Below are positions 1 to 64,000 of a DNA stretch of 64,000 nucleotides, piece after piece (positions within the stretch are counted from its first letter, which is position 1; the number at the start of each line of letters is the position of its first letter). Source of the DNA: Bacteroidia bacterium (GTDB lineage: Bacteria; Bacteroidota; Bacteroidia; J057); the NCBI GenBank assembly GCA_033391075.1, contig JAWPMV010000001.1, forward strand, positions 3,782,001-3,846,000, given 5' to 3'. The translations under genes and the position numbers were made by a program. The notes below the pieces were generated by a model, which worked only from the letters and a program-made list of their open reading frames with translations, had not been told where the DNA came from and ran no database searches.

Positions 1-1
1 T

Positions 2-595
2 GCCACAAAATTGGACAAACTGGGCTGGAGAGCTTCCGATACCGGAGAAATCGCTTTTCAGGATGTAAAAGTTCCCATCGAAAACCTACTTGGAGAAGAG
101 AACAAAGGCTTTTTGTACATTATGCAACACTTTGTCTCTGAAAGGCTTTCTCTTGCAGTCGGTGGATACGCATCTTCTGCTTATGCATTGGAACTTAGCC
201 TCCAATACATGAATGAAAGAAAAGCCTTTGGAAAGAAGATCAACCAATTCCAGGTATTGAGGCATCGGATAGCGCAAATGGCAGCAGAGATAGAAATGAA
301 TAAGATCTTTGTTTATAGTCTGTATCGACGCTATCTTGCTGGGGATTATATTGTTAAAGAAGCTTCGATGGCGAAGCTATTGGGGACCCAATTGGCAGAT
401 AAAGTAATGACGCAATGCCTTCAAATGTTCGGAGGCTACGGATTCATGGAAGATTTTCCCCTGGCACGAATGTTCCGGGACGCAAGACTTGGACAAATCG
501 GAGGAGGTACTTCCGAAATTATGTGTGAGATTATTGCAAAAACCATGATAGATGGACGGGGGTACAAAGAACCCGCTGAACGTAAGTATAATTGA
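2..595 (+). CDS. Acyl-CoA dehydrogenase, C-terminal part (5' end outside window)
   Basis: FAD-dependent acyl-CoA dehydrogenase, which introduces the alpha-beta double bond in fatty acyl-CoA or amino-acid-derived acyl-CoA. The open frame runs in from the left edge, so only the last 197 codons are seen: the end of the middle beta domain (KLGWRASDTGEIAFQDVKVP) and the whole C-terminal helical domain. The near-terminal segment reads IGGGTSEIM, with Gly where medium-chain enzymes carry the catalytic Glu of the EGT motif; the Glu of SERLSL (codon 140-142) fits the helix-G catalytic base used by long-chain and isovaleryl-CoA enzymes. This favours a LCAD/IVD-like subtype, but the substrate cannot be told from the fragment. 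An in-frame TTG at 11 is not the real start, since homology continues upstream of it. Confidence 0.93.
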   Translation, partial: ATKLDKLGWRASDTGEIAFQDVKVPIENLLGEENKGFLYIMQHFVSERLSLAVGGYASSAYALELSLQYMNERKAFGKKINQFQVLRHRIAQMAAEIEMNKIFVYSLYRRYLAGDYIVKEASMAKLLGTQLADKVMTQCLQMFGGYGFMEDFPLARMFRDARLGQIGGGTSEIMCEIIAKTMIDGRGYKEPAERKYN

Positions 596-661
596 CAAAA
601 GGAATCAGCTCAAGGAAATCTTAAACGCGGCGCAAGGGCCTAAGTTTAATAGAGCGGCAAA

Positions 662-1732
662 ATGAAGAAATTATTACTGGGCATACTATTGATGCTGGTA
701 TTGACCAGCCTGTATTTTCTATTCTATCCGGTAGATTTTGATCCCGTAGCCTATTCTCCACCAGAGAATCCAGGCTTCGAAGGAGTATTTGCACCAAATC
801 AAAAGCTTGATCAGCTACAATTTATTCTTAATGAAACAGGCATGGCACCAGAGGATATTGCCCTGGGGCCAGATTCAGCCTTATACACAGGTTTTGATGA
901 TGGTAGAATCGTAAAATTTAGCCTGGAAGGAGAATTGATTGCTACCCTGGGAAATACGATCGGCCGTCCGCTCGGAATGAAATTTGATCCTGCTGGAAAA
1001 TTGATCATTGCAGATGAATATAAAGGTCTGATCAGCATGGATGAGTTAGGAGAAGTGAGGGTATTGACCAATGAGGTCGCGGGTACTCCCATTCATTTTG
1101 CAGATGATCTTGACATTAGTTCCGAAGGCATCATCTACTTTACCGATGCCTCTCAAAGGAATCATGCAGATGAAATCGAAAAAGAATTTTGGGAACTACA
1201 ACCTACAGGAAGGTTATTAAGTTACCATCCCGAAAGTCAGGAAACCCGACTTGAACTTTCCGGTTTAAGGTTTGCAAATGGAGTAGCCATCGGGCCAGAG
1301 GAAGAGTACCTGCTCATAAATGAAACCGTAGGCATGCAAATCATGAAATACTGGCTTAAAGGACCTAAACAAGGTCAGGCTGAGGTTTTCTTTGATCAAC
1401 TCCCCGCCTATCCGGACAATATAAATTTCGATGGAGATTCTTTATTCTGGGTTGGACTTAGCCAGGCAAGAAATCCGGCTTTCGAAGAGCTGTATGAAAA
1501 GCCTTTCACCCGAAAAGTCATTGCCCGACTGCCTAAATTCCTAACAGAAACCGAAGAAGTTGCCCCTATGGGATTGGTACTTGCCATCAATCTTAAAGGC
1601 GAAGTGATCCATTTTCTCCAATCCCCTACAGGCAAGATTCATGATGTAACCAGCGTCCTTCCGATTGGGAATCAGCTTTACCTCGGCAATCTGGAACATA
1701 CCGCTATTGGCAAACTCCCTATCCCCCAATAA
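662..1732 (+). CDS. Strictosidine synthase/SMP-30-like six-bladed beta-propeller protein, membrane anchored
   Basis: A 356-residue protein with an N-terminal hydrophobic segment (residues 4-21, MKKLLLGILLMLVLTSLYFL type) that would be a signal anchor, followed by a six-bladed propeller. The stretch GRPLGMKFDPAGKLIIADEY and the later YFTDAS...RFANGVAIGPEEEYLLINE pattern is typical of the Str_synth/APMAP branch of the calcium-dependent phosphotriesterase superfamily. Plant strictosidine synthase uses a catalytic Glu that many bacterial members lack, so the reaction (lactone or ester hydrolysis) is not assignable here. It follows the acyl-CoA dehydrogenase by 66 bp and may share its transcript. 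Confidence 0.85.
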   Translation: MKKLLLGILLMLVLTSLYFLFYPVDFDPVAYSPPENPGFEGVFAPNQKLDQLQFILNETGMAPEDIALGPDSALYTGFDDGRIVKFSLEGELIATLGNTIGRPLGMKFDPAGKLIIADEYKGLISMDELGEVRVLTNEVAGTPIHFADDLDISSEGIIYFTDASQRNHADEIEKEFWELQPTGRLLSYHPESQETRLELSGLRFANGVAIGPEEEYLLINETVGMQIMKYWLKGPKQGQAEVFFDQLPAYPDNINFDGDSLFWVGLSQARNPAFEELYEKPFTRKVIARLPKFLTETEEVAPMGLVLAINLKGEVIHFLQSPTGKIHDVTSVLPIGNQLYLGNLEHTAIGKLPIPQ

Positions 1733-1846
1733 GTTTCCTTTCTTTCTCTATTAGCGAAGAATTCCTCCTTCTTTGCCTTGCAACTCCCTTCTTCGAATCA
1801 AAAAGAAATGCTAATTTCCATTAGCCTTTCAACCAAATGATCAATA

Positions 1847-4009
1847 ATGAGAAACCTACTGCTACTTTTGCTAAGTCTATCCTATCTTTCCTCTTTTTCC
1901 TTTAGCCCCGAAGAAATCGCTCGCTGGGAAAAACGAGCAGAAGGAATCGAAATAATCAGAGATAGCTGGGGCATCCCTCATGTCTATGGGAAAACAGATG
2001 CGGATGCCATTTTTGGAATGCTCTATGTCCAGTGCGAAGATGATTTTGCGCGGGTCGAAAGAAATTATCTGGACGCCACAGGACAAATGGCCCTCGCTTA
2101 TGGGGAAGATTATATTTATCATGATTTAAGAGCTCGCATGTTTCTCGATTCGGTGGAAGCAAAAGCCTACTATGCGAAAAGTCCACAATGGATGAAAGAC
2201 CTTTGTGATGCCTTTGCAGATGGTATCAATTTTTACTTGTATAAACATCCGGAAGTCAAAACGGATTATCTGACACGCTTCGAGCCCTGGATGCCTTTTA
2301 CTTTTAGTGAAGGAAGCATAGGAGGTGATATAACCCGTATTCCTCTTCAGGGAGTCAAGGCCTTTTATGGAGATGGAAAAATGAGTTTTCTCGATGATCG
2401 CTGGGCATTGGAAGAAGCACCTACAGGTTCCAATGGATTTTCGATTGCACCTGCCAAAAGCAAAAGCGGAAATTCCCTTTTCCTCATTAATCCTCATACA
2501 TCCTTTTATTTCCGTTCCGAACTCCATGTAAATAGTGAAGAAGGACTCAGAGCCTATGGAGCCGTAACCTGGGGCCAATTTTTCATCTACCAGGGCTTCA
2601 ATGAAAACTGTGGATGGATGCATACCTCTACCTATGCAGATGCGATAGATCAATACGAAGAGACCATCATCAAAAAAGGAAATAAATACTTCTATAAGTA
2701 TGGGAAAAAAGAAAGAGCTATAACTGAAAAGACAGTATCCATTCCCTATACTTCTGGAGATGAAATCAGAAGAAAAGAATTCACCCTCTATTTTAGCCAT
2801 CATGGACCTATCATAAGAAGTCAGGGAGAAAAATGGATCAGCTTTCGAATGATGAATCGGCCGCTTGATGCCCTAACGCAATCATTTATGCGAACCAAAG
2901 CTACGGGCTATAAGTCATTCAATAAGACGATGAAAATCCGAACCAATTCCTCCAATAATACGGTCTATGCAGATAATTCAGGTAATATCGCCTACTGGCA
3001 CGGCAATTTCATTCCTAAGCGAAATCCTGAATATGACTATAACGGCTTGATCGATGGGAGTAATCCCAGGACTGATTGGGGAAGGCTGCACAAAGTCAAA
3101 GAAATGATCCATGTGCTAAATCCTTCCACGGGCTGGATTCAGAATTGCAATGCCACGCCTTATACCGTAGCGGGAAATGCTAGTCCCAGCAGAAGCAATT
3201 ATGCAGAATACATTGCACCTGATCTGGAAAACTTTAGAGGAATCAATGCAGTAAAGGTCTTGAGTAGATATACTTCTTTCGATATTGAAGATTTGAAAGA
3301 GGCTGCCAATGATCCATATTTGGCCTTTTTTGAAAAAACCATTCCTGCTTTGGTAGCGGCATATGATCAACAAAAGAGTGGAAATCAGGACATGAAAGAA
3401 GCTATTGATCTATTGAGAAGTTGGGATAAAGGATATGGGGTTGAATCCATTGAAACTTCATTGGCGATTTATTGGGCGGAGCAATTACGCCCCACGGTAT
3501 TGGCAAATACTAGCCGGCTTGAAAGGAGACAGAGCATGTTTGACCAATTGTTGATAGACAAAATTTCAGCTACAGAAAAACTAGCTGCCTTTAAACGGGC
3601 GATGGATAAGTTGAAAGAAGACTTTGGGACCTGGAAAACGCCCTGGGGTGAGATCAATCGATATCAAAGGCTGACCGGAAAAATAGAAGAAAGCTATGAT
3701 GATGAGGGAGAAAGTATTGCTGTTGGATTTAGCAGTTCTCGCTGGGGTTCGCTGGCTGCTTTCAACACAAGATCACCGGGAACCAAAAGACGCTATGGCC
3801 GCTCTGGTAATAGCTTTGTAGCAGTCGTCGAATTTGGCCCTAAACTCAAAGCCCAAACCATCGTCAGCGGTGGCCAAAGCAATCAACCTGATTCCAAACA
3901 CTTCGGCGATCAGGCGGTTAGGTTTAGCAAAGGTCAATTTAAAGAAGCCTATTATTACCGGGAAGATGTTATGAAGAATTCTGAAAGGAAATATCGACCG
4001 GGGGAATAG
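1847..4009 (+). CDS. Penicillin acylase family protein (Ntn hydrolase; possible N-acyl-homoserine lactone acylase)
   Basis: A 720-residue exported Ntn-hydrolase. Residues 1-20 form a signal peptide; an alpha-chain-like region follows, and Ser195 in GSNGF is the expected autocatalytic cleavage site and N-terminal nucleophile of the beta chain, with SKSGNSLFLINPH directly after it as in the family. Later Asn-rich segments (IQNCNATPYTV) fit the oxyanion/active-site region. Family members hydrolyse amide-linked acyl groups from beta-lactams, acyl-homoserine lactones or aculeacin; substrate cannot be chosen from sequence alone. Total length is normal for the family, so the propeptide and both chains look complete. 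Confidence 0.9.
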   Translation: MRNLLLLLLSLSYLSSFSFSPEEIARWEKRAEGIEIIRDSWGIPHVYGKTDADAIFGMLYVQCEDDFARVERNYLDATGQMALAYGEDYIYHDLRARMFLDSVEAKAYYAKSPQWMKDLCDAFADGINFYLYKHPEVKTDYLTRFEPWMPFTFSEGSIGGDITRIPLQGVKAFYGDGKMSFLDDRWALEEAPTGSNGFSIAPAKSKSGNSLFLINPHTSFYFRSELHVNSEEGLRAYGAVTWGQFFIYQGFNENCGWMHTSTYADAIDQYEETIIKKGNKYFYKYGKKERAITEKTVSIPYTSGDEIRRKEFTLYFSHHGPIIRSQGEKWISFRMMNRPLDALTQSFMRTKATGYKSFNKTMKIRTNSSNNTVYADNSGNIAYWHGNFIPKRNPEYDYNGLIDGSNPRTDWGRLHKVKEMIHVLNPSTGWIQNCNATPYTVAGNASPSRSNYAEYIAPDLENFRGINAVKVLSRYTSFDIEDLKEAANDPYLAFFEKTIPALVAAYDQQKSGNQDMKEAIDLLRSWDKGYGVESIETSLAIYWAEQLRPTVLANTSRLERRQSMFDQLLIDKISATEKLAAFKRAMDKLKEDFGTWKTPWGEINRYQRLTGKIEESYDDEGESIAVGFSSSRWGSLAAFNTRSPGTKRRYGRSGNSFVAVVEFGPKLKAQTIVSGGQSNQPDSKHFGDQAVRFSKGQFKEAYYYREDVMKNSERKYRPGE

Positions 4010-4014
4010 GGAAA

Positions 4015-4130
4015 GTGTTCTAGTATTCTTGTGCTCAGGTATTCTAGAGAACTTTTTACCTCTGATAAAAAATCTTACTAATCCACAACAGGAATCCCCA
4101 GAATCCTGGAAAACAAGAATACATGAACAC
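4015..4130. repeat. Inverted repeat (family R4) whose right arm carries the start codon of the DoxX gene
   Basis: The left arm GTGTTCTAGTATTCTTGT (4015-4032) and the right arm ACAAGAATACATGAACAC (4113-4130) are complementary at 16 of 18 positions. The right arm includes the ATG (4123) of the downstream DoxX-like gene. The same words recur at 4495-4561 and 54786-54818, so this is a dispersed repeat rather than a chance hairpin. The arms are 80 bp apart, too far for a simple terminator. Confidence 0.6.
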
Positions 4131-4494
4131 CCTTAAACTTATCCTCCGCCTACTCATGGCAGCATTTATGATCTATGGTGGAGTCAATCACTTTCTGAAT
4201 CCTGCATTTTATGAACCTTTTATGCCCGATTTTTTCCCAAAAGATTTGGCAAATTATGCTTCGGGAGCAGCAGAAATTATCATGGGAATTGCTTTGCTTA
4301 TTCCCAAATACCGTAGACTCGCTTCATGGGGCCTCATAGGACTTATGCTAGCTTTTCTACCTCTCCACATTTGGGATTTATTTAAGGAAAACCCGGCCAT
4401 TGGCAGTAAAACAGCTGCATGGGTCAGGATATTTGTTCAATTCCTATTCATCGCATGGATTTGGTGGGTAGGACAGGAAGACAAGAAAAATTAA
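4123..4494 (+). CDS. DoxX-like small integral membrane protein
   Basis: A 123-residue protein with four predicted membrane helices (about residues 5-22, 43-62, 68-85 and 100-118). The segment YGGVNHFLNPAFYEPFMPDF followed by AAEIIMGIALLIPKYRRLASWG matches the DoxX-like family of small Bacteroidota membrane proteins. The biochemical role of this branch is unknown; the family name comes from a thiosulfate:quinone oxidoreductase subunit, which this protein need not resemble in function. It is bracketed on both sides by copies of the same inverted-repeat family, and its start codon lies inside one repeat arm. Confidence 0.85.
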   Translation: MNTLKLILRLLMAAFMIYGGVNHFLNPAFYEPFMPDFFPKDLANYASGAAEIIMGIALLIPKYRRLASWGLIGLMLAFLPLHIWDLFKENPAIGSKTAAWVRIFVQFLFIAWIWWVGQEDKKN

Positions 4495-4561
4495 GTATTC
4501 TTGTCTTCTCGTGTTTATGAAATAATCACAAAAACACCTGAATACCAGAACACGAGAATAC
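4495..4561. repeat. Inverted repeat of family R4 downstream of DoxX gene
   Basis: The 67 bp between the DoxX stop and the convergent methyltransferase gene begin GTATTCTTGTCTTCTCGTG and end CAGAACACGAGAATAC, forming a long imperfect hairpin (outermost 10 bp match at 9 positions). The vocabulary is the same as at 4015-4130. It lies between convergent genes and could also act as a bidirectional terminator. Confidence 0.6.
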
Positions 4562-4565
4562 CTCT

Positions 4566-5024
4566 CTATAACCACCTCCTTACCTTCTCGGTATAGACGG
4601 TATAGCTTTCACCAAATTTCTCCTGAAGAGCTTCTTCTTCTGATTTAATCTGAACTCGACTCATATAGACATAGAAGAAAGCCAGTACAAATAAAGCCAG
4701 GGCATTTTGCAGATAAAAGGCCCAACCGATCAGGATAGCCAAAAGACCGAGGTACATCGGGTTTCTGGTCCATTGAAAGATACCCTCAGTAATCAGTACA
4801 GAAGTCTTGGAAGGATTCATGGGATCAAGACTTGTTTTAGCTGCTCGAAAGGCAATAATTGCTGCCATTCCGCTTGCAGATCCCAAAATCATAAAAACCA
4901 AAAATACAGACTTTCTCCAGGAAGCCTCAACTTCAAATTCACCGAATTCAATATAATTTGCGATGGCCCACATGGCCAGGCCAGAAAGAAATGTGAGAAC
5001 GGGAGGTACTATACGTAGTTTCAT
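4566..5024 (-). CDS. Isoprenylcysteine carboxyl methyltransferase-like membrane protein
   Basis: A 152-residue protein with four predicted transmembrane helices (roughly 5-25, 40-62, 100-125). The C-terminal half contains RNPMYLGLLAILIGWAFYL and then a cytoplasmic EEEALQEKFGESYTVYTEKVRRW segment, the hallmark of the ICMT/PEMT-like family where the R-N-P-x-Y and the E-E/F-G-x-x-Y motifs form the S-adenosylmethionine site. Bacterial members are thought to methylate small lipophilic acceptors; the substrate here is unknown. It is convergent with the DoxX gene. Confidence 0.85.
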   Translation of the reverse strand: MKLRIVPPVLTFLSGLAMWAIANYIEFGEFEVEASWRKSVFLVFMILGSASGMAAIIAFRAAKTSLDPMNPSKTSVLITEGIFQWTRNPMYLGLLAILIGWAFYLQNALALFVLAFFYVYMSRVQIKSEEEALQEKFGESYTVYTEKVRRWL

Positions 5025-5060
5025 CTGCTGTATTTTTACTAAATAATAGATTGGCTCTAA

Positions 5061-5072
5061 TTACATATGTAA
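5061..5072. promoter_or_regulatory. Perfect 12 bp palindrome in divergent intergenic region
   Basis: TTACATATGTAA lies 37 bp upstream of the methyltransferase start and 154 bp upstream of the divergent PD40 lipoprotein gene. A perfect palindrome in a divergent promoter region is a plausible operator, but 12 bp of AT-rich sequence could also be chance. The rest of this 201 bp gap shows nothing I can name. Confidence 0.3.
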
Positions 5073-5225
5073 GTAAGCAGTAGTATCCCTATTTGATAGG
5101 CAAGACCCTTTCTATTACAATTTATCGAATCTTTTTCCCCTTTAAAAACCAAACGTAAAAGACCAAATTAGCCCACCCCATCCAAACTCCTCTCGTTATC
5201 TGTTTTTAGCCACCACCTCAGACCA

Positions 5226-6191
5226 ATGAAAAAAATTAGCCTACTACTAGCTATTCTGACCCTCTTTTTTGCCTGCTCCAAACCCAGGCAAGCGGAAACA
5301 GCAAATCAACTGGACCTTTTGACAAAACCGGATTCAACTGCATTGTTTGGACCTGGATATGTTTCTACTCCCCTAAATGAAAGAGACCTTGCTATAAATC
5401 CCGCAGGAACTGAGCTTATTTTTACCCGTGGAAACCATACCTATGGCATAAGGGCTTTAATCAGCATCAAGAAATTCGGCGAGAAGTGGGAGGAAGCAAG
5501 CATTCTTCCCTTTTCCGGTTCCTACCATGATTTAGAACCCTTTTTCAGTCCGGACGATCAAAAACTATTCTTTGCCTCCAATCGGCCCATAGCAGAGGAT
5601 AGCTCACGCAAAGACTACAATATCTGGTATGTCGAGCGCAGAGGAGATTCCTGGTCAGAGCCCTTTGCCCTGGATAGCCTCATCAATACCCGGGGAAATG
5701 AATTTTTTCCGGCAGTTGGCGAAAGTGGTAATCTCTATTTCACAGCTGCCTATCCGGGTCATCCGGGAGGAGAAGATATTTACCTCAGCAAATGGGAGAA
5801 TGGGAACTACACAGCGCCTATTGCCCTGGACTCAGCGGTAAATTCGCCTTCCTATGAATTCAATGCCTATGTATCTCCCAAAGAAGATATCATTGTTTTT
5901 AGTTCTTTTGGAAGAGCAGATGGCAAAGGAGGGGGAGATTTGTACCTGAGCAAAAAAGATGAGGCAGGGAATTGGCAAAAGGCTTATCCGCTAACTGCTA
6001 TTAATACCCCCGCTCTCGACTACTGTCCTTTCATTGACCTTCCCAGAGGGAATTTGTACTTCACCAGTAATTCAGGGGAGGAAGCCCCGAAGAAACTTAA
6101 GCATCCAGATCAATTTATCAGTTTGCAAAAGGAAATCAGAAATAGAGCGGGTAATATTTATCGGATTGATCTCGATCAAATTATGCAATAG
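5226..6191 (+). CDS. PD40/TolB-like beta-propeller lipoprotein
   Basis: A 321-residue exported protein starting with a lipoprotein signal (LTLFFACSKPR, lipidated Cys17). The body is made of repeated WD40-like PD40 units with the pattern EPFFSPDDQKLFFASNR..., NEFFPAVGESGNLYFTA..., YEFNAYVSPKEDIIVFSS, i.e. a TolB-type propeller. In Bacteroidota such modules often occur in envelope proteins fused to OmpA domains; here the propeller stands alone. The most likely place is the periplasmic or outer face of the outer membrane. No catalytic motif is evident. Confidence 0.85.
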   Translation: MKKISLLLAILTLFFACSKPRQAETANQLDLLTKPDSTALFGPGYVSTPLNERDLAINPAGTELIFTRGNHTYGIRALISIKKFGEKWEEASILPFSGSYHDLEPFFSPDDQKLFFASNRPIAEDSSRKDYNIWYVERRGDSWSEPFALDSLINTRGNEFFPAVGESGNLYFTAAYPGHPGGEDIYLSKWENGNYTAPIALDSAVNSPSYEFNAYVSPKEDIIVFSSFGRADGKGGGDLYLSKKDEAGNWQKAYPLTAINTPALDYCPFIDLPRGNLYFTSNSGEEAPKKLKHPDQFISLQKEIRNRAGNIYRIDLDQIMQ

Positions 6192-6258
6192 CTCATCAAT
6201 CAGGATTTTAGCCCAAATTTTCTGTTATTTTGTAGCATAGTTTTCTTGAGTCAAATCT

Positions 6259-7764
6259 ATGAAAAAGTCTTTGCTACTACTATTGCTGTTTTCTTTACTC
6301 GCCTCCTGCGATTTGGAAACGCAGGGATATAAATTTCATCTGGGACAAGGCATTATGATTGGAGAAGTGAGCGAAAATTCTGCAATTCTTCAGGCCCGCC
6401 TAACTACCAGCCCCAAGCTCATCGAGGATGATATGCCGGGAATTACAGGCACAGGTATCTTTGAAGTAAGTCCCAATGAGGATTTTTCCTCTCCAACTTT
6501 TACACACAATGTGCTTGCGCTGAAGAAGCAGGACTACATCATGAAATTTCAGCTAAATGATCTCCTCCCTGATACTCGCTATTACTATCGCTTACTCTAT
6601 GGAACTGTCGGTAAGCTTTATCTCACTAGCAAACCCGGAAGTTTTAAAACCCTGGCAGGAGCTGAAATAAGTAGTGATCGCTCTTTTGTGGTAGTTACCG
6701 GAATGAATAATTACTACTTCCATTATGGAAAATACAATGCAGCCAAAGCATATAAAGGGGCAGATAAAGAGAAAGGATTCCCGGCTCTGGAGGCTATAAA
6801 AAATTTGGCGCCAGATTATTTCATTGGAACGGGAGATAATGTGTATTTCGATCATCCTAACCAAAAGGGCTTCAAAGCTGCACAAGAAAGAGGTGATAAT
6901 CCCCATCCGGCTACCTATGGAGGAAAGGCTGTCGAGGATGAAGCCGGAATGCGAAAGAAATACCATGAACAGTTTAGCCAGCAAAGGTTTATAGAACTTT
7001 TTAGACAAGTGGGTACCTATTGGGAAAAAGATGACCATGATTACCGATTCAATGATGCGGATCCTTTCCGAGACTTTCCGATCTCTCATGAATTAGGAAT
7101 CAAAAACTTCCGGGAGCAATTACCGGTAGTAGATCCCAAAGATCCTCTTGCGAAAACCTACCGCAAGCATCGCATGAATAAGGAGCTAGAAGTCTGGTTC
7201 CTGGAAGGTAGAGATTATCGTAGTAATAATCAGGATGAGCCTTCTAACACAAAAACGATTTGGGGGGCAGAACAGAAAGCGTGGCTGAAGGAGAGTTTGA
7301 AAAAAAGTGATGCAAGCTTCAAAATCATCATCTCCCCTACTCCTATGGTTGGACCCGATGATGCCTACAAAAAAGACAATCACACAAATCCCAACGGATT
7401 TCGACAGGAGGGAGAAGCTTTTTTTGACTGGCTAAATGAAGAAGAATTCCCTCATGACAAGCTCTTTTTCATTTGTGGGGATCGCCATTGGCAATACCAT
7501 GCTAAACATCCCAGTGGATTCGAAGAATTTGCCTGCGGTGCACTCGTTGATAATAATAGCCGAGTGGGCCGTGTTGCAGGTGGTCCGAAAAGTACAGATC
7601 CCGAGGCCTTGATCAAACAATTTTATATACAGGACGAAGCAGATGAGGCCAGTGGTGGCTTTCTCCACCTAGCCACTGAATCAGCGAATGGAAATACTAA
7701 ACTCATTTTCAGTTTTTATGACGAAAAAGGAGAACTACTCTATCAAAGCATCAAAGAATCATGA
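6259..7764 (+). CDS. Alkaline phosphatase D (PhoD)-family metallophosphatase, lipoprotein
   Basis: A 501-residue lipoprotein (LLASCDLE, Cys16). A fibronectin-like N-terminal PhoD domain (about 25-130, ending in YYYRLLYG) precedes the metallophosphatase core. Metal-site motifs visible are GTGDNVYFD, KDDHDYRFND, and ICGDRHWQYH, the order expected for PhoD, which uses Fe/Ca to hydrolyse phosphodiesters and monoesters outside the cytoplasm. The region GVAGGPKSTDP-like loop near the end is typical of Bacteroidota members. The stop overlaps the start of the next gene by 4 bp (ATGA), suggesting translational coupling. Confidence 0.9.
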   Translation: MKKSLLLLLLFSLLASCDLETQGYKFHLGQGIMIGEVSENSAILQARLTTSPKLIEDDMPGITGTGIFEVSPNEDFSSPTFTHNVLALKKQDYIMKFQLNDLLPDTRYYYRLLYGTVGKLYLTSKPGSFKTLAGAEISSDRSFVVVTGMNNYYFHYGKYNAAKAYKGADKEKGFPALEAIKNLAPDYFIGTGDNVYFDHPNQKGFKAAQERGDNPHPATYGGKAVEDEAGMRKKYHEQFSQQRFIELFRQVGTYWEKDDHDYRFNDADPFRDFPISHELGIKNFREQLPVVDPKDPLAKTYRKHRMNKELEVWFLEGRDYRSNNQDEPSNTKTIWGAEQKAWLKESLKKSDASFKIIISPTPMVGPDDAYKKDNHTNPNGFRQEGEAFFDWLNEEEFPHDKLFFICGDRHWQYHAKHPSGFEEFACGALVDNNSRVGRVAGGPKSTDPEALIKQFYIQDEADEASGGFLHLATESANGNTKLIFSFYDEKGELLYQSIKES

Positions 7765-8483
7765 AGCCTTTACTTCTCAGTTCCCTCTTTCTCCTTGCTC
7801 TTTTCTCATATTGCTTTAGTCAGTCTCCAAAAGTGGGCCTGATCCTCCCCCCCGAACAAATGGGGACAACTTATAAATGTTGCGTAGCCATACCTCAAAG
7901 TGGGTTTACCCTCTATGAGGAAGCAAGAGACAATTCTATAGGAGGATGCATTCTTCCTGGCAAGCAGGAAAATTCGCAGGAATACTACGGCTATGAAACT
8001 TATCCCAAATCTGGTTCAGAGATGCTGAAGTTTGAGGATATGCATCGCTTGAGTTATGAAGTATATTGCCTGGAATTTTGGGAAGAACGTGCAGGCTTTG
8101 TTCGTATCAATGAAACCTACTGGGTCAAAAAGGAGGAGATCAACAAACAGGGCTTTAGCCTATCATACTGGATGGATTTTCTTGTAAAAAACAGCGGAAA
8201 CTTCCTGGGCTACTATGCCAATGATTCAGGTTTGAATCTACGCAAAGGAGTGGGAACTGAATTTGAAAAAATAGTTACCATGCGTGGAGATGAAATGGAA
8301 ATAAGCCTTACTGGAGAGGTCAAGGGATTGTGGGCGAAAGTAAAGGTCAAACAATACAAAGAGCATCCCTGCAATCAAATGGAAGAGGGTGAACCCCAGA
8401 TTATCAATACCTATGAAGGTTGGGCGAAAATCCTGGATGATTCCGGAACGCCCAATATTCATTATTATGCAGGAGGCTGTTGA
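7761..8483 (+). CDS. Secreted protein with C-terminal bacterial SH3-like domain
   Basis: A 240-residue protein with a signal peptide (residues 1-20, FLLALFSYCFS). The C-terminal half, from YYANDSGLNLRKGVGTEFEK to GLWAKVKVKQY and the EGWAKILDDSG tail, has the look of an SH3b (SH3_3-type) domain: N-x-R-x-G-x-G-T-x-F/Y plus a W-x-K-V strand. SH3b domains usually bind cell-wall peptides or act as targeting modules. No enzymatic domain is recognised. It is translationally coupled to the PhoD gene (4 bp overlap), so it may assist that enzyme. Confidence 0.7.
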   Translation: MKPLLLSSLFLLALFSYCFSQSPKVGLILPPEQMGTTYKCCVAIPQSGFTLYEEARDNSIGGCILPGKQENSQEYYGYETYPKSGSEMLKFEDMHRLSYEVYCLEFWEERAGFVRINETYWVKKEEINKQGFSLSYWMDFLVKNSGNFLGYYANDSGLNLRKGVGTEFEKIVTMRGDEMEISLTGEVKGLWAKVKVKQYKEHPCNQMEEGEPQIINTYEGWAKILDDSGTPNIHYYAGGC

Positions 8484-8611
8484 TTGAGGAATTGAAGAAC
8501 AAGGAACAAGGATTGGAGAATGGAGAAGGAAGGAGCTAGTTTTAATTTGAAAATTTTCCGCTTTTACCTTCCTTGTTTTTACTTCTTACCTTTTTCCCAA
8601 AAGCCATATTC

Positions 8612-9265
8612 ATGAAAATCTATAAACATCCCCATGTCCAGCAAGTTCAGGAATTCTATGGAGAGCTTCTTAAGGATTTTCATCTCCACTATAGCGTGCA
8701 GGAACATTTGAGACTTTTGGCTGAAAAGCTTTGGTCAGGTATAAAGAGTGAGCATGAAGTAGTCGCCATAGAATTATCAAATTACCATCCGAACTATTTG
8801 GGTGAAAAATGGCAAGAAATAAAAGAAAACAAGCTGTCAAAGGCAGATGCTTTTCGCTGCATAGCGGCTCAGTATGGATTTGGAGAATGGGAGAAAGTTG
8901 AAGCACTTGGGAATCAAGCCTATCATCAGGATTTTGAGCAATTGGTGGATCTCTTGTTGGCGGGAGAAATATCTGAGCTAAAGTCTTTGGTTAAAGAATC
9001 TCCTGAGATCATTCAGCTCAGGTCCAGCTATGGTCACCAGGCCAGTATCCTCCACTATTGCGCAAGCAATGGTATGGAACTATGGCGTCAACAAGTTCCT
9101 GCAAATTTGGTAGCTATAAGCGAATTCCTGATAGCAGCGGGTGCAGATAAAAGCGCCAAAATGAAGGTCTACGGAGGAGCGTTTACTCCTTTACCCTTAT
9201 TAGAGACCAGTGCCCATCCTTTAGTAGCTGGGATCATGGATGAGATGAAGGCTGTTTTAAGCTAA
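8612..9265 (+). CDS. Ankyrin-repeat-like protein
   Basis: A 217-residue cytoplasmic protein when started at ATG 8612; a TTG start at 8573 is possible in frame but adds 13 hydrophobic residues that do not form a convincing signal. The C-terminal half, LVDLLLAGEISELKSLVKES...HQASILHYCASNGMELWRQ...AISEFLIAAGADKSAKM, contains two degenerate ankyrin repeats. Such short proteins are common in soil and marine Bacteroidota and have no known function. The gene tail overlaps the convergent lactonase gene by 4 bp, both stops sharing CTAA. A purine-rich tract and an 8 bp inverted repeat (AAGGAAGG 8526-8533, CCTTCCTT 8567-8574) lie just upstream. Confidence 0.75.
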   Translation: MKIYKHPHVQQVQEFYGELLKDFHLHYSVQEHLRLLAEKLWSGIKSEHEVVAIELSNYHPNYLGEKWQEIKENKLSKADAFRCIAAQYGFGEWEKVEALGNQAYHQDFEQLVDLLLAGEISELKSLVKESPEIIQLRSSYGHQASILHYCASNGMELWRQQVPANLVAISEFLIAAGADKSAKMKVYGGAFTPLPLLETSAHPLVAGIMDEMKAVLS

Positions 9266-10308
9266 AATTCAATACAAACGGGCGTCTTACATTCAAACAC
9301 ATGCACAATACCCGGGATAGGTCTTCCTTTCTTGTCCAGTTTATAAACCGAAATATTGTTGCTATTCTGATTGGCACAGAGTAAAAAACTCCCACTGGGA
9401 TCGACCTGAATATCGCGAGGCTCCTTTCCCCCGGAAGGAAGTCTTGCCATAAAGGATAGCTTTCCTTCCTTATCTATAGCATAAGCCGTAAAACTATTGT
9501 GTTGGCGATTACTCACATACAATGCTCGAGCCCTTGGATGAATCCGGATGGCGGCTGAAGAAGGCATTCCCTTGAAATCGGGAGGCAAGGTATTGATCTC
9601 GTTTTTAATACTGAGTCCACCCGAGGATTTCCGATATTTTGCTACAGATAAAATGGCCGTCAATTCAGAAAGAATGTAGGCGATGGGTTCGGCAGGATGG
9701 AAAACCATATGCCGGGGCCCCGAACCCGGAGGAAGACTGAGTGCATTTTTTGCCTTTTCCAAAGGCTTTTTTAGTCTATGACTCCAAATTTTATCTGAAC
9801 CTAAATCGCATACATACAGATACTTCTTATCAGGGGAAAGAATAGATTGATGTGCATGCGCTTTTTCCTGCCGAGCTTTATTAGGTCCTTTTCCTTTATA
9901 ACTAAAAGACTTTTCCAGACTTAGCTTTCCTTTTTTACTCTCAAATACATCCAATAGTCCATCTGCATAAGAAGTAGCAAAGACCCTCCCTTTATGATGC
10001 AAGACATGGCAGACAGCTTTCCCGCTCGCCTGCACCTTGTCTATCCGCTTAAGTTTCTGAGACTTTTTGATCTCATAACTCACTACCTTGCCTTCCTTTT
10101 TTTGAAAAGCCTGGGAAACATAGAGAATGCCTGCTCGCTCATCATGGGAAAGATAAGCGGGATTCATGCCCTTTTCAGAGGTATGCACCTGCTCGATTAC
10201 GCCCGTTTCCAAATCCAGGTTGCAGGAATATACACCTTCCCCACAGGCGTTAGGCGCATGTGCTACGGCTTGGGTATAACATCCGACAAAGAATGGCAAA
10301 GAAGGCAT
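9262..10308 (-). CDS. Lactonase family protein (7-bladed propeller, 6-phosphogluconolactonase-like)
   Basis: A 348-residue propeller of the YbhE/Pgl type, starting FFVGCYTQ and carrying the repeated signatures ILSPDKKYLYVCDLGSDKI, GPRHMVFHPAEPIAYILSEL and GKEPRDIQVDPSGSFLLCANQ that define the Lactonase (PF10282-type) family. E. coli Pgl hydrolyses 6-phosphogluconolactone, but related enzymes act on other lactones, so pathway placement is open. No signal peptide is present. It is 9 bp downstream of the sugar isomerase-like gene on the same strand and probably cotranscribed, which suggests a shared sugar-derived substrate. Confidence 0.85.
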   Translation of the reverse strand: MPSLPFFVGCYTQAVAHAPNACGEGVYSCNLDLETGVIEQVHTSEKGMNPAYLSHDERAGILYVSQAFQKKEGKVVSYEIKKSQKLKRIDKVQASGKAVCHVLHHKGRVFATSYADGLLDVFESKKGKLSLEKSFSYKGKGPNKARQEKAHAHQSILSPDKKYLYVCDLGSDKIWSHRLKKPLEKAKNALSLPPGSGPRHMVFHPAEPIAYILSELTAILSVAKYRKSSGGLSIKNEINTLPPDFKGMPSSAAIRIHPRARALYVSNRQHNSFTAYAIDKEGKLSFMARLPSGGKEPRDIQVDPSGSFLLCANQNSNNISVYKLDKKGRPIPGIVHVFECKTPVCIEF

Positions 10309-10317
10309 AAGGGCTAA

Positions 10318-11238
10318 TTATAGTTTGGGAATAAATTGTCGCAAATAGGTATGGCTTTGAACCAAAGAAAGTTTTTGTTTTTCCAGCGAGCCTTCATAGG
10401 CTCTATCCTCCACTTCCACACAAACGGGCCCATCATATCCGGCACTTGTCAAAACGGAAAAGAATTTCCCCCAATCAATCTCTCCCATGCCCGGCAATTT
10501 AGGGGTATGCCATTTATTGGGAGGGGCCATAATCCCATATTCGTCCAACAAGTGTCGATCGATGCGCACATCCTTGGCATGTATATGAAAAAGTTTGTGA
10601 GCATACTTCCTCATCGGCGAAAGGTAATCCATGTGTTGCCAGATCATATGAGAAGGGTCATAATTGAGCCCAAAATGATCACTGGGAATATCCTCCCACA
10701 TCTTCTTCCAAATGGCTGGAGTTGTTCCTAAGTTCTTTCCACCCGGCCATTCATCATTCGTAAAAATCATGGGGCAGTTTTCAATACCAACACGCACCTT
10801 CATGGATTCTGCGTAGGCGATAATGTCCTTCCAAACCTCCATAAATCGCGGCCAGTTCTCTTCGACAGATTTGGTATGATCACGACCGATAAAAGTATTC
10901 ATCTGAGAAATTCCCAATTGAGCCGCTGCCTTTATCACTTTTTTGATATGGTCAATATAAACGTCTCCTTCTGCCTTATCTCCTACCAATGGATTGGGAT
11001 AATAGCCGAGAGCACTTATGCTAACTCCATATTTCTCACAAAGTCGATGAACCTCCTTTGCCTCATCCACTCCAAAATCACTGACATCAATATGGGTAAC
11101 TCCCGCATAACGTCTTTCTGCTTTCCCCTTTGGCCAGCACATGACTTCAACACAGTCATATCCGGTTTCGCCGGCAAATTTCAGTACTTCTTCTAAATCC
11201 AAATCCGCTAATATCGCACTTGCAAATCCTAGTAGCAT
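10318..11238 (-). CDS. Sugar phosphate isomerase/epimerase family (TIM barrel)
   Basis: A 306-residue AP-endonuclease-2-fold TIM barrel. Likely metal ligands lie in [28 protein letters not shown] and [10 protein letters not shown], the Glu-Asp-His-Glu set seen in xylose-isomerase-like and IolE/IolI proteins. The group isomerises, epimerises or dehydrates sugars and inositols; the exact substrate cannot be read off. It is the first gene of a two-gene minus-strand unit with the lactonase and is divergent from the AraC regulator at 11404, which may control it (inference). Confidence 0.85.
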
Positions 11239-11338
11239 ATTCTTTTTCTTAGATCCTGTAATGAGAATAGAAATTAGAAAGAATTCGGTGACAATTCAAT
11301 TTATAAAAGAGATTATAGGCGGAATCTTTTTTCTTCAG

Positions 11339-11358
11339 AAATAGCAGGATTTGTAAAG
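11339..11358 (+). repeat. Left copy of a 20 bp direct repeat flanking the AraC gene
   Basis: AAATAGCAGGATTTGTAAAG here matches AAATAGCAGGATTTGAAAAG at 12202-12221 in 19 of 20 positions and the same orientation. The two copies bracket the AraC-GyrI gene, with the right copy starting just before its stop codon. Confidence 0.5.
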
Positions 11359-11403
11359 TTTGAACTTCTTTGTATCTATAATTTTAAGGTCAAGTGTCAT
11401 TTT

Positions 11404-12207
11404 ATGCGCATAGAGATTGAAAAAGCCCTGGTCCTGATTTCTCAAAAGTTCAGGCAGAAATTGACCACAGAAATGTTGGCCGAAGAAGCGGGCTTATCCG
11501 CTTTTCATTTTCATCGTCTTTTTGTTGAGGAAAACGGACTCACGCCGCAAAAATATATTGAAAAACTCCGACTGGAACATGCAGCCCATGTTATGGTACT
11601 CAATCCCGGTCTTAAAATGATACAGTTGGCTTTTGAAAGTGGTTTCTCCTCCCCTTCCAGTTTCAGTCGGTCTTTCCAGCAATATTTCAGGATGAGTCCC
11701 AGTCGATTCAAAAAGGAACAAAGGCCGACTTATCAGGGAGATGCCACAGCTACAGAAGAACATTATCGGCTAACGAAAGGTTTGGAGATATCCTACCTGG
11801 GTCATCAGTATTTCAAGACCCAATTGATCCATCCCATACCGGAAGAGATAGAAGCTAAAGCAAAGGAGCTTTGTCCAGATGAAGATAGAATCATCTATGG
11901 AATTTACCTGGATGCACCCATTCATCATGATCCCTTGGATTGTAGGTATCTGATTGGATTGCCCTCAAAAAAAACTGCCAATCACAATGCCAATATGGAA
12001 GGGGGCTATTTTCTGCATTTCGAAGTCCTTGGCAATATGGATGTTCTCAGAGAACAATTACTGGGCATCCATAAATACCTCCTCCACCTCAACTACGCCA
12101 TCAAGACTCCCATAGCTATGGAGAAGTTTCAAGTTGCTAAAAATGAGACTCCTTTTAGGTATCTCGATAGCCCTCGTGAACTCTTTATCCCCATTATCAA
12201 AAAATAG
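11404..12207 (+). CDS. AraC family regulator with GyrI-like effector domain
   Basis: A 267-residue regulator. Residues 5-105 are a two-helix-turn-helix AraC DNA-binding domain placed at the N-terminus (LTTEMLAEEAGLSAFHFHRL and FESGFSSPSSFSRSFQQYF). The rest (LEISYLGHQYFKTQLIH to the end) resembles a GyrI/SHV-type small-molecule binding fold, the arrangement seen in Rob/SoxS-like and BltR-like regulators. It probably responds to a lipophilic or drug-like ligand. It is divergent from the sugar isomerase gene and is followed by the sterol desaturase gene 54 bp downstream. A near-perfect 20 bp direct repeat flanks it. Confidence 0.88.
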   Translation: MRIEIEKALVLISQKFRQKLTTEMLAEEAGLSAFHFHRLFVEENGLTPQKYIEKLRLEHAAHVMVLNPGLKMIQLAFESGFSSPSSFSRSFQQYFRMSPSRFKKEQRPTYQGDATATEEHYRLTKGLEISYLGHQYFKTQLIHPIPEEIEAKAKELCPDEDRIIYGIYLDAPIHHDPLDCRYLIGLPSKKTANHNANMEGGYFLHFEVLGNMDVLREQLLGIHKYLLHLNYAIKTPIAMEKFQVAKNETPFRYLDSPRELFIPIIKK

Positions 12208-12221
12208 CAGGATTTGAAAAG
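12202..12221 (+). repeat. Right copy of the 20 bp direct repeat flanking the AraC gene
   Basis: AAATAGCAGGATTTGAAAAG, overlapping the AraC stop codon (TAG at 12205-12207); partner at 11339-11358 with one mismatch. Start-to-start distance is 863 bp. Confidence 0.5.
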
Positions 12222-12261
12222 CTGCTGAAACTTAGGTCCGCTTCCTTTACAGAAAAAAGAG

Positions 12262-13197
12262 ATGAAGCGATTTATTACCTATGCTTTTTACCCGATACTT
12301 CTGTTTTCTCACATCATTGGAGCATATCTGGCGATAAGCCTCGATTGGAATTTGGGCATCACCTACTCCTGGATAGCTGGAGTTCGATTGGCCCTCTGCG
12401 TTATTGTAGAATTTAGTTTCCCCATGAAAAAGGCCTGGAAAATGAGTTGGCGTTCCTTCTTCCGTGATTTGAAATATGTCGGAGTAGGCTTACTTAGTTT
12501 CCGCTTAATTGACTTTATCCTCGGCCTGATTCTGATCAATGCGAGTGAGGGGAATCCAGGCCTATTGGAAGACAGTACAATCCTGGGTGGTTTTCTACTT
12601 ACCGCTCTATTTTTCGAATTCTTTCAATACTGGTATCATCGCCTTAGCCATGAAATGCCGGGCAAACTGGGTGCATTTCTTTGGAAATCCCATGCTGCCC
12701 ATCACCTGCCAGAAGAGGTTTATCTCCTTATGCATGCAGTATTTCATCCCATCAATGCGTTTTTCACTTTCTTCATTATTCAGGGGACCTTATGGTTGAT
12801 GGGAGCTCGTCAGGAAAGCATTTTTATCCTCAATCTCCTCATGAGTTTACAAGGCCTGATCTCCCATTTCAATGTCGAAATCAAAGCCGGGCCTCTCAAT
12901 TATATCTTCATCGGTACAGAACTTCACCGCAATCACCATAGTGCCAATATAGAAGAGGCCAGGAATTATGGTGCTTTCCTTACTTTCTGGGACCTCATTT
13001 TTGGTACTTTTTCCTACAATCCAAACAAAGCCCCGGAAAGATTGGGCGTTGCTGAGCCAGAGCTCTATCCCAAAAGCACAGAGATTTTGAAGGTCCTTGC
13101 TCTACCGTTTATTCCCTCAAAAAAGGAGATCAATCAACTCAATATTTCTCAGGAGATAAATCCGTATCTTGAAGAGAAAGAACAAAATCTCTCATGA
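12262..13197 (+). CDS. Sterol desaturase / fatty acid hydroxylase superfamily membrane protein
   Basis: A 311-residue integral membrane di-iron enzyme. Several hydrophobic helices surround the diagnostic histidine clusters YWYHRLSHE, HAAHHLPEE and LHRNHHSAN, which bind the two irons. Family members hydroxylate or desaturate sterols, carotenoids or fatty acyl chains using oxygen. The substrate is not visible; Bacteroidota often use these enzymes on membrane lipids. The stop overlaps the start of the DUF2165-like gene by 4 bp (ATGA), so the two are likely coupled. Confidence 0.88.
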   Translation: MKRFITYAFYPILLFSHIIGAYLAISLDWNLGITYSWIAGVRLALCVIVEFSFPMKKAWKMSWRSFFRDLKYVGVGLLSFRLIDFILGLILINASEGNPGLLEDSTILGGFLLTALFFEFFQYWYHRLSHEMPGKLGAFLWKSHAAHHLPEEVYLLMHAVFHPINAFFTFFIIQGTLWLMGARQESIFILNLLMSLQGLISHFNVEIKAGPLNYIFIGTELHRNHHSANIEEARNYGAFLTFWDLIFGTFSYNPNKAPERLGVAEPELYPKSTEILKVLALPFIPSKKEINQLNISQEINPYLEEKEQNLS

Positions 13198-13682
13198 ACC
13201 CCATCCGTCTGAGTAAAATCCTCCTGCTATTTATGGTGGGCTTTTATATGCTGCTGGTTGTCCTGAATAATATTACAGACTATGACTCCAATTTTGCTTT
13301 TGTCTCCAATGTAATGGGAATGACGGATACCTTTTCTGCAACTCCTCCTGCTTATCGAATCATAAAATCAGCTACAGCTCATCATATTTTTTATGTTGGA
13401 ATCATCCTGACAGAACTGAGCATCTTCTTGCTTTGTATGAGAGGAGTTTGGGGATTGTGGAAAGCACGTAAGGAAACAAATAAAGTCTTTGTTCAAGCTA
13501 AAAAATACGGCATTTACGGACTTTGTTTGGGATTATTCTTATGGTTTACAGGATTTATTGCTGTGGGAGGAGAATGGTTTATGATGTGGCAATCAGAAAG
13601 CTGGAACGGAAATCCTACCGCTTTCAGAAATAGTATTCTATTCACGGCTGTCCTCATTCATTTGAGTAATAACAATGATTAA
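13194..13682 (+). CDS. DUF2165-like small integral membrane protein
   Basis: A 162-residue protein with four predicted transmembrane helices (about 8-25, 65-85, 103-122, 137-157). The pattern NNITDYDSNFAFV, then W/F-MMWQSESWNG and a final RNSILFT helix is the DUF2165 signature, a family described only as predicted small integral membrane proteins. Its overlap with the sterol desaturase-like gene implies that the two work in the same process, but no function is known. The protein ends in SNNND after a short last helix, slightly shorter than typical. Confidence 0.75.
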   Translation: MNPIRLSKILLLFMVGFYMLLVVLNNITDYDSNFAFVSNVMGMTDTFSATPPAYRIIKSATAHHIFYVGIILTELSIFLLCMRGVWGLWKARKETNKVFVQAKKYGIYGLCLGLFLWFTGFIAVGGEWFMMWQSESWNGNPTAFRNSILFTAVLIHLSNNND

Positions 13683-13745
13683 ATTCAACAAAACCATTTC
13701 TTTGTTATAAAGTTAAGCTATGTAGTGAGATAAAATCTCAATTAC

Positions 13746-14873
13746 ATGGAAGCCAGTATTCTTTTATTTACCGTTGTCTTATTTTTGGGATGCTTGCAGG
13801 GGCTTATCATGGGGCTCATCCTGATTCGGGATAAAGGGCCCAATCAAAAGGCTCATAAATGGCTGGCGATCCTGCTTTTTTTCTTTTCCTATCGCTTGCT
13901 GGCAGAGGCCCTCAAATTTTTTGAGATTGGCTACTTTGATTTTGCCTACCATATCACCCTCGAATATAATTGGATATATGGGCCTTTGATATTCTTTTTT
14001 ATCCGGGCTTATATTTATCCGCAACTGCTCTTTAGCAAAAAGGATTATTGGCATTTTCTTCCGGTCCTGATCGAATTTCTTTTTAGTTTTTTTATCAAAA
14101 GTCAGAATTTCTATTGGGATGGAACCCGGGAAAGCCTGAGCTGGGCCGGGTACTGGGGCTATGTTTTGTGGATGCATACTCCGTTTATGTACCTGATCGC
14201 TGCTTTGATGATTCTGATCTACACACGAAAGTCTGTACACTTATTGAAAGGGGCCGAACAGAATGAGTCGCAGAAATTGATCATAGAAAATCTCAAGTGG
14301 ATTAAACAGCTCTTGCTGGTATTGAGTATCTATTCCGGTCTATTTATTCTGATCGTAGTAGTCGATTTTATTTTCTTCAATTATGCCTTCAACCATTTTG
14401 ACTTTTATCCTCCCTTCTTAGCCCTGGCTGCGATCACCTACTGGATCGGTCTTCAGGGTTTTGCGCACAGGAATAAGGTCCCCTACAAAAAGAAGAAAAT
14501 GGCTTCCAGTCAGAATCAGGAAATTCTGCAGGCCCTGGCTCTACGTTTGGAAAAAAGTATGAGGGAGGAGAAATTATTTACCGATCCGGAATTGAGTCTG
14601 CATTCTCTGGCTAAAAAGTTCGAAGTCAAACCTTACCTGATTACGGAAAGTCTCAATCAGATTCTAGGCAAAAGCTTTAAGCAGTTCATCAATGAATTTC
14701 GCCTTGCCGAGGTACAGGAAATGCTGGCTTCCCATCAATATGAGAATTTCACTTTATTAGGAATTGCCTTTGAAGCTGGATTCAATTCCAAAGCTTCTTT
14801 CAATCGGGTGGTAAAACAAATGACAGGAAAATCCCCCAAAGAACTAAAATCCACGACCTTTACTTCAAAATAA
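13746..14873 (+). CDS. AraC-type regulator with membrane-spanning N-terminal half
   Basis: A 375-residue protein. Residues 1-240 hold six or seven hydrophobic helices, and the C-terminal 110 residues form an AraC helix-turn-helix (LSLHSLAKKFEVKPYLITES and LLGIAFEAGFNSKASFNRVV, ending SPKELKS). This membrane-AraC layout is common in Bacteroidota and is thought to sense a membrane or periplasmic signal and bind DNA directly from the membrane. Its start has GLIMGLILI at the first helix. A second member of the same type is at 37103. Target genes are unknown; the small secreted protein 87 bp downstream is a candidate. Confidence 0.85.
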   Translation: MEASILLFTVVLFLGCLQGLIMGLILIRDKGPNQKAHKWLAILLFFFSYRLLAEALKFFEIGYFDFAYHITLEYNWIYGPLIFFFIRAYIYPQLLFSKKDYWHFLPVLIEFLFSFFIKSQNFYWDGTRESLSWAGYWGYVLWMHTPFMYLIAALMILIYTRKSVHLLKGAEQNESQKLIIENLKWIKQLLLVLSIYSGLFILIVVVDFIFFNYAFNHFDFYPPFLALAAITYWIGLQGFAHRNKVPYKKKKMASSQNQEILQALALRLEKSMREEKLFTDPELSLHSLAKKFEVKPYLITESLNQILGKSFKQFINEFRLAEVQEMLASHQYENFTLLGIAFEAGFNSKASFNRVVKQMTGKSPKELKSTTFTSK

Positions 14874-14959
14874 AGTCTCATTTCTCCAATTGAGCCGATA
14901 AGCGTGTCTATGAGTCCTTTCTTGTGGCATATTCTTTCACTTCATAAAAATCAACAAAC

Positions 14960-15346
14960 ATGAAAAAGATACTTATTGGCCTCAGTATTTTACTAGTCGT
15001 TCAACTGGCAACTGCTCAAAATCAGGAGCAAAAGGATCCATTTAAAGAACTCGAAGGCACCTGGAAACTGGACCTAAGCCCAGCTAACCTGGAGGATGAT
15101 AATTTCACCGAATTGGTCATCAAAGAAATCAGTCCACTTGGGCTAAAAGGGAGTTTCTATTATAGTAAACTTCGGGAAGGAAGGGTAAACATCAATTTTG
15201 ATGGCGTTTATTTCGCCTTTGTTACGGATGACGGATCGGGAGATTATAATACTACAGCTATTTTCAAAGAGGGCAAACTCATGGGTACCACCCATTCATT
15301 GGGCAGAGATTTCCTTTCCGTATGGACCGCTGTTAAAGTAAAGTAG
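14960..15346 (+). CDS. Small secreted lipocalin-like protein
   Basis: A 128-residue protein with a clear signal peptide (cleavage after LATAQ, residue 20). The mature part begins with a G-T-W-K-L motif (LEGTWKLDLSP), the usual start of lipocalin/FABP-like and related beta-barrel domains, followed by alternating strands. No enzymatic motif is seen. It might be a periplasmic ligand-binding protein. I do not recognise a named family. Upstream lies the membrane AraC gene on the same strand. Confidence 0.65.
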   Translation: MKKILIGLSILLVVQLATAQNQEQKDPFKELEGTWKLDLSPANLEDDNFTELVIKEISPLGLKGSFYYSKLREGRVNINFDGVYFAFVTDDGSGDYNTTAIFKEGKLMGTTHSLGRDFLSVWTAVKVK

Positions 15347-15469
15347 CGATTGGCTTAAGCTCAAAATGAAAGTTCCTGGCTTTGTCAAAGAGTCGGGAGT
15401 TTTTCTTTTCATCTTGCCGAGATGTGCATTTCCAAAGAGAAAAGTCTAATTTCTGGAAAGCTTTCTGCT

Positions 15470-16633
15470 ATGAACTACTACAAAAGATTTTTCTTACTAA
15501 CGATTTCCTGCCTATTCACATTCCAGCTTTGGGCTCAAGAGAACATGCTTTGTCAGGGTGCCTACTGGTCGGAAGATGAAGGCAATAAGAGAATGAAAGA
15601 ATTTGCCGAACTGTGGAATGATAAAGACAGCTGGGAAGAAAGAGCCTCAGCGATAAAAACCCAAATGAAGCTTGGTATGCAATGGGAAAAAATGCCGCAG
15701 CTATCAGGAAATTTCAATCCCATCATCAGAAAGAAAAGAATAATGGATGGCTATAGTGTAGAGAATATTGCCATCGAAAGTTTTCCCGGATTTTATATTA
15801 CGGGTAATCTGTATCGACCACTGCAAAAAACAGGAAAACATGCTGCAATTCTCTCTCCTCATGGACATTGGGAGAATGGGCGTATGCGGGAAGCAATGCA
15901 GATTCGTTGTGCGGCTTTGGCAAGAATGGGAGCTATCGTATTTGCTTATGACATGCTGGGCTATGGAGAATCTCAACAGCTCGATCATAATATTCCGATT
16001 GCTTTACACCTGCAAACATTTAATAGCAAACGTGTACTGGAATATTTGCTTTCGAGAGAAGATGTAGATGGGGAAAGGATCGGTATGACCGGAGCTTCAG
16101 GCGGTGGCACGCAAACTTTTGTATTGTCGGCCCTGGATGAAAGAATCAAGGCTGCAGTTCCCGCCATTCAGATTTCAGCCCACTTTTTTGGAGGATGCGT
16201 CTGCGAAAGTGGAATGCCCATTCATAAGTCTGAACATTTACAAACAAATAATGTAGAAATAGGCGCTTTAATGGCTCCCCGACCGATGCTGATGCTTTCA
16301 GATGGAGGAGATTGGACCCGAAACACCCCAAGGGTAGAATATCCCTATATCCGCAAAGTCTATGCTCTTTATGATGCAGAGCACAAACTGGAGCAAGTTC
16401 ACTTCCCCTCGGAAAGACATGATTATGGCTATTCAAAACGAACTCCCATGTATATGTTTTTTGCGCACCATCTCAAGCTCAATATCAATATGCTGGAATT
16501 TCAGGGACCTCCAAAAGAAGATTTCTTTCAACTCCTGAGTGAAGAAGAACTTCAGGTATTTGATAAAGAACACCCTCTGCCAGCAAATGCTTTGAAAGGG
16601 GATGCATCAGTATTGAAATATCTGGGTTGGTAA
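15470..16633 (+). CDS. Exported alpha/beta hydrolase (acetyl xylan esterase-like)
   Basis: A 387-residue protein from ATG 15470; an upstream in-frame ATG at 15422 would place 16 charged residues before the signal peptide MNYYKRFFLLTISCLFTFQ, so 15470 is preferred. The fold is alpha/beta hydrolase: HGHWENG oxyanion region, nucleophile Ser210 in GASGGGTQTF, and a late His in SERHDYGYSKR. The long N-terminal extension and the spacing resemble acetyl xylan esterase and glucuronoyl/other carbohydrate esterase relatives (Abhydrolase_7-like). A polysaccharide deacylation role is plausible but not proven. Confidence 0.8.
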   Translation: MNYYKRFFLLTISCLFTFQLWAQENMLCQGAYWSEDEGNKRMKEFAELWNDKDSWEERASAIKTQMKLGMQWEKMPQLSGNFNPIIRKKRIMDGYSVENIAIESFPGFYITGNLYRPLQKTGKHAAILSPHGHWENGRMREAMQIRCAALARMGAIVFAYDMLGYGESQQLDHNIPIALHLQTFNSKRVLEYLLSREDVDGERIGMTGASGGGTQTFVLSALDERIKAAVPAIQISAHFFGGCVCESGMPIHKSEHLQTNNVEIGALMAPRPMLMLSDGGDWTRNTPRVEYPYIRKVYALYDAEHKLEQVHFPSERHDYGYSKRTPMYMFFAHHLKLNINMLEFQGPPKEDFFQLLSEEELQVFDKEHPLPANALKGDASVLKYLGW

Positions 16634-16751
16634 GAATGTATTTCCTCTGACGACTAAAGCTGTGACCGTTCATCATTTTATTTGACCGTTGCTCATAAAT
16701 CTTCATCCTGAGCATCCCGACGGGCGTATCTAGAGGAAAATCACAACGATT

Positions 16752-18167
16752 ATGAAAAAAGTATTCTTATCTATCATCAGTTTTATACTAAGCACATTTG
16801 GCATGGCACAAGACATTAGCGGTAGCTGGAATGGTGCTTTAAGTGTTCAAGGCACTACACTCCGAGTAGTCTTTCACATAGAAAAAGACGGCTCTACTTA
16901 CTCAAGCAAAATGGACAGCCCGGATCAGGGAGCTTTCGGAATCCCGACCGGTACAACTACTTTTGAAGAAGGAAAACTCAGCATCTCAGCTCCTTCTTTG
17001 GGAATGTCCTATGAAGGGACACTTTCTGAATCCGGCGACAAAATCGAAGGAAGCTTTAAACAAGCAGGCATGGATCTACCTTTGGAACTAGGTAGAGAGG
17101 AAGTAAAAGTAGAGAAAAAGAAGCCAGAGCCCAGACCTCAGGATCCACAGGATTTCCCCTATGAACAAGAGGAAGTGAAATTTACTGTAAATGAGGGTGG
17201 CCACGAAATGGCCGGCACCCTCACCTACCCCAGCGATGGGAAATTTGAGCAAGTGGTTGTACTTATTTCCGGTTCTGGACCACAAAATAGAAATGAAGAA
17301 TTGGGTCCCATGAATCATCGCCCTTTCTTAGTCCTTTCTGATCATCTCACGCGTAAGGGCATTGCAGTATTGAGATATGATGATCGGGGAGTAGCCGAAT
17401 CCGGAGGTGATTTTAAATCTGCTACTTCTATGGATTTCGCCCATGATGCTTCAGCAGCAGTTGCCTACCTCAAAGGCAGAAATGATATGAAGGGCAAAAA
17501 AATTGGATTGATGGGACATAGTGAAGGAGGCATGATCGCTCCTATTGTTGCCAGCAAAAATAAATCTGTTGATTTTATTGCCTTATTGGCTGGACCGGGA
17601 ATCAATATTCCAGAACTGATGCTCATGCAAAGTGATCTTATAAATAAAGCCAGTGGTGCTCCTGATGAAGTTCGCGAATCCAATAATAAAGTTTTGAAAG
17701 AAATTTATGCACTCATGAATGCGAACCAGAAGGCAGATGGAGATGAACTCAAAGAAAAAATGGAGGTGATACTGGAAGAATCCTATAAATCTCTGAGCGA
17801 AGAACAGCAGGCAGAAATAGGCGATAAAGAAAGCTTTTTCGCTACCCAAACCAATGTATTGCTCAGCCCCTGGTTTCGTTACTTTATGGCCTTCGAACCC
17901 GATGACTTTCTTTCAAAAGTTAAGTGTCCGGTACTAGCGGTGAATGGAGAACTGGATTTACAGGTGCCTTCCAAAGAGAATCTGGAAGGGATCAAGAAAA
18001 GTTTGAAAAAAGCGGGAAACAAGGAAGTTGTAACCAAAGAATTTGCTTCTTTAAACCACCTTTTCCAAAAAGCCGAAACCGGAGCGCCCTCAGAATATGC
18101 TGAAATTGAAGAGACCTTCAATCCAGAAGCCCTCAACTTCATTTCTGCCTGGGTAGTAAAACAATAA
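16752..18167 (+). CDS. Exported alpha/beta hydrolase with N-terminal beta domain
   Basis: A 471-residue protein with a signal peptide (residues 1-19, STFGMAQ). Residues 20-115 form a small beta-rich domain (ISGSWNGALSVQG ... YEGTLSESGDKIEGSFKQAG), a two-domain pattern frequent in Bacteroidota serine hydrolases. The hydrolase domain has oxyanion motif SGSGPQNRNEE, RYDDRGVAESGG, nucleophile Ser257 in GHSEGG, and a late His in SLNHLFQKAE. This matches the S33/serine aminopeptidase-like group that cleaves esters or short peptides. A short stem-loop (18174-18197) follows the stop. Confidence 0.85.
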   Translation: MKKVFLSIISFILSTFGMAQDISGSWNGALSVQGTTLRVVFHIEKDGSTYSSKMDSPDQGAFGIPTGTTTFEEGKLSISAPSLGMSYEGTLSESGDKIEGSFKQAGMDLPLELGREEVKVEKKKPEPRPQDPQDFPYEQEEVKFTVNEGGHEMAGTLTYPSDGKFEQVVVLISGSGPQNRNEELGPMNHRPFLVLSDHLTRKGIAVLRYDDRGVAESGGDFKSATSMDFAHDASAAVAYLKGRNDMKGKKIGLMGHSEGGMIAPIVASKNKSVDFIALLAGPGINIPELMLMQSDLINKASGAPDEVRESNNKVLKEIYALMNANQKADGDELKEKMEVILEESYKSLSEEQQAEIGDKESFFATQTNVLLSPWFRYFMAFEPDDFLSKVKCPVLAVNGELDLQVPSKENLEGIKKSLKKAGNKEVVTKEFASLNHLFQKAETGAPSEYAEIEETFNPEALNFISAWVVKQ

Positions 18168-18173
18168 ACCAAA

Positions 18174-18197
18174 AGGGACAGATATAAGGCTGTCCCT
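18174..18197 (+). terminator. Stem-loop after hydrolase gene (weak terminator)
   Basis: AGGGACAG (18174-18181) and CTGTCCCT (18190-18197) form a perfect 8 bp stem with an 8 nt loop, only 6 bp after the hydrolase stop. No T-tract follows directly, so termination may be weak, and the hairpin could instead act in the leader of the kinase mRNA that starts at 18215. Confidence 0.5.
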
Positions 18198-18214
18198 ATG
18201 TATCTTTATAGATT

Positions 18215-19249
18215 ATGATCGAAACCGGTAATAAGCAATTCTGGATCTACCAGAGTCTGGGATGGGGAACGATTGGGCTGTCAAATTTTGTGGTGCAATT
18301 AATAGGAGGATTCCCCTGGGACTACTTACTGGGCAATGCCATTCTTCCTTTCATTTTCGGACTGGCCATTACCAGCATTTACCGTAAGCTAATCAAGGAT
18401 ATGGATTGGCAAAAGTGGAAGATTAGGCAACTGCTTTTACTGATTGTTGGTTCGACCCTTTTACTTACCACTTTATTTCTTGCTTCGGTTGTCTTTGCCA
18501 GCTATATCATATATCCTACTCCTGGCATAAACTTGCCCAGCCTCTTCTCCAATTTCTTCATATTTACTATCATCATGGGGCTTTGGAACCTGATCTATTT
18601 CCTCATCCACTACTTCAATAATTGGAATAGAGCAGAGATAGAAAAATGGAAACTGGCAGCGGAAATGAAAGATGCTCAATTGGGCTCTTTGAAATCCCAA
18701 ATCAATCCTCATTTTGTTTTCAATGCCCTCAATAATATCCGAGCCCTTATTCTCGAAGATCCCGATAAGGCTCGAGATATGCTCCTCAATTTCTCCGACC
18801 TCTTTCGATACTCGCTTAAGCATACCGATCAAGCCAAAGTTGATCTGGAAGAAGAATTGGAAATTGTCAATCAATACCTGGAACTCCTATCTATTCAATA
18901 CGAGGATAAACTCCAGTATGAGTTGTCTGTTTCGCAGGGTTTAGGAGAAATAAAAATTCCACCTATGATCCTGCAATTGCTGGTCGAAAATGCAGTCAAA
19001 CATGGCATTTCCCAAAATAAAGCAGGGGGAGAAATCAGGATAGATATTTCGAGAAGTCCGCAAAATATGGACATTGAAGTAAAAAACTCCGGCAGCCTGA
19101 AAAAATCGGCCAAGCTGGGAGAGAAACTGGGAGTAGGATTGGAAAACATATCTCGCAGGCTTGAGCTCATTTATAATGGCAAAGCGAAGTTTGATATGTA
19201 TGAAGAAAAAGACTTTGTGGTAGCACGTTTAAATATTCCTTTGGTATGA
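18215..19249 (+). CDS. LytS/YehU-type sensor histidine kinase
   Basis: A 344-residue kinase with four predicted membrane helices (residues 10-150) and a cytoplasmic catalytic half. The His_kinase motif SQINPHFVFNALNNIRAL contains the phospho-acceptor His166; the ATP-binding part shows LQLLVENAVKHG and GVGLENISRRL. The protein phosphorylates the LytTR regulator encoded next, whose start codon overlaps its stop (ATGA). The stimulus is unknown; the absence of a periplasmic domain suggests sensing within the membrane. A similar pair lies at 26061-27774. Confidence 0.92.
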   Translation: MIETGNKQFWIYQSLGWGTIGLSNFVVQLIGGFPWDYLLGNAILPFIFGLAITSIYRKLIKDMDWQKWKIRQLLLLIVGSTLLLTTLFLASVVFASYIIYPTPGINLPSLFSNFFIFTIIMGLWNLIYFLIHYFNNWNRAEIEKWKLAAEMKDAQLGSLKSQINPHFVFNALNNIRALILEDPDKARDMLLNFSDLFRYSLKHTDQAKVDLEEELEIVNQYLELLSIQYEDKLQYELSVSQGLGEIKIPPMILQLLVENAVKHGISQNKAGGEIRIDISRSPQNMDIEVKNSGSLKKSAKLGEKLGVGLENISRRLELIYNGKAKFDMYEEKDFVVARLNIPLV

Positions 19250-19950
19250 GTACTTGTCTGGTAATAGAAGATTCCCGTCTCGCCCGTCAGGAACTCATCG
19301 CGATGCTGGCTGATCTGGGAAGTTTTAGCGAAATATTAGAAGCTGAAGATGCTGAACAGGGAAAAAGGCTGCTTCTTCAGGAAAATCCCGATCTGGTATT
19401 TCTGGATATCCATTTGCCCGGACAAAACGGCTTTGAGTTTCTGGAGAGTCTGGATGAACTACCAAAAGTGATATTCACGACTGCCTACGATGAATATGCG
19501 ATCAAATCATTTGACTATAATGCCATAGATTATTTGCTGAAACCGATCAAAAAAGATCGATTAGAGAAGGCATTGGCTAAACTGGATTTGGCGCCTCATG
19601 GGCAACCAAAAACGCTGGGAATTGGGAAGCAGGTATTTGTAAAGGATGGGGAAAAATGCTGGTTTATCAAGCTAGGAGATATTCGCATGTTTGAGTCAGT
19701 GGGGAATTATTCAAAAGTCTATTTTGAAGGGGGAAAACCCATGATCCACAAATCCCTCAATTATTTGGAAGGGGTATTGGATGCTGAAATATTTTTCCGG
19801 GTCAATCGCCAACAAATCATCAACCTCAACCATATTGAAAAACTGGATTCATGGTTCAATGGAAAACTAAAAATCCGATTGAAAAGCGGGGAAGAAGTTG
19901 AAGTCTCCCGCCGTCAATCCAATCGGATCAAATCTCTTTTTAGTATCTAA
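19246..19950 (+). CDS. LytTR family response regulator
   Basis: A 234-residue regulator: receiver domain (residues 3-120; phospho-acceptor Asp54 in VFLDIHLPG, and YLLKPIKKDRL for the conserved Lys) followed by a LytTR DNA-binding domain (VNRQQIINLNHIEKLDSW and the final VSRRQSNRIKSLF). LytTR proteins bind pairs of 9-10 bp direct repeats near promoters. It is translationally coupled to the kinase at 18215. Its stop overlaps the stop of the convergent giant dehydrogenase gene by 4 bp (CTAA). Confidence 0.93.
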   Translation: MSTCLVIEDSRLARQELIAMLADLGSFSEILEAEDAEQGKRLLLQENPDLVFLDIHLPGQNGFEFLESLDELPKVIFTTAYDEYAIKSFDYNAIDYLLKPIKKDRLEKALAKLDLAPHGQPKTLGIGKQVFVKDGEKCWFIKLGDIRMFESVGNYSKVYFEGGKPMIHKSLNYLEGVLDAEIFFRVNRQQIINLNHIEKLDSWFNGKLKIRLKSGEEVEVSRRQSNRIKSLFSI

Positions 19951-22900
19951 TCAGTAGCTACTTCTTCTGTACCCCCCACAATCATGATGTATTTGATCAG
20001 ATCAGCTACTTCTTCATCTGAAAGTGTCTGTAAGAGTCCCTGCGGCATCATGGAAACCTCCGAACTTTCTCTACTCTGAATATCGGCTTTATTGATGATC
20101 AGTTCTTCCTGACCTACAATCCGCATCACAATCTGACGATCATTTTCAGCGGCGATATTTCCCAGATACGTTCGTCCGTCCCGACTCGTGATTACCTGCA
20201 TTTTGTAATCATCCTGGATGTCTCCATTAGGGTCCAGCATATTGTACAGCAAATAATCAATGCTTCCTCTATTGGCTCCCGTGAGATCCGGGCCTATTCT
20301 TCCACCAGCTCCATCCAGAATATGACAGGCTCCACAATTCTTGCTAAAAAGCTGCTTACCATTGCTGGCAGATGCTGCATTTAACACAGATTCTGAGAGA
20401 AGTTCCGTATATCGCTCAATCTCTGACTGTGTATTTTCAGCCAATTGATCGATAGGTCCCCAAACTTCGACAAAGCCATTGCCCATTACTCTTCTCAATT
20501 GTCGGGCAACATAGGCGGGGATATCTTTACGGGGTACATGCTCTTTCTTGATGGCTTCTGTTAGCATATTGGCATACATTCTTCTGGTAGCCATGCTTTG
20601 GATGGTTTCTGATTTTTCTTCAGAGGAAAGGGAAGGATAGTCTTTAATCAGGGTCAGGCCTAAATCATAATTCTCATATTGAGCCATCGCGCGGATAGCT
20701 TCTATGCGCAATTCATCTTCCTGCATCAGATCTTCCAGTTTTCCATGGATTTCCGGCCATTTTTGACTAGCCAAGGCCCGTAAGGCTTTCTTTCGCTCCT
20801 CCAGATCTGCATCCTTGTCTGAAAGAACATTCATATAAGCCTGCGCAGCTTCGGCACTCCCAAACAATCGGGAAATGTCCTGCACCACATCCTTAAAGGC
20901 AGGGTTTGTTCGCAATCTATCTCTTGTGGCTGCCCAGGGATTGGGTTCTTTGACATCCGAGCGACCATCCAGGGCTTTCTGCATACCTTTCAATATGGCT
21001 TCGGTATTAGTGGAATTGGCATTGAGAGATACAATCAATTTTACCATATGATCTCCATCTACCAATCTGCGAGAGATGAACTGACTGATCATGGGATTTT
21101 TGCTGTTCAGAGCCAAAGACATCGAACGAGCAAAGTTATCGTTTACCAAAGGTTCGAGTCCAAACCAGGTCATCAAAGGAATATTGGGATCGGCATTGTC
21201 GAGATCTCTGCTCAGGAGATTTGTAGCAAGTCGCCATGCCGTTTCGGTATCAACCCGCTGCATAGCTGCTGCCAGATAAAGTCGAACCACAGCAGAAGCA
21301 TCTTTGCCCGCCATATCAATCAGCATTGAAGCCATTTCCTCTTTGAGATCCTTATCCTCGGTCAGCAATTGAACGGCCCAGGCCCTGATGTATTCATCCT
21401 TATCTTCCAGCGCTTTGGCCAGATCATTGTCTCGAAAAGCCTGACTCACATGTAAGGTCCACATCGCACGTAGTCTGAGGTCGCCATCCTGGTTATTCCA
21501 AAGCATATCCTGAAGTTTGGCTTTGGCTTCCTTTGATATTTCGCCTTTGCTGGCTCTGTATTGAAGAATCACACGAGCCCTTCTTGCGTGCCAATCACTT
21601 TCGCTCAATTGTAAATCCACCAATTGTTCGTCATTGAGGCTGGATAAATCTGCATACCTTCCTTCCCAGTTCTTTGCCTGTGATTCTTCTGGGTAAATGC
21701 GGAATACCCGTCCGGTTTCTTTTTGCTGTACGGAATTCCCACAAATATCTGCATCATGCCAGTCCAGGACATAGAGATTTCCATCAGGCCCCACCTCCAT
21801 ACTAAATCCTATCCACTGCGCATTATTGGCCAACATAAAATCTTCTCCATGACTGGCAGTAAAACCTGAACCATTTCGATTGAGTTCATCTGAAAGTACT
21901 GCATGCTCATGGATATTGGCCATGAAGATGCGGCCCCGTTGATCTGCCGGAAAGGCATCAGATTGATATACTCTTGCTCCTCCATGGGCTGATCTATGTC
22001 TGTGATCCACTATCGTCTGAATGTCCTGGTAAACATAAGGATTGAAGTGCTGGCCTCCCTGGCGATGGTAGATGCCCCCGGGAATGACATGGAAAAGGTG
22101 GGGGATTACACATGCACTGATAAACAATTGCCCCTTAGGATCATGATCTATGCCCCAGGGATTGCTGAAGCCATGAGAAACCACTTCAAAAATGTCTTTG
22201 GTGGGATGGTAACGCCAAACACCACCATTGATATCAACTCCTTCTTTCTCAAATATATCTTCGGGAAAAGGATCCTTGTGCTTATACATTTTCCCATCGC
22301 CTTCAGGTTTTCGAATACGAGAAGGAGTAGCAAATCCTTCAAGCCCATAGAGCCAACCATCAGGCCCCCAATGAAGGCTGTTTATGGTCTCATGGCGATC
22401 CCGAATTCCCCAACCCGTACGAAGGATTTTTATATCCTCTTCATCGGCTTTATCGTCCTGATCAGCATCCGGAACAAACATAAAGTTAGGCGGAGCTCCC
22501 AGATAGAGTCCATCAAATCCAACCGCGATAGCGGAAGGGAAGGGAATCCCTTCCAGGAATACTTTCTTCGAATCTGCGACTCCATCTTTATCGGTATCTT
22601 CCAAAATAAGGATGCGGCTGTTCCCAAAATTTGAAAAACCTTCTTTTCGGTTTTCATAGTCTCGATTCTCGGCAATCCAAAGGCGGCCTTTATCATCCCA
22701 GCAAAAAGCCATTGGTTGAGTAATCATGGGTTCGGAGGCCCATGCATTTACTCCATAACCTTCCTTGATCGTCATATTATCAACCGCTTCCTGAGGATTT
22801 AGAAATTTAGCCTGCCGACCTTCTTCCTGTGCAAGCCCCCAAAGAGCCACACCTGTGTACATCCCATCTTCTCCGATAAAGGAATTCCAGTCATCGCGCA

Positions 22901-23738
22901 TGGTAATATCATCCAAACGCCCTTTATAGAACAATAATTCATGTTGGTACAATAGAGACTCCCCCTTTTGCAAAGCCCTTCCTTTCTGACTCATACTTCC
23001 GCTCCCTAATCCCCTATTGCTTACTGTCCAGGCTTGAGGGAAATCGGCATTAGAAGGGTGATCAAAAAGCGCTACATGAAAGGGACTTTCCGACTGATCC
23101 AGACTTAAGTCTATCCACATCGCACGTTTGCCATTGGCCTGGGCATTTCTTTGTCGTGCTGCATTTACAATTTGCTTTTCTCCTACTATATGGGAGAAGA
23201 ACAGGCCATTATCACTTGAGCTCCCTATTTCGACATCCGTCAGGGCTTTCCCTTCCCATTCCAAATCCAGACTCACCTTTTCCCCCAATACACTCATGGA
23301 CCAAATCTGGCTTTCTTCCAGGATGCCAGTTCCTTCTTCATTCAGGTATTGATAAACGATTTGCCATTTGACTTGCTCTCCTTCTTTTTTCAATATCTCA
23401 CTTGAAACCTTCTTCCAATAGCCCGCCCCATTTTCCTCTAAATAATTACGGCCATTGAGATTAGAGAAAGCCCAGAACAGACCTTCGTTTTCTGCCAGAA
23501 ATTTTTGGGAACCGGGCAATTGTAAGGAATGGAGGTAAGGACGGGATTCCTCTTTCATTTCATGAATCAAAAGAGCAGCTTTAGTATCTCCTGCTCTGAT
23601 CAGGTAGGAATCTCCGGATTCATTTTCGTATATCGAAAAGGAAGAAATCGTATCAGCAGATGGCTGAGAAGTACGACATGCTACGAATAAAAGGGCCAAA
23701 CTGAGTAGATAGACCAGCCTATAAATTTGTCTGTTCAT
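19947..23738 (-). CDS. DUF6807 - PVC-type sugar dehydrogenase-like propeller - HEAT - cytochrome c lipoprotein
   Basis: A 1263-residue lipoprotein (LLFVACRTS, Cys20) when started at ATG 23738; the upstream in-frame start at 23825 would put 29 polar residues before the signal. Order: DUF6807/PmoA-like domain (about 30-300, same family as the gene at 28311); a PVC-type membrane-bound dehydrogenase propeller (about 330-720: VNAWASEPMITQPMAFCWDD, KGRLWIAENRDY, then GANGGV-type loops); HEAT-like repeats (about 740-1080); and a C-terminal cytochrome c (heme motif CGACH, Cys1135/Cys1138/His1139, axial region SMMPQGLL). It is probably a periplasmic/outer-membrane oxidoreductase passing electrons to the terminal heme. 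The substrate is not known. Confidence 0.85.
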   Translation of the reverse strand: MNRQIYRLVYLLSLALLFVACRTSQPSADTISSFSIYENESGDSYLIRAGDTKAALLIHEMKEESRPYLHSLQLPGSQKFLAENEGLFWAFSNLNGRNYLEENGAGYWKKVSSEILKKEGEQVKWQIVYQYLNEEGTGILEESQIWSMSVLGEKVSLDLEWEGKALTDVEIGSSSDNGLFFSHIVGEKQIVNAARQRNAQANGKRAMWIDLSLDQSESPFHVALFDHPSNADFPQAWTVSNRGLGSGSMSQKGRALQKGESLLYQHELLFYKGRLDDITMRDDWNSFIGEDGMYTGVALWGLAQEEGRQAKFLNPQEAVDNMTIKEGYGVNAWASEPMITQPMAFCWDDKGRLWIAENRDYENRKEGFSNFGNSRILILEDTDKDGVADSKKVFLEGIPFPSAIAVGFDGLYLGAPPNFMFVPDADQDDKADEEDIKILRTGWGIRDRHETINSLHWGPDGWLYGLEGFATPSRIRKPEGDGKMYKHKDPFPEDIFEKEGVDINGGVWRYHPTKDIFEVVSHGFSNPWGIDHDPKGQLFISACVIPHLFHVIPGGIYHRQGGQHFNPYVYQDIQTIVDHRHRSAHGGARVYQSDAFPADQRGRIFMANIHEHAVLSDELNRNGSGFTASHGEDFMLANNAQWIGFSMEVGPDGNLYVLDWHDADICGNSVQQKETGRVFRIYPEESQAKNWEGRYADLSSLNDEQLVDLQLSESDWHARRARVILQYRASKGEISKEAKAKLQDMLWNNQDGDLRLRAMWTLHVSQAFRDNDLAKALEDKDEYIRAWAVQLLTEDKDLKEEMASMLIDMAGKDASAVVRLYLAAAMQRVDTETAWRLATNLLSRDLDNADPNIPLMTWFGLEPLVNDNFARSMSLALNSKNPMISQFISRRLVDGDHMVKLIVSLNANSTNTEAILKGMQKALDGRSDVKEPNPWAATRDRLRTNPAFKDVVQDISRLFGSAEAAQAYMNVLSDKDADLEERKKALRALASQKWPEIHGKLEDLMQEDELRIEAIRAMAQYENYDLGLTLIKDYPSLSSEEKSETIQSMATRRMYANMLTEAIKKEHVPRKDIPAYVARQLRRVMGNGFVEVWGPIDQLAENTQSEIERYTELLSESVLNAASASNGKQLFSKNCGACHILDGAGGRIGPDLTGANRGSIDYLLYNMLDPNGDIQDDYKMQVITSRDGRTYLGNIAAENDRQIVMRIVGQEELIINKADIQSRESSEVSMMPQGLLQTLSDEEVADLIKYIMIVGGTEEVATD

Positions 23739-23847
23739 GTTATTAGTAGTAGTAATTTGTAAGATCAAGTTAGGAAATTTAATGTTCCTTTGTAAGCCAA
23801 ATTTTTCGGAGAAAGCTAAGCCCATTTAAAGAGAAACTGTATTTGAG

Positions 23848-24345
23848 ATGAAAGCCCTGGACAAATCAATTACTTGCCAAATCAAATGGTTGATCAATGG
23901 GAGAGCCCTGAAAAAACAGGAATTTGTCTCTACCAGCTACCTGAATCGCGGACAAGAAAGAAACCTGGCCCATCCAGATTTTCACAAGTTTCCCATTGAG
24001 ATTCATTTAAGTCGAGATCTTTTTCTGGAGATATTTGCCCATGCTTATGATCCCTTTGTAGCAGGAGAAAAGGAAGAAGATCCCTATGAATGGGATCAAT
24101 TTGAGGTTTTTGATAGACTGAGATGCCTATCCTATCCGGATTTGGAAGTCTTATACCAGGACCATAAAGACTTACTGACTCTTACTGTATTGGAATTGGA
24201 AACTGATTTTTCTGATCTCATTGCTATGGAAAGGGAATCAGAATCAGAGATTAGTGTTTATCTGCACCTTTGGAAACATTGTATAATAGAAAAGGAGCAG
24301 GTTTGTATACAGGGATTGGCTTTGAGTGCGCAGGCCCTGGATTGA
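23848..24345 (+). CDS. Hypothetical protein, acidic, cytoplasmic
   Basis: A 165-residue protein without signal peptide or membrane helix. It is rich in acidic and aromatic residues (AHAYDPFVAGEKEEDPYEWDQ) and has no motif I recognise. It is divergent from the big cytochrome-containing gene (110 bp apart) and ends at a dispersed repeat. The coding potential is supported by a long frame with a normal ATG start and typical codon usage, but its function is unknown. Confidence 0.55.
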   Translation: MKALDKSITCQIKWLINGRALKKQEFVSTSYLNRGQERNLAHPDFHKFPIEIHLSRDLFLEIFAHAYDPFVAGEKEEDPYEWDQFEVFDRLRCLSYPDLEVLYQDHKDLLTLTVLELETDFSDLIAMERESESEISVYLHLWKHCIIEKEQVCIQGLALSAQALD

Positions 24346-24373
24346 AAGCTGCCAATTGCCTGCCCTAAAAGAT

Positions 24374-24449
24374 TATTGCGAGACTTAAAATCAGAAGAAG
24401 CAATCTCCTGGAATCCCGATAGTATTTTAGGATCAAGGAGATTGCTTCG
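24374..24449. repeat. Dispersed repeat R1, partial copy (hairpin with GAAGCAATCTCCT arms)
   Basis: Contains ATTGCGAGA followed by GAAGCAATCTCCT (24397-24409) and its exact complement AGGAGATTGCTTC (24436-24448). The same parts appear in full at 35069-35164 and 57659-57754, where outer TGTCATTGCGA arms are also present. Here the outer right arm is missing. It sits between convergent genes and could serve as a bidirectional terminator. Confidence 0.7.
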
Positions 24450-24479
24450 AAGCCTTGAGATATTCTTTCTATAAATTAG

Positions 24480-25883
24480 CTACTTCATCTTCCTCAAAGC
24501 ATGCTGCGCCGATTCCATTTCCGGATCGAGGCTTAGGGCTTTTTCGTAATACTTTTTTGCATTAATCTTATCTCCCAGTTTTAGGCATACTTCTCCCAAA
24601 CTATCCCAAACATTAGGGACCTCGGGAAAAAGTCGAGTATTCAATTCAAAAATATTTCGGGCGTCCTGTACTTTCTTATCTCTCATCAACTGATAGCCCA
24701 ACATATTCAGAATCATATCTCTGGGGTCTGTCGCGTGAAAATTAAGGGTCAGCTCCTTGAAATTATTCTCAACATATTTGATTCCCGATTTTTTGTAGGC
24801 TTTAAATACATTTTGAACAGCAGGGAGATGGGGTTTGGGAGCTTCCTCTCCTTTGATCAAGTCCAAAATACCTGCCCCTAATTGTTCGGCAACCGGTTCA
24901 TCCATATTGGCAAAAACCATGACGGATATTTTATCTCGCAGGTTTTCAAAATAAACTGTATTTGCTCCCTCATAGCCACCCGCATAAGCCATGGGCTGCC
25001 CATTTTCTTTAAATTTTTGCAAATAAGGATAGAGAGCATCCATCTGCTTTAATTCATCTGACCAAAGCTCCTCTCCATAAAAATAGGCCTGATAAAAACG
25101 CAAGATATCCCGAGTAGTAGATTGAAAACCTCCATCTGGTTTGGGAATTTCTACAAAGCCCGTATTATTCTGTAAGTCTCCTTTATAGTTTTTGAAATAG
25201 CCTATTGCTCTGTCCTTAATCTTATCCACCTCTTCCACATAGGTTTCTGTCATGGATAGGGGCTGGAGGATTTGCTCCTTTACATTTTCTGTGTAAGGTT
25301 TTCCACTCAGCTTTTCAATAATAGCTCCAAGCACCACATATCCGGCATTGCTGTATTCCTGTTCTTCCCCCGGAGGGAAAAGCAAAGCTTTCTTTTTTAT
25401 CCTTTCCACCAAAGCTGCAATAGTTTTATCTTTTTTGGGTGCATCGAAATAGCCCGGATAAAAATAGGGAGCTATACCCGAGCTATGATTGAGCAACATT
25501 TCAACAGTAATTCCCTTTGCCGCTTCTGCTTGAAAACCGGAGAGAATATCGCCCAATTTATCCTCCATTTTCAATTGGCCATTTTCCAGCATTTTCATGA
25601 TCAAGACCTTGGTAAAGGATTTATTCATCGAGCCTATATCAAATTTTGTAGTCAGTTTGTTGGGTAAAGATTTTTCACGATTAGCCAGGCCAAAAGCCTT
25701 ATGGTAAACTTCCTTTCCTTGATCTGCAACCAGCACAATGCCAGAAAAAATATCCAAATCTACATACTGCTTAACCAAGCTATCTATTTGCGGCTCCAGG
25801 CGGGAAATATCCAGCTTTGCATCTTGGGCAAATGCCAGGGGTAAACAGAAAATTAAACTGAGAAATAGGGTAAGTACTTTCAT
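24480..25883 (-). CDS. Serine hydrolase (class C beta-lactamase fold) with C-terminal TPR-like repeats
   Basis: A 467-residue exported protein (signal peptide to about Ala19). The beta-lactamase/PBP-like domain has the S-x-x-K motif at Ser85-Lys88 (GSMNKSF) and Y-S-N in EYSNAGYVVLG; the third motif is an AGGYEG rather than the usual HxG, so it is likely a peptidase/esterase rather than an antibiotic-resistance enzyme. The last 70 residues (VWDSLGEVCLKLGDKINAKKYYEKAL) are TPR units, a frequent Bacteroidota add-on. It runs towards the R1 repeat. Confidence 0.88.
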   Translation of the reverse strand: MKVLTLFLSLIFCLPLAFAQDAKLDISRLEPQIDSLVKQYVDLDIFSGIVLVADQGKEVYHKAFGLANREKSLPNKLTTKFDIGSMNKSFTKVLIMKMLENGQLKMEDKLGDILSGFQAEAAKGITVEMLLNHSSGIAPYFYPGYFDAPKKDKTIAALVERIKKKALLFPPGEEQEYSNAGYVVLGAIIEKLSGKPYTENVKEQILQPLSMTETYVEEVDKIKDRAIGYFKNYKGDLQNNTGFVEIPKPDGGFQSTTRDILRFYQAYFYGEELWSDELKQMDALYPYLQKFKENGQPMAYAGGYEGANTVYFENLRDKISVMVFANMDEPVAEQLGAGILDLIKGEEAPKPHLPAVQNVFKAYKKSGIKYVENNFKELTLNFHATDPRDMILNMLGYQLMRDKKVQDARNIFELNTRLFPEVPNVWDSLGEVCLKLGDKINAKKYYEKALSLDPEMESAQHALRKMK

Positions 25884-25992
25884 TTTTTCCTCAAGAATAC
25901 TGAGAATGCGAATAGCAGATAGAAAAATGGTAGGAATGGCCCTGCTTTTGGTAAGAACGAATCAAATAGACTTCCTCTGGCTTTTCATTGCT

Positions 25993-26021
25993 TTCATAAC
26001 ATAAATGCCTCGTTCATAACA
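25993..26021 (+). promoter_or_regulatory. Paired 9 bp direct repeat upstream of LytS/LytTR operon (possible LytTR site)
   Basis: TTCATAACA occurs at 25993-26001 and again, identical, at 26013-26021, 20 bp start to start and about 40 bp ahead of the kinase start codon. LytTR regulators bind two 9 bp direct repeats on one face of the helix, so this fits an autoregulatory site in layout. The bases do not match the published LytTR consensus outside the GTT core on the opposite strand, so the call is by arrangement only. Confidence 0.4.
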
Positions 26022-26060
26022 GCAATTACCGTAGCTGCCCAAAGAATCCTATTTTTAAGC

Positions 26061-27098
26061 ATGCAAAAGAAGTGGCTGGAAGGATGTATCAATCTTATTT
26101 TTTGGCTGTCCAGTGCCTGGCTGATCATCAGTAGTTTCTCTATAGAGGCTCAGGAAATCGAGATCATCAATGGAGTGGAAAATATCCAGATTAGTCGGAA
26201 CGAAGGATTGATGCTGCAACTCAGCTTATTGGTCATTATTTCAATGGCTATGTTTTACCTAAATCTTTGGAACCTCAAAAAATTGCTGAGCGGCAAAGCC
26301 AGATTGTCAATTCTACTTTCTTCAGCATTTATTTTTATGGCTGCTTTTCTCCTTTATCTGGGCCTAAGGGGAGTCTCGGTTTTTAGCCTGGAATTGTATC
26401 CGGCAATTTCCCTGATTATTGGGATTTTGTTCTTTTATTTTAGCTTATCGACAGCTTATGGATTAGGGAAAGTTTGGCTGGCAAGTGATAAGCGAAATCA
26501 GGAGTTACTCTTTGCAAAGAAAAGTGCAGAACTCAGTCTATTAAGAGCCCAATTGCAGCCACATTTCCTATTCAATGTCCTCAATAATCTGCTGGCGATG
26601 GTAGATCAGCAAACAAATCCAAAGTTGGCGAAGAGCATTGGTAAATTATCTTCCTTATTGCGCTATGTTGTATATGAAGCAAAGCATGAGCAGGTTTCTC
26701 TTTCTAAAGAAATAGAATTCATTCGTGATTTTGCCGCTTTGTACCAGGATCGATTTGAAGAAGGAGAACTAGAGTTCAGACTAGAGGTAAAAGGAGATTC
26801 CGAAGCCATATTTGTCGAACCTGGCATTTTTATACCTTTTATCGAAAACGCCTTTAAATATGGTATTCTCCCTGAAAAGCAGTCCCTGATATCTATAACT
26901 TTTTACCTGGAGAAAGCAGGCCAAATCCTTTTCCAAATAAGCAATCCCATTCACCCGGAAATCCATAATCCAAATGAGGGAGGAAATGGTTTACCTGCTA
27001 TCAAGAAAAGACTTGAACTGGTTTATCCAGATGCACATATTTTGGAAATTGATCGTTCGAATGACTATCGCGTAGAATTAAGCCTGAGCTATGATTAA
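26061..27098 (+). CDS. LytS-type sensor histidine kinase
   Basis: A 345-residue kinase with three or four N-terminal membrane helices (about residues 10-30, 55-72, 82-105, 113-135) and a cytoplasmic kinase half. The phospho-acceptor His168 lies in QLQPHFLFNVLNNLLAM, and the ATP-binding region has FIPFIENAFKYG and NEGGNGLPAIKKRL. The gene overlaps the LytTR regulator by 8 bp. Two identical 9 bp direct repeats sit upstream. No ligand-binding domain is seen. Confidence 0.92.
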   Translation: MQKKWLEGCINLIFWLSSAWLIISSFSIEAQEIEIINGVENIQISRNEGLMLQLSLLVIISMAMFYLNLWNLKKLLSGKARLSILLSSAFIFMAAFLLYLGLRGVSVFSLELYPAISLIIGILFFYFSLSTAYGLGKVWLASDKRNQELLFAKKSAELSLLRAQLQPHFLFNVLNNLLAMVDQQTNPKLAKSIGKLSSLLRYVVYEAKHEQVSLSKEIEFIRDFAALYQDRFEEGELEFRLEVKGDSEAIFVEPGIFIPFIENAFKYGILPEKQSLISITFYLEKAGQILFQISNPIHPEIHNPNEGGNGLPAIKKRLELVYPDAHILEIDRSNDYRVELSLSYD

Positions 27099-27774
27099 GT
27101 TAATAATTGTAGATGATGAGCCTAAGGCTATACAAATGCTCGAATCCTATGTAGAGCATTTTCCTATGCTGTCTTGCCAGGCAAGTTTTCGGAATGCATT
27201 GAAAGCCTTTGAGTACCTGTCTCAGAGTAAGATTGACCTCATCTTGCTCGATATCAATATGCCACATCTCTCCGGTCTGGCACTTTCCAAAATGATTGAC
27301 CCAAATATCCAGCTCATTTTTACGACTGCCTATTCAGAGTATGCTGCGGAAAGTTATGAGGTACATGCGATCGATTATCTTCTCAAACCCATCAGTCTGG
27401 AAAGATTTGGCAAAGCGATTTCAAAAGTCCTCAAACAAGAAAAACAGGCAGAAGCCCTCGAAAGCCAGCAATTATTGATTAAAAGTGGAAGCAGACAATA
27501 TCCGGTACAAATTTCAGATATATTATACCTGGAAAAGGATGGAAATTATATGAGCTACTATTTGGCAGCGGGCAAGGTGATAGCAAGGCAAAGCGTAGCT
27601 GAGGCTCTCCTTCATTTACCTCAATACTTTGTTCAGTGCCATAAATCATTCATTGTAAATTGCCGTAAGATCAGTTTTTTTGAAAAGGATGAGATTAGCC
27701 TAGCTGAGTTGAAAATCCCTATTGGCAATTCCTATCGAGAAAATTTTCTTCTACAGATGCGTGCAGGTTTTTAA
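27091..27774 (+). CDS. LytTR family response regulator
   Basis: A 227-residue regulator with receiver (residues 1-120; Asp54 in LILLDINMPHLSG; Lys in YLLKPISLERF) and LytTR DNA-binding domain (FVQCHKSFIVNCRKI, then IPIGNSYRENFL). It is coupled to the kinase at 26061 by an 8 bp overlap. The regulon is unknown; the paired direct repeats at 25993-26021 suggest it controls its own operon (inference). Confidence 0.92.
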   Translation: MIKLIIVDDEPKAIQMLESYVEHFPMLSCQASFRNALKAFEYLSQSKIDLILLDINMPHLSGLALSKMIDPNIQLIFTTAYSEYAAESYEVHAIDYLLKPISLERFGKAISKVLKQEKQAEALESQQLLIKSGSRQYPVQISDILYLEKDGNYMSYYLAAGKVIARQSVAEALLHLPQYFVQCHKSFIVNCRKISFFEKDEISLAELKIPIGNSYRENFLLQMRAGF

Positions 27775-27805
27775 TCAACAAAGAATTTCTTCCTAGTTTA
27801 GACCT

Positions 27806-28291
27806 ATGAAGATTCTTTTTATCCAAACCGGTGGAACCATTGATAAAGATTATCCCAGAAAACAGGGAGGCTATGCTTTTGAATTTGGGGAAGCAGCGAT
27901 GAAAAGAATTCTCGCAAAACTGGATACTCAAATTGAGTTTGAGATCATTACAGCCTTTCAAAAAGACAGCCTGGATATCACAGCCGAGGATCGACAAAAT
28001 TTGGTAAAAATCATTGAAGGGCGCGAAGAAAAAAGGATCATCATCACCCATGGAACGGATACTTTAATTGAGAGTGCACAATATTTGGAACGTCAGGTAA
28101 AAAACCGATCTATCATCCTTACCGGAGCTATGCGTCCGGAGCGATTTAGCAATTCGGATGCAGACATCAATCTCGGCATGGCACTTGCAGCAGTTCAATT
28201 ACTACATGAGGGGGTATATATATGCATACAGGCTTTGGTACGGCAGGCATCTCTCATAAAGCGCGACAAAGAAAGTGGCTCCTTTTATTAG
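27806..28291 (+). CDS. Short asparaginase-domain protein (N-terminal domain only)
   Basis: A 161-residue protein matching only the N-terminal domain of type I/II asparaginases: the TGGTI loop (QTGGTIDKD) and HGTDT motif (ITHGTDTLIESA) that hold both catalytic Thr residues are present, while the C-terminal domain (another 160 or so residues) is missing. Stand-alone proteins of this length are seen in several phyla, so this is probably a natural short form rather than a truncated gene. Whether it has amidohydrolase activity is uncertain. It sits 31 bp after the LytTR gene and 19 bp before the PmoA-like gene. Confidence 0.8.
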   Translation: MKILFIQTGGTIDKDYPRKQGGYAFEFGEAAMKRILAKLDTQIEFEIITAFQKDSLDITAEDRQNLVKIIEGREEKRIIITHGTDTLIESAQYLERQVKNRSIILTGAMRPERFSNSDADINLGMALAAVQLLHEGVYICIQALVRQASLIKRDKESGSFY

Positions 28292-28310
28292 GGAAAAATT
28301 ATTGACTCAC

Positions 28311-29267
28311 ATGACCCGGAAATTTTATAACATTCACATTCTATTCCTTTCCTTTATTTTCACTCTTTCCTCTCTTTCTGCTCAGGAATCAATTGGCCTA
28401 TATGCCAAAGCCAAAGATGATGGGATTGAGATATACAGAGATGGAAAGGCAGTTTTTTTCTACCAAACCAAAACCAAAAGCCTGGATGGACAATATCCTC
28501 GGGCCAATTATATTCATCCTTTGTACGGACTGAATGGCGAGGTTTTGACCGAAGACTTTCCAGAAGATCATTTGCATCAAAGAGGCATATTCTGGGCCTG
28601 GCATCAGATGATCGTAGAGGATCAATGGATGGCGGACCAATGGGATTGCAGAGGAATAAGCTGGGAGGTAGATAAGCTAAAGACGAAAAGCAATCAGTCA
28701 AGTTTGGAAATACATGCGAGCATAAACTGGTTAGGCATGCTCCCTTCTAAAAGTCGAGAAGAAAAGTTATTCCGGGAAAAAACCATCATCAAAGTCAATG
28801 GAGAACGCTCGGATGCTATTGAAATAGAATTTGACATCTCCATCACTGCCAATTATCTGGGGAGTAAGCTGGGAGGATCAAATGATGAAAAAGGATATGG
28901 CGGATTTTCAGCTCGTTTGAAATTACCAGAAGACATTAGTTTTCATGCCAAACAGGGAGTTGTGGAAGCTCAAAACACGGCCGTTGAAGCAGGTAACTGG
29001 ATAAGCTTTCATGGAACTTTTGCTCCAGATGCATCTGTACAAAGCCGCATAACTATTATGAATCATCCCGATAACCCCTCCCCTTTTCAGGGATGGATTT
29101 TACGGGAGAAAAATAGCATGCAAAATCCCGCCTGGCCGGGCAGACATTCGGTCTTTTTCGTCAAAGGAAAACCCACTCGCCTTAGATATAAGCTTTTGAT
29201 TCACGATGAAATGTGGACCAAAGGCATGATAGAAGAAAACTTCCGCAAATTCGTCCAGAGCCCCTAA
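28311..29267 (+). CDS. DUF6807 (PmoA-like) secreted protein
   Basis: A 318-residue exported protein from ATG 28311 (an alternative start at 28275 lies inside the preceding gene and lengthens the signal unnaturally). Signal peptide to about Ala24 (FTLSSLSAQ). The mature part begins IEIYRDGKAVFFYQTKTK and carries YIHPLYGLNGEVLTEDFP with EDHLHQRGIFWAWH, the DUF6807 signature. The domain is also the N-terminal module of the giant dehydrogenase at 19947-23738. The name PmoA-like comes from weak similarity to a methane monooxygenase annotation and should not be read as function. Confidence 0.85.
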   Translation: MTRKFYNIHILFLSFIFTLSSLSAQESIGLYAKAKDDGIEIYRDGKAVFFYQTKTKSLDGQYPRANYIHPLYGLNGEVLTEDFPEDHLHQRGIFWAWHQMIVEDQWMADQWDCRGISWEVDKLKTKSNQSSLEIHASINWLGMLPSKSREEKLFREKTIIKVNGERSDAIEIEFDISITANYLGSKLGGSNDEKGYGGFSARLKLPEDISFHAKQGVVEAQNTAVEAGNWISFHGTFAPDASVQSRITIMNHPDNPSPFQGWILREKNSMQNPAWPGRHSVFFVKGKPTRLRYKLLIHDEMWTKGMIEENFRKFVQSP

Positions 29268-29272
29268 AATTT

Positions 29273-29304
29273 ACTTGCATATACAAGTATTTTATTTATC
29301 TTTG
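29273..29304 (+). promoter_or_regulatory. MarR operator overlapping a Bacteroidota promoter
   Basis: ACTTGCATATACAAGT (29273-29288) is a 16 bp inverted repeat with one mismatched pair. The TTG at 29275-29277 and TATCTTTG at 29297-29304 form a near-ideal Bacteroidota promoter (TTG, 19 nt spacer, TAnnTTTG), with the -33 element inside the palindrome, so bound repressor would block the promoter. A second, similar palindrome lies after the MarR gene. The -7 element ends only 4 nt before the ATG, leaving almost no leader. Confidence 0.75.
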
Positions 29305-29308
29305 TTTT

Positions 29309-29779
29309 ATGAGCAAAGATCAAAGACCGGCTACCCCAAATTTTGACAGGATAAACCCTGCCACTTGTGTCAATGCCCGTCTCCGACGTTTGCATCGCAT
29401 GATCAATGCCGCATATCAGCAGAAAATCAATCCCTTTGGCCTAAGGGGAAGTATGCTTTCCATTCTCTTTATCATTGGTAAAAATCCGGGTATCAATCAA
29501 AAAACGATTGCTGATTTGCTGGTATTAGATGCTTCTACAATGAGTAGAGATCTAAAAAAGCTCATGGAGAAAGCCTGGGTCCAGATAAACAAAGGAGAGG
29601 ATTCCAGAAGCTCTGTACTTAGTTTGACGGATGAAGGCTACAATCTCGTAGACGAAATTGCGCCAGTCTGGGAAAACCTTCATCATAAGGTTCAGGATAT
29701 TCTGGGTAGTTTCAACCTCCAGCAAATCGACATCATCACAGAGGCCATTCGTTCAAACATGGAAGATATCAAAGCCTAA
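29309..29779 (+). CDS. MarR family transcriptional regulator
   Basis: A 156-residue winged-helix regulator started at ATG 29309; the 29213 frame start would run through the operator. Helix 1 (CVNARLRRLHRMINAAYQ), the recognition helix region GINQKTIADLLVLDASTMSRDL and wing (NKGEDSRSSVLSLTDEGYNL) are all present. MarR proteins repress their own and neighbouring genes and let go on binding phenolic or oxidising ligands. Flanking palindromes ACTTGCATATACAAGT and ACTTGTATATACAACT argue that it controls itself and the membrane protein at 29827. The Cys at the start of helix 1 (TCVN) could be a redox sensor (inference). Confidence 0.92.
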   Translation: MSKDQRPATPNFDRINPATCVNARLRRLHRMINAAYQQKINPFGLRGSMLSILFIIGKNPGINQKTIADLLVLDASTMSRDLKKLMEKAWVQINKGEDSRSSVLSLTDEGYNLVDEIAPVWENLHHKVQDILGSFNLQQIDIITEAIRSNMEDIKA

Positions 29780-29793
29780 AATTTTACCCATAC

Positions 29794-29809
29794 ACTTGTA
29801 TATACAACT
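29794..29809 (+). promoter_or_regulatory. Second MarR-type operator upstream of membrane protein
   Basis: ACTTGTATATACAACT matches the 29273-29288 palindrome at 14 of 16 positions and contains the perfect 12 bp palindrome TTGTATATACAA. It lies 18 bp before the start of the membrane protein at 29827. No clear -7 element follows, so the next gene may use a weak promoter or be read through from marR. Confidence 0.7.
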
Positions 29810-29826
29810 AATTTAAGCACCACATC

Positions 29827-30564
29827 ATGTTAGAAAATTTGCCAACTTATATTCCCCTCAGTTTTATACTGACAACTGTTGCTAGTCTGATCCTCTTCTA
29901 TTGGGTACAAAGTCGATCAGGTATTGAAAAACGACTGAAGAATACGATCATAGGAGGTATTGTCCTCTGGTTGATTGTACATGCACTCCTGGCCATGAAT
30001 GGTTTTTACCATCTGCATACCCAGGATATGCTGCCAAGATTTCTATTGGTATTTGGACCCATTTTTCTTCTCATTATCTACCTTTTCAATAGTGAAAAGG
30101 GGAAAGCTTATCTGGATAGCCTGGATTTGGAAGCTATGACCTGGCTTTCGATCATCAGAATCCCGGTAGAATTTGTGTTGTACTGGTTGGCCCTCAGTGA
30201 GGTCATTCCTGAGCTTATGACATTCGCAGGCAGAAACTTTGATATCATTGGAGGGATTACAGCGCCATTTGTGGCCTACTTTGGTATACAAAAAGGGAAA
30301 ATGAATAGAAATCTCCTCCTGGCCTGGAATGTTTTGGGCCTATGCCTTTTGTTATTCATCATCGCAAATGCATTGCTTTCTGCCCCCTTCCCTTTTCAGC
30401 AGTTCGGATTTGATCAGCCTAATATTGCCATCCTCTATTTTCCCTTTGTATGGCTACCGGCTTTTGTTGCACCCGCGGTACTATTCTGTCACTTGGTGAG
30501 TATTCGTCAACTCCTTTATGCGAAAGAGGGAATAAAGACTTCTTTACATACAGCAGAAGCTTAA
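29827..30564 (+). CDS. Multi-pass membrane protein, unknown family, MarR-associated
   Basis: A 245-residue integral membrane protein with six or seven predicted helices (about 8-26, 40-60, 68-86, 100-122, 132-152, 164-186, 203-225). The C-terminal FVWLPAFVAPAVLFCHLVSIRQL resembles the end of other small Bacteroidota membrane proteins of unknown function. Its start is 18 bp after an operator palindrome, so it is probably the regulated target of the adjacent MarR protein. Transport or small-molecule response is plausible but unsupported by any motif. A strong terminator follows. Confidence 0.65.
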   Translation: MLENLPTYIPLSFILTTVASLILFYWVQSRSGIEKRLKNTIIGGIVLWLIVHALLAMNGFYHLHTQDMLPRFLLVFGPIFLLIIYLFNSEKGKAYLDSLDLEAMTWLSIIRIPVEFVLYWLALSEVIPELMTFAGRNFDIIGGITAPFVAYFGIQKGKMNRNLLLAWNVLGLCLLLFIIANALLSAPFPFQQFGFDQPNIAILYFPFVWLPAFVAPAVLFCHLVSIRQLLYAKEGIKTSLHTAEA

Positions 30565-30583
30565 TAAATGATATTCTGCTAAT

Positions 30584-30620
30584 AGGTCCGGGCTTCCTTT
30601 TTCGGTCCGGACCTTTTTTT
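30584..30620 (+). terminator. Intrinsic terminator after membrane protein gene
   Basis: AGGTCCGG (30584-30591) and CCGGACCT (30607-30614) form a perfect 8 bp stem, followed by seven T residues to 30620. The T-tract overlaps the stop codon of the convergent CPBP gene (30619-30621). Confidence 0.8.
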
Positions 30621-31545
30621 AATGGAGCCAGGCAAAAAACTCCATAAGTAGGGCAATGCCCGCATGAAGCAAGACACCGCCCCAGATATTTTCCGTTCGT
30701 AAGGCAAGCACGCCCAATATATATCCTCCGAATATTGAGGAAAAGGCTTCGAGGAAGGGTTTACCAAAATGAAGAGCCGCATAGGTACAAACCATAGGCA
30801 ATACTACCTCAGGTCCCAGCAGGCGCACAAAACTATAGATGAGAAATCCCCGAAAGAAAAATTCTATTGAAAGGTAATTGAATCCATAGGCGCTCTCAAA
30901 GATCAAAACAGCCAGCCACTCAGGGATTGCGGTTTCCTTGATAAATCGAGCGGAACCACTTTTAGCATAGAGGGGATAGTAATTCTGAAACTGCTCGGCG
31001 AAACTTGCAAGACCGATAATTACCAACATAATCGCCAGCAGTGGGAAATACATTTTGAAACTTTCCCATTTGAACTTCATCCCATAAAAGGAATTGAGAT
31101 GTTGTCGATCCTTTGGCCAAAAGATCAATAGAGGAATAAAAAACAGAATCAATCGATTGAATCGCCTCAAAACCCGCCAGACAAAGCGGCATCCATCCAT
31201 TTCCAGCCATTGGCAAAAGGCTCCCTCTAACGCAATGGCCCGATACAGACCTAGTGCTACAAAAGCGATTATCACCTTTAACCAAAACTCTCTTTTCCGC
31301 AAAAAATCAGCTTTCTTAACTTTTGAGATACAAAAGGCTGCAAACAAAAAGGGAAAAAGCAGAAAAGTCGTATAGGCCAATGCCCGAGCCGGATAGTTTC
31401 TGATCGTATCAATGTATTGGTCCTCAAAATCCAGGCTGTAATTGAAGCTAAAAATCACCAATAAAAATATGGCGATAGGTAGGTATAGTTGCCAACGAAA
31501 CTGTTCTTTACTATAGTTCCAAACATGAAGAAATAGCGGCTTCAT
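30619..31545 (-). CDS. CPBP family (CAAX protease-like) membrane protein with altered active-site motif
   Basis: A 308-residue protein with about eight predicted helices. The CPBP glutamate motif EExxxR appears as IEFFFRG (Ile227-Glu228-Arg232): the second Glu and the Arg are present but the first Glu is Ile. The two other motifs are present as YAALH (His259, tyrosine in place of the usual F) and LLHAG (His294). The family includes intramembrane metalloproteases, and both Glu are normally required; loss of one points to a changed or lost protease function. It is convergent with the MarR-associated gene and divergent from the phosphoesterase. Confidence 0.75.
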   Translation of the reverse strand: MKPLFLHVWNYSKEQFRWQLYLPIAIFLLVIFSFNYSLDFEDQYIDTIRNYPARALAYTTFLLFPFLFAAFCISKVKKADFLRKREFWLKVIIAFVALGLYRAIALEGAFCQWLEMDGCRFVWRVLRRFNRLILFFIPLLIFWPKDRQHLNSFYGMKFKWESFKMYFPLLAIMLVIIGLASFAEQFQNYYPLYAKSGSARFIKETAIPEWLAVLIFESAYGFNYLSIEFFFRGFLIYSFVRLLGPEVVLPMVCTYAALHFGKPFLEAFSSIFGGYILGVLALRTENIWGGVLLHAGIALLMEFFAWLH

Positions 31546-31568
31546 AGATCGATCAATTCAGCCCAAAC

Positions 31569-31582
31569 ATACATATATGTAT
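31569..31582. promoter_or_regulatory. Perfect 14 bp palindrome between divergent genes
   Basis: ATACATATATGTAT lies 24 bp upstream of the CPBP start and 107 bp upstream of the phosphoesterase start. It shares the TACATA...TATGTA arms of the 5061-5072 palindrome, but with two more central bases. It is a plausible operator for either gene. Confidence 0.35.
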
Positions 31583-31688
31583 TTCCTATTCAAATATTAA
31601 AATAAAGAAGCCTATATTTAGTCTGATTCAGAAATGCTGCTGTCCTCATGCACAGGCCCAAATTATAAGAAAGTTGAGATGAGTTGAT

Positions 31689-32630
31689 ATGCAAAACACC
31701 TTCGACAATTCTGCCTCCTTTGGTCTTTCCTATGCGCTCAACCGCAGGAAATTCCTAAAACTGTCTGCTATGTATAGCACTAGTCTTTTGGTTGTACCTG
31801 CCTTAGCCTGCAGACCTTCCAAAGAGAGATTGAGATTTGGTTTACTGGCTGACTCTCATTATGCCCGAAAAGAGAATTGGAAAAATCGCCGTTATGATCA
31901 GTCACTGGCCAAAACGGAGGAAGCGGTACGGATCATGAATGAAGAAAAGGTTGACTTTCTTTTGCATCTGGGCGATTTCAAAGACGAGGGCAATACTCCT
32001 AATCGTGAAGAAACCCTGGGATTTTTGGACGAGATCGAATCCGTTTTTCAAGGCTTCAAAGGACCTACTTTTCATGCAATCGGAAATCATGATGTAGACA
32101 GCATTACCAAAGCGGATTTTCTTCAACATATAGAGAATACAGGGATTGCCAGAGATAAAAGCTATTACTCTTTTGATCAAAATGGTTTTCACTGTGTGGT
32201 CCTGGATGCCAATTACCACAAAGATGGCAGGGATCAGTTTTATGCTGAGGGAGCGGACTGGCAAGATCCCAATATTCCTCAAACACAATTGGATTGGCTG
32301 AAAGCGGATTTGGAAAAAACAAACTTGCCCACACTCGTTTTTTGCCATCATCCCCTTTATGAATTTCGGCGAAACGACAATCAATACCACGTAAATAATT
32401 TTGCGGAGGTTCAGCAAATCATGGAAAAGTCCCAGAAAGTCATGGTCGTCTTTCAGGGGCATGTGCATGCAGAAGAACACAGCAAGATCAATGGGATTCA
32501 CTACATCACCCAATTAGCCATGGTGGATTATGAAGGTCTGGAAAACAATAGTTTTTCCATTGTAGAAATCAAGGATCATCAGATTCGCATAGATGGTTTC
32601 AAGCGAGTTTCCGATCAGCTCATAGAGTAA
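31689..32630 (+). CDS. Tat-exported calcineurin-like metallophosphoesterase
   Basis: A 313-residue protein. The N-terminus carries a twin-arginine signal (NRRKFLKLS, then a hydrophobic stretch ending VPALAC), so it is exported folded, possibly as a lipoprotein at the Cys. Metal-binding motifs run in order: ADSHYAR (D-x-H), HLGDFKDEG, AIGNHDVDS, CHHPLYE and GHVHAEEH. This is the calcineurin-like superfamily (phosphodiesterase/phosphatase). It is followed without a gap by the S41 peptidase gene (stop codon and ATG adjoin). Confidence 0.9.
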   Translation: MQNTFDNSASFGLSYALNRRKFLKLSAMYSTSLLVVPALACRPSKERLRFGLLADSHYARKENWKNRRYDQSLAKTEEAVRIMNEEKVDFLLHLGDFKDEGNTPNREETLGFLDEIESVFQGFKGPTFHAIGNHDVDSITKADFLQHIENTGIARDKSYYSFDQNGFHCVVLDANYHKDGRDQFYAEGADWQDPNIPQTQLDWLKADLEKTNLPTLVFCHHPLYEFRRNDNQYHVNNFAEVQQIMEKSQKVMVVFQGHVHAEEHSKINGIHYITQLAMVDYEGLENNSFSIVEIKDHQIRIDGFKRVSDQLIE

Positions 32631-33944
32631 ATGCCTGAACGCAAACTATCCATAGCAGAACGAATTCTGGGGCTCTCAAAAATATGGAAGGAGGCCAATT
32701 ATAATTTCGCGTATTTTGATCAGGTTCCGGATTTGGATTGGGAAGCAGCTTATCAGGACTTTATCCCTAAAGTCATAGAAGCTGAGGATTTGTATGAATA
32801 TTATCGTTTGCTCCAACAGTTTACTGCGCTTCTGGAAGACGCACATAGCAGTGTCTATTTCCCTCCACATATAGGCAAAAGCATCACATCTCTTCCCTTT
32901 CATATCGAAGCAATCGGAGGTAAATTTCATATAGTAAATGTTGCCAAAGGCTTAGCAGATAAACTTCCTCTTTTCGCCGAAGTGAAAAGTATAAACGGGA
33001 AAGCGACTTTAGCGTACCTGGAGGAAGAAGTTCTGCCCTATACTGCTGCATCTGCTCCTCATAGTAGACTTTATTGGGCGACTCAGGATTTGTTGAAAGG
33101 AAGGATAGGAGAAAAGATTGAGCTAGCCTATGAGCATGAGGGAATGACCGGGAAGTGGGAAGGCATACAAGAAGCAAAAGAATCGAGGGATTGGATAAGA
33201 AGTCCATTTAAAAAAGCTCAGGATGTAAGTTGCGATTTCACCGAAGAAGGAATTGCGCATCTACAGATCAATAATTTTAATAGCGAAGCAGTTTTAGAGT
33301 CTTTTCGCAAACTGCTTCCCCTACTCTATGCTGCCAATGCCATCCTCCTGGACCTTCGTTTCAATCTGGGAGGAAATAGCCAGATTGCGAGAGAAATCCT
33401 CAAATATTTCACAGATGCTCAGCTCATTCCTAAGGTACAAGGCAGTAGCCGCAAACATTTGCCCAGCCACAAAGCTTTAGGATCTTTCCTCGCCTTTCAA
33501 CCCAATTCCGATTGGAAGCCTACAGAAGCCGATCAGGTATTGTTTATGAAGTATTATCAGGGCAGGGTTTGGGAATTGGAAGAGAATCGTCCCTACCTCA
33601 ATGATCAGGAGGCTCCGAAAATCTTGTTTCCTATGCTTGTTTTGACAAGTCCCGATACGGCCTCTTCCAGTGAGGACTTTCTGGTTTCTTTTCAAGGTCT
33701 GAATAGAGGCAAATTGATGGGGAGTAAAACTTGTGGAAGTACAGGAGCAGCAGTCTTTTTAAAACTCCCCGGAGAAGGTATAGCAAGGATTTGTGCCCGA
33801 AAATGTAGCTATCCGGATTCCCGTGAATTTGTGGGCTATGGCATAGAACCGGATATTCCTGTCGAACTCACGCTTGAAGATTGGAAGCAGGGGGATATAG
33901 TAAAGGAAAAGGGAATTTCTTTTCTAAAAGACCTTATTCTTTAA
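32631..33944 (+). CDS. S41 family (C-terminal processing) peptidase, no signal peptide
   Basis: A 437-residue protein. The C-terminal half has the S41 core: ILLDLRFNLGGNSQIAREIL and the nucleophile region TSPDTASSSEDF, then LMGSKTCGSTGA and GYGIEPDIPVELT. Tail-specific proteases usually carry a signal peptide and a PDZ domain; neither is evident here, though residues 1-60 start charged. A cytoplasmic location or a lost signal are both possible. The ATG directly follows the stop of the phosphoesterase gene (TAAATG), so the two are translationally coupled. It overlaps the convergent SRPBCC gene by 21 bp. Confidence 0.82.
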   Translation: MPERKLSIAERILGLSKIWKEANYNFAYFDQVPDLDWEAAYQDFIPKVIEAEDLYEYYRLLQQFTALLEDAHSSVYFPPHIGKSITSLPFHIEAIGGKFHIVNVAKGLADKLPLFAEVKSINGKATLAYLEEEVLPYTAASAPHSRLYWATQDLLKGRIGEKIELAYEHEGMTGKWEGIQEAKESRDWIRSPFKKAQDVSCDFTEEGIAHLQINNFNSEAVLESFRKLLPLLYAANAILLDLRFNLGGNSQIAREILKYFTDAQLIPKVQGSSRKHLPSHKALGSFLAFQPNSDWKPTEADQVLFMKYYQGRVWELEENRPYLNDQEAPKILFPMLVLTSPDTASSSEDFLVSFQGLNRGKLMGSKTCGSTGAAVFLKLPGEGIARICARKCSYPDSREFVGYGIEPDIPVELTLEDWKQGDIVKEKGISFLKDLIL

Positions 33945-34487
33945 GAAGTTGTGGGGGAAAGTTGGGCCTGGTGGATGTCCTATCATTCTCTTCTCTTCTT
34001 CATTTTCTGCCCGCTGCCGCAATACTTCCAGTTTAATACTTTTTTCTCCTCTGTGCATGGCCCATTCATGATTGAATTCGAAAATAGGTTTCAGGATAAA
34101 GGAAAAGTTTCTGAACAAAGGCTTTTCTGCCTTTATTCGCCAATCATAATGAACCTCGCAATATTTTGATCCACTTTTCTGCCGGATGTTCCATACACCT
34201 TTGCCTTCCAAATCCCCAAAAGCTTCGAGTTCCAATCGCTGAGGAAAAACCTTACGAGTAGAGCGAAAACTCCATTTAATGGTATAGGGGAGAAATCCTT
34301 TGGTAAAGACATTGACCAGCTGTTTCATCCCATCTACCGGCCCCTCTTCGATCACCTCCACATCCAGATAAACCGACGGCCACCAACGACTGAGTTGGCT
34401 GGGTTTATTGAGGATATTAAAAATTTCCTCTTCTGTGGCTTCTAATAGCCAATAGGTATTGAAGTGATAATCATTGGATTTGGGCAT
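33924..34487 (-). CDS. SRPBCC (START-like) domain protein
   Basis: A 187-residue cytoplasmic protein. It shows the helix-grip signature LLEATEEEIFNILNKPSQLSRWWPS, with SVYLDVEVIEEG and TIKWSFRSTRK following, as in polyketide cyclase/START-type ligand-binding proteins. Such proteins bind lipids or aromatic compounds in a deep cavity; the ligand is unknown. Its 3' end overlaps the S41 peptidase gene by 21 bp in the opposite direction, an unusually long tail-to-tail overlap for this window. Confidence 0.75.
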   Translation of the reverse strand: MPKSNDYHFNTYWLLEATEEEIFNILNKPSQLSRWWPSVYLDVEVIEEGPVDGMKQLVNVFTKGFLPYTIKWSFRSTRKVFPQRLELEAFGDLEGKGVWNIRQKSGSKYCEVHYDWRIKAEKPLFRNFSFILKPIFEFNHEWAMHRGEKSIKLEVLRQRAENEEEKRMIGHPPGPTFPHNFLKNKVF

Positions 34488-34626
34488 GTTTCAAGGGTTT
34501 TTTCCCAATATACGAGAATAGTAGAAGGAGCGGATTTCAACTTTTTTAAAAAAAATTAAAAAAACATAAGTACAAAAAGAAAGCTCAGGTCTTATCCTTA
34601 TGAAAACAGTATAAATATCAGCTAAT

Positions 34627-34926
34627 ATGAAAAATCTGATCCTTCTCTCCAGCTTCCTCTTACTCTTCCTCACCTGGAAGGCTATGGGGGTCCAGGAGCT
34701 GGAAGGAAGATCAGAAAGAGCCACGACCCACTTAGGTCCCGATTACAACAACAAACCACAGGATAACTCGATAGCAATTCTAGCCCGCTCATCATTTAAT
34801 AAACCTAACAAACAAGACGCAAGTAGAACACCCCTTATGGACGCTTTCACTGATGGGGTCCAAACTCCTGAGACCTGGAATAACTGGAAACAGGAGATTC
34901 ATCAGCTTTTAAAGAAAGCGCCATAA
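34627..34926 (+). CDS. Small secreted protein of unknown function
   Basis: A 99-residue protein with a signal peptide (MKNLILLSSFLLLFLTWKA). The mature part is polar and ends in WKQEIHQLLKKAP. No family is recognised. Support comes from the signal peptide, an A-rich leader (upstream AAAAAATTAAAAAAAC region), and a strong terminator 38 bp after the stop. It may be a peptide-like or envelope protein. Confidence 0.6.
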   Translation: MKNLILLSSFLLLFLTWKAMGVQELEGRSERATTHLGPDYNNKPQDNSIAILARSSFNKPNKQDASRTPLMDAFTDGVQTPETWNNWKQEIHQLLKKAP

Positions 34927-34963
34927 GCTGTGTTCCAGCTTATAATCTCGACGACGTGTACAT

Positions 34964-34991
34964 AAAGGACCTCATTTGAGGTCCTTTTTTT
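34964..34991 (+). terminator. Strong intrinsic terminator
   Basis: AAAGGACCTC (34964-34973), loop ATTT, GAGGTCCTTT (34978-34987), then T residues to 34991: a 10 bp perfect stem with a 4 nt loop and a 7 T tail, ending the small secreted protein gene. Confidence 0.9.
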
Positions 34992-35005
34992 GTGTAAAAA
35001 AAGAA

Positions 35006-35037
35006 GTGTTTGGGTGTTAGCGTGTTAGGGTGTTGAG
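35006..35037. repeat. Tandem 8 bp repeat (GTGTTAGG-like, four units)
   Basis: Four successive octamers: GTGTTTGG, GTGTTAGC, GTGTTAGG, GTGTTGAG. The reverse complement AACACCCT occurs doubled near 42010 and once near 39651, so this octamer is used several times in intergenic DNA of the window. Confidence 0.5.
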
Positions 35038-35068
35038 TTGGGATGCTCTTCTACCTTCTCCTACAGCA

Positions 35069-35164
35069 TGTCATTGCGAGGGAACCGAAGCAATCCCCTT
35101 GACTACAAATAATTATTAGGTTTCAAGGAGATTGCTTCGCCTGTAGTACAGGCTCGCAATGACA
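35069..35164. repeat. Dispersed repeat R1, full copy
   Basis: Outer arms TGTCATTGCGAG (35069-35080) and CTCGCAATGACA (35153-35164) are perfect complements; inside lie GAAGCAATCCCCTTG and CAAGGAGATTGCTTC. The right flank (CAGCTTAGCTGGGGTTTC) resembles that of the copy at 57659-57754, which shows the unit extends beyond the arms. The 268 bp gap before the sulfatase 3' end holds only the terminator, the octamer array and this repeat. Confidence 0.85.
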
Positions 35165-35194
35165 GCTTAGCTGGGGTTTCTTTGGGGTTTCCTT

Positions 35195-36970
35195 TTACTC
35201 AACTACCACCATCCGATAAACTTGCCCTCCTTCAAATCCCATTTGCAACATATAATGGCCTGGAATCAATCCCGCTACGGAAATCTCTGAGGTGAATTGC
35301 TCTCCATTTAAAAGCGTTCGCCCCTGCAAATCCAACAAACGGTAGAACAGGAATTTCGATTCATTTTCTCCCACATCCAGCTTAAGGAGGTCTTTTGCGG
35401 GATTGGGATATACCAAAATCGCATCATGGCTCAGTAACTCATTGATAGAAGTAGTCAAAGAATAAGGATCGCTCCCATTATTGAATTCATCGATATTGCT
35501 AATGCCATCATTATCGGGATCGTCATTAGGGCCGTAAGTATAGGTGAGTAGATTGATAAATTCCCAGCTATCATCCAGTCCATCATCATCTACATCATTG
35601 CCTGTGCCGGAGAAATTGGGATGTGAAGGATCGAGGGAAGGCATACGTGCGCCTACATCTCGTAGGTGATTACGGAGTTTTACCCGAAGGTCATATTCAT
35701 TGGCGGGCAATGAAGCCGAAAGGTCATTGGACTCACTTATATCATTGGCGAGATCGTAGAGGTAGAAATTTCCGGTCTCGTACTCTGCGATCATTTTATA
35801 GTCTCCTTCCACAATGGTCGAACGTGGAGTCTTTGCCGGATTGTTTTCATAGTGTGGAGAATGAAAATAAATAGGCTTGGCTGGATTAGGAGTACCTCCC
35901 AGCAGTGAAGCGGAAAAATCTTTCCCATCAGTAAGAGCAGGTAAGGCCTGAGTTGAACCACTAAGACTCGCAAGGGTAGGAAAAAGATCATACAGGACTA
36001 TGGCTTCATCATTTCGGCTATCTGCAGGAATATTAGGACCCTTTATGATGAAGGGAACTCGAATACCTCCTTCAAATATGAACGTCTTTCCTCTGCTCAA
36101 AGGAGTATTGGAAGACTGGCCTGCAGAAGCTCCATTATCTGAGGTGAAAATCACATAGGTATTTCCATCAAGGCCGAGATTTGTCAATTCCTGCAAGAGC
36201 ATACCAATACCCGTATCCAAATCCTCCGTCATAGCTGCGTATTCAGGATTTGTATGGGTGCTACCGGCTGCCCGACTGCTGGGATCATTATAAAGATCTA
36301 TCGTAGCCTGCTGGGCCTCTATCCCCGTATGTACCGCGTAGTGGGAAAGTTGCACATAAAAAGGCACGCCATCGTTTTTGGCAGTCTGGATAAAGTTGAT
36401 GGCTTTATTGGTAAGTTCAAAAATGCGTTTGGGATCGCTCTGGGCAACAGTACTCCCTGTATCTCCATCTCCATTGCTGGTACTTCCATCGCTGTCATCA
36501 AATCCATGAGCATTAGGACCTCCATTGCTCAGATGCCATTTGCCATAATGCGCTGTACGATAATTAAGTCCCGTATTCTTCAACCATTCAGCAAAGGTTG
36601 TATCCGCTGTCTTGATTTCTGAATCATTGGATGCAGGCACCAATAATTCTCCTGTTGTCAAACCGTTTCCTGTCGTAGTAGTCTTGGTTCTGGCGGTAGT
36701 CTTTCCCGTCAGTAAACTGGCTCGGGTAGGTGCACATTTAGGTGCAGGTGCATAGGCCTGAGGAAAGATCATTCCATCCTGTGCCAGTGCTTCCAGATTG
36801 GGGGTATAATAAAAATCACTTTTAGTGGCCGGATCATTGGCAAGCATTTGTACAGAGGTCCCGGTCCAACCTAAATCATCTGCAAGGATGACCACAAAGT
36901 TATTCTGCCCTGGCAATAGGTTTACCCAGGATAAGGCGATAAATAAAAAGCTGAAGTAAATTTTAGACAT
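35195..36970 (-). CDS. Exported sulfatase with T9SS type A sorting domain
   Basis: A 591-residue secreted sulfatase. After a signal peptide (residues 1-21) come the Asp pair (ILADDLGW, Asp31/Asp32) and the formylglycine motif CAPTR at Cys79, which must be oxidised by a maturation enzyme. A thrombospondin-3-like Asp-rich linker (DPDNDGISNIDEFNNGSDP) leads to the C-terminal T9SS sorting domain (YPNPAKDLL...LPGHYMLQM). Type IX secretion places it on or outside the outer membrane, where it would remove sulfate esters from algal or animal glycans. The downstream side contains the R1 repeat. Confidence 0.93.
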   Translation of the reverse strand: MSKIYFSFLFIALSWVNLLPGQNNFVVILADDLGWTGTSVQMLANDPATKSDFYYTPNLEALAQDGMIFPQAYAPAPKCAPTRASLLTGKTTARTKTTTTGNGLTTGELLVPASNDSEIKTADTTFAEWLKNTGLNYRTAHYGKWHLSNGGPNAHGFDDSDGSTSNGDGDTGSTVAQSDPKRIFELTNKAINFIQTAKNDGVPFYVQLSHYAVHTGIEAQQATIDLYNDPSSRAAGSTHTNPEYAAMTEDLDTGIGMLLQELTNLGLDGNTYVIFTSDNGASAGQSSNTPLSRGKTFIFEGGIRVPFIIKGPNIPADSRNDEAIVLYDLFPTLASLSGSTQALPALTDGKDFSASLLGGTPNPAKPIYFHSPHYENNPAKTPRSTIVEGDYKMIAEYETGNFYLYDLANDISESNDLSASLPANEYDLRVKLRNHLRDVGARMPSLDPSHPNFSGTGNDVDDDGLDDSWEFINLLTYTYGPNDDPDNDGISNIDEFNNGSDPYSLTTSINELLSHDAILVYPNPAKDLLKLDVGENESKFLFYRLLDLQGRTLLNGEQFTSEISVAGLIPGHYMLQMGFEGGQVYRMVVVE

Positions 36971-37102
36971 AGATTATTCCCTGAATGAAGTATTTTAGAA
37001 GCTTGGAAAGGATACTTTATATAGGTTTAGACTATTTTCCTAAGAAAATCCTTCCCCACTCCAAGAGAATGTCAACTTAAAGAGGAGAAGCAGATATCCA
37101 AA

Positions 37103-38212
37103 ATGAATCTTCAGTATAATCTTTTCAATGTACTCATTCTTTTAGGTGCGATTCAGGGCCTTATCCTGTGCATATATTTACTCTTTTTTAGCAAATCACC
37201 CAGATCCACAAAGACAGCCTTTGTACTTTTCCTCTTTTCTCTTGCTTACATTAACCTCTACTATGCCTTATTAGACATAGATTTTTTTGCCATTTTCCGG
37301 CCTTTGCATATCCTTCCTATTCCGGCCAAATGGCTGTTGGGACCAGGCATTTATATCTATGTAAAATCATTAGTTCAAGCAGATAGAGGCTTAAAACAAA
37401 AAGACTGGCTCTTGTTTTTGCCTGCATTTCTCATCAATCTTCCCTATTATTATTGGTTTGCGATAGCCTGGAAAGAAGGGAGCTACCGCATCGTACGTGT
37501 GGTCATTGAAACGGATTTTTTTCGCTACAATGAGGTCTTTTCTATTCTATTCAATCTGTTCATCCTGCTTTATTTGCTTGCCTGGATAGATAACCAAAGA
37601 AAGCTCCATTCCTTTACTACCAAATCCTCCCGAAGATTCGGCATCCTTAACAGCATCCTGTTGATTTGCTTGCTCATTTTTTGCCTGAATCTGGAACTGG
37701 TCGCTATCGATCTTCTTGCCCATGATGGCAAGGAAACCCGTCGATGGTATTATAGTCTCTGGATCCTCCACACCTTATTCATCTATGGAATTGGTTTTCT
37801 TGGATTTTCTAAAGCCGAGGCATTACTTCAGCCTATGAAAATGCAGGCAAATGAGGATGAAAACTCAGATTTATTAAATGCTTTGGACCTCTTGATGAAA
37901 GAGGAAAAACTTTTCAGAAATCCTGAACTTCGAATTGCAGAAATCGCCATGAAGTTGGAAAGCAGTCCGCGAGAATTATCCCGACAAATCAATTCCGCCC
38001 TCCACTGCAATTTTTCTACCTATGTAAACCGATATCGCATTCAGGAAGTCAAAGAAAAACTCCTCTCAGAAGCCTTCGAAAAATATACCCTTCAGCATCT
38101 GGCCCATGAAGCAGGTTTCAAATCCAAATCCTCCTTCCATGAGAGTTTCAAGGCTGAAACCGGCATGACTCCCTCTGCATTTAGGAAAAAAGCCATAAAA
38201 GGCAGGAATTAG
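37103..38212 (+). CDS. AraC-type regulator with membrane-spanning N-terminal half
   Basis: A 369-residue regulator of the same layout as the one at 13746: about six membrane helices in residues 1-240, then an AraC DNA-binding domain (LRIAEIAMKLESSPRELSRQ, LQHLAHEAGFKSKSSFHESF, and TPSAFRKKA at the end). It is divergent from the sulfatase gene (132 bp apart) and just upstream of the erythromycin-esterase-like gene; either could be a target. The sensed signal is unknown. Confidence 0.88.
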   Translation: MNLQYNLFNVLILLGAIQGLILCIYLLFFSKSPRSTKTAFVLFLFSLAYINLYYALLDIDFFAIFRPLHILPIPAKWLLGPGIYIYVKSLVQADRGLKQKDWLLFLPAFLINLPYYYWFAIAWKEGSYRIVRVVIETDFFRYNEVFSILFNLFILLYLLAWIDNQRKLHSFTTKSSRRFGILNSILLICLLIFCLNLELVAIDLLAHDGKETRRWYYSLWILHTLFIYGIGFLGFSKAEALLQPMKMQANEDENSDLLNALDLLMKEEKLFRNPELRIAEIAMKLESSPRELSRQINSALHCNFSTYVNRYRIQEVKEKLLSEAFEKYTLQHLAHEAGFKSKSSFHESFKAETGMTPSAFRKKAIKGRN

Positions 38213-38328
38213 GATGGTCTAGCCCTTTTTGAAATAAGTACGGATTTCTGAATAGCGGACAATTCAAGGGTAAATTTCCTATACTTTCTGCCGTAGAGCT
38301 TCGAATATTGGAGAAAAAGCAAAAGATT

Positions 38329-39597
38329 ATGAACAAGTATTTTTTATTTCTCCTACTTACATTTTCCCTTCCATTTTCATATGCCCAGGACAAATCATGG
38401 CTTGAAAATGAGGTACATCAAATCAACTCTATAGATGAGGAAGACTATGAGGATCTGAGTTTCCTTAAAGAAGAGTTGAAAGGAAAGCGCATTGTCCAAT
38501 TGGGCGAAAGTTCCCACGGCATTGGAGACTACTATCACCTCAAAAGTCGCCTGGTCAAATACCTGCATCAGGAGCTGGGCTATGAAGTCCTGGCGATGGA
38601 AGGAGGCTTTGGGGATATCAATCTCGCCAATGTGGATAGAGATGCTTTGGATGCAAAGACCTTGATGCAAAAAACCCTCTTCGGCAATTTTCAGAATGAA
38701 GGCATGTTGGCTGCTTATCAATACCTCAAGCAGGTTTCGAATAGCGATAGACCGCTGGAATTAGCCGGTTTCGACTGCCAATCTTCCTCCTCCTATTTTC
38801 CAACATTTATGGGCAAGCTTCTGAAGGAATATGATCCACAATTGGCAGAGCGATTTGGAGAAGAATTCAAAAGTTCCTTTAGCCTTTATCATGAAACGAA
38901 AGACAGCGCAAAAATCATGAAAAGCATTCGGCAAAATGCGGGCTTGTATACAGCAATTCGAACTTTCCTTCAAGAACATAAAAGCGAGATAAAAAAGAGT
39001 TATCCTGATCATCCCCAGCTCATCCCTATTCTACTTCAAAGTCTGGATAGCTTTGAGGCCTATTGGGACTTTAGTTTTCACGACCTCAGCATCTTCAAGA
39101 ATAGCAATATCCGGGATGAATTGATGGCGAAAAACCTCATCTGGCTGGCCGAGCATGTTTATCCACATAAAAAAATTATCCTTTGGGCACACAATGGACA
39201 TGTTCAAAAAGGAGAAGCCAGTTGGACCAATCCTGATGGAGTAAAACCCCGATTGCAAGGAGAACTCCTCGATAAATATTTTGGAAATGAGAATTATGTA
39301 ATCGGTATTTTTTCTATTCGGGGAGAAACTTACCAGCACTGGACTCAATCCTACATTTCCTTTGATCATCGGGACAAGGATCATTTAGCAGAATACAAGT
39401 TCAAAGACTTAGCAGGTCAAATTCATTATCTCCCTCTTTCTCAGATCAGCAAAACCAAAGCAAATAAATGGCTCTTCAAACCTATAACAGTCTACCAGGT
39501 AGAGACAGGAGGTGAATTCCAGGTTGATCCCTGGGTAGAATTGTATGATGCTGTCATCGTACTGGATAAGGTAAAACGCCCCAAATATTTCCATTAA
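38329..39597 (+). CDS. Erythromycin esterase-like protein, exported
   Basis: A 422-residue protein from ATG 38329 (the TTG at 38308 would put seven charged residues before the signal peptide MNKYFLFLLLTFSLPFSYA). It carries the erythromycin-esterase/EreA-like motifs: ESSHGIGDYYHLKSRL, VLAMEGGFGD and WAHNGHVQKGE, where the His and Glu residues form the catalytic pair. Most environmental homologues have no shown macrolide activity, so resistance should not be assumed. It follows the membrane AraC gene by 116 bp. Confidence 0.85.
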   Translation: MNKYFLFLLLTFSLPFSYAQDKSWLENEVHQINSIDEEDYEDLSFLKEELKGKRIVQLGESSHGIGDYYHLKSRLVKYLHQELGYEVLAMEGGFGDINLANVDRDALDAKTLMQKTLFGNFQNEGMLAAYQYLKQVSNSDRPLELAGFDCQSSSSYFPTFMGKLLKEYDPQLAERFGEEFKSSFSLYHETKDSAKIMKSIRQNAGLYTAIRTFLQEHKSEIKKSYPDHPQLIPILLQSLDSFEAYWDFSFHDLSIFKNSNIRDELMAKNLIWLAEHVYPHKKIILWAHNGHVQKGEASWTNPDGVKPRLQGELLDKYFGNENYVIGIFSIRGETYQHWTQSYISFDHRDKDHLAEYKFKDLAGQIHYLPLSQISKTKANKWLFKPITVYQVETGGEFQVDPWVELYDAVIVLDKVKRPKYFH

Positions 39598-39672
39598 TCG
39601 ACCAAAGCTGAAACTTTCGCTGGCGCATAGCGAACAATCACATAGACCTTAACACCCTAACAATTAGTTCAA

Positions 39673-41133
39673 ATGCGCATACAACAACTACTATTAATTA
39701 GCCTGACCATTCTTTTATGGTCCTGTAAAGCCGAAGTTCAGGAAAAAGATTATTCAGAGGCCATCCAGTATATGGAAAACAAACTTCTGGGTGGTGTTGT
39801 CATCGAAGGAGAAGAACCAAAACGCTTCACCCTCGAGGAAAGAATGAACGAATTCAAAGTTCCGGGAATTAGCATTGCTTTTTTTGAGGAAGGAGAGATC
39901 AAGTGGGCGAAAGCCTACGGATATGCAGATAAAGAGGGGGCAAGAAACGTGAATGTAAATACCTTATTCCAGGCTGCCTCCATTAGCAAGCCTGTAGCGG
40001 CCTCAGCAGCCCTAACGCTAGTCCAAGAAGGCATATTGGATCTGGATACGGATGTAAATAGCTATCTGGATGGATGGCAAATAGAGGAGAATAAGTTTAC
40101 GGAAAATGAAAAAGCCAGCCTCAGAAGACTAGTCTCCCACAATGCGGGTCTGACCGTACATGGATTCAGAGGATATGCTAAAGGAGAAGCTGTACCCTCT
40201 ACCCTTCAGATACTGGCCGGAGAAAAACCTGCCAATTCACCCAAAATATTTCCCGACACCTTACCGGGAGCCATCTATCGATATTCGGGAGGAGGATATA
40301 CGGTTATGCAAAAATTCATGGAAGACCAGACTGGAGAAAGTTTTGCAGATTTATTAAAAGAAAGGGTCCTGGATAAAACCGGCATGAAAAATAGTACCTA
40401 TCGACAGCCCTTACCGAAAGAAATGCATCCAATAGCAGCTCATGGATACAGAGCCAATGGAGAAAAAGTGGAAGGCGATTGGCATACCTATCCCGAGCAA
40501 GCAGCAGCCGGGCTTTGGACCACTCCTTCAGATCTGGCTCACTTTGCGATCAGTGTCCAAAATGCCTATCAAGGAAGTACTTCAGAATTCATCAGTCCGG
40601 AAACCGCTAAAGAGATGCTAACCGCTCAAGCCAAAAATCATGGCTTGGGACCTGGTCTTACCATTCATGGAGATACCCTTTGGTTTGGACATGGAGGAGC
40701 CAATGAAGGATTCCGCTGTCAGCTTTTCGCCAATGTAAATCCCTTCAATTATCAGGGAGTCGCCATCATGACCAATAGCGATCAGGGCAGTGCCGTAGCA
40801 TTCGAAATGCTCCTGGCCTTATCCGAATATTATGGATGGGACATTGTGAAGCCCAGAAGAAGGAAAGCCATTTCTATTGATAAAGAAGCTTTACAGAAGT
40901 TCATCGGGCATTATTTCTACCAAGAGGAATATCAGATGGATATTTATATGGGAGAAAATGGGCACCTCCAGATGCACCAAATCTGGGACGATCAGACCAT
41001 AGAATTAAGGGCTACAGAGGAATTAAAATTTTTCGAAGTCACCACAGGCATTTACCTCGATTTTATCATGTCTGAGGATGGTAAGATCACGCAGGTTGAA
41101 TCAAATGGGTTCACCGCTAAAAAAACAGAATAA
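39673..41133 (+). CDS. Serine hydrolase, class C beta-lactamase family lipoprotein
   Basis: A 486-residue lipoprotein (LLWSCKAE, Cys18). The S-x-x-K motif is ASISKP (Ser103, Lys106); a YSG triad (YRYSGGGYTV) replaces the usual YxN; and the third motif is GHGGANEGF. The layout fits the beta-lactamase-related hydrolases/peptidases (PBP4*-like), not a clinical AmpC. A smaller C-terminal domain (about residues 400-486) is probably the added all-beta part seen in this group. A terminator hairpin follows at 41176-41210. Confidence 0.88.
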   Translation: MRIQQLLLISLTILLWSCKAEVQEKDYSEAIQYMENKLLGGVVIEGEEPKRFTLEERMNEFKVPGISIAFFEEGEIKWAKAYGYADKEGARNVNVNTLFQAASISKPVAASAALTLVQEGILDLDTDVNSYLDGWQIEENKFTENEKASLRRLVSHNAGLTVHGFRGYAKGEAVPSTLQILAGEKPANSPKIFPDTLPGAIYRYSGGGYTVMQKFMEDQTGESFADLLKERVLDKTGMKNSTYRQPLPKEMHPIAAHGYRANGEKVEGDWHTYPEQAAAGLWTTPSDLAHFAISVQNAYQGSTSEFISPETAKEMLTAQAKNHGLGPGLTIHGDTLWFGHGGANEGFRCQLFANVNPFNYQGVAIMTNSDQGSAVAFEMLLALSEYYGWDIVKPRRRKAISIDKEALQKFIGHYFYQEEYQMDIYMGENGHLQMHQIWDDQTIELRATEELKFFEVTTGIYLDFIMSEDGKITQVESNGFTAKKTE

Positions 41134-41175
41134 TACGGCCAGGCTCTTTTGAGCAGAAGAAAAATTCTTTAGACT

Positions 41176-41210
41176 TGTAGGTGAGGATAATAATCTTCAC
41201 CTACATTTTT
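41176..41210 (+). terminator. Terminator-like hairpin just before SDR start codon
   Basis: TGTAGGTGA (41176-41184) and TCACCTACA (41197-41205) form a perfect 9 bp stem with a 12 nt loop, followed by five T. The T-tract ends only 10 nt before the SDR ATG at 41221, leaving no room for a promoter between; the hairpin may therefore be an attenuator or part of the SDR leader. Confidence 0.7.
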
Positions 41211-41220
41211 ATTCAAGCAT

Positions 41221-41823
41221 ATGAAAATCTTAATCATTGGCGGAAAGGGTACTATCGGAAAAAGAGTGGTCGCTGCCCTGGAGTCGGAGCACGAACTTAT
41301 CATCGGTGGGAGGAAAAATGCAGATGTGGAAGTAGACATTGCTGACAGTTCATCTATCGAAGCTATGTACAAGCAAGTCGGCAAAGTAGATGCTGTTATC
41401 TGTATAGGCGGAGAGGCGAAATGGGCAAAAATGAAAGACCTTAGTGAAGAAGATTATTATATAGGGATTCGTTCCAAGCTTATGGGACAGGTAAATCTCG
41501 TCAGACAGGGAGTACAAAACCTCAATCCTAATGGATCTTTCATATTGTCTACGGGTATTCTGGCGGATGATCCCGTACCCATGACGAGCAGTGCTGCCAT
41601 GGTCAATGGAGCGATCCATAGTTTCGCCCAGGCCGCTGCCTTAGAACTGGAAGAGGGCAAACGCCTCAATGTGGTTTCTCTGGGTTTAGTTGCTGATTCT
41701 GCCGATAAGTACAAAGATTACTTTCCGGGCCATAATCCGGTTCCGATGGATGAGGCGGTGAATGCATACATCAAGGCTTTACGAGGTCGTATGAATGGGC
41801 AGATCATTCGTCATTATAGATAA
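41221..41823 (+). CDS. Short-chain dehydrogenase/reductase family protein
   Basis: A 200-residue Rossmann-fold protein. The N-terminal GGKGTIGKRV is the dinucleotide-binding G-x-x-x-G-x-G motif; the active-site region VNGAIHSFAQAAALELEEG resembles the atypical short SDRs in which the YxxxK pair is not obvious. Length is at the lower end of the family. The catalytic reaction is unknown. The start directly after the hairpin at 41176-41210 is supported because the glycine motif begins within the first ten residues. Confidence 0.85.
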   Translation: MKILIIGGKGTIGKRVVAALESEHELIIGGRKNADVEVDIADSSSIEAMYKQVGKVDAVICIGGEAKWAKMKDLSEEDYYIGIRSKLMGQVNLVRQGVQNLNPNGSFILSTGILADDPVPMTSSAAMVNGAIHSFAQAAALELEEGKRLNVVSLGLVADSADKYKDYFPGHNPVPMDEAVNAYIKALRGRMNGQIIRHYR

Positions 41824-41861
41824 TTTCTTTTGAGATTTGTATACTTTTTTAGGTAGATGTT

Positions 41862-41947
41862 CATACTTTTTTTAGAAAAAAGTATGGCAAAAAAGCGCAG
41901 AGCCCAAAGCCAGCCGCAATGCCGCCCCGTCTCCCTATGGGCTCTGC
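41862..41947 (-). repeat. Two-hairpin element, copy 0
   Basis: Read on the minus strand: arm GCAGAGCCCA, 31 nt core containing GGCATTGCGGCTGGC, complementary arm TGGGCTCTGC (plus-strand 41938-41947 and 41897-41906), a 10 nt linker GCTTTTTTGC, then hairpin CATAC-T6-CT-A7-GTATG (41862-41886). The arm pair is a perfect 10 bp complement. Same layout as copies at 44447, 46667 and 50728. Confidence 0.75.
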
Positions 41948-42086
41948 AGGGCCAGCGCTCTTGGGTAGAGGGCTGGGTAGGGCTGGGAAGATTTAGCATA
42001 TTCCTACCCTAACACCCTAACACTTTTCCCCTTCCTACCGAGGCGCTTAGGATTGCGGGCTGCTTTAAAATCTTGCCGGTTTTTGG

Positions 42087-42112
42087 GTACCTTTTTTCCG
42101 CAAAAAAGGTAC
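42087..42112 (+). repeat. Hairpin related to the two-hairpin element (degenerate copy)
   Basis: GTACCTTTTTT, CCGC, AAAAAAGGTAC forms a perfect 11 bp stem. The preceding bases GGATTGCGGGCTGC (about 42050) resemble the element core, and TTTTTGG the linker, but the first arm pair is missing. The 443 bp gap 41824-42266 holds copy 0, this hairpin and octamer AACACCCT repeats; otherwise it is featureless. Confidence 0.45.
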
Positions 42113-42266
42113 GGAAGATCAAAAAAACAGAACCTAAATAAAGTAAGGCAACCTTAGCATTCCTGAGATCAAACAAAAAGGAGAAAAGTCTGATTTTTGC
42201 CCCTTAATCCTCCTCTATGTATATTCAACGATTCATTGAACAACAATCTAAGCTACTATAACTAAC

Positions 42267-43922
42267 ATGGAATTTCTAGAAATCATTCGAGTCGCGATTA
42301 ATGACGCACTGGAATACCCGCTCCTGGTCATGCTGCTGGGTACGGGTATTTTTCTTACCGTGCGTTTGGGTTTTATCCAGTTTCGCCGTTTAGGACATGG
42401 CATCGCAGTTACTCGCGGAAAATATGACGACCCCAATGATCCCGGGGACGTAACTCACTTTCAGGCCCTAACCACAGCCCTTTCTGCTACCGTAGGTATC
42501 GGGAATATTGCAGGGGTGGCCATCGCCATTCATTGGGGAGGACCCGGAGCTGTATTTTGGATGTGGATGACGGCCCTTTTGGGTATGGCAACCAAGTTTA
42601 CCGAGGTTACCCTGGCCCAGAATTTCCGGGAAGTTGAGAACTCTGATAACAAATTAGTGGGAACCGTATCCGGTGGCCCTATGTACTATATCGAAAGAGG
42701 TCTTGGAAAGAAATGGAAGCCTCTGGCTATGTTTGTAGCATTTGCCCTGGGTTTGACCGCTTTCTTTACCGGAAATGCTGTTCAGGCAAATACGGTTTCG
42801 GACCTCATGTCTGCAGAATTCGGAGTTCCCGTTTGGATCACAGGTCTGGTAACTATGGCACTTGTGGGTACGGTAATCTTCGGAGGTATCTCTCGGATTG
42901 GTAAAGTAACCGGAATTTTGGCTCCTGCCATGGCGGGTATCTATGTATTGGGAGGATTGATCATCATCATCATGAACTTCTCAGGAGTTATTCCTGCATT
43001 TACTTCCATTTTCACTGAAGCCTTTAACCCAACCGCTGGAGTAGCTGGGGTCGGAATCGGTGTATTTATCCAAACCATGCTTTGGGGGGTAAAACGAGGA
43101 CTTTTCTCCAATGAAGCGGGTCAGGGTTCAGCGCCTATTGCTCACTCTGCTGCAAAAACTGACGAACCAGTATCCGAAGGGGTTGTTGCCCTATTGGAGC
43201 CTTTCATCGATACCATCATCATCTGTTCGATTACCGCTCTGGTAATTCTAACCACAGGGGTTTGGAACAAAACTACTCCTACACAGATTGTCATGGACTC
43301 CGGGGACATTAGCTATGTAGCAGCTGATGCCAAGGGCTATGAAGGTCTGGAAGCTCCCGCAGAAATCCTCATTGAAGATGGAAATTTTGCAGAAGGAAGC
43401 TCAATCCTGATGGCCTGGCATGAAGCGCCCATCGAAAAATTCTTCCTGGATGAAGAAATGAATCAGCCTTTTAGCGGAAAATTGGTTCCGGGCGAAGCAT
43501 CAGCAGTTGCCAGTGATGGAAGTAAGCATGAAGCCCTGTATGGATTGGCATTTGAAAATGCTGCACCCCTCACAGCTCTTGCCTTCTCTCAGGAACTGGG
43601 AAGTATTGGTAATTATATCGTTATCCTCTGTGTATTCCTCTTTGGTATTTCTACAGCCATTTCCTGGAGTTACTACGGAGACCGTTGTGCTAACTACCTA
43701 TTCGGACAAAAAGCTATAATCCCATACAAAGCCCTCTTCCTCGGCATGCACTTCATTGGAGCCGTAGCTTCTCTGAATGTTATCTGGGATTGGGGAGATA
43801 CAGCGCTTTCATTGGTAACCATCCCCAACGTATTCGCGCTCTTGCTGCTATCAGGTACGGTAAAGAAACTTACCGACGACTACTTTGATAATAAGCCTTA
43901 TTTGAAGCATAAGAAGGATTAA
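42267..43922 (+). CDS. Sodium:alanine/glycine symporter (AGCS family)
   Basis: A 551-residue secondary transporter with about 10-11 membrane helices. Family signatures are ALSATVGIGNIAGVAIAIHW and GRVKRGLFSNEAGQGSAPI-type text (here WGVKRGLFSNEAGQGSAPIA). It imports alanine or glycine with sodium. It is about 70-100 residues longer than the usual 450-480; the extra length is a hydrophilic insertion between helices at residues 343-435, which looks exposed. Downstream lies a 19 bp perfect inverted repeat. Confidence 0.9.
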   Translation: MEFLEIIRVAINDALEYPLLVMLLGTGIFLTVRLGFIQFRRLGHGIAVTRGKYDDPNDPGDVTHFQALTTALSATVGIGNIAGVAIAIHWGGPGAVFWMWMTALLGMATKFTEVTLAQNFREVENSDNKLVGTVSGGPMYYIERGLGKKWKPLAMFVAFALGLTAFFTGNAVQANTVSDLMSAEFGVPVWITGLVTMALVGTVIFGGISRIGKVTGILAPAMAGIYVLGGLIIIIMNFSGVIPAFTSIFTEAFNPTAGVAGVGIGVFIQTMLWGVKRGLFSNEAGQGSAPIAHSAAKTDEPVSEGVVALLEPFIDTIIICSITALVILTTGVWNKTTPTQIVMDSGDISYVAADAKGYEGLEAPAEILIEDGNFAEGSSILMAWHEAPIEKFFLDEEMNQPFSGKLVPGEASAVASDGSKHEALYGLAFENAAPLTALAFSQELGSIGNYIVILCVFLFGISTAISWSYYGDRCANYLFGQKAIIPYKALFLGMHFIGAVASLNVIWDWGDTALSLVTIPNVFALLLLSGTVKKLTDDYFDNKPYLKHKKD

Positions 43923-43929
43923 GAAGAAT

Positions 43930-43990
43930 GTGTTATAGTTTTGTAGTGTTATAGTTAGTTCCTTATTTAGGCACTACAAAACTATAACAC
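43930..43990. repeat. Perfect 19 bp inverted repeat after symporter gene
   Basis: GTGTTATAGTTTTGTAGTG (43930-43948) and CACTACAAAACTATAACAC (43972-43990) are exact complements with a 23 nt loop. The left arm resembles the R4 arm GTGTTCTAGTATTCTTGTG (15 of 19 positions). It lies 7 nt after the symporter stop and 22 nt before the glyoxalase gene. The arms could act as a terminator, but there is no T-tract. Confidence 0.7.
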
Positions 43991-44012
43991 TACAACACTT
44001 AAACACTGTCCT

Positions 44013-44402
44013 ATGAAAATCGAACACCTCGCCATCTGGGTAAAGGAGCTAGAAACTATGCGAGCCTTTTACGAAAAATACCTGGGTGCCACGGCCGGGG
44101 ATAAGTATCATAATCCCACAAAAAATTTCACCTCCTACTTCCTTTCCTTTGCTGAAGGAAGCCGCCTGGAACTCATGCACAAGCCTGAGATTCCCGATTT
44201 GATGAATGCACATGAAACCCAACACATAGGTTTCATTCATTTCGCCATGTCTGTAGGCAGCAAGGAAAAGGTAGACAGCCTGACCGAAGAATTGAGGAAA
44301 GATGGCTATGTCATCGAAGGAGAGGCCCGAACCACCGGAGACGGTTATTACGAAAGCCTCATCCTCGATCCCGAAAATAACCGAATAGAGCTAACTGTAT
44401 AG
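44013..44402 (+). CDS. Glyoxalase/VOC superfamily protein
   Basis: A 129-residue protein of the vicinal oxygen chelate fold. It begins KIEHLAIWVKELETMRAFYEK, shows SRLELMH in the middle, and ends GYYESLILDPENNRIELTV, the usual two beta-alpha-beta-beta-beta half-modules with metal-ligand positions His5, Glu (in ELMH), and Glu near the end. Members are lactoylglutathione lyases, dioxygenases or fosfomycin-type proteins; no further assignment is possible. Confidence 0.85.
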   Translation: MKIEHLAIWVKELETMRAFYEKYLGATAGDKYHNPTKNFTSYFLSFAEGSRLELMHKPEIPDLMNAHETQHIGFIHFAMSVGSKEKVDSLTEELRKDGYVIEGEARTTGDGYYESLILDPENNRIELTV

Positions 44403-44446
44403 AACCTACAAGGAGTCTCCTACTCATCTGTAGGCGCGCCGGAGAT

Positions 44447-44531
44447 GAAACGAGCAATTAGGGGACGGAATGTGCGTTGGCCTTCTCTGCTCGTTTCGAT
44501 TTTTTACTCCACTTTTTTCTAAAAAAAGTGG
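44447..44531 (+). repeat. Two-hairpin element, copy 1
   Basis: Arm GAAACGAGCA (44447-44456), 31 nt with core GGAATGTGCGTTGGC, arm TGCTCGTTTC (44488-44497), linker GATTTTTTACT, second hairpin CCACTTTTTT-CT-AAAAAAAGTGG (44509-44531). The 5' flank GGCGCGCCGGAGAT resembles that of copy 2. The element ends 22 nt before the amylase start codon at 44554. Confidence 0.8.
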
Positions 44532-44553
44532 AAAAACTCCCAAAATCCCTTTA

Positions 44554-46443
44554 ATGAAAAAAGCACTGCTTCTACTAATAACTGCAAGCTTAATCAGCGC
44601 TTGTGAAGCCCCAAAATCAGAACCTTTAGTTGAACCCGACATTAGTGCTGTCCCTACTTGGGCAAAAGAAGCCATCTGGTACCAAATCTTTGTAGAACGC
44701 TTTCGAAACGGCGATCCTTCCAATGATCCCACAGCAGCTGATATCGTACAGGCCTATCCGGATTCCATTCCGGCAGATTGGCAGACCACACCCTGGTCCT
44801 GGGATTGGTATAAGCCTGATCCCTATTTCGCACATTTGGCTGCATACCAAAATAACTTCGGAAGCAAAGCACAGCTTCGCCGTTATGGAGGAGACTTGCA
44901 AGGGGTTCTGGATCAATTGGATTATTTGGAGGAATTGGGCATCAATGCCCTCTATTTTAATCCCCTGAACGATGGGCCTTCTTTACATAAATACGACCCG
45001 CGTACCTATCGACATTTGGATAGAAATTTTGGTCCTGATCCGAAAGGAGATATAGAGATAGCAGCAAGTGAAGACCCTGCTGATCCCCAGACTTGGAAGT
45101 GGACAAGTGCTGACCAACTCTTTTTGAAGATTGTAGAAGAAGCACACAAAAGAGGCATTAGGATCATTCTGGATTATAGCTGGAATCATACAGGCCGAGA
45201 TTTCTGGGCCTTGCATGATGTACGGGAGAAAGGGGAAGCTAGTCCTTTTAAGGATTGGTATTCCATTCTGTCCTACGATGACCCTGCTACTGAGGAAAAT
45301 GAATTCCAATATGAATATTGGTCTGGGGCCAAAACCCTGCCTGTATTGAAAAAGGATACGGTAGGCGAATTTAGGGGCTTGCCCTTTGAGGGGAATTTGA
45401 GTTCTGAATCCTTAAAAGCGCACATATTTGCCGTTACAGAGCGCTGGCTTGATCCTAATGGCGATGGAAATCCCGAAGATGGAATAGATGGCTTTCGATT
45501 GGATGTGGCCGCAGAAGTGCCCCTGGGCTTTTGGCGGGAGTATAGAAAAGTAGTGAAAAGCGTGAATCCGGAAGCCTATTTGGTGGGAGAAGTCTGGTGG
45601 GATAAATGGCCGGATAAACTTATGGATCCAAGGCCCTTTCTAGAAGGAGACGTTTTTGACGCCATCATGAATTATCGCTGGTATCGCAAGACAAGAGGTT
45701 ATCTATCCAAAGGAAAACCTGTGTTGAGTGCGGAGGAATATGTCAAAGAAATCGACAGCATCAATCATGGCATAGGCGAGCAATACACCTATGCCATGAT
45801 GAATGTAGCAGCCAGTCATGATTCCCCTCGCCTACTCACTTCTCTGGCCAATAAGAACAAATACAAATACCACGCAAATCCCAGCGAGGACAAGAACTAC
45901 CTCATATCCAAACCGGATGCAGAGACGGATAAAATTCACCGCATGCTTTTGCTCCAACAATTCAGCTATCCGGGTGCACCGCACATTTGGAATGGCGACG
46001 AACTCGGGATGTGGGGCAGCGATGATCCCAATTGCCGCAAACCCATCATTTGGCCCGATTTAGAATTCGAGGATGAAGTATATCATCAGGAATTAGGCTT
46101 AGAACGACCTCGAGATGAGGTCATAGCAAATCTTGATCTTTTGGCCTATTATCAAAGCCTTAGCAAAATGAGAAAGGAGCATAAAGTCCTATCTCATGGC
46201 AGCTTCGACTTCGTCTACGCCAATGACAAAACAGATTGCCTGGTGTATAGAAGAAGCTGGGAGGGCGAAAATATATATGCGGTATTCAATCCTTCAAAAG
46301 ATGATCAGGAAATAACTTTTGCCGTTTTGGAAGATGGCAGTTATCAGGATATGTTAAATAAAAGCAGGAGTTTCCCGAGCAATGAAAAACAGCTAATGGT
46401 AAAGATAGCTGCGCAATCTGGGATGGCTTTGAAGCTTGAATAA
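44554..46443 (+). CDS. GH13 alpha-amylase family glycoside hydrolase, lipoprotein
   Basis: A 629-residue lipoprotein (LISACEAPK, Cys16) when started at ATG 44554; the frame can begin at 44470 but that start lies inside the hairpin element. GH13 conserved regions are present: DYSWNHTGRDF, the nucleophile Asp317 in GFRLDV, acid/base Glu346 in VGEVWW, and Asp423 in ASHDSPRL. The start WAKEAIWYQIFVERFRNGDP is typical of the cyclomaltodextrinase/neopullulanase-like group. It probably cleaves alpha-glucans at the cell surface or periplasm. No SusC/SusD partners are in the window. Confidence 0.92.
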   Translation: MKKALLLLITASLISACEAPKSEPLVEPDISAVPTWAKEAIWYQIFVERFRNGDPSNDPTAADIVQAYPDSIPADWQTTPWSWDWYKPDPYFAHLAAYQNNFGSKAQLRRYGGDLQGVLDQLDYLEELGINALYFNPLNDGPSLHKYDPRTYRHLDRNFGPDPKGDIEIAASEDPADPQTWKWTSADQLFLKIVEEAHKRGIRIILDYSWNHTGRDFWALHDVREKGEASPFKDWYSILSYDDPATEENEFQYEYWSGAKTLPVLKKDTVGEFRGLPFEGNLSSESLKAHIFAVTERWLDPNGDGNPEDGIDGFRLDVAAEVPLGFWREYRKVVKSVNPEAYLVGEVWWDKWPDKLMDPRPFLEGDVFDAIMNYRWYRKTRGYLSKGKPVLSAEEYVKEIDSINHGIGEQYTYAMMNVAASHDSPRLLTSLANKNKYKYHANPSEDKNYLISKPDAETDKIHRMLLLQQFSYPGAPHIWNGDELGMWGSDDPNCRKPIIWPDLEFEDEVYHQELGLERPRDEVIANLDLLAYYQSLSKMRKEHKVLSHGSFDFVYANDKTDCLVYRRSWEGENIYAVFNPSKDDQEITFAVLEDGSYQDMLNKSRSFPSNEKQLMVKIAAQSGMALKLE

Positions 46444-46566
46444 GTCATCTCGAAGCTTGGCAGTGAGTTGGCATAAGGGCTGAGAGATCGTGTATTTCAA
46501 AAAGCGTCTAAAATACAAGATCCCTCGGCGCGCCAGAGCCTATTCTCTAACAATCCTCGGGATGAC
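46444..46566. repeat. Dispersed repeat R2 (GTCATCTCGA ... TCGGGATGAC)
   Basis: Outer arms GTCATCTCGA (46444-46453) and TCGGGATGAC (46557-46566) and inner arms GAGAGATCGTGTATTT (46482-46497) and AAATACAAGATCCCTC (46511-46526; 14 of 16 complementary) make a nested inverted repeat. It starts directly after the amylase stop codon. The 322 bp gap to the SDR also holds two-hairpin copy 2. Confidence 0.65.
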
Positions 46567-46666
46567 AGGCTGTATTGGAAGAAGGAATGATTTATTCTTA
46601 ATCTTGTGGAGACGATAGCAATCGTCGCATTCGGGAGATTATATAAATGATATGCGCGCTGGGGAT

Positions 46667-46746
46667 GAAACGAAAACTCAGCGGATGGACAGTGGGATGG
46701 CTCGGTTTTTTCGTTTCGATTTTGCGCCACTTTTCTAAAAAGTGGC
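46667..46746 (+). repeat. Two-hairpin element, copy 2
   Basis: Arm GAAACGAAAA (46667-46676), 31 nt with core GGACAGTGGGATGGC, arm TTTTCGTTTC (46708-46717), 8 nt linker GATTTTGC, second hairpin GCCACTTTT-CT-AAAAAGTGGC (46726-46746). The 5' flank TGCGCGCTGGGGAT resembles copy 1. It ends 19 nt before the chosen SDR start at 46766. Confidence 0.8.
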
Positions 46747-46765
46747 AATGAAATTTAAAAACATA

Positions 46766-47512
46766 ATGAAAACAAAAGGACATAAAATCATCATAACAGG
46801 CGCCACTCGCGGCATAGGCCGCTCCCTCATGGCCCGCTTCCACAGCCTCGGAAATCAAATCGTAGCTGTAGCCCGAAACAAAGAACTCCTGCATAAGCTA
46901 GAAGCAGAATTCGAAGACATCAGCTGCATTGCCTGCGATTTATCAAAACCAGAAGAAGTTGAAGCGCTCATCAAAAACCTTCAAGAAAATCACAGCGACA
47001 GCAACATCCTTATCAACAATGCCGGCATACAAGTCGGCTTCACCAATGGCGAACGCTTTTCCGATAAACCCGAAAGGCTTTCCGAAATCGCCGATGAGAT
47101 CCAAGTCAACTTCTCCACCCCCATTACTTTGTCCCAACAACTCATTCCCCTTCTTCTTCAAAATCCCGATCCCGTACTGGTCAATGTAAGTTCAGCCCTG
47201 GCCTTTGTTCCCAAGAAATCAGCTCCTGTTTACTGCGCTACAAAAGCCGGCCTCCACAACTTCACCAAAGCCCTTCGCTACCAATATGAAGATACCGCTC
47301 TCAAAATCTTTGAGATCATTCCTCCCCTCATCAAAACCGACATGACCAAAGGCCGTTGGGGAGATGCACCAACGCCCGACGATCTAAGCAATCAATTTTT
47401 CAAAGCCTTCGAAAAGGATCAATACGAGGTGAATATTGGAGTCGCAGGAAAACTGCGTTTGCTGCACAGGATTTTCCCTAAACGGGCGGAGAATAAGTTG
47501 AAGCATTCTTAA
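46766..47512 (+). CDS. Short-chain dehydrogenase/reductase (DltE-like)
   Basis: A 248-residue SDR from ATG 46766 (in-frame ATG 46748 or GTG 46742 touch or overlap the hairpin). GATRGIGRSL is the cofactor loop, NNAGIQVG the NNAG motif, and VSSALAFVPKKSAPVYCATKAG supplies the Ser-Tyr-Lys triad (Ser from SSALAF, YCATK). The tail YEVNIGVAGKLRLLHRIFPK resembles the DltE-like group of putative oxidoreductases. Substrate unknown. It is separated by 322 bp of repeat DNA from the amylase, so probably an independent transcript. Confidence 0.85.
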   Translation: MKTKGHKIIITGATRGIGRSLMARFHSLGNQIVAVARNKELLHKLEAEFEDISCIACDLSKPEEVEALIKNLQENHSDSNILINNAGIQVGFTNGERFSDKPERLSEIADEIQVNFSTPITLSQQLIPLLLQNPDPVLVNVSSALAFVPKKSAPVYCATKAGLHNFTKALRYQYEDTALKIFEIIPPLIKTDMTKGRWGDAPTPDDLSNQFFKAFEKDQYEVNIGVAGKLRLLHRIFPKRAENKLKHS

Positions 47513-47524
47513 AACCACCACACA

Positions 47525-47668
47525 GTGTCACCAAAAGCGAAGTCGAAGGGTCTCATTTGAAATCTCCCATTCTCCTATCTCCTCCTAATTCGTCACTTTC
47601 AGCCTAGGCAGAAGAAATGGGAGAGTAAATAAGGGGGAACTAGATGCTTCGACTAGCTCAGCATGACA
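47525..47668. repeat. Dispersed repeat R3 (GAAGTCGAAGGGTCTC ... GATGCTTCGACTAGCTCAGCATGACA)
   Basis: Left part GTGTCACCAAAAGCGAAGTC (continuing GAAGGGTCTC) at 47525-47554 and right part ATGCTTCGACTAGCTCAGCA (continuing TGACA) at 47643-47668 are imperfect complements over about 25 bp. Similar motifs are known as dispersed palindromes in many Bacteroidota genomes. It occupies much of the 405 bp gap 47513-47917. Confidence 0.55.
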
Positions 47669-47713
47669 GTTCTAGTCTAAGCACCATGCAGGGGATAGCA
47701 GTCGCCCGCTGCA

Positions 47714-47755
47714 ACCTACGGTTTCCCTAGTAAAACCTAACGGTTTTCCGTAGGT
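47714..47755. other. Nested hairpin (ACCTACGG ... CCGTAGGT)
   Basis: Outer arms ACCTACGG (47714-47721) and CCGTAGGT (47748-47755) are exact complements. Inside lies AAAACC-TAAC-GGTTTT (47732-47747), an extra 6 bp stem. Together they make a two-tier stem with a 10 nt one-sided bulge. Its role is unknown; no gene boundary is near (the lipoprotein starts at 47918). Confidence 0.45.
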
Positions 47756-47917
47756 GTCCGAAATCACACAATCTATCTTTTCGACTGATAATCAGCATAT
47801 TACAACCAATGCCCTAAACATGTATTGAGTAAACGAATTTTCCCTTTAGCAGAAATATTCTATATCTTGATTTAAAACAAACACGCAATACTATTTTTTT
47901 AACCTAATTCGAATACT

Positions 47918-48817
47918 ATGAAAGCTTATGCCCTTGTTGTTCTAAGTTTACTGATTTTGTTCAGTTTTGCTTGTGAAGAAAAGAAGCAACCGCAAGACCC
48001 GGATCCACCACAACCTATTGCGAACTGCGATTGGGATTCTGAAATCTCGAATGAAACAGCCAAGGAAATTCAAAAAAATTGGAGTAAGAAATGGGATTTT
48101 CCCGCTTCATCCCCTTATGCCCAATACAACGGTACAGTACCCGATAGCTTTTTTATAAACAGTTTCGCCTTGCAAACTTTGGCAATCGCCCACTGTGGTT
48201 TCAGAGTTTATTATGGACTAACAGAAAAAGGAGACATGAGATCGATGTGCCTCGTTATTACGGCCATAAATGATCATATGGGTGATATTCTGGACGGTGA
48301 AAAACGAATACTTTTTACCAATATTACCCAAACGGAGATTAGAGGAGATACGGTAATTACTCCTGTAAAATACATCGGCCTCGACGAAGCCAAGAGGTAC
48401 ACAAGTAATTGGCGTTGCTATAATGGAGTCAGTAGAGAAAATGATGAAATAGGCAATGTCAAGTGCGATGTTGATCGGGTGATGCCTGCGCGAGGAAGGT
48501 ACAAGGAGAATAAACCTCAATTAATTCCTTTAGGGAATGCCTTTGATTCTGATTCTGTATTTATCCATATAGAAGAAAGCGGTATGCCACCCAATGCTTA
48601 TGTTTTTTATAACTCTTTGTACAAATACGATGATAAAAACAAAAAAGGCTTACGACAGGACCTATATATCAGAGGTTATGGCAGAACGATAGCAAAAGGA
48701 ACGAATTCTTTTGGTCCGATAGAAATTGTAGGGGTTGGACCAGGTGGAGAAGCGATTGACATTACGGGAGGATGTCCAAATCAGTGTAATATCGAAGACG
48801 CTTTACAAGCCGACTAA
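47918..48817 (+). CDS. Lipoprotein of unknown function
   Basis: A 299-residue lipoprotein (LLILFSFACEEKK, Cys19). A Pro/Asp/Gln-rich linker (KKQPQDPDPPQP) is followed by a domain I do not recognise; it has several Cys and ends GGCPNQCNIEDALQAD. The codon composition is more AT-rich than the surrounding genes, and it forms with the next gene an AT-rich block of about 1.6 kb. It is exported, probably to the outer membrane. No partner or enzymatic motif is visible. Confidence 0.6.
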   Translation: MKAYALVVLSLLILFSFACEEKKQPQDPDPPQPIANCDWDSEISNETAKEIQKNWSKKWDFPASSPYAQYNGTVPDSFFINSFALQTLAIAHCGFRVYYGLTEKGDMRSMCLVITAINDHMGDILDGEKRILFTNITQTEIRGDTVITPVKYIGLDEAKRYTSNWRCYNGVSRENDEIGNVKCDVDRVMPARGRYKENKPQLIPLGNAFDSDSVFIHIEESGMPPNAYVFYNSLYKYDDKNKKGLRQDLYIRGYGRTIAKGTNSFGPIEIVGVGPGGEAIDITGGCPNQCNIEDALQAD

Positions 48818-48863
48818 TTTGTAATAGCAATCTGATGTAACAAAAAGATTTGAAGCATTTGAT

Positions 48864-49544
48864 ATGCAAATCATATTTAAATACAGTCAATTTATCATTT
48901 TACTTCCTTTCATTATTGGATTAGTAAATAAGAGCTATAACAATATTGAAAGGAAGTATCTCTTTTCTGCTATTATTCTAGGGATTATAGCAGAAATATT
49001 AATGGTTGCAGCTATTTATTTATGGAGGAATAATATGCCTGTAGTCCATATTTACACTGTAATAGAATTTATTTTTCTAGCATCAGTATTCTACAATGGA
49101 CAACTTAAAATTTTAAATTCTAAACAGTATAAGTTGTTAATACTTGCATTCATTTTTCTATCAATATTCAACACTATTTTTTTTCAAGGAATCTGGATGT
49201 GGAATTCAAATATCAGGAGTTTAGAGGGAGCTATATTGATTTCCTTATCGTTACTATACTTTTTCACTCTCATTAAAAAGCTGACAATTCCATCCCCTGC
49301 AAGAACTTTCCAATTTTGGTTTTCCATTGCTGTTTTATTCTATTTCTCAGGGAATTTATTAATTTTCATTTACTCAAATCACTTGACCGAGCTAGGAATC
49401 CAATCGGATGATAGCAGAATTCTTGAAGAACAAATCAGGGTTATAAGCTTTATCCTCAATATTTTCTTATATATTTTCTATTCCATAGCCTTTCTATGCA
49501 AGGAACAGAAGCCCTTCCCCAAATCTTCCTTGTCAGCACCCTGA
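48864..49544 (+). CDS. Multi-pass membrane protein of unknown function, AT-rich
   Basis: A 226-residue protein with about seven hydrophobic helices and few charged residues between them. No family is recognised, although similar 6-7 helix proteins precede kinases in Bacteroidota. It is clearly AT-rich compared with the kinase gene that overlaps it: the frame ends 49 bp inside the kinase gene (49496-49544), where base composition changes abruptly. It may be a membrane partner of that kinase, or a recent acquisition. Translation ends KEQKPFPKSSLSAP, read partly from kinase DNA. Confidence 0.6.
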   Translation: MQIIFKYSQFIILLPFIIGLVNKSYNNIERKYLFSAIILGIIAEILMVAAIYLWRNNMPVVHIYTVIEFIFLASVFYNGQLKILNSKQYKLLILAFIFLSIFNTIFFQGIWMWNSNIRSLEGAILISLSLLYFFTLIKKLTIPSPARTFQFWFSIAVLFYFSGNLLIFIYSNHLTELGIQSDDSRILEEQIRVISFILNIFLYIFYSIAFLCKEQKPFPKSSLSAP

Positions 49545-50299
49545 TCATGCTGACTTTGGTAGGATTCATCATCTTCTTTGTGCTGGTGTACCAAAGGAGG
49601 CTGATGCGGCAGCGTTTTGATATGCTGGAAAAGGAAGCTGAGCACCAACAGAAGCTTCTTTCGGCTACCATAGAAACCCAGGAAATCGAACGCCAGCGCA
49701 TTGCCCGCGATCTTCACGATGAGATCGGGGCCATGCTCTCTGCTGTCAAGATGAACCTCAGTCTGGCCAGCCGTAAGACCGAAGAACCCAAAAAACTCAG
49801 CCCTTTACTGGATGAAACCAGTGATATGCTCAAGGACAGCATCCAGCAAGTCAGGCATATTTCTCATGCCTTACTCCCGCCCCTTTTGGATAAATTTGGC
49901 CTGGTAGCAGCCCTGAAAAGCATGGTCGCCAAAGCCCAACAGGAAGAAGGCCCTCAATTGCTCTTCAAGATCAAAGGAGAAGAAGTTCGCCTGGAAGCTC
50001 AAAAGGAATTAGGGCTCTATCGAGTCGCCCTGGAGTTCATCAACAATGCGATCAAACATGCCGAGGCCCGACAAATCCGCCTGCATCTGCAATACGAGGA
50101 AGACAAAATCAGCCTCGAAATTAAAGATGATGGCAAAGGCTTCGACCTGGAAGGCAAAAAGAAAGAAGCCAAAGGACTCGGCCTCCGAAATATCGAAAGT
50201 CGCATCAAAGCTATTGGGGGAGACTATGACTTTCAAAGTGCTCCCGGACAAGGCACCCAACTTTCAATAGAACTCACTCATGAAAATAGCTCTCGTTGA
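49496..50299 (+). CDS. NarL/DegS-type sensor histidine kinase, single membrane helix
   Basis: A 267-residue kinase. One N-terminal helix (residues 11-31) is followed by a coiled linker (EKEAEHQQKLLSATIETQEIE) and the HisKA_3 motif RQRIARDLHDEIGAMLSAVK, where His of DLHDE is the acceptor. The ATPase end shows FINNAIKHAEAR and GLGLRNIESRI. It should phosphorylate the response regulator encoded next (20 bp overlap). The start ATG 49496 overlaps the preceding membrane gene by 49 bp; ATG 49550 would remove the overlap but cut off half of the helix. Confidence 0.87.
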   Translation: MQGTEALPQIFLVSTLIMLTLVGFIIFFVLVYQRRLMRQRFDMLEKEAEHQQKLLSATIETQEIERQRIARDLHDEIGAMLSAVKMNLSLASRKTEEPKKLSPLLDETSDMLKDSIQQVRHISHALLPPLLDKFGLVAALKSMVAKAQQEEGPQLLFKIKGEEVRLEAQKELGLYRVALEFINNAIKHAEARQIRLHLQYEEDKISLEIKDDGKGFDLEGKKKEAKGLGLRNIESRIKAIGGDYDFQSAPGQGTQLSIELTHENSSR

Positions 50300-50654
50300 C
50301 GACCACGCCCTCTACCGCAAAGGAATCGCTGCTTTATTGGAAGACATCGCAGATGCAAATCTCATCTTCGAAGCAGAAAACGGACAAGACTTATTGGACA
50401 AACTTCAACACCAGCAAGCCGAACTCATCCTTCTCGATCTGGAAATGCCCATCCTGGACGGCATCGCAACTTTACCTAAAATCAAAAGCAGCTATCCCGA
50501 TTGCAAAGTCGCCATCATCTCCCTACATGCCGATGAAGGTCTTCTCTTCCAGCTCAAAGAGTTAGGCGCTAATGGCTTTATTCAAAAAGATGCGGATTAT
50601 GAGGTCTGGGAAGAGGCGATTGAACGTTTGCGCACTGAAGGGACTTATTTTTGA
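50280..50654 (+). CDS. Response regulator receiver without output domain (NarL-type, probably truncated)
   Basis: A 124-residue protein that covers the receiver only: DDHALYRKGIAALLED, phospho-acceptor Asp in ILLDLEMPILDG, and the Thr/Lys region (ISLHADEG ... FIQKDADYEVWE). NarL/FixJ-type partners of DegS kinases normally continue with a LuxR helix-turn-helix of about 70-80 residues after the GTYF segment; here a stop follows GTYF directly and no HTH is found in any frame. The gene is followed within 73 bp by two-hairpin element copy 3. Either the output domain has been lost, or the protein acts by protein contact only. Confidence 0.85.
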   Translation: MKIALVDDHALYRKGIAALLEDIADANLIFEAENGQDLLDKLQHQQAELILLDLEMPILDGIATLPKIKSSYPDCKVAIISLHADEGLLFQLKELGANGFIQKDADYEVWEEAIERLRTEGTYF

Positions 50655-50727
50655 GCCATTTCAACCCCTTCCCGCAAGCCCTAACAGACTCCCAAAAAAA
50701 ATCACATCCAGGCGGCGACGGGGCCTC

Positions 50728-50815
50728 GCTGCTGCATCGGGTGCGGGGGCCGGACCGTGCGTTGGCTTTGCAGCAGCTTGATTTTTTGCTTCTTTTTCAT
50801 CTAAGGAAAAAGAAG
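50728..50815 (+). repeat. Two-hairpin element, copy 3
   Basis: Arm GCTGCTGCA (50728-50736), 32 nt with core GGACCGTGCGTTGGC, arm TGCAGCAGC (50769-50777), linker TTGATTTTTTG, second hairpin CTTCTTTTTC (50789-50798) / GAAAAAGAAG (50806-50815). Arms differ completely from copies 0-2. It lies 66 bp upstream of the gene at 50882. Confidence 0.75.
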
Positions 50816-50881
50816 ACAAGCCACTAAGACGAAATAAAAAACATTTTCCTTTATCTTTATTCAAAAAGAAACACCCAACAC

Positions 50882-53800
50882 ATGCTACTACAAAGAATCA
50901 TCCTCATACTAGGAGTATGCCTGCTCCTTTCCCCAATAAAATCACAGGCACAAAAAAATAATGAATCTGATAATGGCATCGATGCCCGTTTCTTCGAAAA
51001 AATGGAGTGGCGCAATATCGGTCCCAATCGCGGCGGACGTTCGCTAGGAGCTTCAGGAAGTCCGGGCCGCAAAAACGAATACTATTTCGGAGCTACCGGA
51101 GGAGGACTCTGGAAAACCATTGATGGAGGCACTAATTGGTTCCCCGTTACCGATGGACAAGTGACCAGCTCATCCGTTGGAGCCGTGGCAGTTGCAGAAA
51201 CCAATCCGGATGTCGTTTATATCGGCATGGGAGAAGTTCAGCTAAGAGGAAGCATCACCCAGGGAGATGGGGTCTACAAAACCACGGATGGAGGAAAGAC
51301 ATGGCGCCACTTAGGCCTCAAAGAAACCCAGGCGGTATCTCGCATTCGCATTCATCCTACCAATCCCGATATCGTCTACGTAGCTGCTTTAGGGCATCCC
51401 TATGGAGACAATGAAGAAAGAGGCGTTTTTCGATCTACGGATGGAGGGAATAGCTGGGAAAAAGTACTGTACGTGAGTGATAAGGCAGGTGCTGTTGACC
51501 TCATCATCGATCGCACCAATCCCAAAGTTCTCTATGCCTCCACCTGGCAGGTCTATCGCAAAGCCTGGAAAATGTGGGGCGGAGGTCCGGATTGTAAATT
51601 GTGGAAGTCTGTGGACGGTGGAGATAACTGGATCGATTTGACCCAAAATCCCGGCATGCCAGAAGGCCCTATTGGAAAGATCGGAGTTACCGTTTCCCCA
51701 GCTGATCCCAATCGCGTCTGGGCCATAGTTGAAGCCAATGAAGGCGGAGTTTTTCGTTCGGATGATGGAGGATGGACCTGGACGCGCACCAATAGCGAAA
51801 GAAAACTCAGGCAAAGAGCCTTCTACTATTCTCGTATCTATGCTGATCCCTGGGACAAAGAAACGGTTTACTGTTTGAATACCGGCTTCTATAAATCAAC
51901 AGATGGAGGCGTAAATTTCGACCAAACCATCCGAGTTCCTCATGGAGATAATCATGACCTCTGGATCGACCCCAATGATCCTATGCGCATGGTCAATAGC
52001 AATGATGGGGGCGGCAATGTTTCTATCAATGGCGGAAAAACCTGGACGGAGCAGGATTATATTACGACCCAGCTTTATCATGTCATGACCACCAGCGATG
52101 TTCCCTACCATGTTGCGGGAGCACAGCAAGACAATAGTACGGTAGCCGTTCCCTCTGATGGCTGGGGGCACAGACAAGCCCGTGGACCCAATCATGGCTG
52201 GTATTATCCTGTAGGTGGGGGAGAAAGTGGCTGGATCAGTCAACATCCGACAAAGCCCGACATTTTCTATGCAGGAAGTCAGGGCGCACTTTTGACCCGC
52301 TATGACCGCAGCAATGGACAGACACGCGACATACAGGTATATCCGCGTTTCTTTTCTGGCGAACCCGCCTCTGCCCTACCCGAACGCTGGCAATGGACCT
52401 TCCCCATCATGTTTGCCCATCAGGACCCCAATGTGATGTACACCTGTTCGCAGCATGTTTGGAAAACCACCAATGACGGTCAGAGTTGGGAGAAGATCAG
52501 TCCAGACCTGACCTATGCAGATCCTTCTACTTTAGGAAAAACAGGTGGGATTATTACCATGGATATGAATGGTCCGGAGATTTATGCAACGGTCTTTGCA
52601 TTGGCTCCTTCCTATCACGACATCAATACCATTTGGGCCGGTTCGGATGATGGTAAAGTGCATATTACCCGTAATGGAGGAAAGAAATGGACAGACATTA
52701 CCCCTCCCGATCTTCCCAAGTTTTCTCGCATCAGCATCATAGACGAATCTCGCCACAATCCGGGTACCCTTTATCTGGCAGCCAATCGCTATCAGGTGGA
52801 TGATCGTGAGCCCTATGTGTTCAGGACGACGGATTACGGAAAGACCTGGACCAAAATTATCAATGGGATCAAAGCCGGTCATTTTGCCAGAGCGGTTCGA
52901 GAAGATCATATTCGTCCCGGCTTATTGTTTCTGGCAACCGAACATGGAGTTTATGTATCTCAGGATGCAGGAGATCATTGGCAACCCATTCAGCTCAACT
53001 TACCCGATACACCGATTCGCGACCTGGTTATCAAAGACAATGATGTCGTACTGGGTTCTCATGGGCGAGGATTTTGGATTTTGGATGAAATCGGTCCGCT
53101 TAGAGAATACAAGAAAGAAATGCTGGAGGAGAAATTGGTTGTTTTTGAGCCCAGAGATGCCATTCGTGGGATCAATACAGCTGATATTCAATACTATTTA
53201 GGAGAAGAGGTTGATCAGGTCTTGGTTGAGGTATTGGATGCAAAGGGAAATTTGATCGATAGCTTTGAAGGTACTGAAGCCAAATATACAGTCGATCCAA
53301 ATATTCCCTGGTGGAGAAGAGGCGGTTCAAGTAAACCTACTACCGCAGCAGGTATGAATAGCTTTAGTTGGGATTTACGGTATAAAGGGGCCAGTAGCTT
53401 TGATGGCATGATCATTTGGAGCGCCAGACCCACTCGTGGTCCCAAGGCTCCTTTGGGTAAGTATCAGGTCAGGATCACTGTGGGAGAGGAATCTCAAACG
53501 AAATCTTTTTCCATTAACATGAATCCTAATTTGAAAGGGATAACAGAAGCAGATTTACAGGAGCAATTTGAACTGGCTTCAAACATTCGGGACAAAACAA
53601 CAGAAGCCAATGATGCGGTAATTCAAATCAGAAAAATTCGTGCACAAATCGAGGAAAGAATTTCGGCTATGGAAGATAAAGCTTTCGGAGAAATGGCAGA
53701 AAAGCTCTTGAAAACGATGCAAAATATTGAAGAGGATCTTTATCAGACCAAAAACCAAAGTGGACAAGATCCCCTCAATTTCCCCATCCGCCTGAACAAT

Positions 53801-53992
53801 CGACTGGCTTCCCTGAGAAGAAGTATGGAAAATGGAGATGCTAAACCTACGGATGGAGCCTATCAGGTCTTTGATGAATTGTCCAAAGAATTGGCGGGAC
53901 ATCTGGATAAGCTGAAAGCAAATCTGGATAGTGATTTACCCAAACTAAATGAGATATTGAAGGCGAAGGGAATGGAGGAGATTGAACGATAA
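50882..53992 (+). CDS. Large BNR/VPS10-like beta-propeller protein (putative exported glycosidase-like)
   Basis: A 1036-residue exported protein (signal peptide about 1-24, SPIKSQAQ). The N-terminal 700 residues are two ten-bladed-propeller-type runs of Asp-box/BNR repeats, for example KTTDGGKTWRHLG, RSTDGGNSWEKV, KSVDGGDNWIDL, RSDDGGWTWTRT, and in the second half VYVSQDAGDHWQPI. Such sortilin/VPS10-like or YVTN proteins are often named glycosyl hydrolases, but no catalytic site is proven here. The C-terminal 300 residues are an all-beta segment (GSSKPTTAAGMNSFSWDLRY) and a helical coiled tail (EEDLYQTKNQSGQ). It is probably periplasmic or on the outer membrane. Confidence 0.85.
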   Translation: MLLQRIILILGVCLLLSPIKSQAQKNNESDNGIDARFFEKMEWRNIGPNRGGRSLGASGSPGRKNEYYFGATGGGLWKTIDGGTNWFPVTDGQVTSSSVGAVAVAETNPDVVYIGMGEVQLRGSITQGDGVYKTTDGGKTWRHLGLKETQAVSRIRIHPTNPDIVYVAALGHPYGDNEERGVFRSTDGGNSWEKVLYVSDKAGAVDLIIDRTNPKVLYASTWQVYRKAWKMWGGGPDCKLWKSVDGGDNWIDLTQNPGMPEGPIGKIGVTVSPADPNRVWAIVEANEGGVFRSDDGGWTWTRTNSERKLRQRAFYYSRIYADPWDKETVYCLNTGFYKSTDGGVNFDQTIRVPHGDNHDLWIDPNDPMRMVNSNDGGGNVSINGGKTWTEQDYITTQLYHVMTTSDVPYHVAGAQQDNSTVAVPSDGWGHRQARGPNHGWYYPVGGGESGWISQHPTKPDIFYAGSQGALLTRYDRSNGQTRDIQVYPRFFSGEPASALPERWQWTFPIMFAHQDPNVMYTCSQHVWKTTNDGQSWEKISPDLTYADPSTLGKTGGIITMDMNGPEIYATVFALAPSYHDINTIWAGSDDGKVHITRNGGKKWTDITPPDLPKFSRISIIDESRHNPGTLYLAANRYQVDDREPYVFRTTDYGKTWTKIINGIKAGHFARAVREDHIRPGLLFLATEHGVYVSQDAGDHWQPIQLNLPDTPIRDLVIKDNDVVLGSHGRGFWILDEIGPLREYKKEMLEEKLVVFEPRDAIRGINTADIQYYLGEEVDQVLVEVLDAKGNLIDSFEGTEAKYTVDPNIPWWRRGGSSKPTTAAGMNSFSWDLRYKGASSFDGMIIWSARPTRGPKAPLGKYQVRITVGEESQTKSFSINMNPNLKGITEADLQEQFELASNIRDKTTEANDAVIQIRKIRAQIEERISAMEDKAFGEMAEKLLKTMQNIEEDLYQTKNQSGQDPLNFPIRLNNRLASLRRSMENGDAKPTDGAYQVFDELSKELAGHLDKLKANLDSDLPKLNEILKAKGMEEIER

Positions 53993-54008
53993 AATAATTT
54001 GATAAAAT

Positions 54009-54030
54009 GGGGCAGATGATCATCTGCCCC
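54009..54030. terminator. Perfect 22 bp palindrome between convergent genes (bidirectional terminator)
   Basis: GGGGCAGATGATCATCTGCCCC is fully palindromic, with T-rich sequence on its right (TACAATTTTTAA) and an A-rich stretch on its left (AATAATTTGATAAAAT) that becomes U-rich on the other strand. It lies between the stop of the BNR gene and that of the convergent Uma2 gene. Confidence 0.85.
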
Positions 54031-54042
54031 TACAATTTTTAA

Positions 54043-54600
54043 TTAGCTTAGAATATCTGATACGAGTATTTCCAGATCAAAGCCTTGAATTCTCAAAACA
54101 TCAACATGCTTTTTGAGGTCTTTTGTGGAATAGTTTCCATCCTTCGGATTTGTATAAACTTCAATCTGCCCATTTTCCAAATCAACAATCCAGCAAACTG
54201 GAATATTTGCTAACGCATAATTTGGAAGTTTTAGTTGCTGATCATATTCAAGCGAACTGTCAGCGACTTCAATTATTAGAATGATATCCTCAGGACCAGG
54301 ATGGCTATCCGTATAATCATCTGCTCGAAATTTAAGAATAGCAATATCAGGTTCAGGCTCCGAAAAATCATTCAGTTTGACTGGATCTTGGACACTAATA
54401 ATCACCTCATTTTCAGGTAACTTATTCAGAATCCTGTTAATCCGCTTTACGTGTCCAGCATGCTTACTTCCGATTGGGCTTATGGTGAAAATCTCTCCCT
54501 GGATTAATTCCACACGATCCTCTCTCTTCAGAATACCTACCTCGGACATGAGGTGATATTCCTCCACATTAATCAATCTTCTAGCATGAAATAAAGCCAT
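54043..54600 (-). CDS. Uma2 family endonuclease-like protein
   Basis: A 185-residue protein of the Uma2 (DUF820-type) family with a PD-(D/E)xK-like nuclease fold: EPDIAILKF gives the PD motif, IILIIEVADSSLEYD the Glu strand, and QLKLPNYALANIPVCWIVD the Lys region. Members are found in many copies in cyanobacteria and Bacteroidota; biological role is largely unknown. A run of AAGTTC repeats lies upstream of its start. Confidence 0.85.
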   Translation of the reverse strand: MALFHARRLINVEEYHLMSEVGILKREDRVELIQGEIFTISPIGSKHAGHVKRINRILNKLPENEVIISVQDPVKLNDFSEPEPDIAILKFRADDYTDSHPGPEDIILIIEVADSSLEYDQQLKLPNYALANIPVCWIVDLENGQIEVYTNPKDGNYSTKDLKKHVDVLRIQGFDLEILVSDILS

Positions 54601-54703
54601 ATCAATCAGATTATCCTTTACGAGATACTAAATTAAGCTAGATGAAAGAGGAAGGGTTTTTAACATAAGACCCCAATCATCCGCTCTATGTCAACATAGA
54701 GAT

Positions 54704-54755
54704 AAGTTCAAGTTCAAGTTCAAGTTCAAGTTCAAGTTCAAGTTCAAGTTCAAGT
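54704..54755. repeat. Hexanucleotide microsatellite (AAGTTC, about 8.7 units)
   Basis: Eight exact copies of AAGTTC (54704-54751) plus AAGT. It is in non-coding DNA 104 bp upstream of the Uma2 start and 66 bp after the end of the lipoprotein gene on the minus strand. Hexamer tracts do not shift a frame but can change promoter spacing through slippage. Confidence 0.9.
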
Positions 54756-54785
54756 GGATGTACTGATACAAACTCTTCCCCTATT

Positions 54786-54818
54786 CCAGAACACAAGAAT
54801 ACCAGAACACCAGAAAAC
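54786..54818. repeat. Family R4 half-copy
   Basis: CCAGAACACAAGAATACCAG with following AACACCAGAAAAC repeats the R4 vocabulary of 4113-4130 and 4530-4561 but without the opposite arm. It lies just past the 3' end of the lipoprotein gene at 54821. Confidence 0.5.
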
Positions 54819-54820
54819 TC

Positions 54821-55468
54821 CTATTCCACTCTCTCATAAGCCGCATAAAACCAGGTCTTTGGCGTTAGCTCTGGATCATCCTCCCCATAGTATCCCCAAC
54901 CCACAATGAAATAGGTATTGGCCTTAATTTCCTCATAGAAATACTCCACTTTGGTAGGCTCTCTCAAATCACGGCCCCAGATAATTGTACTATCTGCCGG
55001 CACCATGCCCTGATGAATTACCTGCTCGTCGGGCTTATTCACCACACAGAGGATTTGGCTGTCCTCCACTTTATTATAGCCCGTACTTTCGACGACATTG
55101 ACCTCCCCATTTCCATCGGTGTAAGTATCGGTAATCTTGACAGTTTGGTAAAAAGGAGAAGTAGATTCATATGCTTGCTCGACATCAATGCGAAGCGATT
55201 CTTCCAGCCCCATTCCATCCAGCAAAGCTTTACTGATCTCCCGAGGTTGGGCCTTTCCTTTTTGCTGACCATTGGGATCATTATAGACGATGAATTGCCC
55301 CTTCCACTTACCGTTCCAGGGAGCGAAAACATCCGCGAATTCCTCCTTAGTACTCATTTTTTGCTCAATGAGGGGCTTTTTTTCTTCCATAACCTTCTTT
55401 TTGGTCTGATTCTGCGTTTGACAGGAAATCAAGAGAATCAGCGAAAGAATAGACAGATAGGTTTTCAT
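54821..55468 (-). CDS. Lipoprotein of unknown function (DUF1579-like)
   Basis: A 215-residue lipoprotein (LILLISCQTQN, Cys16). After a lysine/glutamate-rich linker the mature domain begins FADVFAPWNGKWKGQFIVYND and ends YEEIKANTYFIVGWGYYGEDD; the G-K-W-K-G start and the alternation of strands resemble the DUF1579 or lipocalin-like barrels. The function is not known. It is divergent from threonine synthase (32 bp apart), so the two promoters must overlap. Confidence 0.7.
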   Translation of the reverse strand: MKTYLSILSLILLISCQTQNQTKKKVMEEKKPLIEQKMSTKEEFADVFAPWNGKWKGQFIVYNDPNGQQKGKAQPREISKALLDGMGLEESLRIDVEQAYESTSPFYQTVKITDTYTDGNGEVNVVESTGYNKVEDSQILCVVNKPDEQVIHQGMVPADSTIIWGRDLREPTKVEYFYEEIKANTYFIVGWGYYGEDDPELTPKTWFYAAYERVE

Positions 55469-55500
55469 TATTTCAGGCTTTTAGGTTAATTCGCGGCGCT

Positions 55501-56802
55501 ATGCGACTTTACAGTACCAAAAATAAGAACAATTTCCGTAGCCTCAAGGAAGCAGTCCTCAAGGGTTTACCCGAAGATAAAGGACTCTTCATGCCGGAGG
55601 AAATCCCTCAATTGCCCCCTGAGTTTTTCCAAAAGCTGCCCCAGATGTCCTTTCCGGAACTGGCCTATGAAGTGAGTAAATGCTTGCTGAAAGGAGCCAT
55701 ACCGGATGAAGAACTGAAAGCTATTATCGAGCAAGCCATCAATTTTGATGCGCCGGTGCATAGTCTGGATGAGGACAAGCATATTTTGGAACTGTTTCAC
55801 GGGCCTTCCCTGGCCTTCAAGGATTTTGGCGCCCGCTTTATGGCCCAGCTGATGTCCTATTTTGTCAAACATGAAGGGAAGAAGCTCTACATCCTGGTGG
55901 CAACTTCGGGCGATACCGGAGGAGCGGTAGCTTCAGGATTTTATCAAACCGAAGGAATCGAAGTAGTCATCCTCTATCCCAGTGGAAAGGTAAGCTTGCT
56001 ACAAGAAAAGCAGTTGACCACCCTCGGCCATAATATACAGGCATTGGAGGTAGATGGAACTTTTGATGATTGTCAGGCATTGGTGAAAGAGGCTTTTCTG
56101 GATAAAGAACTCAATGAAGAGATGAGACTGAGTTCGGCGAATAGCATCAACATAGCCCGCCTGATCCCGCAGTCTTTCTATTATTTCCGCGCCTGGCAAC
56201 AATTAAGACAAAACGATAAAAAAGTTGCCTTTGCGGTGCCCAGTGGAAATTTTGGGAATTTGACAGCCGGATTATTAGCCAAACGAATGGGACTTCCCAT
56301 AGATCATTTCATTGCGGCTACCAATGTCAATGACATCGTTCCCGCTTACCTGGCTTCAGGAGAATATAGCCCCAGGCCTTCTTCTCCAACCATTTCCAAT
56401 GCCATGGACGTAGGTAATCCCAGCAATTTTGAACGAATGAGGGACCTATTCGGAGAGGATTGGGAGAAGATGAAAGCTGAGATCAGTGGGTTTAGCTACA
56501 CGGATGAAGAAACGAGAGAAGCCATCCAGGCAGTTTATGATGCCTATGGCTATATCATAGATCCACATGCAGCCGTGGCCTATTTAGCTTTTCATGACTT
56601 CAGGAAAAATAATCCAAATTATCAGGGAGTCATTTTAGGAACTGCTCATCCGGCCAAATTTCTGGATGTGATTGAGCCTGTATTGGATAGAAAGGTTCCT
56701 GTTCCGGAAAGGCTGGAGATTCTCCGTGATCGCAAAAAAGAATCTATCGAAATTGGAATTGGCTATCCGGAATTTAAGTCTACTCTTTTGAGCCTGCTTT
56801 AA
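55501..56802 (+). CDS. thrC: Threonine synthase
   Basis: A 433-residue PLP-dependent enzyme that converts O-phosphohomoserine to threonine. The internal aldimine Lys107 is in LAFKDFGARF; SGDTGGAVASGF holds the PLP phosphate; AVPSGNFGNLTAGLLAKRMG and NPSNFERM complete the class II-like signature. The start at 55501 gives the full N-terminal domain (MRLYSTKNKN). It supplies threonine to threonine dehydratase, encoded by ilvA at the end of this window. It overlaps the convergent ATP-cone nuclease gene by 4 bp (TTAA shared by both stops). No ilvA-type leader precedes it. Confidence 0.95.
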   Translation: MRLYSTKNKNNFRSLKEAVLKGLPEDKGLFMPEEIPQLPPEFFQKLPQMSFPELAYEVSKCLLKGAIPDEELKAIIEQAINFDAPVHSLDEDKHILELFHGPSLAFKDFGARFMAQLMSYFVKHEGKKLYILVATSGDTGGAVASGFYQTEGIEVVILYPSGKVSLLQEKQLTTLGHNIQALEVDGTFDDCQALVKEAFLDKELNEEMRLSSANSINIARLIPQSFYYFRAWQQLRQNDKKVAFAVPSGNFGNLTAGLLAKRMGLPIDHFIAATNVNDIVPAYLASGEYSPRPSSPTISNAMDVGNPSNFERMRDLFGEDWEKMKAEISGFSYTDEETREAIQAVYDAYGYIIDPHAAVAYLAFHDFRKNNPNYQGVILGTAHPAKFLDVIEPVLDRKVPVPERLEILRDRKKESIEIGIGYPEFKSTLLSLL

Positions 56803-57638
56803 TCACAAAGCCCTTCTATTTCCTGATAGGCTTTATTGATTCGGGTAGGCCTGATATTGAGGCTCTTCAGTAATTCATCCTTGCCCAGCAAATCACGGCA
56901 GAGGACAATTCCTTTATCCAGCAATTTTTGCTTCTCTTTTTTGGTAAGGGAGGTTAAAGTCGTAATAGGATATAGATTTTCTGCTTCGATCAGGTCTCGC
57001 AAATTTCCCTCTTTAGGGAATCCCCAGGAAACGAGATTCATCCCATAATAGGTTCCGTAATTCAGGGCATCCTCTGTAAAGCGTGAGTTGGTAACGATCC
57101 AGCCTTCATACTCCCGGCCTCGAAAGTCTGGATTTTCTTTCCATTCGTTTCGCAAGTCACGAAAACGAGAATGAATATACATGGCTACCCGTACATCCAC
57201 TTTTTTGGAGGCAGTATTTCCGAATTTACATTCAACCATAATCTGCCGATTGCCCTTTACCCCAAATACATCGACTTCATGAGTAATCCCTTTCCCTTGC
57301 ATCACCACTCCCACTTTCACTTCAAAACCCTGCTTCTTAAGAATCTCTCCCACGAATCTTTCGAAAGGATAACCCGAAGGCCCAAGCTCCATTACCGCTG
57401 ATTTCAATTTATATTTTGCTGCACAAGGGCGGCCATTTTTTTTGAGCAGAGCATAGGCTTTTTGGTAAATTTTGCGGGAAGAAATGCCCGGTACCAAAGT
57501 CGCCTCTACCTCTTCTGCGATTTCACGTACTGTCAGTTCATCGGCTCCTGCCTTGGTCAGAGATTGCCTGAGTTTCTTTCCATCGTAGGGAACTAATTCC
57601 CCTGAGGCTTTCGTGATGTATAATTCTTTTATCTGCAT
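56799..57638 (-). CDS. ATP-cone domain fused to an Mrr-like restriction-endonuclease domain
   Basis: A 279-residue protein with no signal peptide. Residues 1-85 form an ATP-cone (ITKASGELVPYDGKKLRQSL), the regulatory nucleotide-binding module of ribonucleotide reductases and NrdR. Residues 90-215 are a PD-(D/E)xK nuclease: GYPFERFVGEILKKQGFEV, Asp123 in HEVDVFG, Glu136 and Lys138 in MVECKFG. The last 60 residues contain a helix-hairpin-helix-like segment (LLDKGIVLCRDLLGKDELL). The domain set suggests a nuclease gated by ATP/dATP, perhaps in defence or DNA repair (inference). It lies alone, with no methylase nearby. Confidence 0.8.
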   Translation of the reverse strand: MQIKELYITKASGELVPYDGKKLRQSLTKAGADELTVREIAEEVEATLVPGISSRKIYQKAYALLKKNGRPCAAKYKLKSAVMELGPSGYPFERFVGEILKKQGFEVKVGVVMQGKGITHEVDVFGVKGNRQIMVECKFGNTASKKVDVRVAMYIHSRFRDLRNEWKENPDFRGREYEGWIVTNSRFTEDALNYGTYYGMNLVSWGFPKEGNLRDLIEAENLYPITTLTSLTKKEKQKLLDKGIVLCRDLLGKDELLKSLNIRPTRINKAYQEIEGLCD

Positions 57639-57658
57639 TTTTCGAGTCTACAAGCAAT

Positions 57659-57754
57659 TGTCATTGCGAACGAAGTGAAGCAATCTCCTTAAATCCAATA
57701 ACCTTATAAAAATCAAGAGGATTGCTTCGCCGTAGTTTCCGGCTCGCAATGACA
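57659..57754. repeat. Dispersed repeat R1, full copy
   Basis: Outer arms TGTCATTGCGA (57659-57669) and CTCGCAATGACA (57743-57754), inner arms GAAGCAATCTCCTT and AAGAGGATTGCTTC, and a right flank CAGCTTTGCTGGGTC shared with the copy at 35069-35164. It directly follows the start of the ATP-cone gene (in its upstream region). The 576 bp gap 57639-58214 contains this repeat and the ilv leader. Confidence 0.85.
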
Positions 57755-57920
57755 GCTTTGCTGGGTCTTTGGCTAAAATGTAAGCACTCATCTATTTCAA
57801 AAACTGATGATCAATCGCTAAGATAAGTCGAATCCTGTTAAGAAGGGAAAGCATCTTCTAATCCCGAAAAAATCTTTTTGCAAAGGCTTTTCCTTCATTC
57901 TCAGTCTCTTCGACAAGAAA

Positions 57921-57957
57921 TTTGGCCTAGAGGCCTAAAAATTTAGCTTAATATTTG
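57921..57957 (+). promoter_or_regulatory. Candidate promoter/operator region of ilv operon
   Basis: AATATTTG (57950-57957) resembles the Bacteroidota -7 element TAnnTTTG at 7 of 8 positions, and a TTTG lies upstream at 57921-57924, but their spacing (25 nt) exceeds the usual 19-21. An inverted repeat TTTGGCCTAGAGGCCTAAA (57921-57939, one mismatch) overlaps the upstream part and could be an operator. The region is the natural place for the ilv promoter, 47-80 bp ahead of the leader peptide. Confidence 0.35.
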
Positions 57958-58003
57958 GAAAGCAAATGAAAGGTTTCCATATTTACAGCGTTCAAAAGAA
58001 AAA

Positions 58004-58069
58004 ATGAAAATTTTGCAATCCATACTATCCATTATTATTAATGTCGTAAGCATTATTCTTCGTAATTGA
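58004..58069 (+). CDS. ilv operon leader peptide (21 codons)
   Basis: ATG 58004 to TGA 58067-58069 encodes 21 residues, of which seven are Ile, three Leu and two Val: the core reads SIIINVVSIILRN. Twelve of 21 being branched-chain residues, with runs Ile-Ile-Ile, Val-Val and Ile-Ile-Leu, is the design of an attenuation leader: ribosome stalling when charged tRNA-Ile/Val/Leu is short. It is preceded by an A-rich start region (AAAAGAAAAAATG) and followed directly by two mutually exclusive hairpins. Too short to be noticed by routine gene calling. Confidence 0.85.
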   Translation: MKILQSILSIIINVVSIILRN

Positions 58070-58070
58070 A

Positions 58071-58113
58071 GGAGAGTGGTTTTGCATACATAACATAATA
58101 AAAACCATTCTCC
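58071..58113 (+). promoter_or_regulatory. ilv antiterminator hairpin
   Basis: GGAGAGTGGTTTT (58071-58083), starting one base after the leader stop codon, is complementary to AAAACCATTCTCC (58101-58113) at 13 of 13 positions if one G.U pair is allowed. The second strand is the same sequence that forms the left side of the terminator, so only one of the two can form. A ribosome at the leader stop would cover 58071-58083 and let the terminator form; one stalled earlier at the Ile/Val codons would leave the antiterminator free. Confidence 0.82.
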
Positions 58114-58132
58114 TTACAGAGAATGGTTTTTT
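58101..58132 (+). terminator. ilv attenuator terminator
   Basis: AAAACCATTCTC (58101-58112), loop CTTACA (58113-58118), GAGAATGGTTTT (58119-58130), followed by T to 58132: a perfect 12 bp stem with a short loop and U-tail. It ends 82 bp before the ilvD start codon. Together with the leader peptide and antiterminator it makes a complete attenuator. Confidence 0.88.
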
Positions 58133-58214
58133 GCTTTTGGATCAGCAATTAAGAGAGAAAACGGAATTATTTAGAACTCATTCAAAAAACATACTTCTAC
58201 ATAGCTAAAACGAT

Positions 58215-59882
58215 ATGAACCGCTACAGTAAAAGATTGACCCAGGATGAAACTCAGCCAGCAGCATTGGCTATGCTATACGGTTTGGGTTTGAGTGAAGA
58301 AGACCTGAACAAGGCACAGGTAGGCATCGTGAGCACCGGTTACGAGGGCAATACCTGCAATATGCATTTGAATGATTTGGCAACACGCGTGAAAGCCGGA
58401 GTAATGGATGAGGACCTTTTGGGTCTGATCTTTCACACGATAGGTGTGAGTGATGGAATGTCAATGGGAACGGAAGGAATGCGTTACTCTCTTCCTTCCC
58501 GAGATGTAATTGCCGACTCCATAGAAACTGTAGTAAATGCCCAATGGTACGATAGCCTGATCACAGTTGTGGGTTGCGATAAGAATATGCCGGGTGCCAT
58601 GATGGCTATAGCTCGCCTCAATCGTCCTTCTATTCTGGTGTACGGAGGTTCTATAGCTGGAGGACATTATAAAGGAGAAACCCTGAACATCGTTTCCGCA
58701 TTTGAGGCTTTGGGCGAAAAAGTTGCCGGCAACATCAGTCCGGAAGACTTCAAAGGCATCATACAAAATGCATGTCCGGGAGCGGGTGCATGCGGAGGTA
58801 TGTACACGGCAAATACGATGGCTACAGCCATAGAAGCCATGGGAATGAGTCTTCCCTACAGTGCTTCGAATCCAGCCGTAAGTGAAGATAAATATGCGGA
58901 ATGCCTGAAAGCCGGAAGTGCTATCAGGCATTTGCTTTCTGAGAACATTCTTCCCAGAGATATCATGACCAAAAAGGCTTTTGAAAATGCCCTGACCATG
59001 ATCATGATTATGGGAGGATCTACCAATTCTGCCTTGCACATGATTGCTATCGCCAAGGCAGCCGAAGTAGATATCACCCTGGATGATTTTCAGCGAATCA
59101 GTGATAAAACTCCTTATATCGGGGATCTAAAGCCTTCAGGTAAATACCTGATGAAGGATGTACATGCATTGGGAGGCACACCTGCTGTAATGAAAATGGT
59201 GTTGGAAGCCGGTTATCTGCATGGAGATTGTATGACAGTTACCGGTAAAACGCTGGCTGAAAATCTGGCTGAGCTTCCGGGACTTCCTGCAGAACAAAAA
59301 CTCTTCTACTCTTTCGACAATCCCATCAAAGAGAGTGGCCATCTGCAAATCCTGTATGGGAATTTAGCTGAGGATGGTTGTGTAGCAAAAATCACAGGAA
59401 AAGAAGGAGAAGTATTTGAAGGAGTAGCTCATGTTTTTGATAGTGAGTTTGAGGCAAATGAAGCCATAGTAGCCGGGAAAGTAGTTTCAGGTGAAGTAAT
59501 CGTAATTCGCTATGAAGGACCCAAAGGAGGACCGGGCATGCCTGAGATGCTAAAACCAACCGGAGCCATTATGGGAGCTGGATTGGGAAATAGTGTAGCC
59601 CTGATTACCGACGGAAGATTTTCCGGAGGCACCCATGGATTTGTTGTGGGACATATCACTCCGGAAGCTCAGGTTGGCGGCTTGATTGGCTTGCTGGAGA
59701 ATGGAGATAAAATCACCATAGATGCAAAAGACAATAAGATCGTTGCACATATTTCGGAAGAAGAAATAGCGAAAAGAAGGGCCAGCTGGAGCCCCAAACC
59801 TCCCAGAGTAAGTCGGGGAGTACTTTACAAATACAGCAAAACTGTATCCACTGCCTCAGAAGGCTGTGTTACTGACCAATAG
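58215..59882 (+). CDS. ilvD: Dihydroxy-acid dehydratase
   Basis: A 555-residue Fe-S enzyme that dehydrates 2,3-dihydroxy-isovalerate and -3-methylvalerate to the 2-oxo acids. Cluster ligands are Cys48 (GNTCNMH), Cys121 ([10 protein letters not shown]) and Cys193 ([12 protein letters not shown]); KGGPGMPEM and [12 protein letters not shown] are the other signatures. Length and start are normal. It is the first gene of ilvD-ilvB-ilvN-ilvC-ilvA and lies behind the attenuator at 58004-58132, so all five genes probably share its control. Confidence 0.97.
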
Positions 59883-59905
59883 AATATTTTTAGACTAATA
59901 TAAAA

Positions 59906-61642
59906 ATGCCGACTGCGTTTAAAGCTTCTCAACAAGTCCTCTCAGCCACCGGGAAAAAAGTCTCGGGCTCAGAGGCCGTAATCCTATCTCTCATTGCCGA
60001 GGGGGTTGATACCATCTTCGGATATCCGGGAGGAGCCATTATGCCTGTGTATGATGCTTTGTATGATTATATGGATGTGCTTAACCACATTCTGGTCAGA
60101 CATGAACAAGGTGCAACACATGCAGCTCAAGGCTACGCCAGGGTAACCAACAAGACAGGGGTCTGCCTCGTAACTTCCGGTCCGGGAGCTACCAATCTGG
60201 TAACAGGGATTGCAGATGCCATGATCGATTCTACCCCTATGGTCTGCATCAGCGGACAGGTGCCTCGCCATCTGCTGGGTTCTGATGCTTTCCAGGAAGT
60301 TGATGTGATCGGTATTACCATGCCCATCACCAAGTGGAGCTATCAAATTACCGATGCCCGTGAGATCCCCGAAGTTTTTGCCAAAGCCTTTTATCTGGCA
60401 AATTCAGGAAGGCCGGGACCGGTAATGATTGATATTTGCAAAAACGCAGAACTGGGAGAACTTGATTTCTTCTATACTCCCTGCAATAAAGTCAGAGCTT
60501 ACCATCCCTATCCGGAAGTTGATCAGGCTTGCTTACATAAAGCAGCTGACCTCCTGAATAATGCCAAAAAGCCCTACATCCTGCTAGGACATGGGGTTTT
60601 AATTTCAGAAGCACAGCCTGAGTTTCGTGCTTTCATTGAAAAAACCGGTATTCCGGTGGGAAGCACCCTGCAAGGACTATCTGCTTTAGAATCAGATCAT
60701 CCTCTTCATACCGGCATGCTGGGTATGCATGGAAATTACGGTCCCAATGTCCTGACCAATGAGGCTGATGTCATTATGGCTGTGGGTATGCGATTTGATG
60801 ATCGGGTTACCGGTGATGTAAATCGATATGCCAAGCAGGCCCAGGTCATTCATATCGAAATCGATGAGTCTGAAATCGACAAGAATGTAAAAGCGGCTGT
60901 CCCATTAGTGGGAGATGCCAAAGCTGTTTTACGTGCGCTATATCCCCTGGTGAATGATAACTCACATGAGGAATGGATGCAGCGATTTAGAGATTGTGCA
61001 GCAGAAGAATATGAAAAAGTCATCATGAAGGATATGAATCCGGAAGGAGAGCTTTGCCATATGGCCGAAGTTGTGAATAAGCTTTCTGATAAAACAGAAG
61101 GAAAAGCAATCGTGGTTACCGATGTAGGTCAACACCAAATGGTGACTGCTCGCTATTATAAATATAAAGATACGGATGGCTGGGTGAGTTCTGGAGGCCT
61201 GGGAACCATGGGCTTTTGCCTGCCTGCTGCTTTCGGAGCAAAATTGGCAGTACCAGAACGAGAAGTTTTGGCCATCATCGGAGATGGATCTTTCCAGATG
61301 ACTATACAGGAACTCGGATGTCTGAGCCAGAATAATACAGCTGTTAAGGTCATCATCCTGAATAATAATTTTCTGGGTATGGTTCGACAGTGGCAGCAAT
61401 TATTCTTTGATCGTCGCTATTCTTTTACAGAATTGACCAATCCGGATTTTGTAAAAATAGCTGATGGATATGGCATTCCTGCCCAAAGGGTAAAAACTCG
61501 CGCAGAACTTGATCAGGCACTCGAAACCATGTTGGCTCATGATGGGCCTTATCTACTGGATATCGTAGTCGAAAAAGAAGAGAATGTATTCCCAATGGTT
61601 CCTTCAGGAGCTGCTGTATCTGAAATTAAACTTGAACCCTAA
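59906..61642 (+). CDS. ilvB: Acetolactate synthase, large (catalytic) subunit
   Basis: A 578-residue ThDP/FAD enzyme that condenses pyruvate with pyruvate or 2-oxobutyrate. Glu67 in [12 protein letters not shown] activates Th[24 protein letters not shown], and GDGSFQM...[12 protein letters not shown] (ThDP-binding GDG-NN motif) are all present. The N-terminal 18 residues are a variable extension. It follows ilvD by 23 bp and precedes ilvN by 5 bp. Regulation by valine through IlvN is expected from the family. Confidence 0.97.
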
Positions 61643-61647
61643 TAACC

Positions 61648-62160
61648 ATGGAAGATCAATCATATACCTTATCCATATTTACCGAGAATAAAGTAGGTCT
61701 TCTGCACAGGATCACTACGATCTTTACGCAAAGACATATCAATATTGAAAGTTTAACCACTTCAGAAACCGAAGTGGAAGGCATTTCCCGCTTCATCATT
61801 GTGATCAATACCAGAGAGGATCAGGTAGTAAAGCTCCGAAAGCAAATCGACAAATTGATCGGAGTAATCAAAGCCTTTATCCTGAGAGAGGAAGATGTCG
61901 TAATGCAGGAAATTGCCTTATATAAACTTACCACGGATAAACTGGCTTCTGATAGTTTTGAACGTATCATTCGGGAAAACAATGCCCGGGTCCTTAGCAT
62001 TACTATGGATTATGTCATGGTGGAAAAAACCGGTCATCCGGGAGAAACCATAGATCTATTCCATAAGCTGGAACCCTTTGGTATACAAGGATTCTCCCGC
62101 TCAGGTACGATCGCTATCTCAAAGAAGCCCCTGATGATAAAATCATATCTAACTATGTAA
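61648..62160 (+). CDS. ilvN: Acetolactate synthase, small (regulatory) subunit
   Basis: A 170-residue ACT-domain protein, starting YTLSIFTENKVGLLHRITTIFTQ, with two ACT-like parts (residues 5-80 and 85-165). It activates IlvB and confers feedback inhibition by branched-chain amino acids. It has five bases between it and ilvB and a 96 bp gap before ilvC. Confidence 0.95.
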   Translation: MEDQSYTLSIFTENKVGLLHRITTIFTQRHINIESLTTSETEVEGISRFIIVINTREDQVVKLRKQIDKLIGVIKAFILREEDVVMQEIALYKLTTDKLASDSFERIIRENNARVLSITMDYVMVEKTGHPGETIDLFHKLEPFGIQGFSRSGTIAISKKPLMIKSYLTM

Positions 62161-62256
62161 ATAGATTGCCAGCCGGTAAAAGAATTCACCACACGAAAAA
62201 GATTCCCCGGAGGCAATTTCAACTCAACACTATTAATTAAGCTTTAATTAAGAACA

Positions 62257-63321
62257 ATGGCAGTAATCAATTTTGGCGGCGTCGATGAAACGGTTGTAAC
62301 CCGCGAGGAATATCCCCTCGAAAAATCGAGAGAAATCCTTCAGGGAGATACTCTGGCGGTATTGGGATATGGCGTGCAAGGGCCCGCACAGGCACTCAAT
62401 TTGAAAGAAAATGGATTCAATGTAATCATTGGTCAGCGGGAAAATTCTGCTAGCTGGGACAAAGCTGTTGCTGATGGCTGGGTACCTGGACAGACTTTAT
62501 TCTCCTTGGAAGAAGCCTGCGCAAAAGCTACAATCATTATGAATTTGCTTTCTGACGCAGGTCAAATAGCCACATGGCCAACCGTAAAATCTCACCTGAC
62601 AGAAGGAAAAACTCTTTGCTTCTCTCATGGATTTGCGATTACCTATCACGATCAGACTTCTATAATTCCTCCTGAGAATGTAGATGTTGTACTTGTAGCT
62701 CCTAAAGGTTCAGGAACCAGCTTGAGAAGAAACTTTTTAGCAGGAGCAGGAATCAATTCCAGTTTTGCTATCCACCAAAACGCTACCGGAAACGCCAGAG
62801 AAAAAATCATTGCTATCGGTATTGGTATTGGTTCTGGATTCCTTTTTGAAACAACTTTCAAGAAAGAAGTATTTAGCGACCTTACCGGAGAAAGAGGTAT
62901 CCTTATGGGTGCTTTGGCTGGGGTAATGGAAGCTCAATACAATATTCTGAGAGAAAAAGGACATTCTCCTTCTGAGGCATTCAATGAAACCGTAGAGGAA
63001 TTGACACAATCTCTGATCCGTTTGGTTGCTGAAAATGGCATGGACTGGATGTATGCCAACTGTTCTACAACAGCACAAAGAGGAGCTTTGGATTGGAAAG
63101 ATCGTTTCCGCGATGCTACTGCACCTGTTTTTGCAGATCTCTATGAGAGTGTAGCAACTGGAAATGAAGCAAGAATCACGATAGAAGCTAATAGTGATCC
63201 TCAGTATAGAGAAAAGCTGGGTGAAGAATTGGCGGCAATCGCAGATTCAGAAATGTGGCGTGCAGGAGCAGCTGTAAGAGAGCTCCGTCCAGAAAGACAA
63301 AGCGCAAATAGTAACGCATAA
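62257..63321 (+). CDS. ilvC: Ketol-acid reductoisomerase
   Basis: A 354-residue NADPH-dependent enzyme that isomerises and reduces acetolactate. The Rossmann loop LGYGVQGPAQ is at residues 36-45, and the NADPH-phosphate contact loop GQRENSASW holds Arg61, Ser64 and Ser66, which points to NADPH preference. Acidic metal ligands lie in the helical half (for example LTGERGILMGAL). It follows ilvN by 96 bp, where two TTAATTAA octamers (62233-62240, 62244-62251) sit directly before the start codon. It is followed by a hairpin. Confidence 0.96.
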   Translation: MAVINFGGVDETVVTREEYPLEKSREILQGDTLAVLGYGVQGPAQALNLKENGFNVIIGQRENSASWDKAVADGWVPGQTLFSLEEACAKATIIMNLLSDAGQIATWPTVKSHLTEGKTLCFSHGFAITYHDQTSIIPPENVDVVLVAPKGSGTSLRRNFLAGAGINSSFAIHQNATGNAREKIIAIGIGIGSGFLFETTFKKEVFSDLTGERGILMGALAGVMEAQYNILREKGHSPSEAFNETVEELTQSLIRLVAENGMDWMYANCSTTAQRGALDWKDRFRDATAPVFADLYESVATGNEARITIEANSDPQYREKLGEELAAIADSEMWRAGAAVRELRPERQSANSNA

Positions 63322-63329
63322 TTTATCAT

Positions 63330-63356
63330 GTAGTCGGCGAGTGTATCGCCGACTAC
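63330..63356 (+). terminator. Intercistronic hairpin between ilvC and ilvA
   Basis: GTAGTCGGCGA (63330-63340), loop GTGTA, TCGCCGACTAC (63346-63356): a perfect 11 bp GC-rich stem with a 5 nt loop, but no T-tract (CCATTTTCC follows). It lies 8 nt after the ilvC stop. It may reduce read-through or stabilise the upstream mRNA. Confidence 0.65.
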
Positions 63357-63372
63357 CCATTTTCCAACAATC

Positions 63373-64000
63373 ATGGTCTCTGAAAAAACGAGCCTTTTGC
63401 CTCTGGGAAAAATAGTCGAGGCAAATGAGCGACTAAAGGGAGTTGTCATGCGCACTCCTTTAATGGAAAACCTCAACCTTTCCCATAAGTTCAGGAGCAA
63501 GATCCGCCTGAAGCGGGAGGATCTGCAAGTAGTACGATCCTACAAACTGAGAGGGGCATATAATAAGATGTCTCAACTGGATCCTGAAGTGGCCCGAAGG
63601 GGAATTGTCTGTGCCAGTGCTGGCAATCATGCACAAGGCGTAGCATTTTCCTGTCATGCCCTCAAGATTTCCGGAAAAATCTTCATGCCCGGGACTACTC
63701 CCAAACAGAAGGTTCAGAAAGTACAAATGTTTGGGCAAAACAGGGTTGAGATTGTGTTGGTTGGAGATACCTATGATGAAGCCTATAGCGCAGCTATGGG
63801 AGATTGTGCTGCACATCAGAAAACCTTTATCCATCCCTTCGATGATTTTGAGGTAATGGCAGGTCAGGGAACCGTAGCTATGGAAATCCTGGCTGATAGC
63901 CATGAGCCGATAGATTATGTATTCCTGGCAATCGGAGGAGGAGGCCTGGCTTCTGGCCTGGGTTCCTACCTAAAACAACTTAGTCCCAAAACAAAGATCA
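63373..64000 (+). CDS. ilvA: Threonine dehydratase (threonine ammonia-lyase), N-terminal part, runs off the window
   Basis: The frame from ATG 63373 continues open to the window end (209 codons seen). It is the fold-type II PLP domain of threonine dehydratase: Lys58 in VRSYKLRGAYN is the PLP lysine, SAGNHAQGVA the substrate loop, and GGGGLASGL the phosphate loop. It makes 2-oxobutyrate from threonine, the first step to isoleucine. It ends the ilvDBNCA cluster as far as seen. The C-terminal regulatory ACT domains, if present, lie outside. Confidence 0.95.
   Translation, partial: MVSEKTSLLPLGKIVEANERLKGVVMRTPLMENLNLSHKFRSKIRLKREDLQVVRSYKLRGAYNKMSQLDPEVARRGIVCASAGNHAQGVAFSCHALKISGKIFMPGTTPKQKVQKVQMFGQNRVEIVLVGDTYDEAYSAAMGDCAAHQKTFIHPFDDFEVMAGQGTVAMEILADSHEPIDYVFLAIGGGGLASGLGSYLKQLSPKTKI

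What the first reader, a model, noticed from the sequence alone, without database searches (positions are those of the whole stretch)
56799..57638. ATP-cone domain fused to an Mrr-like nuclease and HhH segment
Asp123, Glu136, Lys138 give a PD-(D/E)xK site, preceded by an ATP-cone that normally reads ATP/dATP levels in ribonucleotide reductase. A nuclease governed by deoxynucleotide level would fit defence against phage or DNA stress. There is no methyltransferase nearby, so it is not a classical restriction system.
Basis: partly seen in the sequence, partly recalled or inferred. Interest (0 to 1): 0.6.

Follow-up and report, generated by a model that had tools for sequence, protein, structure and literature searches.

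The report
Nucleotide-sensing nuclease linked to nucleotide recycling
The gene encodes a probable DNA- or RNA-cutting enzyme fused to a domain that senses ATP-type molecules, and in many other bacteria and archaea its relatives sit beside genes that break down and recycle nucleic acids, which suggests an energy-stress recycling role rather than virus defence, although the copy in this genome stands alone.

Summary
Window 56799-57638 (minus strand, 279 aa) is an ATP-cone (7-71), an Mrr/AF1548-type PD-(D/E)XK domain (88-200) and an HhH-like AF1548 C-terminal domain (223-276). D123, E136 and K138 are invariant in all 137 homologues aligned. A confident model matches NrdR/RNR ATP-cones and AF1548 (1Y88).

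The defence reading is not supported. The window copy lies between thrC and the ilv operon. Elsewhere, in Bacteroidota, 42 of 76 homologues are followed on the same strand by a beta-CASP nuclease, and some of these clusters go on to AMP phosphorylase and a PRPP synthetase-like gene; two plasmids, one from Chlamydiota, carry the four-gene cassette. In an archaeal sample, 11 of 28 genomes with both genes have AMP phosphorylase within 3.2 kb, two beside type III RuBisCO. Universal-stress and fermentation genes recur nearby. No phage or viral-contig relative was found.

Best reading: a nuclease gated by adenine nucleotides that degrades nucleic acid in energy stress, coupled to NMP catabolism. Gating, substrate and coupling are inferred. 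The window genome lacks the partner genes, so its copy is an orphan; it has also lost a cysteine pair (C117/C197) that is otherwise present or absent together.

The parts
56799..57638 (-). ATP-cone / Mrr-AF1548-type nuclease / HhH-like protein, 279 aa
57426..57620 (-). ATP-cone domain, residues 7-71; K10, G13, K22 and S54 equal E. coli NrdA K9, G12, K21, T55
57039..57377 (-). Mrr_cat / AF1548-type PD-(D/E)XK nuclease domain, residues 88-200
57270..57272 (-). catalytic D123 codon
   Evidence: sequence; invariant 137/137
57231..57233 (-). catalytic E136 codon
   Evidence: sequence; invariant 137/137
57225..57227 (-). catalytic K138 codon
   Evidence: sequence; invariant 137/137
56811..56972 (-). 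AF1548-like C-terminal domain, HhH-like fold, residues 223-276
55501..56802 (+). thrC (threonine synthase), convergent neighbour whose stop codon overlaps the nuclease stop; context only
58215..59882 (+). ilvD, first gene of the divergent ilvD-ilvB-ilvN-ilvC run; context only

Best explanation
The protein is a cytoplasmic PD-(D/E)XK nuclease of the AF1548 kind whose activity is gated by an N-terminal ATP-cone that reads the adenine-nucleotide state, with an HhH-like domain that holds nucleic acid. When energy falls it cuts cellular (and any other) nucleic acid. In many lineages the fragments then pass to partners encoded beside it: a beta-CASP exonuclease makes nucleoside monophosphates, AMP phosphorylase turns these into base and ribose-1,5-bisphosphate, and this goes on through a PRPP synthetase-like enzyme (Bacteroidota, Chlamydiota) or R15P isomerase and type III RuBisCO (archaea). 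It is thus the nuclease arm of an energy-stress nucleic-acid recycling route. In the window's genome it is an orphan copy that keeps the catalytic site but has no AMP phosphorylase or close beta-CASP partner. Shown by computation: domains, fold, invariant site, conserved linkage. Inferred: that it cuts, which nucleic acid, which nucleotide gates it and in which direction, and the flow of products.
For: Domains and fold. Invariant D123/E136/K138 (137 of 137). Beta-CASP gene next on the same strand: 42 of 76 near-full-length places in the 395-genome Bacteroidota sample, 41 of the gaps at most 58 nt; 43 of 47 genomes with the close beta-CASP subfamily (E <= 1e-130) carry the nuclease, against 72 of 395 overall (on data). 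Linkage changes at least 11 times on well supported branches, so it was gained or lost repeatedly. AMP phosphorylase-type gene over cut-off in only 2 of 395 Bacteroidota genomes, both with the nuclease and with just the beta-CASP gene, or that and one small ORF, between; within 5 genes in 18 of 79 named loci. Four-gene cassette on plasmids of Criblamydia and Pontibacter, the former with phosphoketolase, glgP, acetate kinase and glucoamylase. Archaeal sample: 28 of 39 nuclease genomes have AMP phosphorylase against 51 of 161 without the nuclease, and 11 of the 28 within 3.2 kb; L204 and L212 add type III RuBisCO over cut-off. Usp within 5 genes in 10 of 49 and 13 of 79 loci.
Against: The window's genome has no beta-CASP match at E <= 1e-60 and only a weak match (E 9.4e-9) to the phosphorylase model, and 0 of 7 family relatives has the beta-CASP neighbour, so the route cannot run as described here. 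AMP phosphorylase is adjacent in a minority (2 of 49 sampled Bacteroidota loci; 18 of 79 loci chosen by similarity to the query). A Proteobacterial plasmid carries beta-CASP, phosphorylase and PRPP synthetase without the nuclease in the stretch shown, so it is an add-on. Linkage shows shared use, not reaction order. AMP phosphorylase uses ribonucleotides (recalled), while an Mrr-like nuclease would be expected to cut DNA. The cone pocket differs from NrdA at two ligand positions. No FNR- or CRP-like motif enrichment upstream. Loci are related by descent, so the p-values are descriptive only.
Confidence: 0.5

Rival explanations
1. A DNA-repair or replication-stress nuclease: the ATP-cone senses dATP/ATP imbalance and lets a NucS/Hjc-like nuclease process damaged or stalled DNA; linkage to nucleotide genes reflects supply of precursors.
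For: Fold neighbours include the NucS-type repair endonuclease 2vld (Z 11.6) and EndoMS (Z 11.2); weak Hjc match; HhH-like tail; single copy in a housekeeping context in the window; ilv genes also lie near the nuclease in 3 of 7 family loci.
Against: No recurrent repair or replication genes among the recurrent clusters that I looked at; the recurrent partners are catabolic and stress genes; patchy presence (72 near-full-length of 395) is unlike a core repair enzyme.
Confidence: 0.22
2. Phage defence: a ligand-gated nuclease that destroys DNA when infection upsets nucleotide pools, like Card1/Can2 or NucC but with an ATP-cone as sensor.
For: Card1, Can2, Cdn1 and NucC are among the fold neighbours (Z 9-11); PADLOC hits to CARF-PDDEXK models, mostly through the nuclease domain; patchy distribution and two plasmid copies; the partner beta-CASP protein scores 371 bits against the type VII Cas14 model, below its cut-off of 800.
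Against: Neighbourhoods hold metabolic and stress genes; no match in 50,697 phage records or in IMG/VR; the PADLOC matches lie mainly in the shared nuclease fold, not a defence-specific part.
Confidence: 0.13
3. A redox- and nucleotide-dependent regulator that binds nucleic acid and cuts rarely or not at all; the paired cysteines C117 and C197 form a switch.
For: C117 and C197 are both Cys in 132 of 137 and both absent in 5 of 137, never one alone, lost in three separate places of the tree; both present in AF1548 and in 20 of 20 archaeal loci; NrdR, the best cone match, is a repressor.
Against: The full D-ExK site is invariant, which a pure regulator would not need; the window copy lacks both cysteines.
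Confidence: 0.08

Closest known systems
AF1548 of Archaeoglobus fulgidus (PDB 1Y88; Pfam PF22357 with Mrr_cat)
   Same: Nuclease and C-terminal domains along residues 88-279 (Z 22.6, 3.2 A over 181; E 5e-47); same three catalytic residues, predicted in 2007; cysteine pair of the family present
   Different: The solved chain has no ATP-cone; biochemical function not reported in anything I saw
ATP-cone of NrdR, NrdA/NrdD and the cone-bearing NrdB
   Same: Cone fold (Z 9.2-11.8 for rows listed); K10, G13, K22, T/S54 kept
   Different: Output domain is a nuclease; R10 and H59 of NrdA replaced; ligand untested. The cone of one NrdB binds ATP, dATP and dADP (passage read, eLife.31529)
Card1/Can2 (CARF plus PD-(D/E)XK)
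   Same: Works like: a small-ligand sensor at the N-terminus gating a PD-(D/E)XK nuclease; fold Z about 10 over 116-131 residues for rows listed
   Different: Sensor is an ATP-cone, not CARF; no CRISPR genes among the recurrent neighbour clusters that I identified; HhH-like tail
Archaeal AMP (pentose bisphosphate) pathway: NMP phosphorylase, R15P isomerase, type III RuBisCO
   Same: Nuclease gene clusters with genes of this pathway in L197, L198, L204, L212
   Different: No nuclease appeared in the passages of PMC9700705 that I read; the link is by gene neighbourhood only, and is absent in the window

Membership tests
ATP-cone (PF03477) | profile match over the curated cut-off | tested here: met
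   28 bits against 25.8 in the genome scan; 25.5 bits, just below, for the protein alone; E <= 1e-3 in 127 of 137 homologues
ATP-cone (PF03477) | cone fold | tested here: met
   NrdR Z 11.8, rmsd 1.4 over 78 residues
ATP-cone (PF03477) | nucleotide-binding residues | tested here: inconclusive
   K10, K22, S54 kept; R10 to A11 and H59 to Y58 changed (identity of NrdA ligand residues recalled)
ATP-cone (PF03477) | binds ATP or dATP and regulates the attached domain | not testable with these tools
   needs biochemistry
AF1548-like Mrr PD-(D/E)XK nucleases | Mrr_cat and AF1548-like_C profiles over cut-off | tested here: met
   31.2 bits against 21, 28.2 against 23.9
AF1548-like Mrr PD-(D/E)XK nucleases | D-ExK catalytic residues conserved | tested here: met
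   137 of 137, 20 of 20 archaeal loci
AF1548-like Mrr PD-(D/E)XK nucleases | nuclease activity | not testable with these tools
   no assay of a relative found in the papers I saw
Restriction-modification / Mrr restriction system | methyltransferase nearby or modification-recognition domain in the protein | tested here: not met
   no such gene among the ten window neighbours scanned; no such domain in the protein. Modification-dependent cutting itself was not tested
Known anti-phage system | match to a PADLOC system over its whole length with system partners | tested here: not met
   only partial matches, mostly the nuclease domain; neighbours give PDC-S03 (Uma2) and one GlgB match
NMP recycling cassette (nuclease, beta-CASP, AMP phosphorylase, PRPP synthetase) | partner genes beside the nuclease in this genome | tested here: not met
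   not beside it; no beta-CASP at E <= 1e-60 and no phosphorylase over cut-off in G000. Relatives elsewhere do meet it

The most novel reading that the evidence does not exclude
ATP-cones outside ribonucleotide metabolism act as energy gauges on catabolic enzymes: here on a nuclease that, when adenylate charge drops, turns the cell's own nucleic acid into phosphate-bearing sugar for ATP, a route shared by archaea with type III RuBisCO and by Bacteroidota and Chlamydiota that acquired it as a mobile cassette; a sister gene carries the same cone on a glucoamylase-like enzyme, so storage glucan and nucleic acid would be opened by one kind of sensor.
Probability: 0.25. Interest if true: 0.85.

Novelty: new variant of a known kind. 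Interest (0 to 1): 0.58.

Why it matters
What feeds the archaeal AMP phosphorylase / type III RuBisCO route inside the cell is a question that this linkage makes testable: a nuclease with a nucleotide-sensing domain is encoded beside it in several archaeal genomes and, with a different downstream enzyme, in Bacteroidota and on a chlamydial plasmid. It would add nuclease control to the jobs of the ATP-cone, so far studied mainly in ribonucleotide reduction, and would give a function to AF1548, solved in 2004 with function unknown.

Tried and rejected
Phage or viral origin: no match in phages; 72 pattern stretches in IMG/VR, none a relative. Defence island in the window: ten neighbours scanned, only Uma2 (PDC-S03) and an alpha-amylase (GlgB) match PADLOC. 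Regulation by an FNR or CRP box: 1 and 0 of 138 upstream stretches, control means 0.56 and 0.02. Sequence-only PDB search with the cone profile gave designed repeat proteins first and RNR cones only at E 0.06-0.24; I relied on the fold match. C-terminal domain alone: best Foldseek E 0.042, so HhH is a fold-level reading. Papers: no paper held the terms searched for the fusion or for the link to AMP phosphorylase (none; listings with nothing on it that I could see from titles, abstract starts or, for PMC4390871, passages). The library holds CC-licensed PMC papers only, so this does not show that nothing is in print.

Rows dropped before counts: the G000 row, four cone-only glucoamylase fusions and three partial or weak rows (G353 twice, G368) were left out of the 76 places, and two pieces in G235 were joined; two pieces in G429 were joined and a second fragment in G599 left out; four of 20 archaeal ORFs lacked the N-terminus under my ORF caller. 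In one search the 49 sample loci were picked by me to spread over genera from the 76 places; L068 had no nuclease ORF in the 80 named loci. G407, the centre of the archaeal sample, has a copy that branches among Bacteroidota, so its contig may be transferred or a contaminant; without it the archaeal counts are 10 of 27.

Full report
OBSERVATION. Pfam gives ATP-cone at 7-71 (E 1.9e-5, 25.5 bits, cut-off 25.8), Mrr_cat at 88-200 (E 2.6e-7, over cut-off) and AF1548-like_C at 223-276 (E 2e-6, over cut-off). In the scan of the whole genome the cone scores 28 bits, over the cut-off, and it is the only PF03477 match in that 9.49 Mb genome. Of 137 homologues, 127 match the cone, 133 Mrr_cat and 86 AF1548-like_C at E <= 1e-3.

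FOLD AND SITE. AlphaFold2 on 137 sequences gives pLDDT 95.9 and pTM 0.91. The cone part fits NrdR (Z 11.8, 1.4 A over 78) and RNR cones (Z about 10); the rest fits AF1548 (Z 22.6, 3.2 A over 181), then AspBHI, NucS and Card1/Can2 type nucleases (Z 10-12). D123, E136, K138, H120 and E121 are identical in 137 of 137. D123, E136 and K138 align to D51, E64, K66 of the 1y88 chain, which are the 38D, 51E, 53K predicted as catalytic in 2007 if the chain is offset by 13 (PMC1821046, passage read). The C-terminal domain folded alone (pLDDT 83.4) resembles AF1548 (Z 8.8), RadA/RAD51 N-terminal domains (Z up to 8.0), alpha-CTD and BAF, in line with an HhH-like fold (class recalled).

THE SENSOR. Profile alignment to the E. 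coli NrdA cone and a joint alignment with NrdR (hhalign probability 93) keep K9, G12, K21 and T55 of NrdA as K10, G13, K22 and S54 (T in 129 of 137), but put A11 at R10 and Y58 at H59. That these NrdA residues touch nucleotide is recalled. The pocket is therefore cone-like but altered; ATP, dATP, ADP or AMP are all open. A cone of NrdB from Leeuwenhoekiella blandensis binds two dATP, two ATP or two dADP (eLife.31529, passage read).

A CYSTEINE PAIR. C117 and C197 are both Cys in 132 of 137 sequences and both something else in 5, never one alone. The losses lie in three places of the tree: the window protein (G117, Y197), L059, and the L166-L168 clade. AF1548 has both, as do 20 of 20 archaeal loci. 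A disulphide, shared metal or tight contact would explain this; I could not measure the distance.

CONTEXT IN THE WINDOW. The gene is convergent with thrC, with overlapping stop codons, and divergent from ilvD-ilvB-ilvN-ilvC. It is single copy in its genome. Of 13 genomes of the family 8 have it. None of the 7 family loci fetched has a beta-CASP neighbour; ilv genes lie near the nuclease in 3 of the 7 (L011, L014, L015). The genome has no beta-CASP match at E <= 1e-60 and no phosphorylase over cut-off.

CONTEXT ELSEWHERE, BACTEROIDOTA. In 395 genomes drawn from the phylum 74 match, 72 of them near full length. Of 76 near-full-length places, 42 are followed on the same strand within 500 nt by a beta-CASP metallo-beta-lactamase nuclease, 41 of them within 58 nt; 43 of the 47 genomes with that beta-CASP subfamily at E <= 1e-130 have the nuclease, 4 do not (G111, G222, G377, G391). 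In gene maps, the beta-CASP gene is next on the same strand in 22 of 49 sample loci and 15 of 79 named loci, and universal stress proteins lie within 5 genes in 10 of 49 and 13 of 79. The AMP phosphorylase-type model TIGR02645 passes its cut-off in 2 of 395 genomes; both have the nuclease in the same cluster. It lies within 5 genes in 18 of the 79 named loci, which were selected by similarity to the query. Identities of partners, one representative each: Beta-Casp plus RMMBL; TIGR02645/NF003338 phosphorylase; NF005537 ribose-phosphate diphosphokinase; Usp.

OTHER LINEAGES. Two plasmids carry nuclease, MBL, thymidine-phosphorylase family and ribose-phosphate pyrophosphokinase in a row: Criblamydia sequanensis (Chlamydiota), with CusA, P-type ATPase, phosphoketolase, glgP, acetate kinase and glucoamylase around, and Pontibacter actiniarum. 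A Ciceribacter plasmid has the MBL, phosphorylase, PRPP synthetase and a gene of phosphoketolase length, with a Crp/Fnr regulator, but no nuclease in the stretch. In 200 genomes of the phylum of G407 (record title Nitrososphaera; a thermosome gene and type III RuBisCO near homologues point to archaea), I counted 40 near-full-length or long places in 39 genomes at E <= 1e-36 (97 of 200 have some match at E <= 0.001, most of the rest short). AMP phosphorylase passes its cut-off in 79 of 200; 28 of the 39 have both, and 11 of the 28 have them within 3.2 kb. L204 and L212 add type III RuBisCO over cut-off; the R15P isomerase model is over cut-off in L197 and below it in L212 and L204. G407's own copy branches among Bacteroidota; without it the figures are 10 of 27.

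HISTORY. On a tree of 155 rows the sixteen archaeal rows form one side of a branch (support 98), the window copy joins its family (support 94), and the label 'beta-CASP within three genes downstream' needs 16 changes (17 for all labels together), at least 11 on well supported branches. So the pairing was made or lost many times and is not one inherited accident.

MECHANISM. Most likely an adenine-nucleotide-gated nuclease serving nucleic-acid recycling in energy stress (0.5). Shown: architecture, fold, invariant site, linkage. Inferred: activity, substrate, ligand, sign of regulation, product flow. The linkage could also reflect nucleotide supply for repair (0.22). Defence (0.13) has the fold kinship with Card1/Can2 and the patchy, partly plasmid-borne distribution on its side, but not the neighbours, and no viral relatives were found. 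For the orphan in this window the same biochemistry is expected, but the partner enzymes are missing and the cysteine pair is lost, so its role here is less sure than that of its relatives.

NOVELTY. The parts are known: the cone as a mobile domain (title of Aravind, Wolf and Koonin 2000 seen in a reference list; not read) and AF1548 as a predicted nuclease. The plasmid records name such proteins 'ATP cone domain-containing protein'. I found no paper on the fusion or on its tie to AMP phosphorylase in the searches listed under Tried and rejected. I rate it a new variant of a known kind.

Noticed in passing
L126:4350-5885 (+), also L127:5001-6530: An ORF about 350 nt downstream of the nuclease fuses an ATP-cone (E 6.1e-7, over cut-off; lacking the last cone helix) to a glucoamylase-like domain (PF10091, E 3.9e-86); seen as a second cone match beside the nuclease in four genomes of one genus.
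   Followed up: partly
L030:6319-7695 (-) and its relatives: The beta-CASP partner scores best against the type VII Cas14 model among NCBIfam models (371 bits, cut-off 800) and then aCPSF1: a possible non-CRISPR relative of Cas14.
   Followed up: partly
window 57662-57685: A 24-base element upstream of the nuclease occurs 12 times exactly (one base left open) in the genome, with none for the reversed control pattern; it abuts an imperfect inverted repeat, so it may be a REP-like element.
   Followed up: partly
window 54043-54600 (-): A Uma2-family putative endonuclease (PF05685, E 9.4e-31; PADLOC PDC-S03) 2.2 kb from the finding.
   Followed up: no
whole genome G000: The nuclease is the only PF03477 match in the genome, so no cone-bearing ribonucleotide reductase or NrdR was detected there.
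   Followed up: no
L065 (Nitrososphaera MAG contig): A nuclease copy that branches among Bacteroidota although the record is titled as an archaeal MAG: transfer or contamination.
   Followed up: partly

Follow-up and report, generated by a model that had tools for sequence, protein, structure and literature searches.

Leader-peptide attenuation of ilv operons belongs to the textbook biology of enteric bacteria, and this type of control requires a ribosome that stays close behind the RNA polymerase. Predicted leader-peptide attenuators in bacteria are said to have been the subject of a large computational survey by Lopatovskaya, Seliverstov and Lyubetsky in 2010 (Mol Biol 44:128; cited in PMC10272879), which may include Bacteroidota ilv leaders. 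Attenuation is experimentally supported at the ilvBNC leader of Corynebacterium glutamicum (PMC10272879, PMC11857589). For Flavobacterium psychrophilum, the main text of a study of mapped 5' transcript regions suggests leader-peptide attenuation upstream of amino-acid operons (PMC9723704), and short ORFs reminiscent of leader peptides have been described in Bacteroides thetaiotaomicron (PMC7366714). We have analysed a 64 kb stretch of DNA from a member of the Bacteroidia (hereafter the window, meaning the whole stretch) in which an original prediction, made from the letters alone, had placed a complete leader-peptide attenuator in front of an ilvDBNCA operon. With little doubt, this element is a transcription attenuator of the ribosome-mediated type, as classically known from trp, his and ilv operons, a reading that is supported by the anatomy of the locus (the sequence elements and both hairpins), by conservation and covariation among related loci and by switching with ribosome position in a folding model.

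The features of the locus are listed in Table 1. The leader ORF, which is probably translated, starts with an ATG at 58004 and encodes a peptide, MKILQSILSIIINVVSIILRN, in which 12 of the 21 residues are branched-chain (7 I, 3 L and 2 V) and which contains III, VV and IIL runs, just as had been described. It is therefore a short ORF rich in codons for the amino acids of the operon downstream. When both strands of the 64 kb were scanned for ATG ORFs of at most 45 codons with at least 40% I/V/L, a run of three and a terminator no more than 110 nt from the stop, the ilvD leader was the only site retrieved. The genes that follow were named by NCBIfam models, which bore out the predicted ilvDBNCA order, with ilvA being partial in the window and hence below the whole-protein cut-off of the IlvA models. 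The gene upstream of the leader (56799-57638) lies on the reverse strand, which implies that the terminator does not belong to an operon upstream; this gene is unnamed, and a search against NCBIfam gave no match for it. It separates the leader from thrC (threonine synthase, TIGR00260; 55501-56802), found on the same strand as the leader and approximately 1.2 kb before it. Between this reverse-strand gene and the leader, a segment at 57660-57770 (GTCATTGCGAACGAAGTGAAGCAATCTCC ... GGATTGCTTCG...GCTCGCAATGAC) resembles an inverted-repeat element.

Table 1. Features of the ilv leader region and of the operon downstream (window coordinates)
Feature	Coordinates	Strand	Sequence, model or remark
Weak promoter candidate, Bacteroidota type	57954..57987	+	TTTG at 57954, 22 nt, TATTTACA at 57980; consensus TAnnTTTG
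Leader ORF ilvL	58004..58069	+	21 codons, MKILQSILSIIINVVSIILRN; stop TGA 58067-58069
Control codons	58031..58060	+	III 58031-58039, VV 58043-58048, IIL 58052-58060; from ribosome-position folding
Possible protector strand inside the leader (tentative)	58051..58061	+	Can pair with strand 1 (58071-58079)
Strand 1, 5' half of antiterminator	58069..58083	+	AAGGAGAGTGGTTTT; overlaps leader stop by one base
Strand 2, common to antiterminator (with strand 1) and terminator (with strand 3)	58100..58115	+	AAAAACCATTCTCCTT
Strand 3, 3' arm of terminator	58119..58131	+	GAGAATGGTTTTT; near-copy of strand 1
U tract of intrinsic terminator	58127..58138	+	TTTTTTGCTTTT; short transcript predicted to end near 58132
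ilvD, dihydroxy-acid dehydratase, first regulated gene	58215..59882	+	TIGR00110 equivalog, above cut-off
ilvB, acetolactate synthase large subunit	59906..61642	+	TIGR00118
ilvN, acetolactate synthase small subunit	61648..62160	+	TIGR00119
ilvC, ketol-acid reductoisomerase	62257..63321	+	TIGR00465
ilvA, threonine ammonia-lyase	63373..64000, continues beyond window end	+	N-terminal half matches NF006390, TIGR02079

Between the leader and the first structural gene lies an intrinsic terminator (58100-58132), whose U tract reads TTTTTT at 58127-58132 and then GCTTTT. Its 5' arm is shared with an antiterminator, and the two structures are mutually exclusive. Strands 1 and 3 being near-copies, strand 2 is able to pair with either: complementarity spans 15 nt at 93% between 58069-58083 and 58101-58115 (strands 1 and 2), and 13 nt at 100% between 58100-58112 and 58119-58131 (strands 2 and 3). 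Folded alone, the 1-2 hairpin reaches -20.1 kcal/mol (z -6.6 against dinucleotide shuffles) and the 2-3 hairpin -15.7 kcal/mol (z -6.7), and none of 200 shuffles equalled either of them. Both of the pairings that had been proposed, 1-2 as antiterminator and 2-3 as terminator with a U-tail, are thus far more stable than shuffled sequence. The leader stop codon had also been said to abut strand 1 directly, of which the adjacency holds but not the exact abutment, because the last base of the stop is already the first of the full strand-1 helix.

In the mechanism that these elements suggest, RNA polymerase would transcribe the leader and a ribosome would follow on MKILQSILSIIINVVSIILRN. With charged Ile- and Val-tRNA (and perhaps Leu-tRNA) plentiful, the ribosome would reach the stop at 58067 and its footprint would cover strand 1, leaving strand 2 to strand 3, and transcription would end near 58132. 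Were Ile or Val short, the ribosome would stall on the III, VV or II codons and strand 1 would be free to pair with strand 2 ahead of the synthesis of strand 3, so that the polymerase would read on into ilvDBNCA. The RNA downstream of the ribosome was folded for each leader codon, with 10-16 nt from the A-site codon assumed to be covered. On this assumption, a ribosome positioned at the stop blocks the antiterminator in silico, while one stalled on control codons does not. The modelled probability of the terminator is 0.96 with the A site anywhere from 58064 to the stop, whichever footprint was tried, and approximately zero with the A site on 58043-58055, rising to 0.19 at some footprint sizes. 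A ribosome on the III codons gives intermediate to low values that depend on the footprint, and the last control codons (IIL) are too near strand 1 to free it fully. In the intermediate modelled before strand 3 is made, the antiterminator (1-2) has a probability of 0.98. We infer that transcription and translation are coupled at this leader and that the extent of termination depends on the supply of amino acids.

Conservation was assessed in ilvD loci drawn from named GTDB genomes, from the family of the window and, drawn evenly, from its class. As much as 2 kb upstream of ilvD was taken, which gave 172 loci after removal of duplicates, nearly all of them Bacteroidota by record title or kinship (a few titles name other groups, some perhaps misbinned). 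An I/V-rich short ORF with a terminator, either before ilvD or before an ilvE that precedes ilvD, is present in 101 of the 172 loci compared with about 1% of shuffles; our detector, the thresholds of which we set ourselves, matched no leader with terminator in the other 71 ilvD loci, which were taken as a group and not singly. When only the last 600 nt before ilvD are considered, 46/172 loci have a leader and a terminator, versus 0.9% of shuffles and 2/172 when the reverse strand is read. The distance to ilvD is at most 450 nt for 46 leaders and greater for 55, and since an ilvE homologue is found between leader and ilvD in 51 of the latter, the leader still heads the operon there. The leader peptides are alike in composition (25% I, 14% V and 11% L) but not in sequence, as would be expected if the codons, rather than the peptide, matter.

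Within the family of the window, three genomes (G001, G002 and G012; loci L180, L181 and L183) have a comparable leader and switching strands before ilvE-ilvD, while a fourth (G009; L184) has leader and terminator directly before ilvD and strand pairing that is not significant (p 0.12). A narrow upstream survey had given the impression that the closest relatives have no leader, which was rejected because several of them have ilvE before ilvD and the leader upstream of ilvE. Conservation of leader and strands in relatives, which had been proposed as a check, is therefore borne out. The Bacteroidota setting, which had been implied to be unusual, is not exceptional: the arrangement is common there, and attenuation by leader peptides had already been suggested for amino-acid operons of F. 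psychrophilum.

The strands themselves are also maintained. At every one of the 101 loci, we searched a region that runs up to the terminator, starting 45 nt upstream of the last base of the leader stop codon, for the sequence that best matches the terminator's 5' arm, and set this match against 200 shuffles of that region. Complementarity between strands 1 and 2 beats these shuffles in 70 loci at p<=0.05 and in 50 at p<=0.01, values that overstate certainty because related sequences are not independent, although the variety of strand sequences is large; the other 31, some from Flavobacterium among them, have no significant strand-1 match (p>0.05). Strand 1 is centred no more than 15 nt from the leader stop in 95 of the 101 loci, versus about 47 expected (shuffled matches spread evenly), and the stop codon overlaps it in 55. 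To exclude a merely shared motif, the strand-1 region of each locus was paired with the arms of all the others. The mean is -12.4 kcal/mol for own pairs and -8.2 for foreign ones, a permutation z of -17.3, and strands 1 and 2 of the window form the top-ranking pair among all loci in both directions. All three strands covary, for example as ATCGGGGCGGT / ACCGCCTCGA / TCGGGGCGGT in L116, AGTGAGGCACT / AGTGCCTCA / TGAGGCACT in L172 and GAGAATGG / CCATTCTC / GAGAATGG in L180. A scan of ribosome positions across loci by constrained-ensemble folding, which like all switching results presented here is a thermodynamic model, shows an equilibrium switch in 22/101 loci versus 3% of codon-shuffled controls. 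Elsewhere the equilibrium mostly favours the terminator, and regulation at those loci would depend on strands 1 and 2 pairing before strand 3 is transcribed.

Leaders start in A-rich stretches, with a Shine-Dalgarno-like sequence in only 1 of the 101 loci, and the window leader is no different from its relatives in its A-rich start context and lack of a Shine-Dalgarno sequence. This agrees with published work on F. johnsoniae and with the lack of such sequences in Bacteroidota mRNAs (PMC6847099). A promoter of the Bacteroidota type (TTG-N18..24-TAnnTTTG) precedes the leader in 16 of the 98 loci that have enough upstream sequence, versus 1.4 expected, and in relatives the TAnnTTTG element most commonly ends 19 nt before the leader ATG. 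The candidate promoter of the window fits this position, with a degenerate -7 element.

The arrangement had been described as a simple two-hairpin one. The two hairpins are there and the simple form may be right, but its simplicity is less certain since the leader may also pair with strand 1. In a four-strand form of the same attenuator, a leader segment would protect strand 1 and an untranslated RNA would be terminated, as in E. coli trp. We regard this form, a sub-variant compatible with the attenuator explanation, as possible though somewhat doubtful. In its favour, the equilibrium model still prefers the terminator when no ribosome is present (P 0.83-0.88), owing to potential pairing of strand 1 with leader bases 58051-58061 and 58014-58030; for the first of these segments, the modelled probability of the protector pairing is about 0.6 before strand 2 is made. 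Moreover, all three states are displayed by 20/101 loci versus 1.6% of controls, and leader-strand 1 complementarity is weakly above that of codon-shuffled leaders when pooled (p 0.003, with 7/70 below 0.05). However, in the window itself this complementarity is no better than in codon-shuffled leaders (p 0.21), and the dominance of the 1-2 pairing (0.98) before strand 3 is made means that kinetics could favour read-through. A rather unlikely view is that Bacteroidota share an uncatalogued phylum-wide design, in which the leader has no Shine-Dalgarno sequence, its stop lies on the antiterminator strand and there is no protector hairpin, so that termination would need a ribosome at the stop and absence of translation would mean read-through. 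If true, the prevalence of this protector-less design would be evidence for coupled transcription and translation in the phylum.

Whichever its form, attenuation has to be weighed against a simpler explanation, in which the 5' UTR contains just an intrinsic terminator with fixed read-through, the short ORF is accidental and nothing switches. The terminator hairpin is indeed strong by itself and equilibrium switching is seen in only 22/101 loci, but I/V-rich ORFs precede a terminator about 30 times more often than they do in shuffled sequence, and strand 1, located at the leader stop, both complements strand 2 and covaries with it, all of which makes this explanation very improbable. Riboswitches and T-boxes also use alternative terminator/antiterminator pairs as their output stage, yet control of the alternative structures by a protein or small molecule instead of a translating ribosome is hardly credible here, because an Rfam search of the leader region for known leaders, riboswitches and T-boxes gave only chance-level matches to unrelated families, none at gathering score, and because strand sequences vary between loci while only the pairing and the I/V content of the ORF are kept, which leaves no conserved binding site.

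Ribosome-mediated attenuation in Bacteroidota seems to extend beyond ilv. Upstream of hisG, 22 of 29 usable loci from the taxonomic class of the window have a short ORF that contains His codons and that a terminator either follows or overlaps (a raw count, taken without a null model), which suggests that the phylum makes general use of leader-peptide attenuation. The ORFs in this set (L233-L261) are His-rich, such as MNRTHHHHHLTYSENPE or MKTTSHTHHHVCTPIR, and the stem mostly starts about 20-45 nt after the leader stop. In the genome to which the window belongs, where other attenuators were sought at hisG, leuA and thrA, a candidate his leader ending in ...FHVHHIHHSSL is found upstream of hisG (L199:1132-1257), with a terminator-like hairpin (ATTCCTCCCTATAGGAGGAAT then TATTTTTTA) enclosing its stop and last codons. 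A ribosome held up at the His codons could therefore block this terminator directly, with no antiterminator needed. A pattern search of the genome for runs of His codons retrieved no leader, the his leader having been found only upstream of hisG. Upstream of leuA in the same genome (L200), the stop of a Leu-rich short ORF, MLARPLCLRLLFLPV, lies in a terminator loop (CCTGCCTGTTTAGGCAGGTTTTTT), and no leader like it was found upstream of leuA in 29 other genomes.

The recurrence of ilv leaders suggests that ilv operon control in Bacteroidota would operate largely by ribosome stalling in the leader. This kind of control is known, but its wide distribution before ilv genes in the phylum has apparently gone uncatalogued. 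Such leaders are missing from gene lists, as had been anticipated for the one in the window, and from Rfam, they would explain short 5' transcripts in RNA-seq data, and they offer ready-made amino-acid-responsive switches. Since the ribosome must follow the polymerase closely, they also make transcription-translation coupling in Bacteroidota directly testable. In accord with abundant attenuators, a 2026 paper in which phyla are divided into those with runaway and those with coupled transcription does not place Bacteroidota among the runaway ones (PMC13323073).

The enteric ilvGMEDA and ilvBN leaders resemble the one described here in having a branched-chain-rich ORF, overlapping antiterminator and terminator hairpins and the same operon function. 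They differ from it in that, in the present case, the leader stop falls on the antiterminator strand, a protector hairpin is doubtful and the leader starts without a Shine-Dalgarno sequence. The leaders suggested for F. psychrophilum (PMC9723704) belong to the same phylum and the same kind of control, although the main text of that study names no ilv leader ('ilv' occurs 0 times). The Corynebacterium ilvBNC leader (ilvB-II motif; PMC10272879, PMC11857589) likewise combines a short I/L/V-rich ORF with a terminator and an antiterminator, but it comes from a different phylum, its first gene is ilvB instead of ilvD, and an anti-antiterminator is part of the C. glutamicum model as a third hairpin.
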